Assembly (NCBI GenBank): GCA_943788115.1
Contig: CALSPA010000012.1
Coordinates: forward strand, 310,001 to 374,000
Direction of reading: 5' to 3'
DNA: 64,000 nucleotides
Origin: an uncultured Flavobacteriales bacterium
Lineage (GTDB): Bacteria; Bacteroidota; Bacteroidia; Flavobacteriales_D; Parvicellaceae
Each line of letters opens with the position of its first letter. Position 1 is the first letter of the stretch. The notes below the pieces were generated by a model that had not been told where the DNA came from, did no database searches, and saw nothing but the letters and a program-made list of their open reading frames with translations. A program made the position numbers and the translations under genes. Of this stretch, positions 1 to 64,000 are shown piece by piece.

Positions 1-170
1 CTATGCTAAGAGCATCTACTCGTTATAATTCGAAAGAATTAACAATTAAAAGTCAAAAAAAATCTACCCAATTAAAAAAAGAAATCGTAATTAGTGTTTT
101 GAATTTCTCAAAATCTTTTAAAGTTGAAAATTGCGGTGAAAACTCTAAAATAGAGTACAATATGAATTAA
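1..170 (+). CDS. C-terminal fragment of an unknown protein, cut by the left edge
   Basis: One reading frame is open from the left edge and ends at TAA 168-170, giving about 55 residues rich in Lys and Ser and ending in YNMN. No domain is recognisable, and the start lies outside the window. The rho-independent hairpin immediately after the stop supports a real gene end here. Confidence 0.5.
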   Translation, partial: MLRASTRYNSKELTIKSQKKSTQLKKEIVISVLNFSKSFKVENCGENSKIEYNMN

Positions 171-178
171 CAAAAAAA

Positions 179-206
179 GGAGAGCTATTTAGCTCTCCTT
201 TTTTTA
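179..206. terminator. Bidirectional rho-independent terminator
   Basis: A perfect 8-bp stem (GGAGAGCT / AGCTCTCC) with a 4-base loop is preceded by an A-run and followed by eight T's. It sits between the convergent ends of the left-edge gene (+) and hbd (-), so it can serve both strands. Confidence 0.85.
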
Positions 207-1092
207 TTTGAAATTTTCAGATACAATAAGCTCTTTTGTACCATGACTCCATGAATAAAAACCTTCTTTAGATTTTATTCCTAATTTTCCAGCTGTAACC
301 ATGTTTACTAAAAGTGGGCAAGGGGCATATTTAGGGTTCCCGAATCCATCTTGAAGTACTCTAAGAATTGCAAGGCAAACATCCAAACCAATAAAATCTG
401 CTAATTGTAATGGGCCCATTGGATGAGCCATTCCAAGTTTCATCACTGTATCTATTTCTTCAACTCCAGCTACACCTTCATATAAAGTAATAATTGCCTC
501 ATTTATCATGGGCATTAATATTTTATTTGCAACAAATCCAGGATAATCATTTACTTCCACAGGCTGTTTTGCCGAGCTTTTTAGAAAGAGTCATTATTGT
601 GTTTAGGACGCTTTCTGAAGTTGAATAACCTTTAATTACCTCTATTAGCTTCATTACAGGCACTGGATTCATAAAATGCATTCCAATTACTTTGTCAGGT
701 CTATTTGTAATTGCCGCAATTTTTGTAATGGAAATAGATGATGTGTTGGTTGCTAAAATTGTTTTTTTAGGTGAAAAATGTCTAAATCTTTGAATATTTT
801 GAGTTTTAATTCAGTATTTTCTGTAGCTGCTTCAACAACAAGATCAGCATCTTTTACACCAACCTCTATGGATGTTTCAGTGAGTTAAATTATTAAGCGT
901 GTTTGTTTTATCAGTTTCAGATATTTTATCCTTGCTAACCATTCTGTCTAAATTCTTTGAGATGGTGTTTATCGCTTTTTGAAGAGCATCTTCAGAAACG
1001 TCTACAAGATTTACTTTAAAACCATTTTGAGCAAAGACATGAGCAATTCCATTTCCCATGGTACCCGCTCCAATAACTGTAATATTGTTCAT
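204..1092 (-). CDS. hbd: 3-hydroxybutyryl-CoA (3-hydroxyacyl-CoA) dehydrogenase, frameshifted in this sequence
   Basis: NAD-dependent oxidation of 3-hydroxyacyl-CoA to 3-oxoacyl-CoA in the cytoplasm (fatty acid or butyrate-type metabolism). The N-terminal part shows the Rossmann motif [20 protein letters not shown]. Reading across the frames between 560 and 880 recovers conserved stretches such as [22 protein letters not shown] and [16 protein letters not shown]. The C-terminal part has [13 protein letters not shown] and the helical dimerisation domain. At least three indels, near 570, 780 and 880, break the frame. Because every block keeps strong family conservation, I read this as one gene with sequence errors rather than a decayed pseudogene. 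The reconstructed length of about 296 residues fits the family (280-300). The symbol is by family only; paaH or fadB2 are alternative names. Confidence 0.85.
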
Positions 1093-1115
1093 TTTATAAT
1101 TTATTTTTATTTGTT

Positions 1116-2516
1116 TTATTTCCCAGAACCTTTTGAAATAATGATTAGTGTGTAAAACATGATTTTAATATCTAAAGAAATAGACATGTTTTCTACATAA
1201 AGTACGTCATATTTTAGTCTCGAAATCATTTCATCTACGTTTTCGGCATATCCATATTTAACCTGACCCCAACTTGTAATTCCAGGTTTAACTTTTTCTA
1301 AATGCTTATAGTGTGGTGCTCTAGCTTTAATCTTGTCAATGAAATATTGTCTTTCAGGTCTTGGTCCAACAATTGACATTTCACCTTTTAAGACATTAAT
1401 GAATTGAGGAATTTCATCTAGTCTTGTCTTTCTCATTATTCGACCAATATTAGTGATTCTAGGGTCTGTTGAGCTAGATAGCTGAGGCCCATCTTTTTCA
1501 GCATTTTGAACCATGGATCTAAACTTATAAATAAAGAATTCTTTTCTGAGTCTGCCAACTCTTTCTTGTTTGTATAAAATAGGGCCTTTGGATGAGTACC
1601 AAACCATTATTGCTAGAATTAAAAATACAGGTAGTAAAATGATTAGTGCAATGATTGAAATAAAAACATCCATGAATCTTTTAGTTGTTTTTTGCCATGC
1701 TGGCATTATTTCAGGGTTGACTTCAATTAATAAAGCACCAAAAATAGCAGTCATTTTAACAGATCCCATTAGGATGTTGTACATGTCTGGTATTATTTTA
1801 ATTCTAACATTTAAATCACTTAAATCATTAATTATTTTGTTAATGTTTTCATGTTCAGAAGATTCTACAGCAATAATAACTTCTTCAATCTCTTGATTGG
1901 TTATTGTTTGTTTTAAAAGTTTATAATTTCCATAATGTTCAATCGGAGCATCTGATAGTGACCTGTCTATTCCATTTGTACTTAAGAAACCTTTAAATAA
2001 ATATCCTGGAGAGTTTTTAATTCCTTCGATTTCACGATAAATCTTAAGTGCTTTTTCGTTTCCACCAATAATTAAGGTGTTAAATCCGATCTCTCTTCTG
2101 TGAATTCTTTTTACTGTTGAAGAGGTAAGTAGAAACCTTGGGGTTAATGTTAAACTGGTGTGTGCTAGTATTAGAAAACCTAGAAGGTTGTAGTAATCTT
2201 GATAGGTGTTTATTTCATCATCTAAAATTAAAAGAAAGAAGAGTAATAAGTTGCCAATTATTGAAGTTAAAACTGTTTGTCCGATTTCTTTAATTCTATG
2301 TTTTTTATATACATTTTTATAATTCCCAGTAGCAGCGTAAAAAAGTAACCAGAAAAGAGGAATTAAAGCCAGTCCTAAATAAAAATTATTATCCATTACG
2401 AATTCAGAAGATTCAATTACAGTTTTTCTGAAATAGTAAAAACAAACCCATGATAAAATGGCAGATGTTAAATCTGAAATCATGTATTTGATTGATAATA
2501 TTCTTCTGTTAATCAT
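1116..2516 (-). CDS. Exopolysaccharide polyprenyl glycosylphosphotransferase (WbaP/WcaJ-type)
   Basis: Inner-membrane enzyme that transfers a sugar-1-phosphate from a nucleotide sugar to undecaprenyl phosphate, the first step in making an exopolysaccharide or O-antigen repeat unit. 466 residues: four N-terminal membrane segments (residues 1-130), a Rossmann-like middle domain (about 140-265), a fifth membrane segment (about 280-305) and the cytosolic catalytic domain. The catalytic domain carries YKFRSM, RKTRLDEIPQ, MSIVGPRPE and KPGITSWGQV, the signature blocks of the bacterial sugar transferase family. The start codon overlaps the stop of the upstream lipoprotein (TAATG), implying translational coupling once the upstream frame is repaired. 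The oxidoreductase, lipoprotein and transferase probably form one operon for envelope polysaccharide. Confidence 0.92.
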   Translation of the reverse strand: MINRRILSIKYMISDLTSAILSWVCFYYFRKTVIESSEFVMDNNFYLGLALIPLFWLLFYAATGNYKNVYKKHRIKEIGQTVLTSIIGNLLLFFLLILDDEINTYQDYYNLLGFLILAHTSLTLTPRFLLTSSTVKRIHRREIGFNTLIIGGNEKALKIYREIEGIKNSPGYLFKGFLSTNGIDRSLSDAPIEHYGNYKLLKQTITNQEIEEVIIAVESSEHENINKIINDLSDLNVRIKIIPDMYNILMGSVKMTAIFGALLIEVNPEIMPAWQKTTKRFMDVFISIIALIILLPVFLILAIMVWYSSKGPILYKQERVGRLRKEFFIYKFRSMVQNAEKDGPQLSSSTDPRITNIGRIMRKTRLDEIPQFINVLKGEMSIVGPRPERQYFIDKIKARAPHYKHLEKVKPGITSWGQVKYGYAENVDEMISRLKYDVLYVENMSISLDIKIMFYTLIIISKGSGK

Positions 2517-3404
2517 TAATTTCTATAAATCACTTTTATGTTATCTAGTCTAATTTCAATGTCATCTTTTTGGTTAGGGTTAATTGTTGAGATAAAAAGA
2601 TCGAATTCTTGGGCGTTAGGGAAAAAAATTAGTTACATCTGATAAATACAAGTATGTTTTATTCCATTGGGCTAATCCATTTTCATCTTCAGTTGGAGAT
2701 AATGTAATTAGTGCTTCCTTTGAATATGGTAGTGTACCGTATTTGTGAAGAATTCCTACAGTGAATTCATGGTTGCACTTATAATTTAGCTCCATGTAAC
2801 AGGGGGTGTTAATGTTTTTTGGGAATGAATTAAAGTTTAATTCATCAGTTCTTAGCTCACAAAAGTAATTTGAACTTTTCATGCTGATTGCACCTGCATC
2901 TCCCTCAATTAAGTCAGCTAAAGGATTGTCGATTATATAAATGGTTGTATCGCTTATAGAGGTGCTTTCAAATTTAGTTGATGGATCTTCGAAGTCTTCA
3001 ATCCAAATGTATAGGTCTTGTTCATATTCAACTATAGGATTGATAGGAATAATGCTGTCAGGAAATAGTTCTATGTTTTGGGTGTAAGATGTGAAAAAAT
3101 CGTAAATATCTCTGTCTCCAGAAACTCCGTTTTTTTTAATTCCAGCATAAATTTTTAAATCTTGATTTCCTGTGTAATGAAGAGGTATTTTTTCTGCTGG
3201 TAATTCATAAACTCCTTCTAAATTTCCGTTTATATAAACCCAAGCATCAGTAATAGCATGAAGATTAGTTCCTTCATTGGAATTGTTTATTTGCAAATCA
3301 ATTTCGTTTATACTTATGAAAGATGGGATGTTCTCGGGAGGGTCAATTGTTGAGCAACCGGATACAACAGCTAAAATGAATATAAAAAAGGTGGATTTAA
3401 ACAT
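2516..3404 (-). CDS. Conserved hypothetical lipoprotein, frame broken near its end
   Basis: Signal peptide and lipobox (residues 1-17, ending VVSGC) predict a lipid-anchored envelope protein. No named family is recognised. The middle holds Asp/Glu/Tyr-rich strands that look like beta-sandwich sequence. As printed the frame stops at 2616 after DVTNFFP, at a run of seven A's on the plus strand (2621-2627 region). Removing one base continues the protein through PNAQEFDLFISTI and KDDIEIRLDNIKVIYRN to a TAA at 2516-2518. That TAA overlaps the ATG of the sugar transferase. The snug overlap argues that the longer protein (about 295 residues) is correct. Its role is presumably linked to polysaccharide assembly or export, by operon context only. 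Confidence 0.75.
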
Positions 3405-3471
3405 TTCTCTAAAAATCGAACGTAAAATTAGAATTATTATTGCAGGAATACTATAGAATTCTTATCTGTTT

Positions 3472-4458
3472 TTAACGATACGAATTAATAGAAGTGTTTT
3501 TAGATATTTTTAAAGAAATTTCATTTGCAATTGAAAGTGCTTGCTGAGCAGAATAAAGATCCACTATGGGGTCTTCATTGTTGTTTATTGCATTAATAAA
3601 AGATTTAAGTTCTTCTTTAATAGCATTTTCTTCTGGAGCATCTTCTTTTATGACATGTAATTGTTTTTTTCCTAACTCACCTAAATCAATTGTGGGAATA
3701 AGGGGGTCAGGGTTGGTAATATCTTTCATTTGAATAACCTCAAAATTCTTTTTCAGAAAATCTACGGCTACGTAAGCGTTTTTTTGAAAAAATCTTGATT
3801 TTCTCATTTTTTTCATTGAAAACCTGCTTGCAGTTAAGTTGGCAACACATCCGTTGCTAAATTCTATTCTAGCATTAGCTATGTCTGGAGTTTTACTAGC
3901 TATCGACACGCCACTTGCTTGAATGTTGTTAACAGAGCTGTCGACAACACTTAAAACGATGTCTATATCATGTATCATTAAATCTAATACAACTGAAACA
4001 TCAGTTCCTCTGGGGTTAAATTGAGCTAATCTATGGGTTTCAATAAACAGTGGGTTGTCTATGTGTTTAATTGCTTTTTTAAAAGCAGGGTTAAATCTTT
4101 CAACATGACCTACTTGAACTTTTGTTCCAGCTTCTTCAACAAGTTTTACTAAAGATTTGGATTCTTCTAGGGTTTGTGTTACCGGTTTTTCAATGAATAC
4201 ATGTTTAGTAGCTTGAAGTGCTTTTTTTGCACATTCGTAATGAGAAAGTGTTGGTGTAACTACATCAACAATGTCACAATTCTCTATGAGTTCTTCTAAG
4301 TTTTCATATGCTTTAACACCATACAGTGATGCAACTTCCTCTCGTGTTTGCGGATTAGTGTCATAAAATCCAATTAATTCAGTGAAGTCAACTTCCTTTA
4401 GAATGTTGATGTGAATCTTACCTAAATGACCTGCACCAATGACACCTGTTTTGAACAT
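3472..4458 (-). CDS. Gfo/Idh/MocA family NAD(P)-dependent oxidoreductase
   Basis: Sugar-type dehydrogenase of 328 residues. The N-terminal Rossmann domain begins GVIGAGHLGKIH (GxGxxG). The family EKP motif appears as IEKPVTQT near residue 95, followed by VGHVERFNPA and the C-terminal alpha/beta domain with VLDLMIHDIDI. Substrates in this family are usually nucleotide sugars, inositol or free sugars; the exact one cannot be read here. It lies 67 bp upstream of the lipoprotein-sugar transferase pair on the same strand, which suggests a role in making or modifying a nucleotide sugar for envelope glycan. Confidence 0.88.
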   Translation of the reverse strand: MFKTGVIGAGHLGKIHINILKEVDFTELIGFYDTNPQTREEVASLYGVKAYENLEELIENCDIVDVVTPTLSHYECAKKALQATKHVFIEKPVTQTLEESKSLVKLVEEAGTKVQVGHVERFNPAFKKAIKHIDNPLFIETHRLAQFNPRGTDVSVVLDLMIHDIDIVLSVVDSSVNNIQASGVSIASKTPDIANARIEFSNGCVANLTASRFSMKKMRKSRFFQKNAYVAVDFLKKNFEVIQMKDITNPDPLIPTIDLGELGKKQLHVIKEDAPEENAIKEELKSFINAINNNEDPIVDLYSAQQALSIANEISLKISKNTSINSYR

Positions 4459-4572
4459 TACTTTTTTGAATTATGATTTTTATACTACAAAAGTAATATT
4501 CATTTTAGTTGTCTATTTCTTGTTGTAGCCTATTTATTAACACAAGATGTTAGGAAGATTTTCGCATATACC

Positions 4573-4603
4573 TTTGATTGTATTGATAGACTTAACACTT
4601 TTG
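4573..4603 (+). promoter_or_regulatory. Predicted Bacteroidetes-type promoter of pcm
   Basis: TTTG at 4573-4576 and CACTTTTG at 4596-4603, with 19 bases between, match the -33/-7 pattern (TTG, spacer, TAnnTTTG) except for C in place of T at the first position of the -7 box. The expected transcription start falls on or next to the GTG start codon at 4608, so the mRNA may be leaderless. Confidence 0.5.
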
Positions 4604-4607
4604 TAAA

Positions 4608-5255
4608 GTGAATGATAATTTTAGACACAAAGGTTTGAGGACACAATTGATTAATCAATTGCGTGAAAAAGGCATTACAGATGAGAATGTTTTAAGAGTA
4701 ATGAATAAAATACCTCGTCACTTGTTTTTTGACAAGGTTTTTCACGATAAGTTTGCTTATGATGATGTCGCTTTTCCAATTGGAGCAGGTCAAACAATAA
4801 GTCAACCATACACTGTAGCTTTTCAATCCTCTTTGCTGCAAATAGCTAAAAGAGATAAGATTTTAGAAATTGGTACTGGATGCGGTTATCAAACAGCTGT
4901 TTTGTGTGAGTTAGAGGCAAGAGTTTTTACTATTGAAAGACAGCTGTTGTTGTTTAAGCAAACTAATAATTTGCTTGACCAAATGGGTTACAGGGCGAAG
5001 ACTTTCTTTGGGGATGGGTTTGAAGGAAAAAAAGTTTTTGCTCCATATGATGGGATTATTGTTACTTGCGGAGCTCCTTTTGTTCCCGAAAAATTAAAAT
5101 ATCAGCTTAAGGTAAACGGCAGGATGGTTATTCCAGTTGGGGAAGGTGATACACAACAAATGAAGCTGATTGTACGTTTAGGTGAGGATGATTTTTCGGC
5201 AATGGATTATGGAGATTTTAGTTTTGTACCCATGTTGAAAAATAAATCTAAATAA
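4608..5255 (+). CDS. pcm: Protein-L-isoaspartate O-methyltransferase
   Basis: Repairs isoaspartyl residues in aged proteins by S-adenosylmethionine-dependent methylation (cytoplasmic). 215 residues, the normal family length. The substrate-binding segment GAGQTISQPYTVA precedes the SAM-binding motif ILEIGTGCGYQTA (about residue 80), and PYDGIIVTCGAP follows. The start is GTG at 4608; the next in-frame Met would remove conserved sequence (RHKGLRTQL). No Shine-Dalgarno sequence is visible, and the predicted promoter ends four bases before the start codon. Confidence 0.93.
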   Translation: MNDNFRHKGLRTQLINQLREKGITDENVLRVMNKIPRHLFFDKVFHDKFAYDDVAFPIGAGQTISQPYTVAFQSSLLQIAKRDKILEIGTGCGYQTAVLCELEARVFTIERQLLLFKQTNNLLDQMGYRAKTFFGDGFEGKKVFAPYDGIIVTCGAPFVPEKLKYQLKVNGRMVIPVGEGDTQQMKLIVRLGEDDFSAMDYGDFSFVPMLKNKSK

Positions 5256-5301
5256 CTATAATTCAGATAATTAAATAATTTTAACTAAAGTAAAGATTAA
5301 C

Positions 5302-5988
5302 ATGAAAAATTACATTATTATTTTAATATTATTAGTTGTTTCAAATGCTTTTTATTCTCAAAAAGATTCTTCTATAAATGAGAAAAATGTGAAAACAGCA
5401 CTAGAGACTCAATTTTATCCTCGTTTAAACTCTGGAGTTTTTGAACCCAATATTAAAGCGAGATTTATTTTTTCTGATCATCATGTATTGCGTTCTAATT
5501 TGATGTTTAATTATGCAAATAGTAAAAGAGAAATTTTAGAATCTAATGGTAATGGAGTTGGGTCAGTTGAAAATGTGAGTCAGAATTTATTAATGTCCTT
5601 AGGTTATGAATATGTTTTTAATGTTCACAAATTAAGACCTTATTTAGGCGTTGAATTATTACTTGGAGTTGGTAAAGATGAGGTTTATGGTTCTAGAACA
5701 GATTCAATTATTTTTGTATCGGATTTTAATTACAGTTCTAAAGTTGCTTCAAATAATATTGGTATCGGAGTTTTTTCTGGATTTGATTTTGTCATATATG
5801 ACGGTCTGTATATAGGTACAGAATTTGGTTTTCAATTTTTGTCAACAAAGTTTTCCAGAGGAGAATTTAAACAAATGGATGCAAGCTCTACTACAGCGCC
5901 AGAAATTGTAACGGCTATTCCTGAGAATAAGAATTCTGTCTTTGGTTCTTCAGGGATAGGGGTGATTAGAGTAGGTTGGTTTTTTTGA
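5302..5988 (+). CDS. Outer-membrane beta-barrel protein, unknown role
   Basis: 228 residues with a signal peptide (MKNYIIILILLVVSNAFYSQ) and alternating-hydrophobicity strands such as LRPYLGVELLLGVG and LYIGTEFGFQFL. It ends in an aromatic residue pair (VGWFF), the usual C-terminal signal of outer-membrane barrels. It resembles the small OmpW/OmpA-like porin-fold proteins common in Bacteroidetes, but no specific function can be assigned. It converges with the peptidase gene, with 9 bp between stops. Confidence 0.7.
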   Translation: MKNYIIILILLVVSNAFYSQKDSSINEKNVKTALETQFYPRLNSGVFEPNIKARFIFSDHHVLRSNLMFNYANSKREILESNGNGVGSVENVSQNLLMSLGYEYVFNVHKLRPYLGVELLLGVGKDEVYGSRTDSIIFVSDFNYSSKVASNNIGIGVFSGFDFVIYDGLYIGTEFGFQFLSTKFSRGEFKQMDASSTTAPEIVTAIPENKNSVFGSSGIGVIRVGWFF

Positions 5989-5997
5989 ATAAAATGT

Positions 5998-6696
5998 TTA
6001 TTTATGAAAACCAAAATCTACATGATAATGGTCATCATGTAAATTATCAACTATTTTAGGGAGCTTTCTTGCAAAGTATATTTTTTTTCTCTTTAATTTC
6101 TTTCCAGACTTTGTATTAAACAGGTTATCCTTAAGGTTAATTTTAAATATCACTTTTTTAACATACATGTTGTTTTTCCTTGCTATTTTATCTAAAATTA
6201 AAATATGCTGAGCCATCGATTCAAAATCGATGGTTACTCTTTTGTTGTTGGTCCAATTACCTTTTTCATCGAATGTCATTAAGTAATGGTATAATCCTAA
6301 ACTGTTGTGTATTTTATATGGTTTTCCATCTTTGAGTAGAGGTGTCCCAAAATCTATTGAGGTACCATTTTGGTGAGTTCGATGAGGTTTCATTTTACCA
6401 CCATTTTTTTTAGAACATTCCATGAGCAAAAAATGGTGATGTGGGATTTTCTTCTCACATTCTTTATATGTTTCTAAAGTGATGTCTACTATTTTTGAGT
6501 GTGTCCAAGCTCTATTTAGAATGTAGTATGAGAAAGGAGAGAAATATTGATAATTTTCTCCATTGTATGGGAATTTTCTTCCATTTACGAGTTTCCCATT
6601 ATTTACTTTTCCTACAGATTTACTTTCTCCTTCAAATTTTTGTGATAAAATAAAAGAATGGAAACAAACTAAGATTATAATTAAGATTCTATACAT
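5998..6696 (-). CDS. Secreted LAS-type murein peptidase (MepA-like)
   Basis: 232 residues with a signal peptide (MYRILIIILVCFHSFILSQ). The pattern HRTHQNGTSIDFG (about residues 105-117) and the terminal HYHVDFGF match the zinc-ligand blocks of LAS metallopeptidases: His and Asp in the first, His-x-His in the second. These enzymes include penicillin-insensitive murein endopeptidase, VanY and lysostaphin. The predicted role is cleavage of peptidoglycan cross-links in the periplasm. The family assignment rests on motifs; overall similarity to E. coli MepA is low. Confidence 0.7.
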   Translation of the reverse strand: MYRILIIILVCFHSFILSQKFEGESKSVGKVNNGKLVNGRKFPYNGENYQYFSPFSYYILNRAWTHSKIVDITLETYKECEKKIPHHHFLLMECSKKNGGKMKPHRTHQNGTSIDFGTPLLKDGKPYKIHNSLGLYHYLMTFDEKGNWTNNKRVTIDFESMAQHILILDKIARKNNMYVKKVIFKINLKDNLFNTKSGKKLKRKKIYFARKLPKIVDNLHDDHYHVDFGFHK

Positions 6697-6776
6697 GTAT
6701 ATGTAATTGAACCTATTGAATTTGGTACATTTTTATACCTTTTATTTTCAGAGTAGTTCTATTTATTAAAAAAGTT

Positions 6777-6784
6777 TATATTTG
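6777..6784 (+). promoter_or_regulatory. Predicted -7 box of rpsO
   Basis: TATATTTG is a perfect TAnnTTTG box about 40 bases before the rpsO start codon. No good -33 TTG is seen at the expected spacing, so this is a half-supported promoter. Confidence 0.45.
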
Positions 6785-6824
6785 CACCGCATTTAGCATA
6801 ACAATAACTAAAAAAGTGTTGGAC

Positions 6825-7094
6825 ATGTATTTAGATTCAAAAACAAAAAAAGAAATTTTTAAGAAGCACGGTAAGGGGGAGTCCGATACCGGCACAGCAG
6901 AAGGTCAGATTGCATTATTTTCACATAGAATTAAACATTTAACTGATCATCTTAAGTCTAATAAAAAAGACTTTAACACACAGAGGTCTTTAATTAGATT
7001 GGTTGGTAAAAGAAGAAACCAATTAGATTATTTAAAAAATAAAGATATCGAAAGATACAGAGTCATTATCAAAAAATTGGATATTAGAAGGTAA
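6825..7094 (+). CDS. rpsO: 30S ribosomal protein S15
   Basis: Primary 16S rRNA-binding protein of the small subunit. From ATG 6825 (MYLDSKTKKEIF) the protein has 89 residues, the standard S15 length. A GTG at 6816 would add three residues absent from the family. The motifs SDTGTAEGQIALFSHRIKHL and LVGKRRNQLDYL are diagnostic. It precedes pnp, the arrangement seen in many bacteria. Confidence 0.97.
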   Translation: MYLDSKTKKEIFKKHGKGESDTGTAEGQIALFSHRIKHLTDHLKSNKKDFNTQRSLIRLVGKRRNQLDYLKNKDIERYRVIIKKLDIRR

Positions 7095-7118
7095 TAGGCT
7101 TTGAACAAACGTATTGGA

Positions 7119-7152
7119 GGGGACTATTGCGCTAGCGTGATGGTCCTTTTTT
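7119..7152 (+). terminator. Hairpin with T-run between rpsO and pnp
   Basis: GGACTAT (7121-7127) pairs with ATGGTCC (7140-7146, one G-U pair). An inner CGC/GCG stem lies within, and six T's follow. It fits an intrinsic terminator or attenuator after rpsO. In E. coli the rpsO-pnp gap also holds a hairpin used in pnp autoregulation; the same role here is inference. Confidence 0.65.
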
Positions 7153-7171
7153 ATAAAATTAAAATAGAAAA

Positions 7172-9319
7172 ATGAATATAATAAATGAAAAAATAAGTCT
7201 TCCAAATGGAAAAGAGATTTCCATAGAAACAGGAAAGTTGGCCAAACAAGCCGACGGATCTGTAGTGGTAAGAATGGGAGACACAATGATATTGGCAACA
7301 GCTGTTGCTAATGTAGATGTAAGAGATGGTGTAGATTTTATGCCACTTACAGTAGATTATAGAGAGAAATTTGCTTCAACAGGTAAATTTCCAGGTGGCT
7401 TCCTTAAACGAGAAGCTAGACCATCGGATGAAGAAATATTAACTATGAGGTTAGTGGATAGAGCATTAAGACCACTTTTCCCAGATGATTACCATGCTGA
7501 AACTCAGGTAATGATGCAGTTGATGTCTTCAGATAAAGAAAATATGCCAGATGCACTGGCTTGTTTGGCTGCATCTGCTTGTTTGGCAGTTTCAGATATT
7601 CCATTTAATGGACCAGTTTCTGAAGTTAGAGTTGCTAGAATTGATGGAGAGTTTTCTATCAATCCAACTTTTGAGGAAATGAAAAGTGCAGATATGGATA
7701 TGATGATTGCTGGAACATTGGACAGTATCGTAATGGTAGAAGGGGAGATGAACGAAGTTTCTGAGGCAGAGATGCTAGATGCGATAAAGGCAGCACATGT
7801 TGTTATAAAGAGCAGTGCCAGTTGCAGTTGGATATTGCTTCTAAAGTTGCTAAAGCAAATCCAAAAAGAGAATACTCTCATGAAACCCATAACGATGAAT
7901 TAAGAAAAAGAATTCACGATTTTGCTTACCAGAGATGTTACGATGTAGCGAAGCAAGGGTTGGCAGATAAGCATAAAAGAGCAGAGTTATTTGGAGAAAT
8001 AAAAGAAGATTTTAAAGCCTCAATGTCTGAAGAAGATATGGAAGAACTAGGATTTTTGGTTGGTCCATATTTTAAAGCTGCACAAAAAGAAGCAGTAAGA
8101 AGAGTAGTATTAGATGAAAAAATAAGATTGGACGGAAGAAAGACCACAGAAATTAGACCTATCTCGTCTGAAGCTGGATATTTGCCAGGATTTGTACATG
8201 GTTCTGCTTTGTTTACAAGAGGAGAAACACAGTCGCTTACTACTTTAACTTTAGGTAGCACATTAGATGTTCAAAGAAAAGATGGCGCATTGGCTAATGA
8301 CGATTTAGATTTCTTACTGCATTACAATTTCCCTCCATTCTCTACCGGAGAAGCTAGAATGAAATTTAGTGTAAGTAGAAGAGAAATTGGTCATGGTAAC
8401 CTAGCTTTGAGAGCATTGAAGCCAATGATTCCTGGTAAGCCAGAGAATCCTTACACTATAAGATTGGTTTCAGAAATTTTAGAATCAAACGGTTCTTCTT
8501 CTATGGCAACTGTTTGTGCAGGTACACTTGCGCTTATGGATGGTGGTATAAAAATGAAAAGACCTGTTTCAGGAATTGCAATGGGATTGATTCAAGATGA
8601 TGCAGGTAAATATGCAGTTCTCTCTGATATTTTAGGAGATGAAGATCATCTTAGGAGATATGGATTTCAAAGTAACAGGTACTGAAAAAGGTATTACTGC
8701 TTGCCAAATGGATATTAAGGTCGACGGATTGGATTACAAGGTTCTAGAAGAAGCTTTGAGCCAAGCTAAAGATGGTAGAATGCATATTCTAGGGGAGATG
8801 ATGAAAACATTAACAGAGCCAAGAGAGGATTTCAAAGCACATGTTCCAAGAATAGAAAATATTTCTGTTCCTGAAGATGCTATTGGAGGAATCATTGGTA
8901 AGGGTGGAGAAACCATTCAAACTATTCAAGCAGAAACCAAAACATCTATTGGAATAGGTGATGCTGTTGATGGGATGGCCAATGTTGAAGTTTTTGCAGA
9001 AGAGAAAGAGGGTATGGACGAAGCATTGAGAAGAATTAACCTTATTGCTTATCCACCAACTGCAGAAGTTGGAGAGACTTATGAAGGAAAAGTGAAAAAT
9101 ATTGTAGCATTTGGTGCATTTTTAGAAATTCTTCCAGGTGTAGATGCATTACTTCACATTTCTGAAATTGCGCATGAAAGAGTAGAGAAGGCAGAAGAGT
9201 ATTTAAAGTCTGGTCAAATACTAGAAGTTAAGGTTATTGGAAAAGATCCAAGAAGTGGAAAATTAAAAATTTCAAGGAAAGCTTTATTAGAAAAGCCAGC
9301 AAAACCTTCTAACGATTAA
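7172..9319 (+). CDS. pnp: Polyribonucleotide nucleotidyltransferase (PNPase), two frameshifts in this sequence
   Basis: 3'-5' phosphorolytic exoribonuclease of the degradosome. The reconstructed protein is about 715 residues, with two RNase PH domains ([17 protein letters not shown] in the first; [14 protein letters not shown] and FPPFSTGEA in the second), a KH domain ([14 protein letters not shown]) and a C-terminal S1 domain ([18 protein letters not shown]). The frame slips near 7815, where one A of an AAA run appears missing before [13 protein letters not shown]. It slips again near 8653, where one extra base splits [19 protein letters not shown]. All catalytic and RNA-binding blocks remain, so these look like sequence errors. 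Confidence 0.93.
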
Positions 9320-9331
9320 ATATTTCGTAAA

Positions 9332-9365
9332 GCCCACATAATGTGGGCCTTATGTTTATTTTTAA
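9332..9365 (+). terminator. Terminator of pnp
   Basis: GCCCACA (9332-9338) and TGTGGGC (9342-9348) form a 7-bp stem with a 3-base loop. A T-rich tract with a few interruptions follows. Confidence 0.65.
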
Positions 9366-9441
9366 TATTATGTAACTTTAGTTTGTAACATTACGTTATA
9401 GCTCATGAGTTAAACAACGTTAAGAAACCATAAATACATAA

Positions 9442-10309
9442 ATGAGACAATTAAAGATAACCAAACAAGTTACCAACAGGGAAACAGCCTCCTTAGATAA
9501 ATATCTTCAGGAAATAGGTCGAGTAGACTTAATTACTGCTGAAGAAGAAGTAGAGCTGGCAAAAAGAATTAAGGAAGGAGATCATCCTGCTTTAGAAAGA
9601 TTGGTGAAGGCTAACTTGCGTTTTGTTGTTTCGGTTTCTAAACAATATCAAAATCAAGGATTAACTCTACCAGATTTAATTAACGAAGGTAATTTAGGCT
9701 TGATTAAAGCCGCCCAAAGATTTGATGAAACTAGAGGGTTTAAGTTTATATCCTATGCAGTATGGTGGATTAGACAATCTATTCTTCAAGCTTTGGCAGA
9801 GCAATCTAGAATTGTAAGATTGCCACTAAACAAGATTGGTTCTATTAATAAAATAAACCGTGCCTTCTCTGACTTAGAGCAGAAGTATGGTAGACCACCA
9901 ACCCCTGAAGAAATTGCGGAATCTTTAGATATCACTATTGAGGAAGTGAAGCAGTCTATAAAAAATAATGGTAGACATCTTTCTATGGATGCACCTTTAA
10001 AAGATTCTGAAGATAGCAACAACATGTATGAAGTTATGTCCTTCTGAGTCATCTCCTAAGCCAGATAAGCAGCTAATGAAAGAGTCTTTAAGAAGAGAAA
10101 TCGAAAGATCTTTATCTACCTTAACTCCTAGAGAGGCAGATGTTATTCGTTTGTACTTTGGACTAAGTGGAAAACATCCTATGACACTGGAAGAGATAGG
10201 AGAAAAGTTTGACTTAACTAGAGAAAGAGTTCGTCAGATAAAGGAAAAGTCTATTAGAAGATTAAAGCATACTTCAAGAAGTAAATTGTTGAAATCTTAC
10301 TTAGGATAA
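9442..10309 (+). CDS. rpoD: Primary RNA polymerase sigma factor RpoD/SigA, one frameshift
   Basis: Bacteroidetes housekeeping sigma factor of about 287 residues, lacking the long 1.1 region as usual in this phylum. Region 1.2 is [18 protein letters not shown]. Region 2 has [31 protein letters not shown] and [17 protein letters not shown]. Region 4 has [14 protein letters not shown]-like sequence and the helix-turn-helix [18 protein letters not shown]. The frame breaks near 10041, where one base is missing in the linker between MYEVMS and [13 protein letters not shown]. This sigma factor recognises the TTG / TAnnTTTG promoters noted elsewhere in the window. Confidence 0.95.
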
Positions 10310-10365
10310 TAATCCAATTCCAACTTTGTTTTTGTTTATTTGTGGTGAATTAAAATTTCTAATTG

Positions 10366-11017
10366 ATGAGCCATTTAATTGCCCCTTCTTTATTAGCTTC
10401 AGACTTTGCCAACTTACAAAGTGAGTGTGAAATGATTAATAAAAGTGACGCCGATTGGTACCACTTAGATGTTATGGATGGTGTTTTTGTTCCCAATATA
10501 TCCTTTGGAATTCCCATTATAAAATACATTAATAAACATACTTTAAAGCCATTGGATGTGCATTTAATGATAGTTGAACCAGAACGTTATATAAAAGACT
10601 TTAAAAACGTGGGTGCCAATATTTTAACTGTTCATATAGAAGCGTCTAAACACTTGCATAGAACCCTTCAAGCTATTAAAGCAAGAAGACATGAAGGCTG
10701 GCGTTGCGGTTAACCCACATACTGCTGTGGAATTGCTAGAACCTACATTGGAAGAAACAGACTTGGTTTGTATGATGTCTGTTAATCCAGGTTTTGGTGG
10801 TCAGGCTTTTATTGAAGGCACTTATCGCAAAGTTGAAAAGCTAAAATCTATGATTGTAAAGCTGGACTAGATACCAAAATTGAAATTGATGGTGGGGTAA
10901 CTTCTGCCAATGCTAGAAAACTGATAGACTGTGGTGCAGATGTTCTTGGTTGCAGGAAGTTTTGTATTTAAGTCTGAAGATCCTACTAAAACCATAGCAG
11001 AACTAAAAAAGATTTAA
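10366..11017 (+). CDS. rpe: Ribulose-phosphate 3-epimerase, several frameshifts
   Basis: Interconverts ribulose-5-phosphate and xylulose-5-phosphate in the pentose phosphate pathway. ATG 10366 begins MSHLIAPSLLASDFANLQ. DWYHLDVMDGVFVPNISFG carries the metal-binding His and Asp. After a slip near 10700 the frame resumes with GVAVNPHTAVELLEP, MSVNPGFGGQAFIE, IEIDGGV and AGSFVFKSEDP, ending at TAA 11015-11017. At least three indels are needed. The start of this error-dense stretch continues into the next gene. Confidence 0.88.
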
Positions 11018-11020
11018 TCT

Positions 11021-12297
11021 TTACCTTCTAAGTAGTCTCTCTAAGTAATCAAAGTGAGGGGTTAGCTTTCCCATCTAATAGTTTCTGATGCTCTAGCTAT
11101 AATGTATATCCTCGGGATCGTTACCTCTAAGTGGTTCTAATCACGTGTTCGATAAACATCTTTCCAAACTCTACAGATGCATCTTTTGGTAACTCACATG
11201 GCAGATTGTCTACTGCCATTACCCCAACAGTATTCATTCAGAATGAAAAGTCTATCTTCTTGTTCTGTGACTTTGGATCGTATAACCGTAAAGTGGATCG
11301 GCGATGGTGGATGGTCGGAAGTGTACTAGCTACAGCGTCCGTCAATATCGCAAGCTAACATCGGCAACTACACTGATATGTTCCAATCTTGGGTGCTAGC
11401 ATATCTTCTCTAGTGAAAATAAAAGGTGACTCTGCTGTCCCAATAGTGACAGGCTACATACATGTCTAGCCACTTTTGCATATTTCATGAAAATCTGGAG
11501 TCGTAGTTCCAGTGGATCATTAAAGAATGCTGTTTTGTCATTAAACTGAGTTTCCATCTTTCCTCTCTTGATTCGTAGTCTCCTACATCTAGTTGAGTAT
11601 AATACAGGTTCGTTGAAAGATTCTGGTTACAAGAAAATCTTCAGCGGAGATACTTCTTTGCATATTCGTTTTATGAATGACTTCTAGAGCACCTTTCCAC
11701 CAACTCTTCCTCCTCCAGTAATTACCAGCTTAAAATCCTTGAAGGAAGATTTAATGTTCTCTAGTTCTGCTTCCATTTCAGCTCTGACGGTCTTCACACT
11801 CGATTAGCTCTTTTAAGACTGTATAAGCTCGTGGATTTAACGTCCGTAAGCACAGATAATCCGTTGTAGCACCCTACAATGCCTGCATATCGACCGAAAT
11901 GCGATTAATCGTTGGCCTTTAGCATTGGTAATGGTACTTCCCAGTCTATTAGCTGAATCTTTTTTGCTAGAATTGCTTGCAGTAATTCTCTATTGTAAGG
12001 TTGCTCTTTGAACGTGTGAGAAAAGAAAATGTACTTTTTATTTGGAATGAGTTCATTTATTGGAACTTCTTTTACTCCGATAAGAACATCGCAATCTTCT
12101 ACTGAGTCAACCACCTGCAATTCCTTCGTTTAGCGTACTGCTCGATCTTTGTATTTTCTGATTTGCGCTTTTTTGAACGACCAGCTTCAACATCTGGGAT
12201 AGTTGTTCAGTTTATCCACTTCACACTGCTTCTGGAGATAATGCTACACGTTTGTCTGGTGGAGTTTTCCTTCTCTAATTATAGCCTAGCTTTATCA
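11021..12297 (-). pseudogene. Saccharopine/alanine dehydrogenase family protein, shattered by many indels
   Basis: Convergent with rpe, three bases from its stop. Frame-by-frame reading gives an N-terminus IIREGKTPPDKRVALSPE (12296-12240), the clean central block 11905-12120 with DVLIGVKEVPINELIPNKKY and LLQAILAKKIQLIDWE, and a C-terminus ending LTPHFDYLERLLRR before TAA 11021-11023. These blocks match the AlaDH/PNT-N-like saccharopine dehydrogenase proteins common in Bacteroidetes (NAD(P)-linked amino-acid dehydrogenases). Dozens of small indels would be needed to restore the frame. The damage continues smoothly from rpe, so poor sequence quality is more likely than real decay. Confidence 0.7.
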
Positions 12298-12313
12298 CAA
12301 AAATAATTTTTGG

Positions 12314-12321
12314 CAAATATA
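12314..12321 (-). promoter_or_regulatory. Predicted -7 box of the dehydrogenase gene
   Basis: Read on the minus strand this is TATATTTG, a perfect TAnnTTTG box about 17 bases before the dehydrogenase start. No convincing -33 TTG was found. It lies back to back with the ssrA promoter. Confidence 0.45.
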
Positions 12322-12363
12322 ACATGGTGTAACACGATGATAATTTCGCTTAAGGTTTCGAAT

Positions 12364-12371
12364 TAACTTTG
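12364..12371 (+). promoter_or_regulatory. Predicted -7 box of ssrA
   Basis: TAACTTTG matches TAnnTTTG and ends 12 bases before the mature tmRNA 5' end, leaving a short 5' leader for RNase P removal. Confidence 0.5.
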
Positions 12372-12383
12372 TATTTTCTTGAT

Positions 12384-12781
12384 GGGGCCGACTTTGGATT
12401 TGACAGCAGGAGAAATTAGTTAAGTAAGCATGTCGAGTGTTGGGAGTACTCTCGTAAATCGGAATTTCCAAGTCTATAAACGACAATAACAACTACGCGC
12501 TTGCAGCTTAATCACTAGGTGATTAACCTTAATCCTGCATGATAAGATCGGTCGGACAAGCTACCCAGCTTTGACTACCTGTTCAGCGGTTATAGTAATT
12601 GGGTACCGTTGGTCTGAACTAAGTGATGTAAAGTCTTGGTGCATCAACTAAAATTTAAGAGACTAAGGGTAGAGTTAGGGTGTTTGTGCTCAGATTTATT
12701 TCGAAAACCAATCACAAAATAAACATGTAGAAATCTTAGTTGTTCCTTGTTTGGACGAGGGTTCGAAACCCTCCGGCTCCA
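12384..12781 (+). ncRNA. ssrA: Transfer-messenger RNA (tmRNA)
   Basis: Rescues ribosomes stalled on broken mRNA and tags the product for proteolysis. The 5' end GGGGCCGACTTTGGATTTGA is a typical tmRNA start. The 3' end carries the T-arm GAGGGTTCGAAACCCTC followed by CGGCTCC. The seven 5' bases GGGGCCG pair fully with CGGCTCC (12774-12780, one G-U pair) to form the acceptor stem; A12781 is the unpaired base and CCA is not encoded. An internal reading frame at 12479-12511 encodes a peptide ending NNNYALAA, then TAA, the expected hydrophobic degradation tag. Length of about 398 nt is normal. The exact resume codon is uncertain because indels are frequent just upstream. Confidence 0.9.
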
Positions 12782-12798
12782 CTTTTTTATGCATTATA

Positions 12799-13338
12799 TT
12801 ATGATTTACCTCTAAGATTGTCAATTAGCGAATCTGCTTCGTGCCATGTCGCAACAACTTTGAAATATCCTAGTCTTTCATCATATCTTATTATAGTTGA
12901 AACAGTGGTAGAATTATACCAATCCTTTGAGATAGCTATCCTATGGCTTTCTGATCCTACCCAACCATTGAATATTTTTTGAGCTATTGCTTCTAAATTA
13001 CCATTTTTTATGTAATCAATCCATTCGTTTTCATGAGAAGCAGTCATTTTAAAAGAATATATGCATTCTCCACCGCTATATTTAATGATACTATCGTTGC
13101 TACTATGTCTAGTTTCAGCATTTTTTGGAATCATTCTTTCACAAGCTCTCATACCAAAGGCTTTCATTTCACCTTGTTCATATACAATAATCGGATTTTT
13201 ACCTAATGAAATTAATCTATCGTTTATTTTGTTCCAAATTAGTTTGTTTAATTCTTCTGATTTCACTTCTACTTCTTGAGAAAATGAATTGAATGATGTA
13301 ATAGTCAAAATTATAATTAAGCTTATTGTTTTCTTCAT
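12799..13338 (-). CDS. Secreted CAP/SCP-domain protein
   Basis: 179 residues with a signal peptide (MKKTISLIIILTITSFNSFS). The remainder has the layout of a bacterial CAP (SCP/PR-1-like) domain: an N-terminal helix with KINDRLISLGKN, a central ECIYSF block, then the motif WVGSESHRIAI with the conserved His, and a closing strand YFKVVATWHEAD. Molecular function is unknown; CAP domains are extracellular and bind lipids or glycans or act as toxins. A distant paralogue lies at 18401-18934. It directly follows ssrA in convergent orientation. Confidence 0.65.
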   Translation of the reverse strand: MKKTISLIIILTITSFNSFSQEVEVKSEELNKLIWNKINDRLISLGKNPIIVYEQGEMKAFGMRACERMIPKNAETRHSSNDSIIKYSGGECIYSFKMTASHENEWIDYIKNGNLEAIAQKIFNGWVGSESHRIAISKDWYNSTTVSTIIRYDERLGYFKVVATWHEADSLIDNLRGKS

Positions 13339-13402
13339 TCTTGTTTATTTAATTATGCTTAGCATTGCGTTAAACTTAGTGCGTTTATTTTTTTCTATTA
13401 AG

Positions 13403-13771
13403 TTAGGTTGTGAATTCCCCTAAATCTTGGTGTTGATCTATGTTTTCAGCTGTTAGTATATGTATTTCAACCCCATTTTTTTTGCAAAAGTCAAGGAAGA
13501 ATTGAGGAACTGGTATAGTTCCACCTCCTGGTAAAAAAACAATTTTAATTCCTTTTCGCTGAATAATTCCCATCAAGGTTTTAAAGAATTTTTCAATTTC
13601 ACTCTCTAAAGTTTTAATAGAATTAATTCTTATTGGCTTTACAGCTGCTATATGTATCCCATTTCTTTCTAGTACTCTTGTAGAGTCTTTTTGTCCATAA
13701 CCCCTATTTTGATTCCATCCTTTAGTAAGTAATCTTTTCATGAAGATTCCTGTAATATCAATTTGTATCAT
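13403..13771 (-). CDS. Hypothetical protein (122 residues)
   Basis: No recognised family. The sequence has an alpha/beta pattern: a strand RNGIHIAAVKPI, a helix SIKTLESEIEKFFKTLMGII, a strand-turn KIVFLPGGGTIPVPQFFLDF and a strand VEIHILTAE. This hints at a small nucleotide-binding-like fold. Met11 (13741) is a possible alternative start. It lies 29 bp from the next minus-strand gene upstream. Confidence 0.5.
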   Translation of the reverse strand: MIQIDITGIFMKRLLTKGWNQNRGYGQKDSTRVLERNGIHIAAVKPIRINSIKTLESEIEKFFKTLMGIIQRKGIKIVFLPGGGTIPVPQFFLDFCKKNGVEIHILTAENIDQHQDLGEFTT

Positions 13772-13800
13772 TTTTAGCTTTTAGTTTTTGTGAATATAAT

Positions 13801-14226
13801 TTATTTTGAATTTTTTAATGTTTTAGCTAGTCTTTTTAACGCTAAACTCACCATCTTTTTATCTTCTTCTGTAGCTGGTGGTCCTTCTCCAGTAATTAAT
13901 GCCATGCAAGAGTCCTCACTTAAATAGATTCTGCCATCTAAATATGCTTTTCTGTTGTAATTATCCCAAGCTACATGGTGAGGTAGATCTTTCGGCTTTT
14001 CCATTTCCAATAGTTCTTTGGTGTTGTGTGATCCTACTAATTTATATTGACTAGTCCATCCATGAGGGAAGTGTCCTATTTTAAATTTTATTATTTCTCC
14101 TGTTGCTTTGTTTTTGAATGTATATATACCTGGATAATTTTGTTGTTCATCAAAATAATTGATTGTTAAAACACCTATTATAATAACAGATAGAATTGTT
14201 GATAGGATTTTTATTGATTTTTTCAT
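13801..14226 (-). CDS. Hypothetical membrane-anchored or secreted protein (141 residues)
   Basis: One N-terminal hydrophobic segment (KILSTILSVIIIGVLTINYF) is followed by a soluble domain with YTFKNKATGEIIKFKIGHFP and a Lys/Leu-rich C-terminal helix. It acts as an envelope protein if the segment is an anchor. No known family is recognised. The perfect inverted repeat begins 31 bp upstream of its start. Confidence 0.5.
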   Translation of the reverse strand: MKKSIKILSTILSVIIIGVLTINYFDEQQNYPGIYTFKNKATGEIIKFKIGHFPHGWTSQYKLVGSHNTKELLEMEKPKDLPHHVAWDNYNRKAYLDGRIYLSEDSCMALITGEGPPATEEDKKMVSLALKRLAKTLKNSK

Positions 14227-14256
14227 AATGATTTAGTTTTTGTTAATGGCTACTGT

Positions 14257-14305
14257 ATTATACAACGGCTTCTTGTCCAAATTGGACAAGAAGCCGTTGT
14301 ATAAT
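14257..14305. repeat. Perfect 24-bp inverted repeat with a 1-base spacer
   Basis: ATTATACAACGGCTTCTTGT plus CCAA (14257-14280) is exactly mirrored at 14282-14305, with a single A at the centre. It lies between two divergently transcribed small genes. No T-run follows, so a terminator is unlikely. It could be an operator, a recombination site with strong folding, or a cruciform-type element. Its inner CAACGG/CCGTTG resembles the borders of hairpins between other genes of this island. Confidence 0.9.
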
Positions 14306-14330
14306 GGGTTAAACCATTTAATTAAAAGCC

Positions 14331-14681
14331 ATGAAAACAATAACAAACATTTCCATTCCAGATTTTGTATTAAAACATAAAAGAGTACTATCCAATCACC
14401 CTCAAAAAAAATACAAAACCATTAAAGATCTCTCTAAAAACAAACAACTTTATAATAACATTATCAAACAAATACCCACATATTCAAAAAGCTTAGTTCT
14501 TATAGGGTACACAAAAGATTCATCTAAAGTTTTAGATTTTATCTCAACTAATTATAATTTAAAAGAGGTTTTTAGTAAAACAAAAAAGACAATCAAAAAT
14601 CAAGAATTTAACAGGTTTGAGTGGCTCAATTTTATATTAGAAAATAAAGGGTTCCAAAAAATTAAATTTTTCATTACCTAA
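14331..14681 (+). CDS. Hypothetical basic protein (116 residues)
   Basis: Lys-rich, predicted cytosolic, mixed helix/strand; no family recognised. Visible segments are LVLIGYTKDSSKVLDFIS and NRFEWLNFILENKGFQKI. Its start follows the perfect inverted repeat by 25 bp, and its stop converges with the gene ending at 14711. It stands apart from the four-gene unit by strand. Confidence 0.45.
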   Translation: MKTITNISIPDFVLKHKRVLSNHPQKKYKTIKDLSKNKQLYNNIIKQIPTYSKSLVLIGYTKDSSKVLDFISTNYNLKEVFSKTKKTIKNQEFNRFEWLNFILENKGFQKIKFFIT

Positions 14682-14710
14682 AAGCATTATTTTTTTTTGA
14701 AAAGCCAACA

Positions 14711-15487
14711 TCATAGAAGTAAAACTTTGTATTCTTTACTTTTAAAAGTGTTGCCCTCTTGGTCGTCAATACACAGATGAAGTTTATATTCACTTACACT
14801 GTTTTGATTTGTTATACTAGATATTGAGGGTATAAAGTATAATCGATTGCCTCGACTTGCTTGTCTTGAATTTTCAGGTGCACTGTATGAATCGAATCTT
14901 TTTTCAAAATACACTCTATTATTATCATCAAATACCCTCAAGTAAATGTGTTTTTCATATATGTAATATTGGTCTCTGTAATCAATAAATAAATTATAAC
15001 CATTTCCTACAGCTATTGGGTTCCAGCGCATTCTGCAAACTAACTCACACAATCTTTTAAATGTGTATTTCTTTTTTAGAAATTGCCAAGATACAAGCAC
15101 CTTTTTGGTATGTCTAAATTGATAATTATCGAATGCTTGCTTAATGATTTCATATAAATCATTGTCTTCGTAGCTTTCAAGATCAAAAAATAATGTTTCG
15201 CATTTTAAATGTTTTTCATTAGCCTCAAAACAATCTGTTATGTTTTTGACACTAAGTTCTATAGGAACTACTGTTAGAGGATTGGGAGCAAGAGTTACGG
15301 TTTCTTTTTTGTTTTGTAGTGTATCATAGAATAGACTCCCTTTGTCTTCAGGTATCTGTATTTCTAGCTCCATCATGTATGCTGTAGCAGGAGAAATTCC
15401 TCTTGGCATAGAAGCTACAAGATGCATTTTTTTATTCTTTATTTCATCGATTGGGAGACGTTCTTCGTATCTTATTTCTAGTTCCAT
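14711..15487 (-). CDS. Orphan protein of the AAA+/WYL unit (258 residues)
   Basis: No recognised domain. There is no signal peptide and no membrane segment. Several strand-like segments (HLVASMPRGIS, KETVTLAPNPLTVVPIELSV) precede a helix-rich middle (ALDNYQF-like region and FLKKKYTFKRLCELVCRMRW). The second half is beta-rich with many Tyr residues (NLFIDYRDQYYIYEKHIYLRVF). It overlaps the end of the upstream gene by 44 bp, which indicates tight co-expression. By position it is the last gene of the minus-strand operon that starts with the AAA+ ATPase. A nuclease or effector role is possible, but no catalytic motif is visible. Confidence 0.6.
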   Translation of the reverse strand: MELEIRYEERLPIDEIKNKKMHLVASMPRGISPATAYMMELEIQIPEDKGSLFYDTLQNKKETVTLAPNPLTVVPIELSVKNITDCFEANEKHLKCETLFFDLESYEDNDLYEIIKQAFDNYQFRHTKKVLVSWQFLKKKYTFKRLCELVCRMRWNPIAVGNGYNLFIDYRDQYYIYEKHIYLRVFDDNNRVYFEKRFDSYSAPENSRQASRGNRLYFIPSISSITNQNSVSEYKLHLCIDDQEGNTFKSKEYKVLLL

Positions 15488-16115
15488 GATTTCTAAAATT
15501 ACTTAAAAATTCTGAGAATTGTAATCTTAATTTTGAAGTTAATTCATCAACATTTATAGATTCATTTTTGATTATAATTCGTTCCCCTCTTGTATATTCA
15601 ATATTTTCAGAATGTGGATATAAACTCCTAATATAATTTTTAAAATCTCTCTCAATATTTTTTCTTAATTCACGGTATTTAAAATCTTTGAAATCCACCA
15701 AAAGGTGAAGTTTGGTTCCTATACTACCAATTCTGTGATTTTTATAATCGGAATTAAAAATGTTAGGAATATATGTTTCATTACCAATACCAAATCTATG
15801 ATGGTAGTGATTTCTAAAATCATCACGTCTTCTAACTAGTATACCGTTTTTACATATTCCAAATTTTATCATACATGAATTTGAATTCATGATTTTATTT
15901 GCTGTAGGATTATTATTGTCAAATATTGGGTGATCGGTGTTGTTTTCCATCATATGTAAATATAAAACTTGTTTATAATTTTCCTGAGGAAACCTATATT
16001 CACTGTCTATGTGATATAATTGGTTACATATTGATTCATCTCTTAGCTTTTCTATAAAATCCCATTGCTCTTGAGAGGTACCTTGAATTTCTTTTGTAAT
16101 ATCTATAATTTCCAT
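15444..16115 (-). CDS. Orphan protein of the AAA+/WYL unit (223 residues)
   Basis: No confident family. It is a cytosolic, His- and Arg-rich protein. The middle has GICKNGILVRRRDDFRNHYH and a long charged helix (DFKDFKYRELRKNIERDFKN); the C-terminus is basic (RNHGTRNKIRRTSPNR). The combination of a TKLHLLVDF strand with the following charged helix is faintly reminiscent of DUF4268-like restriction-related domains, but I cannot support that assignment. It starts 11 bp after the AAA+ gene and overlaps the 258-residue gene by 44 bp. Confidence 0.6.
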   Translation of the reverse strand: MEIIDITKEIQGTSQEQWDFIEKLRDESICNQLYHIDSEYRFPQENYKQVLYLHMMENNTDHPIFDNNNPTANKIMNSNSCMIKFGICKNGILVRRRDDFRNHYHHRFGIGNETYIPNIFNSDYKNHRIGSIGTKLHLLVDFKDFKYRELRKNIERDFKNYIRSLYPHSENIEYTRGERIIIKNESINVDELTSKLRLQFSEFLSNFRNHGTRNKIRRTSPNR

Positions 16116-16126
16116 AATTTTAATTT

Positions 16127-17293
16127 TTAACTAGCAAATCCAATGCTTCTTATTTTTCCACTTAAACTTGCATTGCTTTTTAAATTTAAGGAAAAAAGAT
16201 CGGCTATTGGAGTGGGCTCATTTATTATTTTATTTAATTGGTGTTTTTTAATTAATGCATTGGCTTTCATAGTGCAAAGAGGTTTAAATTCATAAGCGCC
16301 AAGTAATCTTCCAGCTCTCAAAAAGGCATGGTCAACTTCAAAAATGGAAATGTTGAATGTGCATATGACTTGTATATTCAAGCAATCTGAAAGTAATCCA
16401 TCTGAAATGTTGAGTAAATTCGATATTGTGTTAGACCTGTTTTTTTCCCTGCTTGAGATTACACTTTCAGCGTCTTCAATTATTAAAATGGAATTTTTAT
16501 TGTTGGCCATAAAATCTAAAAACTTTGGGTCTGCTAGTTGATGAGCCATATTTGAAGGAATGTAAATGATTTTTTTGTCTATTTGCTCAACAAGGTGTCT
16601 TATATAGGTGGTTTTACCAGTTCCTGGTTTTCCATGAAGAAAAACAATTCCTTTGCTGTTTTTTTCTTTTAGTTTTTTAGTCAGTTCCATATTAAATGGA
16701 ATAATGTCATCGTTGTAATATTCTTCTAAAACTGTTGGGTTGCTTTCAATTTTGAATTTGCTTGTGTAAAAGCCTACCGAATCGTTCATCAATAAATTTA
16801 TATTTCCTTTATTTTCTGACTGTTTACTAATGCATTTTAGTAAAGAGGAGCGTATAGCTCCAACAGTTTGTTTGAATTCGGCATCATTCGTCACTAATTT
16901 TTCGTTAGCGTATCCGATTGAAATGTTGTTTCTAAGATGATTGAATCTGATGTCAAGAAGTATGCATTGGTTCAATAAAACAAGCATTTTTGATGGAGTT
17001 GTTTTAGACGGAGTTTTAAGGTTTTCTTGCTTTTCTTCATTTACAAGAGTTACAAATGATTTAATGGATTTGTGATTTTTTAGAATCTTAATAAATAAAT
17101 TCGGTTGTGTTGTTTTTAAGTAATTTACTGAGACCCCTTTATTTGATGCCGATGCTATAAGAGCTTCAAATTTATTTGGCGATTCGCTTTTTAAATAGTT
17201 AGGTAATAAATTAATTACATTCTTTATGTACATAAGTGTGTTTTTAATTAGTTCAATCGAATTATACAAAAGTTTATTATCCGTTTTGGACAA
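16127..17293 (-). CDS. Bcs1/Cdc48-like AAA+ ATPase
   Basis: 388 residues. An all-helical N-terminal half (residues 1-190) has no recognised family. The C-terminal AAA+ module contains Walker A (FLHGKPGTGKTTYIRHL, about residue 220), Walker B (SILIIEDAE), a sensor-1 Asn (ICTFN) and an arginine-finger-like segment (AFLRAGRLLGAYEF). The arrangement resembles Bcs1/Cdc48-class remodelling ATPases. The frame opens at TTG 17293; an ATG at 17233 is an alternative start giving 368 residues. It leads a three-gene minus-strand operon and is divergent from the WYL regulator with only 21 bp between start codons. Prokaryotic Bcs1-like ATPases occur in NTP-dependent conflict systems; such a role here is inference. 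Confidence 0.8.
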   Translation of the reverse strand: MSKTDNKLLYNSIELIKNTLMYIKNVINLLPNYLKSESPNKFEALIASASNKGVSVNYLKTTQPNLFIKILKNHKSIKSFVTLVNEEKQENLKTPSKTTPSKMLVLLNQCILLDIRFNHLRNNISIGYANEKLVTNDAEFKQTVGAIRSSLLKCISKQSENKGNINLLMNDSVGFYTSKFKIESNPTVLEEYYNDDIIPFNMELTKKLKEKNSKGIVFLHGKPGTGKTTYIRHLVEQIDKKIIYIPSNMAHQLADPKFLDFMANNKNSILIIEDAESVISSREKNRSNTISNLLNISDGLLSDCLNIQVICTFNISIFEVDHAFLRAGRLLGAYEFKPLCTMKANALIKKHQLNKIINEPTPIADLFSLNLKSNASLSGKIRSIGFAS

Positions 17294-17314
17294 TAAGTTT
17301 TATATATTTAGTTC

Positions 17315-18301
17315 ATGAACAAAATTTTTTCTCAAATCATTTCTGAAAAACAACAGAACTTATTTACCATTTGTAAAATATTGAGTTATGGAAAACCCAA
17401 AAGCGCATCTGAAATAAACTTTCATTTAGGAAAAGGGGGCATCTATCTTCATCAGAATAGTCATGTGCTTTATAAATACCTAAATCAACTTTTAGAAATG
17501 GAACTTATAGAAATAGTTGAGGTGGTTAAAAAAAAGAAATTTTATGCCTTAAAAAGAGAATATCATGTTGATGCTCCTGTTAAGGTTTCTGAACATGATA
17601 CACCAGCATTATTAAGTTTGCAAAAAACATTAAATAAATATCAAAACCTTCCAATTAACGACTTTGTTGATGGTTTAATTAAAAAATCAAAAATTGAAAT
17701 TAATGAGAATGCTTTTATGATTATTGATTTTGAAACGCCTGATAATTATGTAGGCCATGAGCATTTAGACTTTTTTTATTGGAAGATTGATGAATGCGAG
17801 ACAGTAAAATTTAATTATAAAAAATTTGAAGATGAAGTTGGAAAAGAGGTTTTGTTGAAACCTTATTTGTTAAAAGAACACAACAAGAGGTGGTATTTAG
17901 TAGGGCAGTGGGCAGATCAGAAGCCTGGCGAAAATAAATTTGTAACTTATCCATTGGATAGAATCACTTCTGTAGATCATATTTATTATGGTAAGAATTT
18001 CAAAAGAGATTCTACTTTTAATCCAATTAAAAGATGGAAAAATAGTATTGGTATTTTCACAGGAGATCCATCCAATGTTTCTTTTGAAGTGCAAGATTCA
18101 AAAATGAATAATATTGATTTTCTAAAAACTTCAAAAATACATTCATCTCAAAAAGAAACCATTATTGACGACAATTGGTTAAAAGTTGAATTCAATGTGT
18201 TAATAAGCTTTGAATTAGTTAGAGAAGTAAGAAAATTAGGCATACATAACCTTCGTAACATCATGCCCAAAGAATTAGATAAAATGATAAGAAAAGATTA
18301 A
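17315..18301 (+). CDS. WYL-domain transcriptional regulator
   Basis: 328 residues. The N-terminal winged helix (residues about 15-85) has KSASEINFHLGKGGIYLHQN. The WYL domain (about 150-225) has the signature KRWYLVGQW and the arginine-bearing TYPLDRITSVDHI. A C-terminal WCX-like extension follows. The WYL domain senses ligands such as nucleic acids or nucleotides. Many WYL regulators (BrxR, CapW) sit beside and repress phage-defence operons. Being divergent from the AAA+ gene with a 21-bp gap, it probably binds the shared promoter region and controls both directions. Confidence 0.85.
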   Translation: MNKIFSQIISEKQQNLFTICKILSYGKPKSASEINFHLGKGGIYLHQNSHVLYKYLNQLLEMELIEIVEVVKKKKFYALKREYHVDAPVKVSEHDTPALLSLQKTLNKYQNLPINDFVDGLIKKSKIEINENAFMIIDFETPDNYVGHEHLDFFYWKIDECETVKFNYKKFEDEVGKEVLLKPYLLKEHNKRWYLVGQWADQKPGENKFVTYPLDRITSVDHIYYGKNFKRDSTFNPIKRWKNSIGIFTGDPSNVSFEVQDSKMNNIDFLKTSKIHSSQKETIIDDNWLKVEFNVLISFELVREVRKLGIHNLRNIMPKELDKMIRKD

Positions 18302-18400
18302 ATATTAAACTTTCTGTTTATTAAACTGTTCTCACTACTTATTGTCCATTATAGATAATATAATTCTGTTTCTTTCTTAAAACATTTAATTATACATAAT

Positions 18401-18934
18401 ATGAAAACAATAATAGTAACATTAGTATTTATTCCATTTTATTTTTTTGGTCAAATAGAAGTGGTAGAGTCGATAAAGTTAGATTCTTTAATTTTTAATA
18501 AAATAAATGAATATAGAAAAACCAAGGGCGTTGATGACTTTGAAGCTTTTGAAGATTCATTAATGAGAGAATTCAGTTATAATTTAACTAGAGAAAATTC
18601 TAAAAAAACAATGATAGAACACTCCAAAGACAATAAGTTTGAATACTATAATGCAGAGTGCATTTATTCACATAGAATACATTGCTCATCATTAGAAAGA
18701 ATCAAGTACTATAAAGATATTGAAATAAACTATTGGGCTAAGGAAGCGGTGGAAGCTTGGATTAATTCTCCAAGTCATGAACATGCCATTTCAAATAAAT
18801 ATTACACAGTTGCTACTGTTACCACAAGAATTGAGTTTAATAAAAACACTTCAGAAGTGTTTCTTGTGGCAAGTTTTCACGCATTAATAAATGATGATTA
18901 TGCTACAAGTGCTAATTATGTATATAAAAGATGA
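18401..18934 (+). CDS. Secreted CAP/SCP-domain protein, second copy
   Basis: 177 residues with a signal peptide (MKTIIVTLVFIPFYFFGQ). The CAP-domain pattern is KINEYRKTKGVDDFEAF, ECIYSHRIHCSS, AVEAWINSPSHEHAISNKYY with the conserved His, and a final strand VFLVASFHALI. It is similar in layout to the protein at 12799-13338 (shared ECIYS and SxxH blocks) but divergent in sequence, so it is not a recent duplication. Probably extracellular, function unknown. Confidence 0.65.
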   Translation: MKTIIVTLVFIPFYFFGQIEVVESIKLDSLIFNKINEYRKTKGVDDFEAFEDSLMREFSYNLTRENSKKTMIEHSKDNKFEYYNAECIYSHRIHCSSLERIKYYKDIEINYWAKEAVEAWINSPSHEHAISNKYYTVATVTTRIEFNKNTSEVFLVASFHALINDDYATSANYVYKR

Positions 18935-18957
18935 TTTAGAGAGTGGACTAATTACTG

Positions 18958-19007
18958 CCAACGGTTTGGCTAAACTGCGTTTTAATGTAGTTTAGGTTTT
19001 GTTAACC
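18958..19007. repeat. Intergenic hairpin element with AACGG and TGTTA borders
   Basis: CTAAACT (18970-18976) pairs perfectly with AGTTTAG (18989-18995) around GCGTTTTAATGT. AACGG lies to the left and TGTTA to the right. The same layout occurs at 19688, 20116 and 27243. It fills the gap between two convergent genes, and no long T-run is present. Confidence 0.5.
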
Positions 19008-19009
19008 TT

Positions 19010-19672
19010 TTAATTATCAAGATGACTACCACACTGGCGTGAACAATACCAGTCTTGATGATTAATTCCGATCGCATTTTGTCTTTCTAACTCAGTATAC
19101 CATTCTAACCAAGATGCTTTGTCTAAATTTGCTCTAATATCGTCTTGCAATTTACCATTATAGTCTATATAGAATGCGAATGCTTCTTTCAGTGAAATCT
19201 TTTTATTACACCATTTACAAATCACCTTAGCCTTTTCAACATTTGGAAATTTTGTGCTGCCATTTGAATGTTCTTCTCCAGAAAGCGAATATTTTTTTTG
19301 AGAAATTGGAATTAATTCTAAAACTTGAAAATCAAACCTGAAACGTGTATAGACGGTTTCAAGATCATCAGTGGGTATTTCGAAGGTGCCGTCATTTAAC
19401 ATAGTCAGACCATCAGATGCAAGTTCTGTTATATCTTGAATGACATCTATTACTTTATTTTTGTCCTTTTCAATTCTTGCAATATTATTCTCTAACTCTT
19501 GAATTCTGATCTCTAACTCTTTGATATGGTTACTTTGCTCCTTGATATGGTTACTTTGCTCCTTGATATGGTTACTTTGCTCCTTGATATGGTTACTTTG
19601 CTCTTGATTATTTTTGTTACTGCAACTAATTAAGAGAATTAGCAGCCAAAGTATAAGGCAGTTATATTTCAT
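19010..19672 (-). CDS. Lipoprotein with heptad-repeat coiled coil and Cys-rich C-terminal motif
   Basis: 220 residues. Signal peptide with lipobox (ILWLLILLISCSN). Residues about 24-52 are four copies of the seven-residue unit EQSNHIK, followed by a coiled-coil helix (ELEIRIQELENNIARIEKDKN). The C-terminal half has CKWCNKKI and, at the end, WYCSRQCGSH, a CxxC...CxxxC pattern able to bind zinc. It resembles phage- or Bacteroidetes-associated secreted proteins with treble-clef-like ends, but no family is recognised. Confidence 0.6.
   Translation of the reverse strand: MKYNCLILWLLILLISCSNKNNQEQSNHIKEQSNHIKEQSNHIKEQSNHIKELEIRIQELENNIARIEKDKNKVIDVIQDITELASDGLTMLNDGTFEIPTDDLETVYTRFRFDFQVLELIPISQKKYSLSGEEHSNGSTKFPNVEKAKVICKWCNKKISLKEAFAFYIDYNGKLQDDIRANLDKASWLEWYTELERQNAIGINHQDWYCSRQCGSHLDN
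19521..19604 (-). repeat. Four tandem copies of a 21-bp repeat inside the lipoprotein gene
   Basis: Copies begin at 19521, 19542, 19563 and 19584, nearly identical, each encoding one seven-residue coiled-coil unit. The repeat keeps the reading frame, so copy number can change by slippage and lengthen or shorten the stalk. Confidence 0.9.
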
Positions 19673-19687
19673 GCTTTTAATTAAGGT

Positions 19688-19732
19688 TAACGGTGCGTGT
19701 AAAATGCGTTTTATGCAATTTACACATTGTTA
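19688..19732. repeat. Intergenic hairpin element with TAACGG and TGTTA borders
   Basis: TGTAAAATGC (19698-19707) pairs with GCAATTTACA (19715-19724) with one mismatch. TAACGG flanks it on the left and TGTTA on the right. It lies in the gap between two minus-strand genes and shares the layout of the elements at 18958 and 20116. Confidence 0.5.
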
Positions 19733-19739
19733 TGTGTTC

Positions 19740-20093
19740 TTATTTTTTTAATCTGTAAAAATCATTTATTGATTTATCAGGGTTGGTTTTTTTCCATTCA
19801 GTGAATTCATTAACACTTTTATTGTTTTCTGAAGAATTTGTGTTTGTATTTTTTTCGAAAATAATTGAAAATCCATGCCAGTAACTTATAAAACCTAATG
19901 AAAAAAATGTAATTAAAAATATAATTATTCTTTTAAAAATAGAATCTTTAGATAATGACCATTGAAATTGAGTGATATTCCAACCTTCTTTGTTGTATTT
20001 AGTAATGAATTTTTGTATTTCTTCTTCTTCATTAAGAAAAATACCCCACATTAAAGTCCACTTTGAATGTTCTACGTATTTGTTAGATATCAT
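19740..20093 (-). CDS. Hypothetical membrane protein (117 residues)
   Basis: One central hydrophobic stretch (IFKRIIIFLITFFSLGFISYWHGF) makes one or two membrane passes. The N-terminal part (MISNKYVEHSKWTLMWGIFL, then a Glu-rich EEEEIQKFITKYNKEGWNI helix) resembles small Bacteroidetes membrane proteins of unknown role. It is bordered by hairpin elements on both sides, like a one-gene cassette. Confidence 0.5.
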   Translation of the reverse strand: MISNKYVEHSKWTLMWGIFLNEEEEIQKFITKYNKEGWNITQFQWSLSKDSIFKRIIIFLITFFSLGFISYWHGFSIIFEKNTNTNSSENNKSVNEFTEWKKTNPDKSINDFYRLKK

Positions 20094-20115
20094 TATTTGC
20101 TATTCTAGTTACACA

Positions 20116-20152
20116 TAACGTAAGGATAAACGTATTACGTTTATTTCTGTTA
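20116..20152. repeat. Intergenic hairpin element with TAACG and TGTTA borders
   Basis: ATAAACGTA (20126-20134) and TACGTTTAT (20136-20144) form a perfect 9-bp stem around one base. TAACG is on the left and TGTTAAGT on the right. It belongs with the hairpins at 18958 and 19688. Confidence 0.55.
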
Positions 20153-20320
20153 AGTTATGATTTAAATTTATAAATAAAACGCATAAGTCTTTTCAAATCA
20201 GATCTAAAAGAGTTCGAGAACTGTAATTTTGGCTCCACCATTAAATCAACAACCTACCAAGCAAGTTGTGAATAAGCCAAAAACTTTAGCTCTTGCTATA
20301 GCGCTCTTTTATTCACTCGC

Positions 20321-21751
20321 TCAATTATTAATTTCCAACAGTTGGGCAGGTTTGTTGTGAAGTTTGAAAATGTAAAGTCCAGCTGATAGGTTGGGTAGTT
20401 TTATGCTTCTATTTTTGGAATTAATGATTCCTGATAAAACCATTTTTCCAGATATTGAATATATATTATACTGAGTTTCTTCCTTTAAATCTATTTCAAT
20501 ATTAATGAAATCTTTAGCTGGATTTGGATAAATTAAGATTTCCTTATTATCTTCAAGTTCGGAAATTTCAACTGTTGGAGAACAGGGGATGATGCTATTG
20601 TTAAAATTCATGCTTAATGCATGATCATATAAAGCATCGCAAATGTAAAGCCCATCACCTTCCCCATTAGTTAAAACACAGATACCTACATCATTTGATG
20701 GGTCAATTAATAAATTAGTATTCACCCCGCTTTCTCCACCGTTATGGCTCCATAGCATTGCTTCTCCACCGCTATAATAGAGCTTAGTGCGGTACCAGTT
20801 TAGTCCTTGAGTAGTATCTAGGTTAGGGATTTGAAAAGATAACATGTCGTTTACAGTAGAAGGACTTAATATCGAATTGTTGCCTAGGTTACCCCCATTT
20901 AGAAAAGCAATCATGAAATTACCCAAATCAAGAATGGTGCTTCTTAATTGACCATTTGGATAGTCTGCAAAACCGTAATGATTATAAGGTGTGTAGTTTC
21001 CGTTTTGATAAGAATATGGAATAGCAACCTGATCTGGATTAAAATCAGAAAAATGCCATGCTGTATTCTCCATGCAAAGTTCATTAAATAGGTTGTTATC
21101 GCAATAATCATCAAATGCAACCCCAGTACTAGCTTCAATAATATATCCATTAAGTGCAGATGCCATATTCGAGTATTGGTATGAAGAACCTGGAGCTGAA
21201 TTTATAAAATTCCCTGTAGCATTGTAATTAGAACCTGATGTTGGAAAGTAGCTTTCCATACAATTGGCTAAGGAGATGGTCGGGTCGGGATAGCCATAAA
21301 AGGAACTCATTACTCCCCAATTGTCTTTTATAGATGAGGTGTGTGTCATTAATTGACGAATAGTTATTGAATCATTAGAGAAATTTGGAATTTCAACTGT
21401 CCAAGGAAGGTAGTTGTTGATGTCAGTGTCTAGATCGACAGTTCCTGCTTCGTATAGCTGCATTGCTGCAGTTCCAGTAAATAATTTAGAAACAGAAGCC
21501 AGTAGAAATACTGTTGTATCTTCCACTTGTAACGAATTGGCAATATCAGCATATCCGTAGGATTCTACCCAAACAATTTTGTTATTTTTCACAATTATTG
21601 TGGATACTCCGGGGAAATGTCGAACACTCATTTCACTTTGAATTGCAGCATCAAGCGATGAGCTTGGGTTTGGGTTTTGTGTAAAACAGTTTATTTGGAT
21701 ACAATGAAATAAAAAAATCAAAAGTATGAGCTTAATAAACTTTTGACTCAT
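20321..21751 (-). CDS. T9SS-secreted serine hydrolase, class C beta-lactamase fold
   Basis: Beta-lactamase/D-alanyl-carboxypeptidase-like hydrolase (esterase or peptidase). From ATG 21751 the protein has 476 residues with a signal peptide (SQKFIKLILLIFLFHCIQIN). The catalytic SxxK is SVSK at residues 86-89, the second motif is YSN (SYQYSNMASALNG), and HNGG (LWSHNGGESG) takes the place of KTG. The last 75 residues form a T9SS type A sorting domain (IYPNPAKDFINIEI, YNIYSISGKMVLSG, LSAGLYIFKL). The frame stays open to 21904; Met at 21793 is another possible start. Substrate unknown. Confidence 0.88.
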   Translation of the reverse strand: MSQKFIKLILLIFLFHCIQINCFTQNPNPSSSLDAAIQSEMSVRHFPGVSTIIVKNNKIVWVESYGYADIANSLQVEDTTVFLLASVSKLFTGTAAMQLYEAGTVDLDTDINNYLPWTVEIPNFSNDSITIRQLMTHTSSIKDNWGVMSSFYGYPDPTISLANCMESYFPTSGSNYNATGNFINSAPGSSYQYSNMASALNGYIIEASTGVAFDDYCDNNLFNELCMENTAWHFSDFNPDQVAIPYSYQNGNYTPYNHYGFADYPNGQLRSTILDLGNFMIAFLNGGNLGNNSILSPSTVNDMLSFQIPNLDTTQGLNWYRTKLYYSGGEAMLWSHNGGESGVNTNLLIDPSNDVGICVLTNGEGDGLYICDALYDHALSMNFNNSIIPCSPTVEISELEDNKEILIYPNPAKDFINIEIDLKEETQYNIYSISGKMVLSGIINSKNRSIKLPNLSAGLYIFKLHNKPAQLLEINN

Positions 21752-22029
21752 AAGAATAGGTGTCGAATTGGTATTTTTTTTTACAAGATTCATTTTAGAA
21801 CTTTTTTGGTATCTTTTTTTAATCACGTAAACATACAAACAATCAACAAAGCTTACTTTAGGTTTTTGTAAGTTTCTTACAAAACCATAATTCAAACATG
21901 ACATTTAGCAGACGGTATTTTTTTATTTTATTTAAAATTATTTTTAATAAAACATGCATTATTCTAAATAGCACAATTAAATCCAGAAATTTTTTAAACT
22001 ATGTTTAAATTTCGTTAGTAATTATTTTG

Positions 22030-22485
22030 TCATTCATTAATGACTTTAATTTCATTTTTCTTTTTACCTCCAATAGTCCATCTATATGCTACAGTTGAGA
22101 TTAGACCAGCGTCAAAGCTAATTTCCGAATCAGTTCCAACTTCAAAACTAAAAGTGAAATTTCCAATTTTAGCTTGAGGTCCAATTAATAGCGGCCAAGG
22201 TCGAACTGCTAATGCTATGTTGTTTTTTAGGTTTCCATAACCAACAGCCACTTTTCCAGTAATAATGCTGGGAGCTGCAATTCCTACTTGGTATTCAAAA
22301 ATCCCATTATCTGAAAATTGTTTTGTTTGACCAAATAAAAAACTGGCTCCCGGAAAACCATCTGAAAAGTCATAGCCGTCAATTGCCGCAATGCCAATAT
22401 TTAGTTCTAAAAATTTCACTTTATTATTTTCTTGTCCAAATAGTACTATTGGAACCAAGGCAAATAGAATAATTAATTTTTTCAT
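22030..22485 (-). CDS. Hypothetical envelope protein, probable small beta-barrel
   Basis: 151 residues with a signal peptide (MKKLIILFALVPIVLFGQ). Strand-like segments are VKFLELNIGIAAID, IFEYQVGIAAP, NIALAVRPWPLLIG and FTFSFEVGTDSEI. It ends with a Lys-rich tail (GGKKKNEIKVINE) rather than an aromatic residue. Probably periplasmic or an outer-membrane barrel. No family recognised. Confidence 0.55.
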   Translation of the reverse strand: MKKLIILFALVPIVLFGQENNKVKFLELNIGIAAIDGYDFSDGFPGASFLFGQTKQFSDNGIFEYQVGIAAPSIITGKVAVGYGNLKNNIALAVRPWPLLIGPQAKIGNFTFSFEVGTDSEISFDAGLISTVAYRWTIGGKKKNEIKVINE

Positions 22486-22625
22486 ACAGCTAATGTACTA
22501 TTGTTGTAAAGATTTAAGAAATCAAATATCTTAGAAAAAGTATTTTTAAAAATGAATATAATTTTTATAATAAACTAATAATGAGTGTTTTGTGATATTT
22601 AAAAAGGATTCTTATTGTGGTTTAA

Positions 22626-24605
22626 TTATTGAATTATTACTGAAAGATCTTTTATGGCTACAATTATTTTATCTTTTTCTTGTGGCTTGTCCTTTATAGC
22701 ACCTAAGTTATCTACAAATTCCCAACCTAAATTTTTAAACGATGTGCAATCTTCTTTTTCAAGCTGATGTATTATCATAATCTGCTTACCAACACAAAAT
22801 CCGGGATTCGTTGTTTTAAATCCATTTATGGTGTGATCTATTTCCCTGAAAATGGGTTTTCCTGTTTTATTTCTTTCTTTGATAAGCTGCTTAAAATAGG
22901 GGATTAGCTTGTGATTAATGGTAGAGAATTTTTTAAATGCTTGAATAATCGATGAATCTGAATAGACTTGTAAATTATCTTCAGGAAGTAATCCTTCGTG
23001 AGTTCTAAATACTGGAGTAAAAGCCTCAAGTAGCATCCAATCTTTAAGAAGATTTTCTTTTCTAATGCAGTTTTTAATTAGCGGTTTTTTTACAGACGTA
23101 TAGCCACCAACATCGCTGTGAATAATTGGAATCCCGGAATAAGATGCGCTTAAATAGGCGTCAAAAACACTGCCTAACCCATCTTCAACAGTATAGTCTA
23201 CCATTTGGTCTCCAGCCCACATCATAGACGAGTACTGTTCAATTTTTTTGCCGCCAGAGCGATTAAAAAAGAACAGTTCTTTTGCAGGATTTTCTATAAT
23301 TATCTCGTAATTTAATTTTGCCCATAGAACAGGGTATTCATTGTGTTTTTTAAGGTCATTGATGAGCTGTTTAACATGTTCTCTTACTGGATACCACTCT
23401 GCAAAATCTGCCATCCATCCCGAAAACCCTGCATCTACCAAATTGATTTGAATAATCTGCTTCATCCAATTGTAAGCGTCTTTATTGAATAAATCTATCA
23501 TGTAGCCTTTAATACCTCCAAATTTGAATTTGATGACTTCTCCATTCTTAGAAATAAAGTACCCATTTGAAATACCTTCATTTACATAGGGACCATCTTC
23601 AGCAAAAAATGGATTAATGTATCCAAGTAGTTTAATGTTTTTTTCTTTTAATTCGGATTTAAAAATCTCAAATTTTAAGTAATGGTCTTTATCTAATTGC
23701 CATCTCCATTTTAATCGGCTGCCAAATTTTGTAGGCTGTTTACCCACCCAATCCTGTATCCAAATCGCATTTACTTTTACGCCTTGCTTTAGAAGGCTAT
23801 TTAGTTTTTTTTGTACCTCTTGTGACCCCCCTTGTACGCCTAATATTGTTCCCAAAGCCCAAGCGGGTAGCTTGTAGGGTAATGGTTTGTTGATTGCATG
23901 AATTTCTTTTAACGATTCATCGAAGCTTAAAGTAAATGATGCCGCTTGGTCAAAAATATCGAAGCTAATAAAGTCGTCACTGAATTTAACTTCGGAATAG
24001 GCATAATCGTTCCAAGAAAAAGATCGATATAAGCTAGTAGTAAATTGGGTTAAAGGACAATAGGTGGCATAGCTTTCTCCTTTAGCTCCTACCAATGATG
24101 TCCATTTGCTAATGCTACCCCCTCCTCTTCCTATTCCATTTTCCTGAGTTAGGTTGATGATGGATTTATTGTATTGTTTGTATTTCGAAAATTGGATACC
24201 TCCTCCGTAAATTTCTTCTAAATTTTTTCTTTTAAAGGGAATGTGCCAATGGTTGGTTTTAACGTTAGAAGAAACGGTAAGTTCTAATTTTCCTGAACTA
24301 TTTGTGCCAATTTCTAATTGAATTTCTTTGTTTCCTTTTTTCCAAACAACAGCTTGGTTATCATACTTTATGATTTTAAACCCATCTATGGATGTTGATT
24401 CTTTGAAAGAAACATGGAACGTCCCTAATTTTTCTTTGACCTTAACTTTACTAGTTTGGAAATACACTTTTTTAAAATCTATTATAAACAGTTCCTTTTT
24501 AGTGGAAAGTTCTCTGATTGTAATAGTTCCTCCAGTTGTGTCTAAAAGCTGAGTTTTTAACGGATTTAAAATCCACAGAAATAATATAAAAACTAAGTAG
24601 CGCAA
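22626..24605 (-). CDS. Secreted GH31 glycosidase with sulfoquinovosidase signature
   Basis: 659 residues with a signal peptide (MRYLVFILFLWILNPLKTQ). Retaining alpha-glycosidase, GH31: the nucleophile Asp is in GFSGWMADFAEWYP (about residue 398) and the acid/base Asp in SSMMWAGDQMVDYT. Compared with E. coli YihQ (sulfoquinovosidase), the segment QDWVGKQPTKFGSRLKWRW keeps the Arg and Trp that bind the sulfonate, and HSDVGGYTS keeps the Tyr. This predicts cleavage of sulfoquinovose from plant or algal sulfolipid glycosides. No SQ-catabolic neighbours are present, so free SQ may be used elsewhere in the genome. Other GH31 specificities cannot be excluded. Confidence 0.8.
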   Translation of the reverse strand: MRYLVFILFLWILNPLKTQLLDTTGGTITIRELSTKKELFIIDFKKVYFQTSKVKVKEKLGTFHVSFKESTSIDGFKIIKYDNQAVVWKKGNKEIQLEIGTNSSGKLELTVSSNVKTNHWHIPFKRKNLEEIYGGGIQFSKYKQYNKSIINLTQENGIGRGGGSISKWTSLVGAKGESYATYCPLTQFTTSLYRSFSWNDYAYSEVKFSDDFISFDIFDQAASFTLSFDESLKEIHAINKPLPYKLPAWALGTILGVQGGSQEVQKKLNSLLKQGVKVNAIWIQDWVGKQPTKFGSRLKWRWQLDKDHYLKFEIFKSELKEKNIKLLGYINPFFAEDGPYVNEGISNGYFISKNGEVIKFKFGGIKGYMIDLFNKDAYNWMKQIIQINLVDAGFSGWMADFAEWYPVREHVKQLINDLKKHNEYPVLWAKLNYEIIIENPAKELFFFNRSGGKKIEQYSSMMWAGDQMVDYTVEDGLGSVFDAYLSASYSGIPIIHSDVGGYTSVKKPLIKNCIRKENLLKDWMLLEAFTPVFRTHEGLLPEDNLQVYSDSSIIQAFKKFSTINHKLIPYFKQLIKERNKTGKPIFREIDHTINGFKTTNPGFCVGKQIMIIHQLEKEDCTSFKNLGWEFVDNLGAIKDKPQEKDKIIVAIKDLSVIIQ

Positions 24606-24670
24606 ATCTATTAAGAGTCTTAAATCTAATATACTGCTTTTAAATCTTAGGTGATAATTTAGATTCTAAA

Positions 24671-25456
24671 TTATATGGAAAAAGAACCTTTTAGATATAG
24701 TTTTGCTTGTCCTGCGATAATTACTCTTTCCCCAATGTTTTCACAATACAACTCGCCAACTCTTTGAGAAAGCTGCAACGCATTTAATTGGTTTTTAGCT
24801 AGTTTTTTGGCCCAATAGGGAATTAACGTACAATGAGCAGATCCAGTAACAGGATCTTCTAATATGGTGGCTTGAGGAGTGAAAAATCTAGAAACAAAAT
24901 CTGATGAATCTCCTTTTGCAGTAACAATTACCCCTCCGAATCCTAAATTAATGGTGTCGAAAATTTGTCTGTCAATTTTGATGTTTTCAATTTCCTGCTG
25001 ATTGTCATAAACAAGTAAGTAATCTCTTGCTTTGTATATTTCTTTAGGTTGTATATTTAATGCAGACTTTATTGCGGTTGGTAGCTCAGTAGGGATAGGT
25101 TTTCTAGATGGGAAATTTAAGTGGTAATAATCATTTTTGAAAATTACTTCAAGCTTTCCGCTTTGGGTGTTAAATAGTAGTGGGTTAGCAGGGTGTTTGA
25201 GCACTGATTTTAACACATAAGCAGCAGCTAAAGTAGCGTGACCACATAAATCAATCTCAAGATCTGGTGTGAACCATCTTAGCTGAATTTCTTTTCCATT
25301 GTCAATAAAAAATGCGGTTTCAGCAACTGCATTTTCCTTGGCAATTTTTAAAAGTAAATCATCGGCTAGCCATTTTTTTAGAGTAACTACACAAGCTGGA
25401 TTTCCTGAAAATAGCTTAGTTGTGAATGCGTCAACTTGATAAATGGGATAATTCAT
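24671..25456 (-). CDS. PhzF-family epimerase/isomerase
   Basis: 261 residues, the family length. Diaminopimelate-epimerase-like fold with two halves. The N-terminal block YQVDAFTTKLFSGNPACVV, the catalytic-Glu region AVAETAFFI, WFTPDLEIDLCGHATLAAA and EDPVTGSAHCTLIPYWA are all typical. Cytoplasmic. Members include phenazine PhzF and many of unknown substrate; there are no phenazine genes nearby, so a general isomerase role is more likely. It is followed on the same strand by the GH31 gene after a 65-bp gap. Confidence 0.88.
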   Translation of the reverse strand: MNYPIYQVDAFTTKLFSGNPACVVTLKKWLADDLLLKIAKENAVAETAFFIDNGKEIQLRWFTPDLEIDLCGHATLAAAYVLKSVLKHPANPLLFNTQSGKLEVIFKNDYYHLNFPSRKPIPTELPTAIKSALNIQPKEIYKARDYLLVYDNQQEIENIKIDRQIFDTINLGFGGVIVTAKGDSSDFVSRFFTPQATILEDPVTGSAHCTLIPYWAKKLAKNQLNALQLSQRVGELYCENIGERVIIAGQAKLYLKGSFSI

Positions 25457-25535
25457 TGTTTGATTAGTAAATTTAAATAAGCTAAATAGTTAACCATTAA
25501 TCTGGAAATAGTTGGTTACAAAAAATTAATGCTAA

Positions 25536-26087
25536 TTATTGAGTAACAAAGATTTTTCCTATGGACCCGTCATTGTAAGTGATTATGTACATTTGACTGG
25601 GAGTAAATTCATGTACAAGTTGACCATTTAAGTTGTAGATGTATTTGATTTGTTTCTTGTTAGAATTAACATAGCTGTTGATGATTCCAACAGAACCTGC
25701 AATTCCATACCAAGTAACTTGTTGTATAGTTCCGTTTCCATCGTCAATTTCCATAATCATTTTTCCTTCTCCAGCTATGTTGTTGGGGTAGAAATGACCA
25801 TTTAGATAGTAGCTATCCCCTTGAACCATATTTAGTGTCCCATTTGTTATTCCAATAGGATAACAGCTAGGAAAACAATTAGAGAACTCCCACCCTTGAG
25901 GAATAGAATCCAAGACAATTGACCAAAAAATGGTGCCGTTATTCAAGGCATCTAAATAGGTGTTTTCAGCAAATTCATTATCTGTTGAGCTTCCACTTGC
26001 TGTCATGTAATTATTTTGAATAGTAAAGCTTTGAGCTGTTGATGAAAATAAACAGATAATAAGCAGTAAAGTGAGTAGGTTTTTCAT
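25536..26087 (-). CDS. Secreted protein with T9SS-like tail
   Basis: From ATG 26087 (MKNLLTLLLIICLFSSTAQS) 183 residues with a clear signal peptide. The frame extends to 26123, but the downstream Met gives a proper n-region. The N-terminal part resembles a short beta-sandwich (LDSIPQGWEFSNCFPSCY, MIMEIDDGNGTIQQVTWYGI). The tail KQIKYIYNLNGQLVHEFTPS and MYIITYNDGSIGKIFVTQ looks like a shortened T9SS sorting domain. Function unknown. Confidence 0.65.
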   Translation of the reverse strand: MKNLLTLLLIICLFSSTAQSFTIQNNYMTASGSSTDNEFAENTYLDALNNGTIFWSIVLDSIPQGWEFSNCFPSCYPIGITNGTLNMVQGDSYYLNGHFYPNNIAGEGKMIMEIDDGNGTIQQVTWYGIAGSVGIINSYVNSNKKQIKYIYNLNGQLVHEFTPSQMYIITYNDGSIGKIFVTQ

Positions 26088-26143
26088 GATTGATTTAATT
26101 TGTGTTAAGATATTGAAACACAACCAATTATTAAAGTTTTTTT

Positions 26144-26344
26144 TTAGTTGCCTTCTAAAATACCACCAGAAATAGTAAATTCAACAATCCCTTCAAGACC
26201 TTTGTTTTCCCATGAGCCAGAAAATTTTTGAGCTTTAAAAATTCCAGATAATGTTCCCTTTTTTTGATATGAACCAGCTGCTTTACCTTCTTCATCAATA
26301 GTAAGATCCATTAAGCCAAAATTTCCTTTAAAAGTATATTTCAT
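26144..26344 (-). CDS. Small hypothetical protein (66 residues)
   Basis: Short, Gly-rich, beta-rich protein (FGLMDLTIDEEGKAAGSYQK, FSGSWENKGLEGIVEF), plausibly one small barrel. No signal peptide. The pattern of repeated G-x-W/Y strands resembles small Bacteroidetes proteins of unknown role. Confidence 0.5.
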   Translation of the reverse strand: MKYTFKGNFGLMDLTIDEEGKAAGSYQKKGTLSGIFKAQKFSGSWENKGLEGIVEFTISGGILEGN

Positions 26345-26459
26345 GGGATCTGTAAGTTATGGGCTATTAGAATTAGTATTTCAAAAGGGTGATGATTTTA
26401 GATACAATAGTCAAAATAAATTAAATTTATATTTTGGGTGGTTTATTTAATCGAATACG

Positions 26460-26798
26460 TCAATTTAAAGATATTAAAAATATATATGCATTTAATACCA
26501 TGTAAAAAAAGGCTGGTAAAATAATCCAAATATTATCTTTCACCTTTATTCTTATAATTATGCCAGCTAACATTAGTAATGCAAGTCCAAAAGATGAAAT
26601 AATTAAAGCCAAATAAATCTTTAGTCCTATAAGCAGACCTAGAGCTCCTATGATTTCTAATAATGTAATTGTTAATCCCATTTTTTCAAGCCCGAATCTC
26701 TTAAATTCATTTTTCATATGAGGTGCTTTAAAATAGGAAAAAGCATAAGCGAAAAAAGAAAAACTTGATATTAAAACACATATTGTAAATAAGTCCAT
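26460..26798 (-). CDS. DoxX-like membrane protein (112 residues)
   Basis: Four predicted membrane segments. The pattern FKRFGLEKMGLTITLLEIIG followed by ALGLLIGLKIYLALIISSFG is typical of DoxX/SURF4-like proteins. Likely an inner-membrane protein with redox- or quinol-linked function in the wider family; exact role unknown. Its start is 9 bp from the stop of a similar gene upstream, so the two form a pair. Confidence 0.65.
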   Translation of the reverse strand: MDLFTICVLISSFSFFAYAFSYFKAPHMKNEFKRFGLEKMGLTITLLEIIGALGLLIGLKIYLALIISSFGLALLMLAGIIIRIKVKDNIWIILPAFFYMVLNAYIFLISLN

Positions 26799-26807
26799 AC
26801 TTATTTA

Positions 26808-27143
26808 TCAAATTGATAAATATGCTGTTGCAGCACAAAGGGTCAATAGAATTAGAGATGGTAAATGTTTAACAAATGGATTACCAATTTTGAAATGAAA
26901 ATATTGAGCAGCAATCATCAAAAGCCCCATAATAATGGATGGAATAAGAACTAATGATGTGTGCCAAACACTAACAATAAGCAACGTAGCTAAAGATATT
27001 TTAGAGGCTCCTATAAGATTTCGGGTTAAATCACTTAATCCAAATTGTTCGAATTCTTTTAATACGTTATGAAACCTAAAAGTCCAAACATATAAAACAG
27101 ATGTTGCAATAATTATCAGTAAAAGAGGTGTTAAATTTTCCAT
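26808..27143 (-). CDS. DoxX-like membrane protein (111 residues)
   Basis: Four predicted membrane segments. FEQFGLSDLTRNLIGASKIS parallels the FKRFGLEKMGLTITLLEIIG block of the next gene, indicating an old tandem duplication. Probably co-transcribed with it and may form a heteromeric membrane complex. Confidence 0.65.
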   Translation of the reverse strand: MENLTPLLLIIIATSVLYVWTFRFHNVLKEFEQFGLSDLTRNLIGASKISLATLLIVSVWHTSLVLIPSIIMGLLMIAAQYFHFKIGNPFVKHLPSLILLTLCAATAYLSI

Positions 27144-27242
27144 TTTTTTGTTTTTATTTAATACTATTCATTGGCTTTTCAAAAGTCGCCATGTTGTAAA
27201 TAGGGTCAGATTTTATAAAATGTCATTTCATACAATTTAAGT

Positions 27243-27290
27243 TAACGCTGTGCCTAAGCTAAGTTATTCAATTTAGTTTGTCTATTGTTG
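27243..27290. repeat. Intergenic hairpin element with TAACG and TGTTG borders
   Basis: AAGCTAA (27256-27262) pairs with TTAGTTT (27273-27279, one G-U pair). TAACG lies to the left and TGTTG to the right, as in the hairpins of the 18.9-20.2 kb region. Confidence 0.4.
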
Positions 27291-27628
27291 TTCATAGAAT
27301 TTTAAGTTATAAAAATAACTGAGATTAAAATTAAAGGTAATTGTAGAACTATTTGAGTTAATAAATTCCGCTATAAACTTAATTTCAATAACAAATATAT
27401 TTTTAGTCATATTCTGAATTAATTGCTCCCCATTTCTAGAGTGTTCGATGTTTTTTGCTGACGACTCTATTTTGAAAATTGAAAATTCTGTATAATTCAT
27501 CACTATTTTGATGTATTTCGTAACATCCTTTTCAGTTTGATGATATTAATTAAATGTCTTTAGATATTTGTAACCAAAAAGTATTTAAATGAATACTTTA
27601 TATATAGATTTCAATTGTAATAAATTAA

Positions 27629-27636
27629 TATATTTG
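27629..27636 (+). promoter_or_regulatory. Predicted -7 box of the protease gene
   Basis: TATATTTG matches TAnnTTTG and lies about 48 bases before ATG 27685. No convincing -33 TTG at standard spacing. Confidence 0.4.
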
Positions 27637-27684
27637 AAATCTTATTAACCCCAATTTAAGAAAATTAAATCTAAAATTAACTCA

Positions 27685-29355
27685 ATGATTTCTAAAAATA
27701 AATTTGCAGGACTTATTATTCTTGCCCTAATGTTAAATTCTTGTGTAACTGTTTTTTTACCTAATAAACAAAAAGTAACTATACTAACTAATTCTGATGA
27801 TGCTAAAATTTATTTAGACAATGAAAAATTTGGAGAAGGTAAAATAGCGACAAAAAAAATTAAAAAAGGGAAAGTATACGATGTTGCAATTAATTATGGT
27901 GATGATTATATGCAGTACAATGATGTTTTGTATCCTAATTTGAAAAAATCTCCAGGATATTATGTGCTTCAAGGAGTTAATGTGCCTTTTTGTTTTGTTT
28001 TATATGGTTTTTATGCTGTATGGTTAGATAGCCAAATTGCAAAATCTCATCCATTTCCAAAAGAAGTTAAATTTGAATCTACACTGAAAAAAGTTCTCAA
28101 GAGATCTGAAGATTCCAAGTATGTTAACCTAACAAATATTAGTCTTGATATTAATGATGTTGATAAAGATTTTGTTTCTCACTATGCAACAATTGAAAAA
28201 CGTGATAATGGTGATTTAGATGCTACTAAATTAAGAGCTGAAAAAATGACCAAAGACCAACAATTGAAAGCAGAGATTCGAGAAAAGAAAAAAAAGAAAA
28301 AGGGAAAAAAAGCTGAGCTTTTAGTTGAAGAACAAAAAGATTTTAAATTTCATGATGTTGTCTTTACTGATGAATTATTGCAAATGCTTTATAATGGTGG
28401 GTATATGGATACTATAAATGATGTCTTTTCTGACAATAATAATTCTTTGTTTATTCAGGGGAAAATGGATGGAGTAGATATGTTTAGTATTAGTCCTGTT
28501 AAGGGTCATTCTTGGACTTCATTTGGCAAGATAACTCAAACAAGAACAAGTTTAGTTTGGTATATTAAGAATTCTTATGGAGAAGTGCTAGATTCAGTAG
28601 TTGATTTGGCATTTTCTGAAAAATTTAAATATGATTATAAAAATGGTTCAGTTAAGAAGACTGTTGGTAATTCTATTGCGCATTCATTTTACAATCTTTT
28701 AGAAGGTGATTTGTTTAAAAAATATGCAAAGATTGAAACTGATTTTAACCCAAACATTGAAGTTTCTAATCTAAATAAACCAACAGGAATAGTTAAAGAA
28801 AAAGTTGATGCTGCTGAAGCAACCGTAATTATAAAAACTAGTAAAGGTCACGGTAGTGGCTTTTTAATTACTAATGATGGATATATCGTAACTAACTATC
28901 ACGTAATAGCTTCAAAAAACGTTTCAAAAACACATGAAATAACAGTAATTGATTCAGACGGTAATGAAATGGATTGTAGTGTGGTTAAGGTCAATAAATT
29001 TCAGGATTTAGCTTTGCTAAAAGTAGATAAGCAATTTAAAAAGGCATTTGTTTGTAGTGATCAGAAGACCTTTAGGAAAATGGAGGATGTGTTTACAATT
29101 GGGGCGCCAAAATCTATTTCTTTAGGGCAGTCAATATCAACTGGAATAATTTCTAATGAACGAAAAATAAATAATAATAATTTAATTCAGCTTAATATGT
29201 CTATAAACTCTGGTAATAGTGGTGGCCCTGTATTTGATTCTAAAGGTAATTTACATGGGGTGGTTGTTTCCAAGTTAGTTGGTAGAAATACAGAAGGGGT
29301 TGGCTTTGCTGTTCCAAGTTATTTACTCCAAGAGTATTTGAATATTAAATTTTAG
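27685..29355 (+). CDS. Lipoprotein with C-terminal trypsin-like (HtrA-type) serine protease domain
   Basis: 556 residues. Signal peptide with lipobox (LIILALMLNSC). The N-terminal domain begins with a PEGA-like segment (VTILTNSDDAKIYLDNEKFG), then a Lys-rich linker (REKKKKKKGKKAEL) and a middle region of unknown fold. The C-terminal 170 residues are a chymotrypsin-fold protease: His in IVTNYHVIA, Asp in FQDLALLKV, Ser in NSGNSGGPVFD. No PDZ domain follows, unlike DegP/DegS. Likely an envelope protein-quality or signalling protease. The three catalytic residues are all present, so it should be active. Confidence 0.85.
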   Translation: MISKNKFAGLIILALMLNSCVTVFLPNKQKVTILTNSDDAKIYLDNEKFGEGKIATKKIKKGKVYDVAINYGDDYMQYNDVLYPNLKKSPGYYVLQGVNVPFCFVLYGFYAVWLDSQIAKSHPFPKEVKFESTLKKVLKRSEDSKYVNLTNISLDINDVDKDFVSHYATIEKRDNGDLDATKLRAEKMTKDQQLKAEIREKKKKKKGKKAELLVEEQKDFKFHDVVFTDELLQMLYNGGYMDTINDVFSDNNNSLFIQGKMDGVDMFSISPVKGHSWTSFGKITQTRTSLVWYIKNSYGEVLDSVVDLAFSEKFKYDYKNGSVKKTVGNSIAHSFYNLLEGDLFKKYAKIETDFNPNIEVSNLNKPTGIVKEKVDAAEATVIIKTSKGHGSGFLITNDGYIVTNYHVIASKNVSKTHEITVIDSDGNEMDCSVVKVNKFQDLALLKVDKQFKKAFVCSDQKTFRKMEDVFTIGAPKSISLGQSISTGIISNERKINNNNLIQLNMSINSGNSGGPVFDSKGNLHGVVVSKLVGRNTEGVGFAVPSYLLQEYLNIKF

Positions 29356-29430
29356 TTAATTTTTCTTTAGCTGTTTGTCGGAATAGTAATTTTAACATTG
29401 TCAAGTTCTATTTTTAGACTCTTGAGAAAA

Positions 29431-30830
29431 TTAGGCTTTTACTCCCATTATACAAACATCATCAATTTGTTCAAAATTCCCTTTCCATTGATTAAACTCT
29501 TCCTTTATTAAGTTTAATTGAGTATTCATATCATGATCTTGAATAGAGAGTAAAAAGTGTTTAAATTTTGCAGTCTTATATTTTTTCCCTTTAATCCCAC
29601 CAAATTGATCAGCAAACCCATCTGTAAAAAGATAAATTGTATCTCCCTCATTTAGTTTTGTATTATGAGAAGTGAAAGGTTCATGTGTAACATATCTTCC
29701 TATGGGTTGTTTATCTGCTTTAATTATTTCAATTTCTTTACCATCCTTGCGAATTATCCAAAGTGCATTATTTGCTCCAGCCCAATTTAAATTACCTGTT
29801 AGCGGATTAAAGGCGCAAAGAGAAATATCCATTCCATCGTTAATTTGTTTGTCTGTTCTGTCAAACCGTTCAATTACTAAATCTCTTGTTCTATTAAGGA
29901 CTTCAGCAGGATTTTCTTTCATTTCTTCAACAACAACTTTGCTTAATGCACTAGAACAAATTACAGAAACTAAGGCCCCAGGTACTCCATGTCCAGTACA
30001 ATCTGCAGCTGCGAAGAAAATACAATCATTAACATTTTCCATCCAATAAAAATCTCCAGCAACAATGTCTTTTGGAAGGTAAAGGATAAATTTATTTTTT
30101 AAATACTTGTTAAGCTTTAAATCCGATGGAAGAATAGCTTGTTGAATTCTACTGGCATAATTAATAGAATCAGTAATTTCTTTGTTTTTAATTTCAAGTT
30201 TTAATTTTTGTTGTTTGATTTTGTTATTTGAATGAACTAGATTTTCGTTCTTAGTAATAATTATGTTTTCATAATTGGCATTTAAATTTTTAAAATACCA
30301 CATCATTAGAAATGATGCGATTATTACCCCCATTGTTCCAGAAAACTGATAAGTCACTTTTATTTCATCAGTTAACACAATATAAGGGTCTATGGATTGA
30401 ATAACCCAAAATAGCACACAGAAAAGACTAATAATTAAAGTTGATAAAGTAAGTACTAATTTTTTATTGTAAAAAATAACAGTTGGGAATAATGCACCAG
30501 GAATAAAGTAAATAATAGTTCCAGTATTTTTTCCTGTTAAAATTGTTAGAGTTGAGATGTACATAATAATAAAAACAAGAGAAAGCCATTTAGCTAAAGT
30601 GTGTTTTTTATTACGAATTAGAATTAGAATGATGAAATTTGTAAAAATGACTGTGAAAGTAATAGCTACACCTTCATAAACTTGATTTGTAAAGTCAACA
30701 ATTAAAAGAATAAAGAAAGAATGATGATAATAACAAGCATTCTATTTAGAATCCTAATTCTTTTTTTCTCATGTTCATCCATTTCTATTGGAATCCCATT
30801 TTCAGAAATTTTATGCCAAATATTATTCAA
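29431..30830 (-). CDS. Membrane SpoIIE/PP2C-type serine phosphatase, N-terminus frameshifted
   Basis: The intact downstream frame (29431-30564) has 377 residues: membrane segments, a coiled coil (NLVHSNNKIKQQKLKLEIKN) and the PP2C_SIG domain (PKDIVAGDFYWMEN, AAADCTGHGVPGALVSV, DGMDISLCAF, YLFTDGFADQFGG). Upstream sequence to 30830 encodes more of the same protein: LNNIWHKISENGIPIEMDEH, a first membrane helix, a one-base slip near 30717, then FTNQVYEGVAITFTVIFTNF. The reconstructed protein is about 466 residues starting at TTG 30830. It probably dephosphorylates an anti-sigma-antagonist or similar regulator. A relative lies at 57317-59497. Confidence 0.8.
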
Positions 30831-30948
30831 AATATATTTTTCAAATAGATGATTTTATAAATATAGGTCAAGTATATTTAAGATTGCGCTAATCTTTAAC
30901 AAACTAAATTTACGGTTATTAGAACTTAAATGGGGTCTTTATTCTGGT

Positions 30949-31055
30949 TTAATCTCTAAACCACTTTTTATCTGCATAAAATGTTCCAAAAGGTATAAAT
31001 GAAGCGATAAATGCTTTAATGGAAATTAATAATTTCCATTTATATTAGAAATGTG
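30949..31055 (-). pseudogene. Relic 3' end of a DUF3817 membrane-protein gene
   Basis: On the minus strand this reads YKWKLLISIKAFIASFIPFG then TFYADKKWFRD and TAA (30949-30951). The same sequence, slightly diverged, forms the C-terminus of the DUF3817 gene at 32695-33004. The first two thirds of the gene are absent here. It is a truncated duplicate left between the phosphatase and esterase genes. Confidence 0.75.
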
Positions 31056-31110
31056 CTAACTAACCAATAAATGTGTTGAGTTGATTCGTTCTATTTTTTA
31101 ATTATTAAAT

Positions 31111-32503
31111 TTAATTTTTCACAATCTTAATTCTACTAAAATTACCGTCATTATTTATAAGTTCAAGAATATATATTCCTGATTTCACTTTTAAATCGTA
31201 ATTAATAATTTTAGTTGATTTATAACTTTGAATTGAAATTAATTTACCGCTAAGGTCTCTCAGGTTAACGATTAAATTAGCTTGAACATTTTCAAATTTT
31301 AATGATAAATTCCCATATGTTGGATTTGGATAAATATTAACTTTTTGTTTTAAATTATCTAATATATTGTTAGTAGAGATGTTAAATGGCGAAGATGTAG
31401 TAGGGCAGCCCATCTAGAAAACTTACTTCTACAGTATAATTACCATTAATTGATGGTGCTAAATTAATACTATTGGCCCCATTAATAATGTTGTTGTCTA
31501 GATACCACTGGTATCCAATTCCTGAAATATTGCAAGTTAAAATCCCTCCATTTTCTGTAATATTGGGAATTGGATTTTGTGAACATATTTGCTCATTTGT
31601 AATTCTGTTTGAATTGGATAAAGAATCTTGAAAAGTATTGAAATCAATGCAATCATTTTTAAGCGTATAATTAAGCCATAGGTTTAAAAAATCAAAAGTT
31701 ACATCATGTTGCTCAGCTCTACTTAAAGAAATGCCTGAAGAGGAAGTGCTTTCACCAAAATCACAATTGAAATTCGAATTAGCAAAATAGCAATGTCCTC
31801 CTCCTGTGATAGATATAAATGTTTTGCAATCAGAAGATAGTGAATTGTATATAGGTAAATGATGGTCGTTAGGTGGTGTTACTCCATCTTGACTTCCTGA
31901 AAAAATTAATGCTGGAACCGTAATACTTGATGCAGAATTAATTGACGAAACTCCATTAGAAGTAGATTCTGCAGGTGCTAAACCTATAATTGTTTTCAGC
32001 TGATTATTAGCGTTTATACACAAAGAATCTGCAGCTAAAAATGATGCTCCACCTCCCATAGAATGCCCCATTAGTGCGGTATTGTTATTAACTCCATTAA
32101 AAAGTGGTGATGAAGAGTTGTTTCCTTCATTTTGTAGTTTTGTTACTAGAAATTGTAAGTCCCAACCAAATTGTTGGTGATCAGTTGAAAAAATATTCCC
32201 TTCAGTTTTTGGAAATGCCATTATGTATCCTCTAGGAACAAGCTCTTCCCATAAATTTTCGTAAGAGTCCCAAGACATTACAAAACCATGTCCAAATACA
32301 ATAACTGGGAAATCTCCGATAGCAATTGGTGAATTAATTGTAGATGAAGATGCTGGATAATAAATTTCTGTTTCAATAGATCTGTTTGCTCTGTCGGGAT
32401 CTTGGAAAGTTACATTGTAATGCCCAACTGGATACTGAGCAAAAGTTGGAAAAGAAAAAAACAGAGTAATAAAAATTAGATTTAGTTTTATGTGGTTATT
32501 CAT
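31111..32503 (-). CDS. T9SS-secreted alpha/beta hydrolase (esterase/lipase type), one frameshift
   Basis: Signal peptide (IKLNLIFITLFFSFPTFAQ) then a dienelactone-hydrolase/PAF-acetylhydrolase-like domain. FPVIVFGHGFVMSWDSYENL is the oxyanion region, ALMGHSMGGGASF the nucleophile elbow (GHSMGG), and GSQDGVTPPNDHH and GGGHCYF supply Asp and His. An Ig-like segment (ISGIGYQWYLDNNIINGANS) and a T9SS type A sorting domain (IYPNPTYGNLSLKF, VKSGIYILEL) follow. The frame slips at about 31412, where one G appears inserted in the GGGC run. The two frames join naturally as VEVSFLD then GCPTTSSPFNIS. Reconstructed length about 464 residues. Confidence 0.85.
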
Positions 32504-32694
32504 ACAGATGAGAATTTGATTACTAAGTGTTAAAAATTGTAAAACTTTTAGTTTTTTTAAAAATATAGTAGTAAATTAAGTCTTGAATAAAAATCAACAC
32601 AAGGTAATTAAATTTATTTTTTTGATTTTTTTAAAAAAAATGTTAGGACTTTTTTGATTAATTACAATTAGGATACGATATATTAAAAAAAGAA

Positions 32695-33004
32695 TTAACT
32701 CATCTGTTTACGTGAATTTCTGAACCACTTTTTATCTGCATAAAATGTCCCAAATGGGATAAAAGAGGCCCCCTATAAAAGCTTTAATAGAAATAAGGAG
32801 ATTCCATTTATATTGGAAATGTACAATTCCTAGGTTTATAACGTATAAAACAAACAATATTCCGTGTGCCATCCCAATAGATTTCACTAATGAAGGGTCA
32901 TCATATGCGTATTTCATAGGCATTGCAACACCTAGCAATAAAAGAAAAGAAATGCCTTCAAAAAATGCAAAAATACGAAGTAGGAGAAGTAAGGTTTTTT
33001 TCAT
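32695..33004 (-). CDS. DUF3817 integral membrane protein, frameshift near the end
   Basis: Three membrane helices: an N-terminal segment LLLLRIFAFFEGISFLLLLG, then PSLVKSIGMAHGILFVLYVI and LISIKAFIGG. As printed it stops at 32732 in an aberrant tail. Removing a base in the CCCCC run (32771-32775) restores the family ending ASFIPFGTFYADKKWFRNSR and TAA at 32695-32697. Its start codon overlaps the stop of the glycosylase gene by four bases (ATGA), so the two are coupled. A truncated second copy lies at 30949-31055. Confidence 0.78.
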
Positions 33005-33543
33005 TGTAGGGTTGATTCTTTTATAAGTTTGTTAATGCAGCAGCTTTTTATATGAGCCCCTTTAACGTAGCCTGTACTCATAAGAAATTCTTTGGTTATT
33101 TCTCCACCTGTAAATTTAAAATTGGCTTTAAAAAGCTTTATCCAGCTTTCTAAATCAAGATTTTTTTGCTCATTTAACCAGCCTTTAAAAGAGCCGTATT
33201 TTTTTTGAATTTCAATTATTTTATTTGCATTGTGAATAACTGCATTAATCTTTAATTTGTTTCTAATAATTCCAGAATTTGCTAGTAAGCGTTCAATATC
33301 TTTTTCTTTGTAGTTTGCAATTTTTTTGATGTTAAAATTTGAGAAAGCAACCCTGAAATTATCTTGTTTTTTTAGTATGGTAGTCCACGAAAGCCCTGCT
33401 TGGTTAATTTCTAAAATTAACCGACCAAACAATTCATCATCACATTCAACCTCAAATCCATACTCCGTATCATGATAAATTCGATGAAGATTTTCTTCTT
33501 TAAGAGTGTTTACATATTCACAATAAGACGTTGGTTTTTCCAT
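33001..33543 (-). CDS. tag: DNA-3-methyladenine glycosylase I
   Basis: Base-excision repair enzyme that removes 3-methyladenine from DNA. 180 residues. CEYVNTLKEENLHRIYHDTE is the conserved N-terminal block. GRLILEINQAGLSWTTILKK and IIRNKLKINAVIHNANKIIE form the helix-hairpin-helix core, and STGYVKGAHIKSCC supplies C-terminal zinc-ligand positions (Tag is a zinc protein). Overlaps the DUF3817 gene by four bases. Confidence 0.92.
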   Translation of the reverse strand: MEKPTSYCEYVNTLKEENLHRIYHDTEYGFEVECDDELFGRLILEINQAGLSWTTILKKQDNFRVAFSNFNIKKIANYKEKDIERLLANSGIIRNKLKINAVIHNANKIIEIQKKYGSFKGWLNEQKNLDLESWIKLFKANFKFTGGEITKEFLMSTGYVKGAHIKSCCINKLIKESTLQ

Positions 33544-33544
33544 T

Positions 33545-34411
33545 TTATATTAAGCCGTTAACATCGTATCTTGATAGAAAATTCCAAATAAGCTCCCCAG
33601 TATTATTACCCTGGAAATTCATTTCAAACCAAACGTGATCACCATTAATAACTTTGTAGTGTTCTACAGAAACATTGTTAGTTCCTTGATTGTACTGATA
33701 ATGTTCAATTGTTGTTCCATTGTCGGTATAACTGTTAACAACAGGATTTTGTTGGGTATTGTTGAAATTAATCCAATAATTAAGTGCTATATCAGTAGAG
33801 TAAAAGTCATTGTTACCGTTGTATGGAAGAACATTGTCAGCTGTTCCATGAATGTTAATAATAGCAGTAGGGTGAACGGGAGAACAAAAACTTGAAGTAT
33901 CCAGCATTGCACCTGAAACAGATCCAACTGCAGCTATTAAATTACTCTTATAGCAAGCCAATGCATGGCTAAACATGGCTCCATTAGAATAGCCACAAGC
34001 ATAAACTCGTTCTAAATCTAAATTGTATTGAGTTGAAAGTTCAATAATAAGGGCTTCAATAAACCCTAAGTCATCTGCATCACTTTTGTTATCTGGTGTA
34101 TCTAATCCTGCATTCCAATGTGAAGAACCATCTAAAAGAGTTCCTTGAGGGTAAACCAAAATAAAATTTTCAGCATTAGCTAAAGATTGCATGTTGGTTT
34201 CATTCATAAAATCTGAAGCTGTCCCTCCAAATCCATGAAAATTAAAAAGTAAAGGAAGAGCTGTAGATCCATCGTGATTTTCTGGAACATGAATTAGATA
34301 TTCTCTATCTTGATTGTTGTGTGAAAAAACTAATCCGTTAGGATTATTGTTTTTTCTACAGCCAATAATCAATAAACAAATTATAAAAAAGAAAATATTT
34401 TTTTTGAACAT
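33545..34411 (-). CDS. Lipoprotein polyhydroxybutyrate-depolymerase/feruloyl-esterase-like hydrolase
   Basis: 288 residues. Signal peptide with lipobox (FFFIICLLIIGCRKN). LpqC/PHB depolymerase-type alpha/beta hydrolase: LPLLFNFHGFGGTASDF (oxyanion), YACGYSNGAMFSHALAC (nucleophile GYSNGA), INIHGTADNVLPY (Asp) and INGDHVWF (His). Acts on polyesters or aromatic/acetyl esters outside the inner membrane. It begins one base after the upstream gene's stop region and is followed by the glycosylase on the same strand. Confidence 0.85.
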   Translation of the reverse strand: MFKKNIFFFIICLLIIGCRKNNNPNGLVFSHNNQDREYLIHVPENHDGSTALPLLFNFHGFGGTASDFMNETNMQSLANAENFILVYPQGTLLDGSSHWNAGLDTPDNKSDADDLGFIEALIIELSTQYNLDLERVYACGYSNGAMFSHALACYKSNLIAAVGSVSGAMLDTSSFCSPVHPTAIINIHGTADNVLPYNGNNDFYSTDIALNYWINFNNTQQNPVVNSYTDNGTTIEHYQYNQGTNNVSVEHYKVINGDHVWFEMNFQGNNTGELIWNFLSRYDVNGLI

Positions 34412-34579
34412 AGTTTTAAAATTACTGAATTATTAGATTAACGAATTGATGTTTTAAATAGTATTTATAATTAGTAATTAATAGTTTAAAATTAAGATTT
34501 TAAAGTCAATTAAAACAGTTTAATCACAGCACTATTTCAAGATAAAAATCTGTCGTATAATTAATCTGATGGCAAGTAT

Positions 34580-37013
34580 TTAATTATTTTTTTTTAAATA
34601 TTGAGCATCAAGCCAATAAATCACTTTTAAAGAAATGGTGTTCACAGGTCCATTTTTCAAAGTGTTGTTTAAAGTTAGCCAATAATCATCATTGACATTT
34701 TTGTCAGAGCTGAAAATAGAATTTTTCCATACTAAATTAATTTCACTTCCTGGCAAAAACACCCATCTGAAAAGCATGTCAATGGTAAATGCATTGTAGT
34801 TTATATCATAAGCAGAATTACCAGAGTTATCTAATCCAGAATAATCTTCCAGAGGGTTTAACCTCCCGTTTTCTAGTAGTTCTGAGAAGCTGTTGTATTC
34901 TATTTTTGCATTGTAATGTCGTAACCTAAAAGTCATTCCAATGCGATTGGTTATAGTATAATCAATTCCTAACGATTGTGTTGTAGTTAAACGATCTCTA
35001 TTTCCAAATAAAATCCCATCAAAAGTTTCTGTAGGAGAGCTAAAATTAACTGCATAACCTTCACTATTGAATTGAATTTGCTGATTCCACCCATGAATAA
35101 TATTTAACTGGTTACTAATTCTGAATCTAAATTCTAAATCATAATTCCATTCCCACCAATTTCCTCTTTCTACTGACACATAACCGATACCTGCATCTAC
35201 TGCAATTCTTTTTTGGTAATTAGATGAAAACCAGGTCCTCATTGTAGTCCAAACTGGACGGATAAACCGTTCTCCCCCATTCTCTTGGTTCAAAGTAATC
35301 GTTACTTTCGTTAATAGTACCGCTAAAACGAATTCCTGCAGCATTAAAAGATTTTGAAATTAATGTGCCATTTGCCTCCCAATATGTTCCTCCATGAAGG
35401 TTGGGTGCGAAAAGTCGCTCATTTGAAATAGATACTTCGCTGAAAATCTTATTGATTTTTTTGTTTTTGGGATTAAAGTCTCTAAATCCAATGTAAATTT
35501 CTGTTACTCTACTATTGTTTGCTCTTAGAAAACCGAGGTCGTTTGGATTGTAAGTATCTGACTCTTCGTAGTACTCAGCTCCAAATGTAAATTGTCCTCT
35601 TTGTTTTCCAGCTTCAAGCCCCCAACTGTGTCCTAATTCTAAAGAAGAATTTTCGATAATGTTAGAAATAACTCCTTCAGTTTCTAAGAAATAATCGTTG
35701 TCTTTTGTATTTAACTTCATGCTCAATCCTGAAACATTTGCATCATAAAATGCTCCTGAACGAAGAACGTTAGTATTGGTGAAAGTTAAAAAACCGTTGT
35801 TTTTTAAGTTTTGATCTAGCACTAATACATTGTAGTTTGTTAATGGGCTAATTATTATGTCTCTAGTTGTATTGTTAAGAATATTTTCTGCTTTAGAATT
35901 TTGTTGAGCTGTTACAGCATTGAAAACACCAATTCCTAAACCGTTCTTAAGCCTACCTGAAATTTTACTGGCATTAATTAAAGGAACTGAGCTAGGGATT
36001 TCTGTTATTTGTTCATTTTCATTTAGTTGACTTTCGTAAACTCTATCAGAAGTTTGAATGCCTATTCTTCTACTGTAGAATAAATCAGATTTTGTGAATA
36101 GTTCTGTTCCCTCAGTAAAGAATTGACGATTTTCGTTAAACTCAATTTCATAAGGACTTATGTTAAGCACCTGATTGTCAAATACAACTTGTCCAAAGTC
36201 TGGAAGTAAGGTTACATCTAAAGTGAAAGCTTCATTTATGCCGTATTTAATATCCATTCCTCCGTTAAAAGTGGAGAATAAATCTTCAGTTTTTGAAAAA
36301 CTGACATAATTAGAAAGAAATGGTATAAATGCCAATCTAAGAGGAGGAGTAATGTTTTTTATTCCTGTAATTTCACCACTTTCTAATAGATAGTTTTCTA
36401 AATCTGGATTTACTTCGTTCCAAGTGTTTTCTTCTCTTAAGCGGCTAATTTGTCTTCCAAAATTAATATTCCAATCTTGAACTTCAGCTTTTGGGAAACG
36501 TAATGCAGAGTAAGGTATTTTAATTTCTGCGCACCATCCATCTTTATTGATTTTAGTTTTGCTATTCCAGACTAGATTTAATAAATCATTAAAGTCTTCA
36601 TTAAATATTTTTGCATCTAGCTGAACACCTCTACTTGTAATGCCAAAGAAAAAACCATTTTGATTGTCGTTATAAGTATCGATAAAAATGGCAAATAAAT
36701 CTAAATTAGGGTTGAAATCATCTCTATTTGACAGAACTCTTGATACAGAGTCTGGGTTGTCAAAACATTTCACCCCGATATATATTGCTTCTTGATCATA
36801 TACAAGAGCCACTTGAGTTTTCTTAGAAGGCTTAGCTCCTGGTACAGGTTTCATTTGAGTGAAATTGGACGTCCATTTAGAAAAAACCCAATCTGATTCA
36901 ATCAATTCTCCATCTAAAGAAATCTCGTTAGTTCTTATTGTGGCTTTAATTTCTCTTTGTCCATAACTACATGATGTAATTAATACTAAAAGAAATAGAA
37001 ATATATTTTTCAT
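34580..37013 (-). CDS. DUF5916 outer-membrane protein with N-terminal CBM9-like domain, one frameshift
   Basis: About 810 residues once joined. Signal peptide (MKNIFLFLLVLITSCSYGQ). The N-terminal carbohydrate-binding family 9-like domain has SLDGELIESDWVFSKWTSNF, YIGVKCFDNPDSV and GWCAEIKIPYSALRFP. A large DUF5916 beta-barrel follows (FTLDVTLLPDFGQV, NENRQFFTEGTELF) and ends IYWLDAQYLKKNN. The frame slips at a run of five C's on the plus strand (35274-35278). Removing one gives FEPREWGERFIRPVWTTMRT. The family is common near sugar or peptide metabolism in Bacteroidetes; function unproven. Confidence 0.85.
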
Positions 37014-37115
37014 TGTTTAAATATAATATTTCAACTTATATCTTTATTTACCTTTGATGTAATTGTTTAACAAAAAAAGCTTTATTAAAATTTAATTTGA
37101 ATTCAACACTTAAAA

Positions 37116-37529
37116 ATGAATACATACGAAATAGAATATAATGGTAACTTAAGAACTAAAGCTAAGCACATGGCTTCAGGAGAGGTTATTTATACAGATG
37201 CTCCAAAAGACAATCACGGCCTAGGAGAGACTTTTTCTCCAACAGATATGGTGTGCTCAGCTTTAGCAAGTTGTATGCTAACCATAATGGCAATAGCAGT
37301 TGAGAAAAATGGAGTTAATATAATAGGGACAAAAGTAATTGTAAAAAAAACTATGACTAGTAACCCAAGAATGATAGCTCAAATTGATACAGCTATTTAT
37401 TTCCCAAAAAATTATGACGAAAAAACAAAACTTATATTAGAACGTTCAGCATTCAATTGTCCTGTTCATAAAAGCTTATCAGATAAAATGATAAAAAACA
37501 TTTCATTTAGCTATAATCAATTAGACTGA
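37116..37529 (+). CDS. OsmC family protein
   Basis: 137 residues, the usual OsmC size. Thiol-dependent peroxidase of organic hydroperoxides. The catalytic Cys pair is visible: MVCSALASCMLTIMAIAVEK and SAFNCPVHKSLSDKM. Cytoplasmic. Single gene in its own transcription unit, divergent from DUF5916. Confidence 0.92.
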   Translation: MNTYEIEYNGNLRTKAKHMASGEVIYTDAPKDNHGLGETFSPTDMVCSALASCMLTIMAIAVEKNGVNIIGTKVIVKKTMTSNPRMIAQIDTAIYFPKNYDEKTKLILERSAFNCPVHKSLSDKMIKNISFSYNQLD

Positions 37530-37613
37530 TTTTATTTAAATGGCAACGCTCTTAATATTTTAGAGTTATTAAAATAATTAATAAACTTCCATTAAATAAA
37601 AAAATATTTTTCT

Positions 37614-39308
37614 ATGAATATAAAATACATTTTAAGCGTTTTCTTAGTTATTAATTTTCTTTTTAATTGTTTAAAAGCCCAAGATTTCGATGATTTATTT
37701 TTACTAAAAGGTGAAGTTTATTTTTCTTTTGATTATAAAAATAAAAATCAATTAAATCATTTGTCTAATATTATTTCAATAGATCATAAAACAAATATTA
37801 GTACTGCTTATGCTTACGCTAACAAAGAAGAGTTTTTAGAATTCCTTAAAATGGATATTCCTTTCAACGTAGTTAAAAAACCTATAGGTTATAAAGCTAA
37901 TAGTTTTGGTGATTCTAAAAGTAGTTGGAATTCCTATCCTTCCTATCAAGAATACACAGATATGATGCAAGCATTTGCAGATTCTTTCCCTAACATATGT
38001 AAACTACATTCATTAGGGACATTAAGTTCTGGAAGAGAAATATTAATTGTTCAAATTTCTGATAATGTTGGACAAAAGGAAAATGAACCTTCATTTTTAT
38101 ATACTTCGTCAATGCATGGAGATGAATTGGCTGGTTATATTCTTTCTTTAAGATTAATTGATGAAATTTTAAATGGTTATGGAAACAACACAAGATATAC
38201 GAACCTGATAAATGAAATTGATATCTGGATTAATCCTCTAGCAAATCCTGATGGAGCATATGCAGGTGGGAATCAAGATGTATGGGGTGCATCTAGGTAC
38301 AATGCCAATTGGAAAGATTTAAATAGAAATTATCCTGATCCTCAGGATGGACAACATCCAGATGGCAATGCGTGGCAAGATGAAACAATAATTTTCATGG
38401 GTTTAGCTGATACGGTAGACTTTACCATTTCGGCAAATATGCATGGTGGTGCTGAGGTATGTAATTATCCTTGGGATACTTGGGGAAACCTAACTGCAGA
38501 TGACAATTGGTGGCAATATGTTTCTAGCGAATATGCTGACTCTTGTCAGGCAAATAGTGGTAACGGTTACTTTACTTATTTAAATGGTGTAACTAATGGT
38601 TGGGATTGGTATGAAGTTGATGGTGGAAGACAAGATTACATGAATTATTATAAATGTTGTAGAGAGCTTACATTAGAATTGTCAGATGATAAAACACCAA
38701 ATCCAAATGATTTACCAGCATTATGGGATGCAAATGCACCTTCTTTAATTAATTATTTGGAGCAATCACTTTATGGAATTAGAGGTATAGTTACAGATAG
38801 TATTACTGGAGATCCATTGAAAGCTAAAGTTGAAATCGTGGGTCATGATGTTGATAATTCTTTTATTTACTCTTCTTTACCTGTGGGTAATTATCACAGG
38901 TATTTGCATCAAGGAAGTTATGATTTAACTTTTAGTAAAGCAGGTTATTACAGTAAGACTGTTTCTGCTACCATTACTAATAATTCTGTTGTTGTAGAGG
39001 ATGTACAACTTGCTCAAAATGTTTTTGTTGATGTAACTCAAATTAGCAAGCTTAATAATTTCGTAAATGCTATTCCTAACCCAGCAAAGGACTATTTGAA
39101 TTTTGAATATTCTATTTCACATCTAAGTCAAAATACGGAATTAATTATTTGGGATGAAATAGGAAAAGTGGTTGAAAGAATAAAGTTGGATTCTAAAAAT
39201 ACTCTATTGAACTTTTCAACTAAGAATTTTTCTTCAGGAATTTATTATTACAGTTTAAATATTAACGATCAACTTAGTGAAGGAAAGAAGCTTATTGTTT
39301 TAAAATAA
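37614..39308 (+). CDS. T9SS-secreted M14 zinc carboxypeptidase
   Basis: 564 residues with a signal peptide (LSVFLVINFLFNCLKAQ). The M14 catalytic domain has the zinc HxxE in TSSMHGDELAGY, the substrate Arg and Asn region in YNANWKDLNRNYPDP, the third zinc His in SANMHGGAEVCNYPWDTW, and the catalytic Glu in CRELTLELSDD. A carboxypeptidase-regulatory-like domain follows (IRGIVTDSITGDPLKAKVEI), then a T9SS type A sorting domain (AIPNPAKDYLNFEY, FSSGIYYYSL). Releases C-terminal amino acids from proteins outside the cell. Confidence 0.93.
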   Translation: MNIKYILSVFLVINFLFNCLKAQDFDDLFLLKGEVYFSFDYKNKNQLNHLSNIISIDHKTNISTAYAYANKEEFLEFLKMDIPFNVVKKPIGYKANSFGDSKSSWNSYPSYQEYTDMMQAFADSFPNICKLHSLGTLSSGREILIVQISDNVGQKENEPSFLYTSSMHGDELAGYILSLRLIDEILNGYGNNTRYTNLINEIDIWINPLANPDGAYAGGNQDVWGASRYNANWKDLNRNYPDPQDGQHPDGNAWQDETIIFMGLADTVDFTISANMHGGAEVCNYPWDTWGNLTADDNWWQYVSSEYADSCQANSGNGYFTYLNGVTNGWDWYEVDGGRQDYMNYYKCCRELTLELSDDKTPNPNDLPALWDANAPSLINYLEQSLYGIRGIVTDSITGDPLKAKVEIVGHDVDNSFIYSSLPVGNYHRYLHQGSYDLTFSKAGYYSKTVSATITNNSVVVEDVQLAQNVFVDVTQISKLNNFVNAIPNPAKDYLNFEYSISHLSQNTELIIWDEIGKVVERIKLDSKNTLLNFSTKNFSSGIYYYSLNINDQLSEGKKLIVLK

Positions 39309-39333
39309 GTTTGAGTGAGTTAATTTTTGATAT

Positions 39334-39939
39334 TCAAAGTAAATTTTCTTTAGTATTCGCTTTCTTAACATATGTTAGGTACACAATATACATCGAATAT
39401 AACCAAACATAAATAGGGAAAATAGCATAAATAACATCATGGTTAAAGCTGATGGAAACTGTTAATGTCCAAGTTGATAAAGAAATTATCCAAGCTTTGC
39501 TTTTTTCATTTTTCGGTTCCTTGATTGCTTTAATAATGGTAGGTATTCCAATGATTAAATCTGAGACAACAGCATAAAAAGTTGTTAACCAAGGATCTTC
39601 AGAAATAACGTACAATACGCCACAAAATAACCCTAGACCAAGAAACCACCAATCTCTATTTAAAAGCAAATAATTTTTCTTAATTAGCGAAGCAGTAGCA
39701 ATGGCAATGCATCCAAAAGTGCAACTAGTTAGACTTGTTAAGCTCCAATCCCAACCAACACTAACAAGTTGAGCGATAATAAGTGTGCCCATAAGAAGAG
39801 CCCATCCATACCAGGTAAGTATTGACGGTTCTATTCTGTTGTTCCAAACATCTTGGAAATAGGTATATTGTCCTATGAGTATTAAAATAGATGCAATAAT
39901 ACCTATTGGTTGTTCAAGTATAATTAAGAGATCTGCCAA
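39334..39939 (-). CDS. Seven-helix membrane protein, PQ-loop/SWEET-like
   Basis: 201 residues with about seven hydrophobic segments. IGQYTYFQDVWNNRIEPSIL resembles the Pro-containing PQ-loop at the start of SWEET/PnuC-type transporters, and a second similar motif may be VVSDLIIGIPTIIKAI. This suggests a small-solute or vitamin transporter, by fold only; no specific substrate. Confidence 0.6.
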   Translation of the reverse strand: MADLLIILEQPIGIIASILILIGQYTYFQDVWNNRIEPSILTWYGWALLMGTLIIAQLVSVGWDWSLTSLTSCTFGCIAIATASLIKKNYLLLNRDWWFLGLGLFCGVLYVISEDPWLTTFYAVVSDLIIGIPTIIKAIKEPKNEKSKAWIISLSTWTLTVSISFNHDVIYAIFPIYVWLYSMYIVYLTYVKKANTKENLL

Positions 39940-39985
39940 TTTTTTTTGGCAAATATCGTTTTTATTTAGAATTAAAAGTTGTTTA

Positions 39986-41026
39986 CTACTTGTTAAAAAT
40001 TAGCTCCATAGTCTCATGGTGCTTTTCATTGGTGTTAAATATAAATTTATCTTTTCGCCCTCCATGTTTTACAATAACTGCACATGTGTTTTCACCAAAT
40101 AATCCTCTGTTGTGAGCCATAATTGTAAGGTCGTTAATCCCTTCTTTAAGTTTTAGGTGTAATACTTTTTTCTTTCTAACAAGTTCATGCTCAATAAGAA
40201 TAATATTATTGTTGTGCTTAACAGAAATAATATCTCCATCTATTCTACTGTGGTCCCAAATTTTAATTTTCACATATTGATCTTTTATTTCTAAATGTTT
40301 TTCTTTAACAGTAGGCCTTTCAATTATTTCTATATCAATCTCTTTTTTGTTTATGCTTGGAGTAGTGCGATCTTTTTTGTTTAAGTGATAATCGAACTTT
40401 AAGTAGACCCCCAAATAGCTTCCATGAAATGAGTAATTTGCTCTAGCATTATTTGCTGTAAGATCAGCTTCCATTAGTGGTTTGGGAGCTATGTGTCGCT
40501 TAAAAGTGGCGGCAACAGTTAAATGATTTCCTTTTATTTCTTGTTGTAAACCAAAGTGAGGTGCAACAAAGTATCGAAGTCCCTTATTTGTATATAGGGA
40601 TACAGTTACATCTCTTTCATTGTGTTCTAATGTTGTTTGACCAACATTGTTTATTCCAGCTCCAAAACCAATACTTAAATCACTTTTTTTTGTTTCTCTA
40701 GGAATAATCAACTGCAAATCGGCCCTTAAAATTAATCCCAAGTAGGAAACATCATAAGTAAAATTATCTAAATAATAGTTTTGTAAATAAGATTCAATAC
40801 CAGCTCCAATAGAAAAATCTATTTTTTCTTTCCATAAGTAACCAAATTCAGGAATAAATTCAACACCACTGCTCTGTCCTAGTCTAAATTTACTAGGTTC
40901 TTGATTTTTTATTATACCTAAAGATGGACCTGCACCCATAACTCCTGAAAAATGAAATGGACTTTTTTGTTGACCATTAGTGTATAAGCAGCAAAGTATA
41001 AATAGAAATGTAATGTTGTTTTTCAT
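39986..41026 (-). CDS. Outer-membrane beta-barrel protein with C-terminal soluble domain
   Basis: 346 residues with a signal peptide (NNITFLFILCCLYTNGQQ). Residues 20-215 are a beta-barrel (FGYLWKEKIDFSIGAGIESY, DLSIGFGAGINNVGQ, GSYLGVYLKFDYHL). Residues about 245-340 form a soluble domain (KIKIWDHSRIDGDIISVKHN, KVLHLKLKEGINDLTIMAHN) that repeats a pattern seen in other Bacteroidetes secreted proteins. No function known. Confidence 0.65.
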   Translation of the reverse strand: MKNNITFLFILCCLYTNGQQKSPFHFSGVMGAGPSLGIIKNQEPSKFRLGQSSGVEFIPEFGYLWKEKIDFSIGAGIESYLQNYYLDNFTYDVSYLGLILRADLQLIIPRETKKSDLSIGFGAGINNVGQTTLEHNERDVTVSLYTNKGLRYFVAPHFGLQQEIKGNHLTVAATFKRHIAPKPLMEADLTANNARANYSFHGSYLGVYLKFDYHLNKKDRTTPSINKKEIDIEIIERPTVKEKHLEIKDQYVKIKIWDHSRIDGDIISVKHNNNIILIEHELVRKKKVLHLKLKEGINDLTIMAHNRGLFGENTCAVIVKHGGRKDKFIFNTNEKHHETMELIFNK

Positions 41027-41097
41027 TTAGAAAATATGACAGTGTTAATAGCAATTACACTACCAATAATTGTACCAAATAAGGAGATGGAAATAGA

Positions 41098-41694
41098 TTA
41101 AATAATTAAAAAAAGTAATACTGTAACTGAAAGAATACCAAGTACAAGTCCAGAAATATATAATGTTTTTGAGAGTTCGAGATTGTTATTTTGGTAGTAA
41201 CAGCTCATACTTAAATAGCCAAAAGCAAAGGTGATAATCCCGATACCAAAAAACACTGTGATGGTTCCAATAATCATGTTTGTAATGCTGATGCCTTTGT
41301 GAAATTTCTTCTCTTTATTAGATAAATTAGTTGGGTTTTTTTCTAACGAAATTTGTTGTTGTCGTTGTTGTTGTTGTCTTTTTTTTATGATATTTTTAGC
41401 TTTTATTGGGAGTTTATTTTTGAAAATAGAAATTTCATTTTTTTGTTTTTCAGAATTAGAAACCGATTTTAATATTGCTTTTTCTTTTATTGTCTTCTGA
41501 GATGTTTTTGAAGTGCTGTTTTTATTTTCCAGAACAACATTTTTAATTTTATGATTAGCTAAGATTAACTTTTTATTATGAGTTCTAGTTTTAGTGTATC
41601 TTTTAGTATGGAATTGCTTTTTTGAAGAGATATTACATGAGTTTAGTAATACTGTGATTATTAGTAAGCCAATATAAGGGTAGATACTATTCAT
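41098..41694 (-). CDS. Lipoprotein with C-terminal membrane segments
   Basis: 198 residues. N-terminal lipobox (LLIITVLLNSCNIS), a long Lys/Ser/Gln-rich disordered linker including a run RQQQQRQQQQ-like stretch, then two hydrophobic helices (ITNMIIGTITVFFGIGIITF, LYISGLVLGILSVTVLLFLI). Layout of signal anchor plus low-complexity linker plus two helices; family unknown. Confidence 0.5.
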   Translation of the reverse strand: MNSIYPYIGLLIITVLLNSCNISSKKQFHTKRYTKTRTHNKKLILANHKIKNVVLENKNSTSKTSQKTIKEKAILKSVSNSEKQKNEISIFKNKLPIKAKNIIKKRQQQQRQQQISLEKNPTNLSNKEKKFHKGISITNMIIGTITVFFGIGIITFAFGYLSMSCYYQNNNLELSKTLYISGLVLGILSVTVLLFLII

Positions 41695-41925
41695 ATTTAA
41701 GAGCTATAAATTCTAATTGTTAAAAAAGTTACAGCTTTAAAAAAATAGTAGCGTTCAATTCCCCGCCACTTAACCTATGTATTCTCCCTTTAAACTGTTA
41801 GGAGTTCCGATAATTAAATAAACACACCCGTAAAAATGTTTTAAAAAAATAATTTAACTGAAACGATGTTCTTTATTTTTCAAAATATAAATCAAGAATT
41901 TTAATGGCTTATTAATTCGCTCTGA

Positions 41926-42963
41926 TCAACTCAATTTATATTGTTTTAGTTGTTTGTTCATTAAAGGAATAAACAAAAAAGGGAAATAGGAGAGTATAAG
42001 CATGGCTGGATAACCGAATGGTAGTATTGGACTGTCAGCTTTTGATTCTAGTATCTGATAATTTTTAGCTCCATTGTAATGATGGTCTGAATGTCGAGTG
42101 AGTTCGAATAATAAAATTCTACCTAAAACATGATCAGAATTCCAAGAATGATGAGCTTTAACTTTTTCATAAGAACCATATTCGGTTTTTTTACGAGACA
42201 ATCCATAGTGGGAAAAATAATTTTGAGCTTCTAAAATAGAAATTCCATAAATACTGGATATAAAATAGAGTAGTGCGATATATTCTCCAAAAAAGAAATA
42301 GATTAATCCTACAAATGTCCAAGGTAGAAGTGTATGAAGAATCATGGGGTTTATTAGTGCGCTCTTGTTTTTAATTTTAAGTATTTGAGCTTCTAATCTC
42401 CAGGTTTTAAAATAACCTCCAATTTGCGAGCGTATAGCAAAGAAATAAAAGATTGAACCTTTTTTTGCAGAAGAGAAATCATTAGGTGTAGCTACATCTT
42501 TATGGTGTCCACTGTTGTGGTAGGTCATGAAATGATTTTGAAAGCTTGTAGTAAGTAGAATGTGTGCGAAAAACACTTTTAATGAGTTCTCAGTTTTATG
42601 ACCTAATTCATGACCACCATTAATACCGTTTATTCCAAGTACAGTTCCCATCATAAAGAGATAGGCAATTAGATCGAAAAGTAAAATTTCAGGATTAGAA
42701 ATAGCAATTAAAAAATTATAAATAACAAATAAATGAATGGGAACTAAAAGGTAAAGAACCAAATCATAAAAGAAGTCTTTCTTAGCAAGCTCTTTTTCAT
42801 TTTTAGAGAAATTGTAAGTGTTTTTAGGCATAATGTTTTCTAAAATAGGTACAAGAATATACAATGTAAAAACGCCTATGTATGCAAAAAAGCCTGTACT
42901 GTTGAAAGTTAATAAAGCAAGCAAAGGGGTGAGGTAAACTCCTATGTATTTAAGTTTATTCAT
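41926..42963 (-). CDS. alkB: AlkB-type alkane 1-monooxygenase
   Basis: Membrane non-haem di-iron enzyme that hydroxylates medium-chain alkanes at the terminal carbon. 345 residues, six membrane segments. Histidine boxes: GGHELGHKTE, YHNSGHHKDV and LTRHSDHHYNGAKNYQIL, plus the NYFSHYGL motif. The first and third boxes match the AlkB consensus; the second has H-x3-GHH in place of the usual EHxxGHH. Electrons would come from a rubredoxin encoded elsewhere. It is one base from the upstream serine-hydrolase gene on the same strand. Confidence 0.88.
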   Translation of the reverse strand: MNKLKYIGVYLTPLLALLTFNSTGFFAYIGVFTLYILVPILENIMPKNTYNFSKNEKELAKKDFFYDLVLYLLVPIHLFVIYNFLIAISNPEILLFDLIAYLFMMGTVLGINGINGGHELGHKTENSLKVFFAHILLTTSFQNHFMTYHNSGHHKDVATPNDFSSAKKGSIFYFFAIRSQIGGYFKTWRLEAQILKIKNKSALINPMILHTLLPWTFVGLIYFFFGEYIALLYFISSIYGISILEAQNYFSHYGLSRKKTEYGSYEKVKAHHSWNSDHVLGRILLFELTRHSDHHYNGAKNYQILESKADSPILPFGYPAMLILSYFPFLFIPLMNKQLKQYKLS

Positions 42964-42964
42964 C

Positions 42965-44020
42965 TTATAAAGAGTTCATTAATTTAAAACACATTTGATC
43001 TATTAGTACGGCTTCTTTGTGTTCCATATTAATATTAGATAATACTATTACGCCAGTTTTATTAGTTGTGCTAAAAGCCAAGCAAGATGTAAACCCTCCA
43101 GTTCCACCATTATGCCAACATATTTCTTTATCGCTTAAAGGGTTTTTTATGAACCAACCCAATCCAATAGCCATTTCTTTATTAATGTAATGTGTTGGTT
43201 TTCTTGTAAGAGATAAAACTTTATTATCAGAATTAAAATGTGCATGAATATATTTACTTAAATCATGAGTGTTTGAAACTATTCCTCCTGCTGCTTTTAA
43301 TGCGTTCATGTTCCAATTAACAGTAGCGTTGCTGTTTTTATCTAACCCTGTTATTGAAGTATTTACATTGTAAGAGGTTGCATTCATTCCATATTTAGAT
43401 AATATTTTTTCTTGGGTGAGTTGCTCAATAGATTTCTTAGTTTTTTTGGATAATGTCTGACCCAATAATCCTGCTCCTAAATTAGAATAAGAAAATTTTG
43501 AAATGTTTTTTTTGTCTAAAACAAGTTCATTTTTTAAATATTGCTCTAATTCTTTAATGGAGTACTTTAAATATGGGTTTTCAGGGTTTTCAAATATTAG
43601 CATAGCAATATTAGATGGTAACCTATAAAGTCCCGAAGTGTGATTGGCTAATGTTACATAACTAAGCTTTGTTTTGTTTTTAAACTTAAAAGAAAATTGT
43701 TTGTTAATGAAGTCTGTTTCTTTTAAGTTATTGTTTACAATTTCTTCAGCTAGAAGAGAAGAAGTAAATGTTTTGGTGATTGACCCAATCTCAAATAAAG
43801 AGTCTTTTAAATCACATCTGTAAACGGAATCATTTAGCTTTTTAAATCCTATGTGATATAACTCCTGCTTATTAACAATAGCAACTGATAAATAAAAATT
43901 GTTGGGGAAAGAGTCTAATTTATACTTGTAATTATTGAAAATAGAATCAATATTAAATTGAGCTGTGAAATTCAAAGAAATTGTGAGTAAAAAAAATATG
44001 GTAGATACTTTTTGGAACAT
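42965..44020 (-). CDS. Secreted serine hydrolase, class C beta-lactamase fold
   Basis: 351 residues with a signal peptide (FQKVSTIFFLLTISLNFTAQ). SxxK is SITKTFTSS (about residue 86), YxN is FSYSNLGAGLLGQ and HxG is CWHNGGTGGFTSC. A penicillin-binding-protein-like esterase or peptidase without a T9SS tail, so probably periplasmic. Overlapping start/stop spacing with alkB suggests co-transcription. Confidence 0.85.
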   Translation of the reverse strand: MFQKVSTIFFLLTISLNFTAQFNIDSIFNNYKYKLDSFPNNFYLSVAIVNKQELYHIGFKKLNDSVYRCDLKDSLFEIGSITKTFTSSLLAEEIVNNNLKETDFINKQFSFKFKNKTKLSYVTLANHTSGLYRLPSNIAMLIFENPENPYLKYSIKELEQYLKNELVLDKKNISKFSYSNLGAGLLGQTLSKKTKKSIEQLTQEKILSKYGMNATSYNVNTSITGLDKNSNATVNWNMNALKAAGGIVSNTHDLSKYIHAHFNSDNKVLSLTRKPTHYINKEMAIGLGWFIKNPLSDKEICWHNGGTGGFTSCLAFSTTNKTGVIVLSNINMEHKEAVLIDQMCFKLMNSL

Positions 44021-44062
44021 TTTATTTATAGCATAAATAACAGATTAAATGTAAGATACGAA

Positions 44063-44719
44063 TTAATAATCTCTAATTCCTGAGAGCTTGTATTTTTTTA
44101 AAACAGCTGAATTGTGAGCGCTAATTTCAATGTAACTAACTTTACTCTTATTAGTATTTGAAAAAATATATACAATGTGATTTTTTGAAAACCCTAATTC
44201 ATAATTCTTAGTGCTATAGCCCAAACTATTAACTATAGAGAAAATGGTGTCTACAGGAACGAAATTAGCGTTTAAATTATTTTTTTTAAAACTTGGGAAT
44301 TCAATATCTCTAATTACATTTCCTAAACTATCTAAGACAATTCTAGAACAACAATAATTAATTCCATAGTTTTTTTCTTTTATATAAAAACTCAAATCAT
44401 ATTTTGGGATTTCCCACTTATAATTAACAACTTGGGGGTCAAGTCTTACAAGCTCACTATAATTAATAATTTCTCCGTGATCAAAAATGAGCTTGTCATA
44501 AAACTTTATACCTAGTTTATCTTTTAAATGGTTATTTACAGATACTTGAACGGAAATAGGGATTAGGTTTAATGAGTCAATCTTCTTAGGGAAATATTTC
44601 ATGGAATAGTGAGTTGAGCTACAATTTTTCACTCCGTTTTGTGCATTTATTTCCCATATAAATATTGATAAAAACATCATTGCTATAATTACAAAAATAT
44701 GTTCCTTTATTAGCTTCAT
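44063..44719 (-). CDS. Hypothetical secreted protein (218 residues)
   Basis: Signal peptide (EHIFVIIAMMFLSIFIWEIN). No family recognised. Mixed beta sequence with SVQVSVNNHLKDKLGIKFYD and GNVIRDIEFPSFKKNN. Minus strand, 42 bp upstream of the serine-hydrolase gene. Confidence 0.5.
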   Translation of the reverse strand: MKLIKEHIFVIIAMMFLSIFIWEINAQNGVKNCSSTHYSMKYFPKKIDSLNLIPISVQVSVNNHLKDKLGIKFYDKLIFDHGEIINYSELVRLDPQVVNYKWEIPKYDLSFYIKEKNYGINYCCSRIVLDSLGNVIRDIEFPSFKKNNLNANFVPVDTIFSIVNSLGYSTKNYELGFSKNHIVYIFSNTNKSKVSYIEISAHNSAVLKKYKLSGIRDY

Positions 44720-44822
44720 AATTTTAAGAAATTAGAATACTTGAAATCAATTTAATAAATGTAAAAAATTAAATTTCAGATTTTATTTTATTAAATGGTG
44801 ATATAAATTTATTAACATCTTG

Positions 44823-44851
44823 TTGAAAATTTAGATTTTTTAGCAACTTTG
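44823..44851 (+). promoter_or_regulatory. Predicted Bacteroidetes-type promoter of the adhesin gene
   Basis: TTG at 44823-44825 and CAACTTTG at 44844-44851, spaced by 18 bases, approximate the TTG / TAnnTTTG pattern (C for T at the first position). The start codon lies 40 bases downstream. Confidence 0.5.
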
Positions 44852-44891
44852 AAAAAAAATCTCGTCCATATATTAAATAAAAATTTAATTA

Positions 44892-47800
44892 ATGAAGTTT
44901 GTTTATAGATGTTTGTTCTTTGTATTGCTGTTCTTAACATCTATTGATGGTCATTCTTCTCATGTTTCTGGAGGAAACATTACATGGACTTGTACAGGGA
45001 CAAATACTTATTTGCTAACCTTAACTTTGTATAGAGATTGTGACGGTATCTCTATGCCTAATACCATTAATACTAACGTTACTGCTAATCCTACTTTTAC
45101 TTCTAGCTCTTTTTCAATTTCAAATTCATGTGGTTTGAATCCTACATTTACTGGTGCAACAACCTTGAATTTAGTTTCGAATACTGAAGTTTCTCAACTA
45201 TGCCCTCCTCAAATTGCTCAAAGTGAATGTAGCGGAGGAACCCTTCCAGGTATGGAGGAGTATGTTTATCAGACAGAAATAATTTTGCCTGATTGTGATT
45301 GTTGGACTTTTTCATACACCCTTTGTTGTAGAAATAATGCAATTACTAATCTTGCTAATCCAGCATCAGATTATTCAACCATTCAAAGCACACTTTGTAA
45401 CGGAAATGGTCCGTCTTGTAATAATAGTCCAGATTTTACAGCTCAACCCATTCCTTATATATGCAATAACACCCCGTTTTGTTATGATTACGGAGTAGTT
45501 GAACCAGATGGAAATACATTATCATATGCTTTTACTTCTGCATTAAATAGTGGTAACCCAAGTGGTTATTCTGCTGGTTATAATTTTAATGCTCCAATTC
45601 CAGGAATTACAATAGATCCATTAACTGGTCAAATTTGTTTTACACCAACTACAAATGGAAATTTTGTAGTTACAATAATGGTTACTGAATCAGATGCTGC
45701 AGGAAATGTAATAGGAACTTACATGCAGGATATTCAATTTGTAATTATGAATTGCCCAAACGCACCGCCTTCTGCACCAAATAATTTAACAAACGTAACC
45801 GGAAGTGGGTCTGTCACTGGAAATACTTCAATTCAGCTCTGTGAAAATGATAATTTTTGTGCAGAATTAGTTTTTACAGATGCTAATGCTGTTGATATAA
45901 TTACTCTTAGCTCAAATATTGCTGCAGTATTGCCGGGCGCAACAATAACTATTAATAACGGAAGTCCCGCTTCTGCCACTGTTTGTTGGACTGAGAATGT
46001 TGGAGGCCCTGCTTTTTATTCATTTTCTGTTGATGCAATTGACGATGCATGTCCCATTCCTGGAATTAATTCTTTTACAGTTGATGTTACTGTGCTGAGT
46101 GCTACTGATCCGGCTTGTTTTAACTGTAATTTAACAGCCAGTATTTTAGCACAAGATAACGTGAGTTGTAGTGGCTTAAATGATGGTTCATTGTCTGTAA
46201 CTCAATCTTCAGGAACGCCAAACTATCAATATTCTTTAGATGGTGGAATTTCATGGCAGAATTCATCTGTTTTTAATGGTCTTTCAGCAGGGAATTACAC
46301 AATTACAGTTGAAGATGCTACGCCTTGTCAGGCAACAGTTACGGCAACAGTTACTGAGCCAACACCAGTTAGTGTATCAATAAGTAATACTGTAAACACA
46401 ACCTGTAACGGCTCAAGTGATGGATCTCTAACGGCAGTTGGGTCAGGTGGAACCCCAAACTATCAATATTCGATAGATGGAGTAACATTTCAGAGTGCAG
46501 GAGATTTTACTGGTTTAACAGTAGGGAATTATACAATTACAGTTCAAGATGACAATGGATGCCAAAATACAGTAAGTGGAACAGTAACAGAACCTACATT
46601 ACTAACAGGTACTATAAATACAACAACAGATGCAACTTGTGGATTAGCAAACGGTTCATTTACAGTGCAGGGTGTAGATGGTACACCAGGGTACCAATAT
46701 TCAACAGATGGAGGTGTCTACGTGGCAAGCGTCTGGGACTTTTTCTGCAGTAAATGCCGGGTAATTATTTAGTAAATATCGAAGATGCAAACAATTGTGG
46801 AACTACGTTAAACGTAGTGATTAATGATTTAAGTGGAATAACGGCAAGTATAAGCTCACAGGCAGCCGTGTCATGTAATGGATTTAATGATGGAGATGTA
46901 ACGGTGATAGCAAGTGGAAGTACTGCACCGTATCAATATTCGATAGATGGAGTAACATTTCAGAGCACAGGAGCTTTTACTGGTTTAACAGCAGGTAATT
47001 ATACAGTTGTGTCAGAGGATGCCAATGGGTGTCAGTTTCCTGTTACAGTATTAATAACAGAACCTACATTGCTTACAGGATCCTTAGCTAACAGCACTGC
47101 TGTAAATTGTAATGGATCAAGTGATGGAGGTCTTACAGTTTCAGCATCGGGTGGAACGCCAAACTATCAGTATTCAATAGACGGAGTAACATTTCAAAGC
47201 ACAGGAGATTTCACAGGTTTAACAGCAGGGAATTATACAATTACAATTGAAGATGCTAACGATTGTCAGGCAACAGTTACGGCAACAGTTATTGAGCCAA
47301 CACCAGTTAGTGTATCAATAAGTAATACAGTAAACACAACCTGTAATGGATCAAGTGATGGATCTCTTACAGCTGTTCGGCGTCAGGTGGTACTCCAAAC
47401 TATCAATATTCGATAGATGGAGTAACATTTCAGAGCGCAGGAGATTTCACTGGTTTAACAGCAGGGACTTATACAATTACAGTTCAAGATGACAATGGCT
47501 GCCAAAGCACAGTAAGCGGAACGGTAACAGAGCCTACATTACTAACAGGTACTATAAATACAACAACAGATGCAACTTGTGGTTTAGCAAACGGTTCATT
47601 TACAGTACAGGGTGTAGATGGTACACCAGGGTTACCAATATTCAACAGATGGAGGAGCTACTTGGCAAGCGTCTGGGACTTTTGCTGCAGTAATGCCGGG
47701 TAATTATTTAGTAAATATCGAAGATGCAAACAATTGTGGAACTACGTTAAACGTAGTGATAAATGATTTAAGTGGAATAACGGCAAGTATAAGTTCACAG

Positions 47801-50800
47801 GCAGCCGTGTCATGTAATGGATTTAATGATGGAGATGTAACGGTGATAGCAAGTGGAAGTACTGCACCGTATCAATATTCGATAGATGGAGTAACATTTC
47901 AGAGCACAGGAGCTTTTACTGGTTTAACAGCAGGTAATTATACAGTTGTGTCAGAGGATGCCAATGGGTGTCAGTTTCCTGTTACAGTATTAATAACAGA
48001 ACCTACATTGCTTACAGGATCTTTAGCTAACAGCACTGCTGTAAATTGTAATGGATCAAGTGATGGAGCTCTTACAGTTTCAGCATCGGGTGGTACGCCA
48101 AACTATCAGTATTCGATAGACGGAGTAACATTTCAGAGCACAGGAGATTTCACTGGTTTAACAGCAGGCAATTATACAATTACAGTTGAAGATGCTAACG
48201 ATTGTCAGGCAACAGTGACGGCAACAGTTACTGAGCCAACACCAGTTAGTGTGTCAATAAGTAGTACAGTAAACACAACCTGTAACGGCTCAAGTGATGG
48301 ATCTCTAACGGCAGTTGGTTCAGGTGGAACCCCAAACTATCAATATTCGATAGATGGAGTAACATTTCAGAGTGTAGGAGATTTTACTGGTTTAACAGTA
48401 GGGAATTATACAATTACAGTTGAAGATGACAATGGATGCCAAAATACAGTAAGTGGAACAGTAACAGAACCTACATTACTAACAGGTACTATAAATACAA
48501 CAACAGATGCAACATGTGGATTAGCAAACGGTTCATTTACAGTACAGGGTGTAGATGGTACACCAGGGTACCAATATTCAACAGATGGAGGAGTTACTTG
48601 GCAAGCATCTGGGACTTTTTCTGCAGTAATGCCGGGTAATTATTTAGTAAATATCGAAGATGCAAACAATTGTGGAACTACGTTAAACGTAGTGATAAAT
48701 GATTTAAGTGGAATAACGGCAAGTATAAGTTCACAGACAGCCGTGTCATGTAATGGATTTAATGATGGAGATGTAACGGTGATAGCAAGTGGAAGTACTG
48801 CACCGTATCAATATTCGATAGATGGAGTAACATTTCAGAGCACAGGAGCTTTTACTGGTTTAACAGCAGGTAATTATACAGTTGTTTCAGAGGATGCCAA
48901 TGGGTGTCAGTTTCCTGTTACAGTATTAATAACAGAACCTACATTGCTCATAAGTAATGTCGTTACTAGTAACAATACACAATGTTTTAATTCTTGTGAT
49001 GGCGCTGTTGATATCTCTATTTCTGGTGGTTCATCTCCCTATGTTTTTTCATGGACTGGGCCTAATTCATTTTCTGAAATTACAGAAGATATCGGCAGTT
49101 TATGTGCAGGTACCTATGATGTTTTGGTAAGCGACAATAATTCCTGTACAACATCATTGTCTGTAACCATTAATGAACCTTCAGAAGTTTTACTTACTAC
49201 TAGTTCTGTTAATTCTAATTGTGGGCAATCAGATGGTGCGGTAAGTGTTTCAGCTTCTGGTGGAACAATTTCTACAGACTATAATTATGAATGGTACCAA
49301 GCAGGTTCGCTCATAGGCTCAACTGCTGTTTTACCAAATTTAGCTGCTGGATCTTATGATGTAGTTGTTATTGATGATAATAATTGTTCTGCTTCAGCTA
49401 ACCAAACAATAACTGATTTAGCTAGTGGAACAGCATCTGCTATTGAAGATGCTATGGCGTCTTGCTATGGCTTATGTAATGCTCAAGGAACTGCTTCTAT
49501 TTCTGGCGGAACAGCTCCTTTTACTTATTTATGGAATTCTGGCTCAACACCAACACAACCAACTACATCAGGACTTTGCCCTGGTTTAAATACGGTTACT
49601 ATTACAGATGGTATTGGGTGTGTGTCAGTAGCAACTTTAGTTATTAATGAACCAGATAGCATTAATGCTACAATAAATATAGTTAATGAAACTTGTGTTG
49701 GAGATTGTCAGGGTTCATTAGATGTAACAACTCTTGGAGGTACACCACCATATTTATATTCGTTTGATAATGGAGCTACATTTGGTAATGTAAGTTCACT
49801 AAACTCTTTGTGTGCAAATAATTACAACATTGAAATTAAAGATTTTAACGGATGCTCATACGCTATTAGTGTTGAAGTTTTACCTGGTATGCAATATTCT
49901 AATGCTACTATTTCTAATGTTGCTCCTGTTTGTGAAAATGTACCTTCTTTTATTTTAAGCGCTGTTGATCCTGGTGGTGTTTGGGTAGGTCCCGGAATAC
50001 AAAATAACGAATTTAATCCATTGGTTGTTGGAGATGGCGTTTATACCATTAGTTATGAAATATCTTCTGTATGTGGAGACACAGGTTATATTGATGTTGT
50101 TGTGAACCCTCTACCTGAAGTTTCTTTTGTAGCTGATATATATGATGGTTGCGAACCTCTCGAAGTGAATTTCACAAATACTGGTACATTAGGAATAAGT
50201 TGTTTATGGGATTTTGGTGACGGAGGAACTTCTTCTAATTGTGGTTTAGCAACAAATAATTATCTTTCAGCTGGCACATATGATGTTTCTCTTACAGTTG
50301 TAGATACCAACAATTGCGAGAGTTCATATATTGAATCAGCCATGATAAATGTTTATCCTTTGCCAGATGCAAACTTTACATTTACTCCTCAACCGACAAC
50401 TATTGTAGATCCTCTAATTAATTTCACTGATCAGTCTATTAATGCAAGTCAATGGAATTGGGATTTTCAAATTGGTTCTTCGATTATCCAAAACCCAACT
50501 TTCGATTTTGAAACTGCCGGAACATTTCAGGTTGAACTTCTTGTAACATCAATTTATGGATGTACAGATGTTGCTTATAATACTGTTTTAATTGAAGATC
50601 AATTTTTAGTTTATGTTCCTAATGCATTTACCCCTAATGATAATGGTGTAAATGAAATGTTTTTACCAGTTTTTTATGGTTTAGATCCTGTTAATTATGA
50701 TTTTTACATCTTTAACAGATGGGGGGAGCTTATTTTTGATGCTCACCATCCAGATATTGGATGGGACGGAACTTATAATGGGGTTAAATCTCCTGAAGGC

Positions 50801-50884
50801 GTGTATGTTTATAAGATTATTGCAAGAGATCAAATAAACGGAGAGATGCGAGAGTTTGTTGGTCACATTAATCTAATTAGATAA
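44892..50884 (+). CDS. Giant SprB-repeat adhesin with gliding-motility-associated C-terminus, frame errors in the repeats
   Basis: Surface adhesin exported by T9SS, about 1997 residues when the frame is restored. Signal peptide ending SIDGHS, then an N-terminal region (SHVSGGNITWTCTG, FSYTLCCRNNAITN, FCYDYGVVEPDGNTLSYAFT) found at the head of many Bacteroidetes adhesins. SprB repeats (pattern VTVEPT, CNGSSDGSLT, YQYSIDG, FTGLTAGNYTITVED) run from about 46150 to 49900, then PKD-like domains (CLWDFGDGGTSSNCG, PDANFTFTPQP). The last 90 residues are the type B CHU_C domain (VYVPNAFTPNDNGVNEMFLP, DGTYNGVKSPEGVYVYKI). The frame slips near 46740, 47390 and 47635, each within a repeat whose sister copy is intact. 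Confidence 0.9.
46360..48952 (+). repeat. Higher-order tandem repeat of about 936 bp in the adhesin gene
   Basis: Four distinct SprB modules of about 78 residues (starting PVSVSISNTVN, TGTINTTTDATC, SGITASISSQ and TGSLANSTAVNC) recur in the same order, giving 2.75 copies. Matching points lie at 46862, 47801 and 48737. Copies are almost identical at the DNA level, so they arose or were homogenised recently. Confidence 0.88.
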
Positions 50885-51197
50885 TTTAGGTTCTCTACTC
50901 ATTTTAAAAATAATTTCACCGCAATTAATTATGTAATTGTGGTTTAATTTATATCCTCTTATTATTGCCGGTATATGTTAGTGCTTTTATATATAAAAAT
51001 AAATTATATCGATTTTTAGTAAATGGAAGGACTGGTGAATTACAAGGTGAGAGATCTTACAGTTGGATTAAAATTTCACTTACTGTTTTGCTAATATTTA
51101 TTCTTGTCGGTGCTATTTACCTCTATTTAGAAATTAATAGTGGATAATTGTTTTTTCTTCTTGCTATGCTGTTAATTACAATGGGCCTAATTTACCT
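50885..51197. other. Stretch with no intact gene apart from a protein remnant
   Basis: The 313-bp gap between the adhesin and the DUF2071 gene holds the 60-residue fragment at 50965-51147. The rest is AT-rich with no promoter or RNA gene that I can support. Confidence 0.5.
50965..51147 (+). pseudogene. C-terminal remnant of a zinc-ribbon-type membrane protein
   Basis: The frame reads LPVYVSAFIYKNKLYRFLVN, GRTGELQGERSYSW, then one membrane helix (IKISLTVLLIFILVGAIYLY). The FLVNGxTGxxxGERxYSW pattern is the end of larger proteins that begin with zinc ribbons (often misnamed primosomal protein N'). The front part is missing here and only a TTG is available as start, so this is probably a truncated relic. 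A small functional protein cannot be ruled out. Confidence 0.45.
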
Positions 51198-51929
51198 TTA
51201 ATAAGGTATGCGTTTTAAGTGTTTTTCCCGCCATGATAACACTTGAACTCCCTTAGAATAGCTTATTTTGTGTGGTTCACCATTAAGTAACGTGTCGAAT
51301 CTTGGATAGTTGAAATCAATAACATATGTTTTAATAGCATTTGATGGCCACGCTAGATGATGGATCTCAAATTCGTTAATTTGATTTTTATGTTTTTGAA
51401 ACAAAGCATATCTTTCTGTTAACCAGCTGTCTAAGCTTGTTTTTTCTACTTGTTTTTTTTCAATTGAAAAGTTGATTTTTAAGTTCTCATTGTGTTGCTT
51501 GTTGTGAGATTCGAAGGAGTTGTGGCTTCTTTTTATTTTTGAATATCGATAAGGAAGTTTTGAAATTTTTCTAGCTACTAAACATGATAGTCTTTTAGCG
51601 GCTTCTATGCTTAAAAAGTAAACACCTGTTTTTCCGTTGGCTTTAACATATGTTCTAATATTAATTTCATGAAAATTTGAAATAGGGTTGAAATACGGTA
51701 AGTTTTTAGGTCTTATTTTCTCCATGGTAAATGCAACAACAGAAACCCAAGGCTTTCCTTGTAAAGTGTCAATTTGAAGTTCTTTTGGCACATACTTTTT
51801 TAGCTCGCTCAACTCCACTTCCCAGTGTAAGAAAATAGCATTGTTCCATTCTTGATAATAACTCCAGCTGTTCGCGGGAATTGGCCACGGTCTATGATCA
51901 GTAGAGCGTAGTATATTCTCAATATTCAT
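51198..51929 (-). CDS. DUF2071 (YqjF-like) family protein
   Basis: 243 residues, the family length, likely cytosolic. Family blocks: NNAIFLHWEVELSELKKYVP, LQIDTLQGKPWVSVVAFTME, NFHEINIRTYVKANGKTGVY, LTERYALFQKHKNQINEFEI and LAWPSNAIKTYVI. Biochemical role unknown. It follows the DUF6515-like gene in the same direction after a 20-bp gap. Confidence 0.85.
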   Translation of the reverse strand: MNIENILRSTDHRPWPIPANSWSYYQEWNNAIFLHWEVELSELKKYVPKELQIDTLQGKPWVSVVAFTMEKIRPKNLPYFNPISNFHEINIRTYVKANGKTGVYFLSIEAAKRLSCLVARKISKLPYRYSKIKRSHNSFESHNKQHNENLKINFSIEKKQVEKTSLDSWLTERYALFQKHKNQINEFEIHHLAWPSNAIKTYVIDFNYPRFDTLLNGEPHKISYSKGVQVLSWREKHLKRIPY

Positions 51930-51949
51930 ATAAGCTACTCATTTTAGTT

Positions 51950-52579
51950 TTATATACCAGGATTGCTAATTACTACAAGAATTTCTTCATTGTTCTCGTT
52001 TATGCTAGGCATGTAGTAAATTTCATCGAGCTCATAGTAGATTTCTCCATTAAAAGTTACGGTATTATATCCATCAGGCAATGATCCTATTTCTGCACCA
52101 ATTGGAGCTTGAACTACTTCATATTCATTTTTTGATTGTACATAGTATGTTCCGTAGTAGTAATAATAGGTTCTAGAACCTAAAATACATCTTCTATAAC
52201 CTATAGGTAAAACTTTTACTCTAACCCCAAATGGAGAGCGAATAACTACCCATTTATTACCTTTTGGTTTATACCAAACACCAGAGTTATATCTATATCC
52301 AAACCCTCCAAAGTTTATAGCTATTGCATTTTTATTCATGCTTGATACTAAAGCTCCTCTTCTTGGTAGGTGTTTGTAATGATGGTGTATCAATCTAGTT
52401 CTTTTAACTCTTTTTCTAGGTTTTTTAGCAACCACCACTTTTTTTCCTTTAGGGCCTTTGTGAACTAGGGCAACCTTGTTATTACTTCTTTTGTGAACAA
52501 TTTTTTTATTTTGAGCAGCTGAATCAAAACAAATTAATGTTATTAATAATGATAATGTAAGTAGAAATAATTTTTTCAT
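51950..52579 (-). CDS. Secreted Tyr-rich protein, DUF6515-like
   Basis: 209 residues with a signal peptide (FLLTLSLLITLICFDSAAQ). A Lys/Arg-rich linker (residues 25-70, KKVVVAKKPRKRVKRTRLIH) precedes beta segments GFGYRYNSGVWYKPKGNKWV, VRVKVLPIGYRRCILGSRTY and a YYYYYGTYYV run. The repeated 'G-x-x-x-LPxGY' turns are typical of the DUF6515 family. Cell-envelope location, function unknown. Confidence 0.7.
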   Translation of the reverse strand: MKKLFLLTLSLLITLICFDSAAQNKKIVHKRSNNKVALVHKGPKGKKVVVAKKPRKRVKRTRLIHHHYKHLPRRGALVSSMNKNAIAINFGGFGYRYNSGVWYKPKGNKWVVIRSPFGVRVKVLPIGYRRCILGSRTYYYYYGTYYVQSKNEYEVVQAPIGAEIGSLPDGYNTVTFNGEIYYELDEIYYMPSINENNEEILVVISNPGI

Positions 52580-52676
52580 GATTAAACTTTTTTATGGTTT
52601 ATTGTTTTGATGATGAAAAAGTTAAAAGGTTTAATGCTTATTTTTTATATTTATAGAAATCTAAAATTTTATTAAT

Positions 52677-52928
52677 ATGAATTCTAAAAAAATAATTTTA
52701 TCTCTTTTCATTGTCTTATGTGTTGGTATTTTTTCTTCATGTAAAAAATGTAAAGACTGTACGTGTCAACAAACTATTTCTCAAACTGGTATGCCTGACA
52801 TGAATCAAACAGTAGAAATGGAAGGTGTTTGTGATGAGGATTTAGAAGAAATTGAAGGTACTACTACTGTAACACAAAATGTTGGAGGAATAAATCAAAC
52901 TGTTGTTCAAACTTGTGAATGTAATTAA
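52677..52928 (+). CDS. Small Cys-rich lipoprotein (83 residues)
   Basis: Signal peptide with lipobox (FIVLCVGIFSSCKKC). The mature N-terminus has CKKCKDCTCQQ, five cysteines within ten residues, and the C-terminus ends CECN. Metal or disulfide binding is possible. It lies 58 bp before the DUF4476 gene on the same strand. Confidence 0.6.
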   Translation: MNSKKIILSLFIVLCVGIFSSCKKCKDCTCQQTISQTGMPDMNQTVEMEGVCDEDLEEIEGTTTVTQNVGGINQTVVQTCECN

Positions 52929-52986
52929 TTTTCAATTTTGGCATAATTTTAGCTAATAGCATTGAATTAATAATTAATAATTTAAA

Positions 52987-54228
52987 ATGAAAAAATATAT
53001 ATCTATTCTTTTACTATCCTTTTTTTTACTTAACCAATTTGTTGCCCAAACTAACAACGATATTGTTGTTTTTGCCGAAGACCCGATTCCGTTTTATTTA
53101 ATTTTAAATGGTGTTAAACAAAACGATAAAGCCGAAACTAATGTTAAAATAGTTGGCTTAAACATTGATAGAGCTAATCTTAAGGTAGTTTTTGAGAATA
53201 ATACAATAGCTCCCATTTCTAAAAATGTATGGTTAGCAGGAGCTGAAGGCCAGGAGCACGATAATATGATTGTAACTTTAAGAATTGTTAAAACTAAGAA
53301 ATCTTATAAGCTAAAATGGTTTGGAGAGGTTGAAAAAAATAATGTAACAACAGTAAACTCACAACCTCCTGTTGTAACCCAAACTGTTCAAAGCCCTCCT
53401 CCTACAACAACTACTGTTGTAACTCAAACTGTTCAAAGCCCTCCTCCTACAACAACCGTAGTTCAGGAGACTGTAACTACTACCACAACTACTGATACGC
53501 CTGAAAATGCTAATGTAAATGTTAGTATGGGCGGTGCTGGTATTAACATGAGTGTTAATGTTAACGAAAACACCAATCAACAACATGTTCAGCAAACAAA
53601 TACTAACCCAGATAATGTAAGTTTTAACATGAATGTTAATATAAATGATAATATGGGTGTTGAAAATAATGCAAATACTAATATGAACATGAATGTTAAT
53701 GATGGTATGGCTATTGAAGATGAGACTAATATGAACATGAACATGAATATGAATATGAATGTTTCTGACAATGACATGGGTAGTGTTAATTCAACATCAC
53801 ACAGCTCAACAACTACAACTACCACCACTACCACCACATCAGGTTGGGATGGAAATACTCAAACTAATACAAGTAATAGTACTAATAATAGTGGTTGGGA
53901 AAATACTTCAACATCTTCTAACTCAACACCTACATATGCTGTTGATTGTGAAGTTCAAAATTTAAATTCTATACTTAATGCTGTTGAAAATGAGAGCTTT
54001 AAAAGTGACAAGATGATGGTGGCAAAGCAAGCGACAAAAAACAAATGTCTCTCAGTTAATCAGATTAAGCAGGTAATGGATAAATTTACCTTTGATGATG
54101 GTAAATTAGAGTTTGCTAAATTGGCTTACTCAAAATGTTCCAACAAAGATGATTATTATATGTTAAATGAGACTTTTTCTTTTTCATCGTCTAAAAGTGA
54201 ATTAAACGAATATATTTCTAATCATTAA
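52987..54228 (+). CDS. DUF4476 protein with long Asn/Met/Thr-rich linker
   Basis: 413 residues with a signal peptide (ISILLLSFFLLNQFVAQ). An N-terminal beta-domain (residues 20-120, DPIPFYLILNGVKQNDKAET) precedes a low-complexity linker with repeats VVTQTVQSPPPTTT, MNMNMNMNMNV and poly-Thr. The C-terminal 90 residues are DUF4476 (ALNSILNAVENESF-like start, MMVAKQATKNKCLSVNQIKQ, FTFDDGKLEFAKLAYSKC). Periplasmic or surface; function unknown. It ends four bases past the stop of bioA in convergent orientation. Confidence 0.82.
   Translation: MKKYISILLLSFFLLNQFVAQTNNDIVVFAEDPIPFYLILNGVKQNDKAETNVKIVGLNIDRANLKVVFENNTIAPISKNVWLAGAEGQEHDNMIVTLRIVKTKKSYKLKWFGEVEKNNVTTVNSQPPVVTQTVQSPPPTTTTVVTQTVQSPPPTTTVVQETVTTTTTTDTPENANVNVSMGGAGINMSVNVNENTNQQHVQQTNTNPDNVSFNMNVNINDNMGVENNANTNMNMNVNDGMAIEDETNMNMNMNMNMNVSDNDMGSVNSTSHSSTTTTTTTTTTSGWDGNTQTNTSNSTNNSGWENTSTSSNSTPTYAVDCEVQNLNSILNAVENESFKSDKMMVAKQATKNKCLSVNQIKQVMDKFTFDDGKLEFAKLAYSKCSNKDDYYMLNETFSFSSSKSELNEYISNH
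53371..53455 (+). repeat. Direct repeat of 45-bp period in the DUF4476 gene
   Basis: Two near-identical units begin at 53371 and 53416, each encoding VVTQTVQSPPPTTT. In frame, so the linker can change length. Confidence 0.75.
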
Positions 54229-55490
54229 AATAATTCAAAACTTTCTTCAATTGCGCTGTATATTTTTTGCAGCTGATTTTTCGAAATCACAAATGGGGCG
54301 AGAATATAAACAGTATTTCCAAGGGGTCTTAAATAGACCCCTTTTTGCATGTAAAAATTAAATAGTTTATACCTTAACTCTCCATATCTTTTCATTTCAA
54401 CATTTAAGTCCAAAGCAAAAATTATTCCCTGCTGTCTAGTGCTTTTAACCTTTACATGGTATTTGATTTTGGAGTTAAATTCTTTATGAGAGTCAATTAT
54501 CATTTTAATGTTATTTTGAATTTCATTAGAATTTAATAATTCGATACTTGCAAGTGCAGCGGTGCAAGCTGTTGGATTAGCAGAGTAGGTGTGTCCATGA
54601 AAAAATCCTTTTTCCATTTTAGTGCTCAAAAAAGCATCGTATATATGTTCTGAGCAACTGGTTATTGCCATAGGAACTAAGCCACCTGTAAGCGATTTAG
54701 ATAGACAAATTATATCTGGTAGGTTAGTCATGTGTTCAGATGCAAAATTCTTTCCGGTTTTACCAAAACCAGTCATTACTTCATCTGCAATAGTTATTAT
54801 TTTATTGTCTTTAAAAATCTTTAATAGCTGATTTAAATGTTCTGCTTCATGCATTATCATTCCTGCAGCCCCTTGAACTAATGGTTCGTAAATAAAAGCA
54901 GCAACATCATTATTTTTTGTTAATGAGGTTATTTTGTTTTTTAAATCTTCAATATTTAGTTGAGTTGGAACAGGTATTCTTTCAACATCTATGAAAAATT
55001 TTTCAAAGGGTCCATTGTAAATGGATAATCCTGATACAGACATGGCTCCAAATGTGTCTCCATGAAAACTATCTTCGAAAGCAATTATCTTTTTTCTTTG
55101 CTCTTTATTGTTAAAGTGAAATTGAAAAGCCATTTTCATAGCAATATCAACAGATGTAGATCCGTTATCTGAAAAAAATAATTTTTGTTGATTTTTTGGG
55201 AGAATATTAATTAATGCTTTAGCAAGATTAGTAGCTGGTTCATGCGTGAACCCAGTGAAAACAACATGATCTAATTGCTTCATCTGTTGAAAAACTTTAT
55301 TTATGATGTAATCATTGCAATGACCATACATGCAGGTGTACCATGAAGCTATCCCGTCAATGTATTTATTACCATTAAAATCCTCTATGAACACTCCTTT
55401 AGCACTTTTAATGGGGATGTGTTCAGGGTAAAGTTTGTGTTGTGTTAATGGGTGCCAAAGATGATTTTTATCGATTTCATTTAAATCCAT
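54225..55490 (-). CDS. bioA: Adenosylmethionine-8-amino-7-oxononanoate aminotransferase
   Basis: Biotin synthesis, converts KAPA to DAPA with SAM as amino donor, PLP-dependent, cytoplasmic. 421 residues. HLWHPLTQHKLYPEHIPIKS is the typical opening. YIDGIASWYTCMYGH, FSDNGSTSVDIAMKMAFQFH, AFIYEPLVQGAAGMIMH and ITIADEVMTGFGKTGKNFAS contact the cofactor; the PLP lysine is in IICLSKSLTGGLVPMA. HGHTYSANPTACTAAL completes the fold. No other bio genes are nearby. Confidence 0.95.
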   Translation of the reverse strand: MDLNEIDKNHLWHPLTQHKLYPEHIPIKSAKGVFIEDFNGNKYIDGIASWYTCMYGHCNDYIINKVFQQMKQLDHVVFTGFTHEPATNLAKALINILPKNQQKLFFSDNGSTSVDIAMKMAFQFHFNNKEQRKKIIAFEDSFHGDTFGAMSVSGLSIYNGPFEKFFIDVERIPVPTQLNIEDLKNKITSLTKNNDVAAFIYEPLVQGAAGMIMHEAEHLNQLLKIFKDNKIITIADEVMTGFGKTGKNFASEHMTNLPDIICLSKSLTGGLVPMAITSCSEHIYDAFLSTKMEKGFFHGHTYSANPTACTAALASIELLNSNEIQNNIKMIIDSHKEFNSKIKYHVKVKSTRQQGIIFALDLNVEMKRYGELRYKLFNFYMQKGVYLRPLGNTVYILAPFVISKNQLQKIYSAIEESFELF

Positions 55491-55492
55491 AT

Positions 55493-56110
55493 TTATTTTA
55501 TTAAAGCTTTATATTCTTTAATTGAAGCATTTAAAATTATTAAAGCTTCTTTTTGATCGCCATAACCCTGAGAAATAACTTTGTTGCTTCCCTTGTAATT
55601 GCTAAACCATATTTCTAAAATTTTAGAAATACCATTATTTTTTTCATTTAATTCTTCCATAGAATTAATAGAAGATAAGCTAGAGTTTTCTGCAATTGCT
55701 ATTAATTTATCATCTTTTTCATTTCTGTCTAAAAGTTTTAAAACTCCAATAATTTTACATTTAATTATTTCTCCTTTTAATACGGGTTCTCCAATTACAA
55801 TTATATCTAAAGGGTCTCCATCGCCTCCTTTTTCTTTAGTTAATATTGTTTGAGGAACCATTCCATAATTTGCAGGATACCCTAAATAATTTATTGTTCT
55901 TGGTAAACCATCTATAGAGTCTCTTTCTATTTCTCCAGATTTTTTATTTAGCTCCCATTTTTCTATTTCTCCAGACGATATTTCAATGATTGCGTTTACA
56001 CATCCGTCATTTATTGCTGGAGTATTATTAAAAATATTACTGTTGTTATTACAGGAAAATAGAGCTGATAAAAGAACTATAATACTAAATAATGGTTTAA
56101 ATAAATTCAT
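55493..56110 (-). CDS. ppa: Inorganic pyrophosphatase, lipoprotein form
   Basis: 205 residues. Family I pyrophosphatase core with EIEKWELNKKSGEIERDSID, INYLGYPANYGMVPQTILTK and the metal-binding signature GGDGDPLDIIVIGEP. An N-terminal signal peptide and lipobox (IIVLLSALFSCNNN) predict export, unlike the usual cytoplasmic enzyme. Catalytic Asp residues are present, so it should hydrolyse PPi at the cell surface or periplasm. It is two bases from bioA on the same strand. Confidence 0.88.
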   Translation of the reverse strand: MNLFKPLFSIIVLLSALFSCNNNSNIFNNTPAINDGCVNAIIEISSGEIEKWELNKKSGEIERDSIDGLPRTINYLGYPANYGMVPQTILTKEKGGDGDPLDIIVIGEPVLKGEIIKCKIIGVLKLLDRNEKDDKLIAIAENSSLSSINSMEELNEKNNGISKILEIWFSNYKGSNKVISQGYGDQKEALIILNASIKEYKALIK

Positions 56111-56185
56111 TTACAAGGAATGCATAACGAAAGTTCGTTACTGTTTGTAGTTTGTAAAAATAATAAACTTTCCAGTGATTAGTAT

Positions 56186-57247
56186 TTAGTATTGGTATAC
56201 AATTGCATTAATATTCATTCCAGCTCCAACCGATGCTAAGAGAATAATGTCTCCCTCATTTATCTCATGGTTCTTTAGTTTGCCATTAAGTATTAAATCA
56301 AATAATGTTGGTACAGTTGCTACTGAACTATTTCCAAGTTTATGAATACTCATAGGCATTATTCCCTCAGGCATTTCAATGTTGTAGAGTTTGTAAAATC
56401 TATCAATAATTGCTTCATCCATCTTTTCATTTGCTTGATGAATTAAAATCTTTTTAATTTGATTAATATGAATTTTACTTTTGTCAACGGCAGCTTTCAT
56501 TGCAAGAGGAACATTGTTTAATGCAAACTCGTAAATTTTTCTGCCGTGCATTTTAATGTAATTGGTTGTTTGAGTTTCATTTGGGTTGTATGAGCTCCCA
56601 TAAAATAAAAAATAGGCTTCTTCAAAAGTGTAGCTTTGATCTGCATAGCTTATTATTCCTTTATTTTTGGTGTTATTAGCTTCTAATACACATGCTCCGG
56701 CACCATCTGAATAAATCATTGAATCTCGATCATAAGGATCGACAACTCTAGATAAGGTTTCCGAACCTATTATTAAACATTTCTTCGCTAAACCAGCTTT
56801 TATGAACGCATCTGCCTGTATAATTCCTTGAACCCATCCTGGACACCCAAATATGATGTCAAATGCTACACAATTATTGTTTTTAATTTTTAATTCATGT
56901 TTAACTCTTGATGCTATACTTGGAAGCATGTCACATTGAGTGAAACCATTTCTAACATCGCCAAAGTTTTGAGCAACTATTATGTAATCTAAATCTTCTG
57001 GATTAATCGCTGCTTTTTTAATAGCTTTTTGAGCTGCAAATGTTGCTATGTCACTATTTCTTAACTTACTACTAACGTATCTTCTTTCTTCTATTCCTGT
57101 AATTGCTTTGAATTTCTTAATAATTACTTCATTTGAATTAGGTAACTTTTTTTGTTCATCATTGTAGAAGTCATATGATAAGAAATCTTCATTTTTTTTG
57201 ACAATTTTAGGTATATAGCTTCCTGTTCCTGTAATTATATTTTGCAT
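56186..57247 (-). CDS. 3-oxoacyl-ACP synthase III-like (KASIII) enzyme
   Basis: 353 residues. Condensing enzyme with catalytic Cys in FDIIFGCPGWVQGIIQADAF, His in KKILIHQANEKMDEA and Asn in LGNSSVATVPTLFD; opening TGTGSYIPKIVKKNEDFLS. Initiates fatty-acid or related acyl chains from acyl-CoA. Longer than FabH (about 317) because of an extended N-terminal half, so it may be a specialised KASIII rather than the housekeeping one. It is 75 bp from ppa on the same strand. Confidence 0.88.
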   Translation of the reverse strand: MQNIITGTGSYIPKIVKKNEDFLSYDFYNDEQKKLPNSNEVIIKKFKAITGIEERRYVSSKLRNSDIATFAAQKAIKKAAINPEDLDYIIVAQNFGDVRNGFTQCDMLPSIASRVKHELKIKNNNCVAFDIIFGCPGWVQGIIQADAFIKAGLAKKCLIIGSETLSRVVDPYDRDSMIYSDGAGACVLEANNTKNKGIISYADQSYTFEEAYFLFYGSSYNPNETQTTNYIKMHGRKIYEFALNNVPLAMKAAVDKSKIHINQIKKILIHQANEKMDEAIIDRFYKLYNIEMPEGIMPMSIHKLGNSSVATVPTLFDLILNGKLKNHEINEGDIILLASVGAGMNINAIVYQY

Positions 57248-57316
57248 TTAGTAAATGTAGTTTAATGATCCAAGGTGGTGACTTAAATGTTTGGTTTCTT
57301 TAAAAGAATAAAATTA

Positions 57317-59497
57317 TCAAAACTTTATTCCAGCAATTGTAATGTCATCTATTTGCTCTTGATCGCCAATCCAGTCTAAAGTGAATTTAGATAGAGATTT
57401 TTTTTGATCTTTTGATGGTAATTCGTTTATGTTTTGTAATAATTCATAAAACTTTAAATACTTGAGTTTTTTTCTTTTTTCACCACCAAATTGATCTGCT
57501 AAACCATCTGAAAAGATGTACATATTCATGTTTTCTTTGATGTCAATTTTTTTATTTGTAAAGTTGGTATTGTCATCAGAAAGCCAATAACCTATAGGTT
57601 TAGAGTCTCCATTGATTAAGGTTCTTTCATTATTGTTAATTAAAAGTATTTTAGAGTTGGCTCCTGAAAAAGTTAATTTTGATTTTTTCTTATTATAAGT
57701 TACAACAGAAATATCCATCCCATCCCTTACAAGAAAATCTCCTTGCTTGAAACTGTTTTTTAGTAATTCATTTACTTTCTCAAGAATTAAGTTTGGAATA
57801 GTTAATTTATATGTGTTTATAGCATTGTCTAAAAATGTCATGCAAAGTAAGCTTAGCATTGCTCCAGGTACTCCGTGTCCTGTGCAATCGGCAACTCCAA
57901 AAATCAGTTCATCTTCTAATTGATAGGTGAAATAAAAATCTCCACCAACAATATCTTTTGGATAATAATAGATGAAAGAATCTTTAAATACATTTTTAGT
58001 TAAGTTTTGGTGAGCTATAACGGCATTTTGGAGTTTCTTAGCGTAAGAAATACTTGATCTTAATTCGTTGTTTATTTTAGATATTTCTAATGTTCTTTCT
58101 TCAACATTTTTCTCTAGAATTAAATTATATGTTTTTAATTTTTTATTTAGGTCTAATAAGTCATGTTGTTGTTGATTTATTTTTCTTCTAAAATCTGTTA
58201 CATCAAATCCATAAATGTTAACATATTTGTTTTCAATAATTGGGACAAAACTTATGTCAAAAGTAAAGTTGTTAAACTCAACGTCTCTTCTTATTGTTTT
58301 TTTCTTTTTAATAGCTTCCTTTACAAAAGGAATTATAGTTTTGTTGAATTCACTAATGGTTTTTTCTGAATTTTTAACAAACAAAATACTTATTGGGTTT
58401 AAGTAGATAGATTCTAATTCAAAGTTAAACCGGCAAACTATATTGGGATTTTCCTTTGGGTATTGAGAAAGCTTAATTATCTGTTCATCTTTTTGGATTC
58501 TTTCTGTTATGTCTAACCCAAATCCAATGGCTATTTCAAGCTCATTTCCTTCATTTAAAACCGGAAAAAACTTTCTAAGTACTGTGTGTTTTTCGCCATC
58601 TTTAGATTCAATAGTATCCTCCCATTCAAGAATTTTTTTCTCATTCTTAATTTTGTTGAATTGCTTTTTTCTTAGCTCAGCAATACTTTTATCTCTGCCA
58701 ACGTAATTGCAATATTCAAAATCATCTTTACCAATAATAAAAGATCTTAGTTCATCATCTTTAATTGCTTGTGGGTTGACGAATAAATATTTATGATTTT
58801 TATCGAAAACGGCAATATCAGCTGGAATTTCATTAAGTATGTTTTCATAAAAATCTTTTTGTTCTTTAACCTTTTTAAACAAGTAATCTCTTTGCTTTTT
58901 AGATTCTAAAATGGATGTAAGGTCTTGAATTTCTCCTGAATAATAGATTTTGTTGTTGTGAGAAAATGAACTGAGAATTAAATCCATTGGAAATACTGTT
59001 CCATCTTTTTTTTGTCCTTCTAATCTAACTTTTCCTTTACCAATAACATTTTGCTGTCCTGTAGTTTTATGCTTTTTCATTCCTTTGGTGTGCATCTGCG
59101 CATACTTTTCAGGCATTAAAATTGTTAAATTTTTATTTGCTAACTCGGTATCTTCATAACCAAAAAGCTCCTTTGTTGCGTTATTTACATAGATAATTTT
59201 CCCATTATTATTAGCCACTACAATTGAATTAAAACTGTTAGTAATTATTTTCTCATTTAGTGCCTCTATGTATTTTAATTTGTTTTGTCTTTTTTCAAAA
59301 TAATAGTCTAGTATTAAAACTAAACCAACAAGCACAATAGGAGCAGAGTCAATTATGTATAAAAGGTTAAATCGATCGTGGAACTTGACAATGTTTATTT
59401 CATAGATGTTGAACTCTGCTAAAAAAAGCACAGAAAAAATTGGGAAAAGCAACCCAAAGAGAAATACATATAGATATTTAAGGTAAAAATCTTTCAA
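57317..59497 (-). CDS. PAS-domain SpoIIE/PP2C-type phosphatase
   Basis: 726 residues. Two N-terminal membrane segments, a PAS domain (IVVANNNGKIIYVNNATKEL, GTVFPMDLILSSFSHNNKIY), a second PAS domain (ADIAVFDKNHKYLFVNPQAI), a third PAS-like part (about 330-440), a coiled coil (EISKINNELRSSISYAKKLQ) and a PP2C_SIG domain (KDIVGGDFYFTYQLEDELIF, VADCTGHGVPGAMLSLL, DGMDISVVTY, MYIFSDGLADQFGGEK). Senses a signal through PAS and dephosphorylates a partner-switching protein. Related to the phosphatase at 29431-30830. Confidence 0.9.
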   Translation of the reverse strand: MKDFYLKYLYVFLFGLLFPIFSVLFLAEFNIYEINIVKFHDRFNLLYIIDSAPIVLVGLVLILDYYFEKRQNKLKYIEALNEKIITNSFNSIVVANNNGKIIYVNNATKELFGYEDTELANKNLTILMPEKYAQMHTKGMKKHKTTGQQNVIGKGKVRLEGQKKDGTVFPMDLILSSFSHNNKIYYSGEIQDLTSILESKKQRDYLFKKVKEQKDFYENILNEIPADIAVFDKNHKYLFVNPQAIKDDELRSFIIGKDDFEYCNYVGRDKSIAELRKKQFNKIKNEKKILEWEDTIESKDGEKHTVLRKFFPVLNEGNELEIAIGFGLDITERIQKDEQIIKLSQYPKENPNIVCRFNFELESIYLNPISILFVKNSEKTISEFNKTIIPFVKEAIKKKKTIRRDVEFNNFTFDISFVPIIENKYVNIYGFDVTDFRRKINQQQHDLLDLNKKLKTYNLILEKNVEERTLEISKINNELRSSISYAKKLQNAVIAHQNLTKNVFKDSFIYYYPKDIVGGDFYFTYQLEDELIFGVADCTGHGVPGAMLSLLCMTFLDNAINTYKLTIPNLILEKVNELLKNSFKQGDFLVRDGMDISVVTYNKKKSKLTFSGANSKILLINNNERTLINGDSKPIGYWLSDDNTNFTNKKIDIKENMNMYIFSDGLADQFGGEKRKKLKYLKFYELLQNINELPSKDQKKSLSKFTLDWIGDQEQIDDITIAGIKF

Positions 59498-59570
59498 TTG
59501 AAAAGTGATTTTCTATTTAAGATAGAGATAAATAACAGATTATAATAATAATAATTAAAGAATTAGTACT

Positions 59571-60593
59571 TTAATTTTCAGTATTACAATTTTCTTTAAG
59601 TTGATTTGTTTTTTTTGCTAAAAAACGATAGTTAATTCCTGTAGTTATTTGCAGTTGAGAGCCTACTTGTGTACCTCTTACGTATTGGTATATAGGGATC
59701 TCACTTGTTGTGAAAAACACAAATGATTTATGTGTGTAGCTCAATTGTGGAACAAGAAAAAGTTTTCTACTTCCAGTTGATTCTTGTTCTATGTTGTAAT
59801 TTCCTAGAAGATCAATGTTTTTTGCAGCTTTCATTTTTCCAATCAATTCGCCTCTTAATTGACCTGTTATTCCAATCTTTCTGAAAAAAGTTTTACTCAC
59901 AAAAATCCCAATACTTGTATAGTCTCCAAATTTTTGTCCTAAAGAATTGTAGCCTCTTTTGACATAAAGTGTATTGGCAAAAATTCTCAGTTTTTGTTTA
60001 ATGTAAGTTCTTATGAAAAATGAATAAAGCATAAGGTCTATAGAACCATTTGTAGTTTGAACAGTTGGTGGGTTGGTTGAATAGATGTCGCCTACAATTG
60101 GGTGTGAAAAAATTAATGTTGAATCTGCATGACTTCCAATAGGAATCTTTATTCCTAATCCTAAAGTAAGTTCCGATTTCACATTTCCATTAGTTTTATT
60201 AAACACATCATATCTTGGTAATATAATTAAATCTGAAAAACCTTTAGAAAATGTGGTGTCTTCTTGTTCAAGCTCAATAAGTGACTTGTTGAGAAAATAA
60301 CCGCTAGCAACAGAAAGAGTTAGTCTGTCTGATAAGCCGTAATCAACTCTTAAAAATAAATAGTTGCTATTTAAATTATCAAATAGGGCGGTAGTGTCTC
60401 TGTTTTGTGAATAAAACTTATTGGAGCTCATGAATTGGTGGTTTGCAGAAATTTCAAATTGATTTTTCTGTAAAACACCTGTTGCTGCTCCTCCTGCTAT
60501 AGGATTACTTCCACCACCTGAACAACATCCTTGAGAGAAAGATGAGTTAATCAAAAGCAAGCAAAGATTTAGAGCTAAAAGTCGTAAAAGCAT
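59571..60593 (-). CDS. Outer-membrane beta-barrel protein with Cys-rich N-terminus
   Basis: 340 residues with a signal peptide (LALNLCLLLINSSFSQ) followed at once by GCCSGGGSNPIAGGAA, suggesting a metal site. Long strands NSNYLFLRVDYGLSDRLTLS and GFSDLIILPRYDVFNK look like a transporter-type barrel. It is the last gene of the run below (3-base gap to the previous stop), so it probably shares a role in metal or thiol traffic. Confidence 0.75.
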   Translation of the reverse strand: MLLRLLALNLCLLLINSSFSQGCCSGGGSNPIAGGAATGVLQKNQFEISANHQFMSSNKFYSQNRDTTALFDNLNSNYLFLRVDYGLSDRLTLSVASGYFLNKSLIELEQEDTTFSKGFSDLIILPRYDVFNKTNGNVKSELTLGLGIKIPIGSHADSTLIFSHPIVGDIYSTNPPTVQTTNGSIDLMLYSFFIRTYIKQKLRIFANTLYVKRGYNSLGQKFGDYTSIGIFVSKTFFRKIGITGQLRGELIGKMKAAKNIDLLGNYNIEQESTGSRKLFLVPQLSYTHKSFVFFTTSEIPIYQYVRGTQVGSQLQITTGINYRFLAKKTNQLKENCNTEN

Positions 60594-60596
60594 AGA

Positions 60597-61364
60597 CTAA
60601 TGTGAAACTGAAAATTTCATTGCTTTTTGACCATTTTCTGTACTTGTTTTCAATATGTAAACCCCGTTTTTTAAATGACTAACATTTAAATTATAATCTC
60701 CAGAGAGTTGGTTTATCGCAATTGTATTTGTAATTACATTAGCACCTAATAGGTTGTAAATTTCAAATGTTAAATTAGATTTTTGAGCTAAATTATAATT
60801 GATATTTAGAGAGTTATTGGCAGGATTGGGGAAGGTGCTTATTGTAAAATCAGGATTTGACTTTAGAGATGTAGTGCTTTCGGAAAGAGCTAAATCAATT
60901 GCTAAATCAATGCCTTGAGAAGAGCTGTTTTGATTGTAATATATTTTATGATCAGCTCCTGCTAATACGACAACCTTAGGCATTCCAGGCTGACCATAGT
61001 CTCCCATGTCTACAGCGGCATCTGAAAATTTAGTAGTGTTTCCTAATCCAAAATTATTAGCCCAGGTCGTAAGCTCTAGACATGTTTGATCTGCATAGTC
61101 GTCAGCTAAATAAAAATTTACTCTTCCTGGGTGGCTCACTGAATAGCTTTCTACGGCAACATATGCATTTAAAGGGTCGGTAATACAGGTGTTACAAGGC
61201 ATAACCCATGCAATAACTACAACTTTTCCATTGTCAAGTTCTGAAAAAAGGTGATGTGAAACACCGTCACAATCGTTTGCTGTAAAATCAGTAGCGTTAG
61301 TTTGGGCTATTAGTCCAAAAGTATTTAGAATCAAAAATGTGAATGTTAGGATTTGTTTTTTCAT
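60597..61364 (-). CDS. T9SS-secreted thioredoxin-fold protein with CxxC
   Basis: 255 residues, signal peptide (ILTFTFLILNTFGLIAQ). The thioredoxin-like domain has KVVVIAWVMPCNTCITDPLN with a PCNTC (CxxC) motif and GQPGMPKVVVLAGADH with the cis-Pro. The C-terminus is a T9SS type A sorting domain (TFPNPANNSLNINY, YLLGAN-like, LKNGVYILKT). Secreted thiol-redox or metal chaperone protein, similar to Bacteroidetes Omp28-type proteins. Confidence 0.82.
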   Translation of the reverse strand: MKKQILTFTFLILNTFGLIAQTNATDFTANDCDGVSHHLFSELDNGKVVVIAWVMPCNTCITDPLNAYVAVESYSVSHPGRVNFYLADDYADQTCLELTTWANNFGLGNTTKFSDAAVDMGDYGQPGMPKVVVLAGADHKIYYNQNSSSQGIDLAIDLALSESTTSLKSNPDFTISTFPNPANNSLNINYNLAQKSNLTFEIYNLLGANVITNTIAINQLSGDYNLNVSHLKNGVYILKTSTENGQKAMKFSVSH

Positions 61365-61375
61365 TATTTTAAAAT

Positions 61376-61717
61376 TTAATCTCGTTTGTATTTACAACAG
61401 TGATGTAAGTTGTTGTAGGTTTCATCTTTAGCTTTGTATGTCCCTGTATCATAGCCTACATTAGCTATAGACTCTTGAATTAATGAAACAGTTGTTTTGT
61501 CTGTAATGTATTTTACTGTCATTTTTTGGGTTACCATGTTCCATTTAGCAGATTTAACACCTTCAATTGAATTTGCTGCTTTTTCAATTTTAGATTTGCA
61601 CATTTCACAATTCCCAGAAACTTTAAAGGAATTTTTAATGAAATTATTTTCTTGACAAATAATAGAATTAAGGCATAGAATTATGATTACAGTTGAAAAT
61701 AATATTGATTTTTTCAT
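61376..61717 (-). CDS. Secreted heavy-metal-associated (HMA) domain protein
   Basis: 113 residues, signal peptide (SILFSTVIIILCLNSIICQ). The HMA domain has the metal-binding CxxC as GNCEMCKSKIEKAANSIEGV, then KSAKWNMVTQKMTVKY. A C-terminal NNLHHCCKYKRD adds two Cys and two His. Periplasmic copper- or similar metal-binding chaperone. Located between the CotH gene and the CxxC protein. Confidence 0.85.
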   Translation of the reverse strand: MKKSILFSTVIIILCLNSIICQENNFIKNSFKVSGNCEMCKSKIEKAANSIEGVKSAKWNMVTQKMTVKYITDKTTVSLIQESIANVGYDTGTYKAKDETYNNLHHCCKYKRD

Positions 61718-61741
61718 AATTTAAGCTTAATGTGAAGGTAG

Positions 61742-63604
61742 TTAATTCTTTATTATCTTAAATACATTAGTTCCTATTTTTAAGAAATAAATATTAGAAG
61801 ATAGTTGAGATATGTTTATGGTAAATAAGCTGTTGTTTATTTGCCCATTCTCTATCTGTTGACCTATTGAATTGAATAAAGTGTAACTTGTTAACTCAGT
61901 AAAGTTATTTTCAATAGTAATTTGATTTTTTGATGGGTTAGGATAGATCTGAATTTGGTTATCGTTAAATGTGTTTGAAGTTGAATTGGAAATGATGTAG
62001 TATTCATATTCAGCTCTCTGGGGAGACAATGTCAGTGCGTTATTATTTTCTGCTTTGATATAAAATTTAATGTCGGCATTGGTGTTTAAGTAGGGAAGTA
62101 AGCACGAAAAAGTACCATCAGAAGAGACTAAATCACCATTTGTACCATTGTCATTCATTACAAAAGATTTAAACTTAGAGCTGTAGGGGTTTATGGTTGC
62201 CATTAAATTTACACTACTTGCATTTTGAATTTCTGCAGTTAGAATATCATCATTTAAGCTTACATTATTAATGGTTGGAGCTTGATAGTTGATTTCTGAA
62301 TGATTGTTTAAAAAATCCAATCTTTTAATTAATGTAGACATAATCCCTCCAAAACCATACCCGCCCCATGCTCCAAAAGAAAGGTCGTTTTCAACGTTAA
62401 ATGAGAAATTATTAATGGAAAATAATTTATAAATATCTGATAATACAGCAGGGTAAGCTAAATTCTGAATCTCATTAATTTTAGACCTCAAAAGAGTACT
62501 GTCTAGTTCATCAATAATTGTTCTTATATGAGCTGTATATTGCTTTCTATATGATGGGTTGTTGAGAAGCTTGGCTGTTAAAGGCCTTCCTATAGAGGGT
62601 GCATCTCCAAAGAACGGGTCGAATTCGATGGGATCAGGATCTCCAGGTTGAAGAAAAATATCCCAGCCAAGAAGGGCGTTTAAGAAGCTTTGACTAAGAT
62701 CCCAAGGAATCATCTGAAACAAGCCATCTTCAGATTGATAGAGATAATAATTGTGTACATAATAACCGTTGTATGTGTCAAAATTAGCAATCACAGTGTT
62801 CACAGCAAATGCCCATAATACTCTATCAACATTAAGTATACTGTCAATTTCATTAGTGTTGAAATTAAGAGTGTAAATTAGTTCTTGAAGCTCTTGCCAT
62901 CCGTGATCAGATTTAATGGTGTAGGTGTCGTAATATGTTGTGCTGTCTGTTCCTAACCAAGATAAATTAGGTTCGGTAGCATTGTTGTTGTTGTTTCCAC
63001 AAAAAACATCTGCATTATCACATTTAAATAGTACACCGTTTTTTTCATTAAAATGCTTTTCTAAAAATTGTTTATTAATGGATTCGGTATTTACATATAA
63101 TCCAAGGTAACTCCCTTGCACATTTAGTTTTAGTAGATTTACTTCTGATGAAGGAAGGTAGTTTTGATATATTTCAGATGCTAAATATTCTCTTGCAAAC
63201 GTAGCGTCCATGTAGGCGTTGGCTAGTTTAAGTTTCTTGTAGTCCATTATTTTTTGACCGGAAACCCAATAGTTCATGTCTATGTTGTAAGGAACTTTAG
63301 GTATGTTATCATCATTAGGAATGCAAAAAGTTGAATTTCCTTTATATCGAACACCAACACTATCATAAGTTTCACCATTAATCGTTAGTGTAGCTGGAAT
63401 CCTGTAAGAAGGGTTGTTGAAGAATGAAGAAACTAATGTGTTGTGATAATTTGAATTGTAAAAATTTAAATCTAATTCCCTTAGTGAGTCAACATCAAAT
63501 AAGCTGCCTTGATTATTGTAGTTAATTTGTGGGTTAAATACACTTATGGTTTGAGCTGTTCCATTAAGTGTGAATAATAGATATAAAATAAAAAGCTTTT
63601 TCAA
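61742..63604 (-). CDS. T9SS-secreted CotH kinase-fold protein
   Basis: 620 residues, signal peptide (LFILYLLFTLNGTAQT). The CotH domain has VGVRYKGNSTFCIPNDDNIP, KLKLANAYMDATFAREYLAS and LYVNTESINKQFLEKHFNEK, and later IPWDLSQSFLNALLGW with the metal-binding Asp. CotH proteins phosphorylate other secreted proteins (CotB/CotG in spores); in Bacteroidetes the role is unknown. The C-terminus is a T9SS type A sorting domain (IYPNPSKNQITIENN, LSSNIYFLKI). Confidence 0.9.
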   Translation of the reverse strand: MKKLFILYLLFTLNGTAQTISVFNPQINYNNQGSLFDVDSLRELDLNFYNSNYHNTLVSSFFNNPSYRIPATLTINGETYDSVGVRYKGNSTFCIPNDDNIPKVPYNIDMNYWVSGQKIMDYKKLKLANAYMDATFAREYLASEIYQNYLPSSEVNLLKLNVQGSYLGLYVNTESINKQFLEKHFNEKNGVLFKCDNADVFCGNNNNNATEPNLSWLGTDSTTYYDTYTIKSDHGWQELQELIYTLNFNTNEIDSILNVDRVLWAFAVNTVIANFDTYNGYYVHNYYLYQSEDGLFQMIPWDLSQSFLNALLGWDIFLQPGDPDPIEFDPFFGDAPSIGRPLTAKLLNNPSYRKQYTAHIRTIIDELDSTLLRSKINEIQNLAYPAVLSDIYKLFSINNFSFNVENDLSFGAWGGYGFGGIMSTLIKRLDFLNNHSEINYQAPTINNVSLNDDILTAEIQNASSVNLMATINPYSSKFKSFVMNDNGTNGDLVSSDGTFSCLLPYLNTNADIKFYIKAENNNALTLSPQRAEYEYYIISNSTSNTFNDNQIQIYPNPSKNQITIENNFTELTSYTLFNSIGQQIENGQINNSLFTINISQLSSNIYFLKIGTNVFKIIKN

Positions 63605-63626
63605 TGTTAAAAAATTCGTTATAAAA

Positions 63627-64000
63627 TTAATTAAATATTACTATATAACCATTAAGTGAGGTAGCTATGATAAGCCATAAAAAATAGGGGAGAATTAGAA
63701 TAGAAAAATATTTAATTCTTTTGCGATTGAACATTAATATGTATCCAACTATTCCCGTGAGAATTATAATTACTATAAGTCCTAGATTTGGATTTTGGAA
63801 ATAAAAAAAGATTGGATTCCATGAAACATTTAAAATCCATTGTAAGCTAAATAGGCTAATTAATTGTTTTGTTTTATTAGATTTTGACATTGAAAAGCTC
63901 ATGTAAATCGAAAAACAAATCATGATGATAGTCCAAGCAGCTCCAAATACCCACCCTGGGGGTGTCCAAGGAGCTTTGTTTGCCATTTGATACCAGCTAG
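63627..64000 (-). CDS. tspO: TspO/MBR family membrane protein, cut by the right edge
   Basis: Tryptophan-rich sensory protein. The visible part has the motif SWYQMANKAPWTPPGWVFG and membrane helices with LISLFSLQWILNVSWNPIFF. The frame is open through the right edge in SWYQ, so the true start is outside. The TspO family binds porphyrins and cholesterol-like ligands; in bacteria it is linked to stress and tetrapyrrole regulation. It is the first visible gene of the minus-strand run with CotH, HMA, CxxC and barrel genes. Confidence 0.88.
   Translation of the reverse strand, partial: SWYQMANKAPWTPPGWVFGAAWTIIMICFSIYMSFSMSKSNKTKQLISLFSLQWILNVSWNPIFFYFQNPNLGLIVIIILTGIVGYILMFNRKRIKYFSILILPYFLWLIIATSLNGYIVIFN

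Follow-up and report, generated by a model that had tools for sequence, protein, structure and literature searches.

The locus considered here raises the question of what an apparently exported sulfoquinovosidase (SQase)-like enzyme would do in a bacterium in which its gene stands apart from any recognised set of genes for the catabolism of sulfoquinovose (SQ), the sulfosugar that forms the headgroup of plant and algal sulfolipid and is made on a very large scale. The window, that is, the whole analysed stretch of 64,000 nucleotides from a contig of an uncultured Flavobacteriales bacterium, carries on its minus strand, at 22626..24605, a gene for a 659-aa GH31 SQase-like enzyme that opens with a TTG codon (24605-24603). 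TTG occupies the same position in the homologues L002 and L003, which are 76% and 66% identical to the window protein, respectively, and ATG is found there in L004. A scan for promoters and terminators was uninformative (15 and 2 sites, versus 10.1 and 1.3 in shuffled sequences). A preliminary description portrayed the product as a secreted, solitary SQase that processes algal sulfolipid outside the cell. The reading that we favour, with a probability of roughly two in three, is that of a Sec-exported, periplasmic, retaining alpha-sulfoquinovosidase of family GH31, its catalysis being predicted from conserved residues and a modelled structure.

Family assignment, predicted fold and sulfonate site

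Assignment to GH31 was borne out by the TIM-barrel model PF01055, the sole Pfam family in the window protein, which scored 130.6 bits against a curated cut-off of 23.5, by the presence of both catalytic Asp residues (D400 and D466), and by a sequence comparison with the PDB, in which YihQ ranks first (1.7e-88). The next PDB matches are other SQases, down to 1.1e-72, and the non-SQase GH31 entries are far weaker (7.5e-18 and below). Identity to YihQ amounts to 28% across aligned columns. The closest automatic family model for these enzymes, NF007746 (the PRK10426 equivalog), bears the name ‘alpha-glucosidase’ and gives the window protein 495.6 bits; this lies under the cut-off of 553 and, consequently, the protein is not filed in that equivalog family.

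In a 14-row alignment, YihQ residues R301, W304, Y508, D405, D472, Q262 and Q288 (K-12 numbering) correspond to R297, W300, Y502, D400, D466, Q258 and Q284 of the window protein, which thus has the YihQ residue at all seven positions examined, including the Arg, Trp and Tyr of GH31 SQases and the YihQ-type Gln/Gln pair. The codons, all on the minus strand, lie at 23706..23717 for R297 and W300 (codons 297-300), 23406..23408 for D400 at the nucleophile position, 23208..23210 for D466 at the acid/base position and 23100..23102 for Y502. We take R297, W300 and Y502, together with Q258 and Q284, to be sulfonate-site positions by analogy with YihQ; sulfonate binding by these YihQ residues, and Gln/Gln versus Lys/Glu as marks of two SQase types, are reported in the work of Speciale in 2016 and of Abayakoon in 2018. 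The retention of the Arg/Trp/Tyr set and of both catalytic Asp residues, on which the preliminary description had built, was confirmed, and the misalignment of sulfonate residues that it had envisaged was not encountered. Moreover, in five other Bacteroidia GH31 proteins (L041-L045) of a 37-row alignment, both Asp residues and the Tyr are kept and the Arg/Trp pair is replaced, so that the full site exceeds the GH31 background.

An AlphaFold2 model of the window protein, obtained from a nine-sequence input, has a mean pLDDT of 78.1 and a pTM of 0.84, with pLDDT below 50 in the loops 467-475 and 503-512, which adjoin D466 and Y502. In a Foldseek search with this model, SQases take each of the first 23 places (TM by query 0.79-0.82), followed by a chain at 0.64. 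VIA-align places nine SQase entries at Z 38.5-43.7 (rmsd 3.0-3.6 over 595-610 residues) and the other 41 of the 50 entries listed at Z 35.8 or less. The predicted fold, hence, is closer to the nine solved SQase entries than to any other GH31 among the entries listed. The alignments span, for instance, window residues 18-659 on 5aeg residues 8-670, with only the N-terminal signal region falling outside the fold. Collectively, the conserved residues and the predicted fold support the SQase identity proposed at the outset.

The same residues and fold speak against the candidate that default annotation would supply, an ordinary alpha-glucosidase. A subtler form of this idea, namely, that this exported GH31 enzyme had an SQase-like ancestor but itself cleaves alpha-glucosides, or some anionic 6-substituted glycoside other than sulfoquinovosides, would be in line with the low identity to characterised SQases, the score below the YihQ equivalog cut-off, the lack of recognised SQ catabolism (see below) and the presence of Gln at the R301 position in five of the 23 class-wide matches, which could reflect a drift of specificity inside the clade. 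We nevertheless consider it improbable, given that the window protein keeps every sulfonate-site position, the Arg and the two Gln among them, and that the five non-SQase GH31 proteins of the comparison have other residues in place of Arg/Trp.

Characterised enzymes place these similarities in perspective. Escherichia coli YihQ (GH31; PDB 5AED, 5OHT) has in common with the window protein the catalytic Asp pair, Arg/Trp/Tyr, both Gln residues and the whole fold, but lacks a hydrophobic N-terminus and is encoded in the yih SQ operon, whereas the window protein is divergent in sequence, predicted to be exported and without recognised SQ neighbours. The Agrobacterium tumefaciens SQase (PDB 5OHS, 5OHY, 7OFX) is alike in fold. 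The Ensifer homologue (L020) shares the catalytic residues and Arg/Trp/Tyr, but has Lys/Glu in place of Gln/Gln; its gene lies among genes for an HpcH-family aldolase, an SDR, an aldehyde dehydrogenase, a TauE-family exporter and sugar ABC-type proteins, which by family fit a sulfo-ED pathway. Eubacterium rectale SftG (6PNR) and BmSQase (8R56), SQases by entry title, likewise resemble the window protein in fold, with sequence scores slightly under that of YihQ. According to the available text of PMC11968277, SftG is part of an SQ pathway in the Firmicute E. rectale and has measured kinetics, and Table 1 of that article gives known SQases a kcat/KM for pNP-SQ of 1.1e5 to 6.4e5 per M per s. The NAD-dependent SQases of GH188 (SqgA) carry out the same net reaction as proposed here, but belong to an unrelated family and use an oxidoreductive mechanism; one studied member comes from a Flavobacterium (PMC10755693, available text).

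Predicted export and cellular location

The signal peptide claimed for the window protein was substantiated in the form of a strongly hydrophobic, signal-like N-terminus. The predicted Sec-type signal spans approximately residues 1-19, ending in KTQ (24549..24605, minus strand), with a putative cleavage site; relatives are hydrophobic here as well, and the structural match to SQases begins at residues 17-20. Measured as the 11-residue mean on rows cut at the domain start, a hydrophobic N-terminal stretch is present in all 22 Bacteroidia rows (1.6-3.0) and in none of the six scorable rows of the clade that unites YihQ, Ensifer and Firmicutes proteins (at most 1.0), the seventh row being too short. 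This measure is a coarse one: it is uncertain where L024, L031 and L035 start, and when the first 38 residues are taken as called, the contrast shrinks (1.6 for L038 versus 1.5 for L007).

By pattern, there is no lipobox Cys in the first 40 residues of the window protein, nor does it contain a T9SS sorting domain (Por_Secre_tail or CHU_C; PF18962, PF13585) at E 0.001. An extra sorting domain is absent from the model as well, because the aligned range covers nearly the whole of YihQ. These observations bear on the proposal that the enzyme acts outside the cell. An enzyme that acts on algal sulfolipid at the cell surface or beyond it would be expected to carry a signal-like N-terminus, as this one does, yet no domain extends beyond the SQase fold, the lipobox is missing and so are the T9SS tails, even though such tails do occur in the neighbouring protein encoded at 20321-21904 and beside the gene of a relative. 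We, therefore, rejected export as a T9SS substrate or lipoprotein and hold an extracellular location of any kind to be very improbable. The periplasm is the better reading: with a signal-like N-terminus, neither lipobox nor T9SS tail, and a mature chain that matches YihQ approximately end to end, the protein is most likely a soluble periplasmic enzyme, as far as location can be predicted from sequence and model.

The preferred reading, thus, is a periplasmic SQase, which might operate as follows. Following export by the Sec route, R297, W300 and Y502, with Q258 and Q284, would hold the C6 sulfonate of the substrate; D400 would form the glycosyl-enzyme, with D466 as the putative acid/base. Sulfoquinovosyl glycerol is a candidate substrate, as is, possibly, sulfolipid that crosses the outer membrane; SQ and either glycerol or diacylglycerol would be released. 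The glycerol could enter metabolism via glycerol kinase and would presumably be usable, since such a kinase is encoded, and SQ may leak out to the benefit of others or be channelled into a pathway that has yet to be recognised in Bacteroidota.

Gene neighbourhood and SQ pathways

The gene is preceded on its own strand, at a distance of 65 bp, by a gene for a PhzF-family protein (24671..25456, minus), which is not an SQ gene. Downstream, again on the same strand (22030..22485, minus), lies a gene for a 151-aa protein whose N-terminus is signal-like and which falls into no Pfam family at E 0.01. Homologues of the two respectively precede and follow the SQase-like gene in L002 (84% identity for the 151-aa protein), the contig of which belongs to G096, a genome of the host's genus. 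Pfam scanning of ten neighbours recognised, besides PhzF, the beta-lactamase-family protein with a T9SS tail at 20321-21904, a trypsin-like protease, a SpoIIE-type phosphatase, a PETase-like hydrolase and a WYL protein; of the remaining four, three could be placed in no family and one has sub-threshold matches only. Neither the scan of these ten neighbours nor BLAST of the ORFs revealed a recognisable SQ-pathway gene near the window gene, in agreement with the claim that the locus is not an SQ pathway cluster. The hydrolase, a PETase/chlorophyllase-like alpha/beta protein (31382-32503, minus), is 77% identical to a protein encoded on the contig of the L002 SQase-like gene; a lipase-type partner is conceivable.

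The picture is much the same at 23 loci (415,564 bases; 347 ORFs of at least 100 aa), which include five with the Gln variant (L048, L052, L056, L059, L061) and leave aside the broken gene of G542 and five non-SQase loci. Every locus yielded a GH31 match to YihQ, and none contained an SQ cluster by BLAST against the K-12 yih region and the Ensifer region at 1e-4; apart from GH31, four ORFs matched those regions, two of them matching an ABC protein, one a short-chain dehydrogenase and one YihU over 62 residues. When a conserved operon partner was sought across the clade, neighbours were found to be shared only between close relatives, for example, between the window and L002, or among L047, L049, L050 and L060. 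Annotation of neighbours was selective, with 40 proteins scanned against Pfam and the other ORFs compared by BLAST to the E. coli and Ensifer regions. The epithet ‘solitary’ hence holds insofar as there is no SQ cluster; as a peculiarity of the window gene it does not, since the relatives examined have the same arrangement.

The host assembly (2.68 Mb in 28 contigs) contains a single PF01055 match and is rated 89.5% complete, so SQ genes may be missing from it. Searches for YihS, YihT, the sulfo-ED aldolase, SQ monooxygenase (SMO) and TAL/FSA families were carried out in 23 genomes, 6 from the order-wide and 17 from the class-wide search for relatives; G542 and genomes with the Gln variant are among them. 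Neither YihS nor YihT proteins were found in the six genomes of the order, the host's own among them, as a solitary SQase would have it, and YihT was absent from all 23, both searches being without positive control. The YihS family PF07221 gave no match in the six genomes and none over the cut-off in the 23, with one weak match below it. Weak matches to the HpcH/HpaI family of the sulfo-ED aldolase (PF03328) were obtained in 4 of 23 genomes, one of them over the cut-off only when neighbours were counted. SMO belongs to the Bac_luciferase family (PF00296), which is represented in one genome of the 23, G443, by a protein encoded elsewhere than at the SQase-like locus. By contrast, the TAL/FSA family (PF00923) is found in 22 of 23 genomes, with a second, longer member in G002, G063 and G081; because it is nearly universal here, the protein probably belongs to ordinary metabolism, though a sulfo-TAL role is conceivable. 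Glycerol kinase (TIGR01311) matched in all 23 genomes, over the cut-off in 20, which lends the glycerol route weak support, as it also matched in 11 of 14 control genomes.

In the same 14 control genomes, matches numbered 1 for NF007746 (none over the cut-off), 2 for PF07221 and 10 each for PF03328, PF00296 and PF00923. The searches with NF007746 and PF07221 are weakly controlled, because the E. coli control, presumably a strain without yih genes, was negative for both.

These results bear directly on a further possibility, that a periplasmic SQase feeds, with the help of an SQ importer, an SQ pathway whose genes lie in another part of the genome (sulfo-TK, sulfo-TAL, sulfo-SDO or a route not yet recognised). 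Such an arrangement would be consistent with the frequent inclusion of GH31 SQases in SQ gene clusters (PMC10755693, available text, which also describes GH188), with the TAL/FSA proteins, including the second, longer ones, with the Bac_luciferase-family protein of G443 and with a search scope limited to the families named above. The distribution of the pathway families argues in the opposite direction: YihT and above-threshold YihS are lacking in the 23 genomes, although the former search had no control, the sulfo-ED aldolase and SMO families are confined to four weak cases and one genome, respectively, and TAL/FSA is probably ordinary. In particular, G002, a single contig rated 99% complete, has no match to the HpcH/HpaI, YihT, Bac_luciferase or YihS families. 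On balance, we regard a pathway encoded elsewhere as rather unlikely.

A Bacteroidia clade of SQase-like proteins

A search of 399 genomes of the order with the window protein gave matches at 1e-50 in six, the host's own among them. The YihQ-type model NF007746 matched 22 of 395 genomes of the class at 1e-80, again including the host; of the 23 matches, 12 (the window protein among them) have Arg/Trp/Tyr, 5 have Gln for Arg, 5 are without the site and the remaining one, L040, is disrupted by stop codons. A contig scan found eight loci and, being pattern-based, is not a census.

A phylogenetic tree was built from 34 rows of the 37-row alignment; L039, which duplicates the window protein, was removed, as were L040 and L017, both incomplete. 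All 22 SQase-like rows from Bacteroidia group together with support of 100/97, apart from a seven-row clade of YihQ, Salmonella, Ensifer and four Firmicutes proteins (100/99) and from the five non-SQase rows, which form their own group (100/100). The tree is midpoint-rooted, with L036 flagged as a long branch and nine rows, including that of the window protein, flagged for unusual letter make-up, and a ‘sister’ relation of the two SQase clades, accordingly, depends on the root. Under this root, the window protein falls outside the clade that holds YihQ, and no biochemically characterised member was identified in its own clade. Since Gln replaces the Arg in five of the 23 class-wide matches, the Bacteroidia clade as a whole need not consist of SQases. 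This replacement at R301, in proteins that retain the Trp, the Tyr, the two Gln and the two Asp residues, was observed in L025, L030, L034, L037, L038, L007, L008 and L009; the variant is seen in Bacteroidia and Firmicutes and, therefore, possibly reflects a repeated change of specificity.

The Bacteroidia clade appears to be uncoupled from the SQ pathways tested. Somewhat short of an even chance, in our estimate, is the broader proposal that it constitutes an old clade of periplasmic SQases detached from SQ catabolism, in which SQ is either released as a public good once the glycerol or lipid has been gained, or fed to an SQ pathway yet to be described. Such a clade would carry more weight than the single gene of the window: if its members are active, SQ would be freed in the periplasm of bacteria that perhaps do not use it, to feed others or to enter a novel SQ route.

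None of the article titles listed in literature searches describes an exported Bacteroidetes SQase, although an earlier description may exist. In the available text, a survey of six SQ pathways across 21,845 aquatic genomes counts SQ degraders by predicted pathways (PMC13372026), so that exported, cluster-free Bacteroidia SQases would be missed; its discussion reports a GH31 SQase with a partial pathway in Elstera-related genomes, and ‘Bacteroid-’ occurs once, in a reference title. The portions available of a 2026 review (PMC12890257) do not contain the terms Bacteroid-, extracellular, periplasm- or GH31, nor do those of an article on yihQ diversity (PMC13219744) contain Bacteroid-, signal peptide, extracellular or periplasm-. 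For the most closely related Bacteroides and Phocaeicola, the available text of PMC12330013 states that the type strains encode no known SQ pathways.

Origin as a phage gene was considered and rejected: 72 viral-contig stretches matched by pattern, none of which encodes a relative, and 23 records of a phage collection matched the enzyme, all at less than 60% identity (32-34% for the five listed). Plasmid records matching the enzyme numbered 110, all likewise below 60% identity.

Several relatives show features of their own. The YihQ-like gene L040 (genome G542) is interrupted within the match by one TGA and three TAG codons and is likely decaying. In G024, a 57%-identical relative (L014/L017) near a contig end has one TGA within the match and is regarded as truncated or broken, because only a 403-aa C-terminal open frame was called. 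L046 (9109-15240, G443) encodes a melibiase/GH31-like protein two genes from the SQase-like gene. Finally, at L049 (6953-8545 and 10564-11742), a sulfatase gene lies directly beside the exported SQase-like gene, which is flanked on the other side by a gene for a 78% homologue of the L047 MFS protein.
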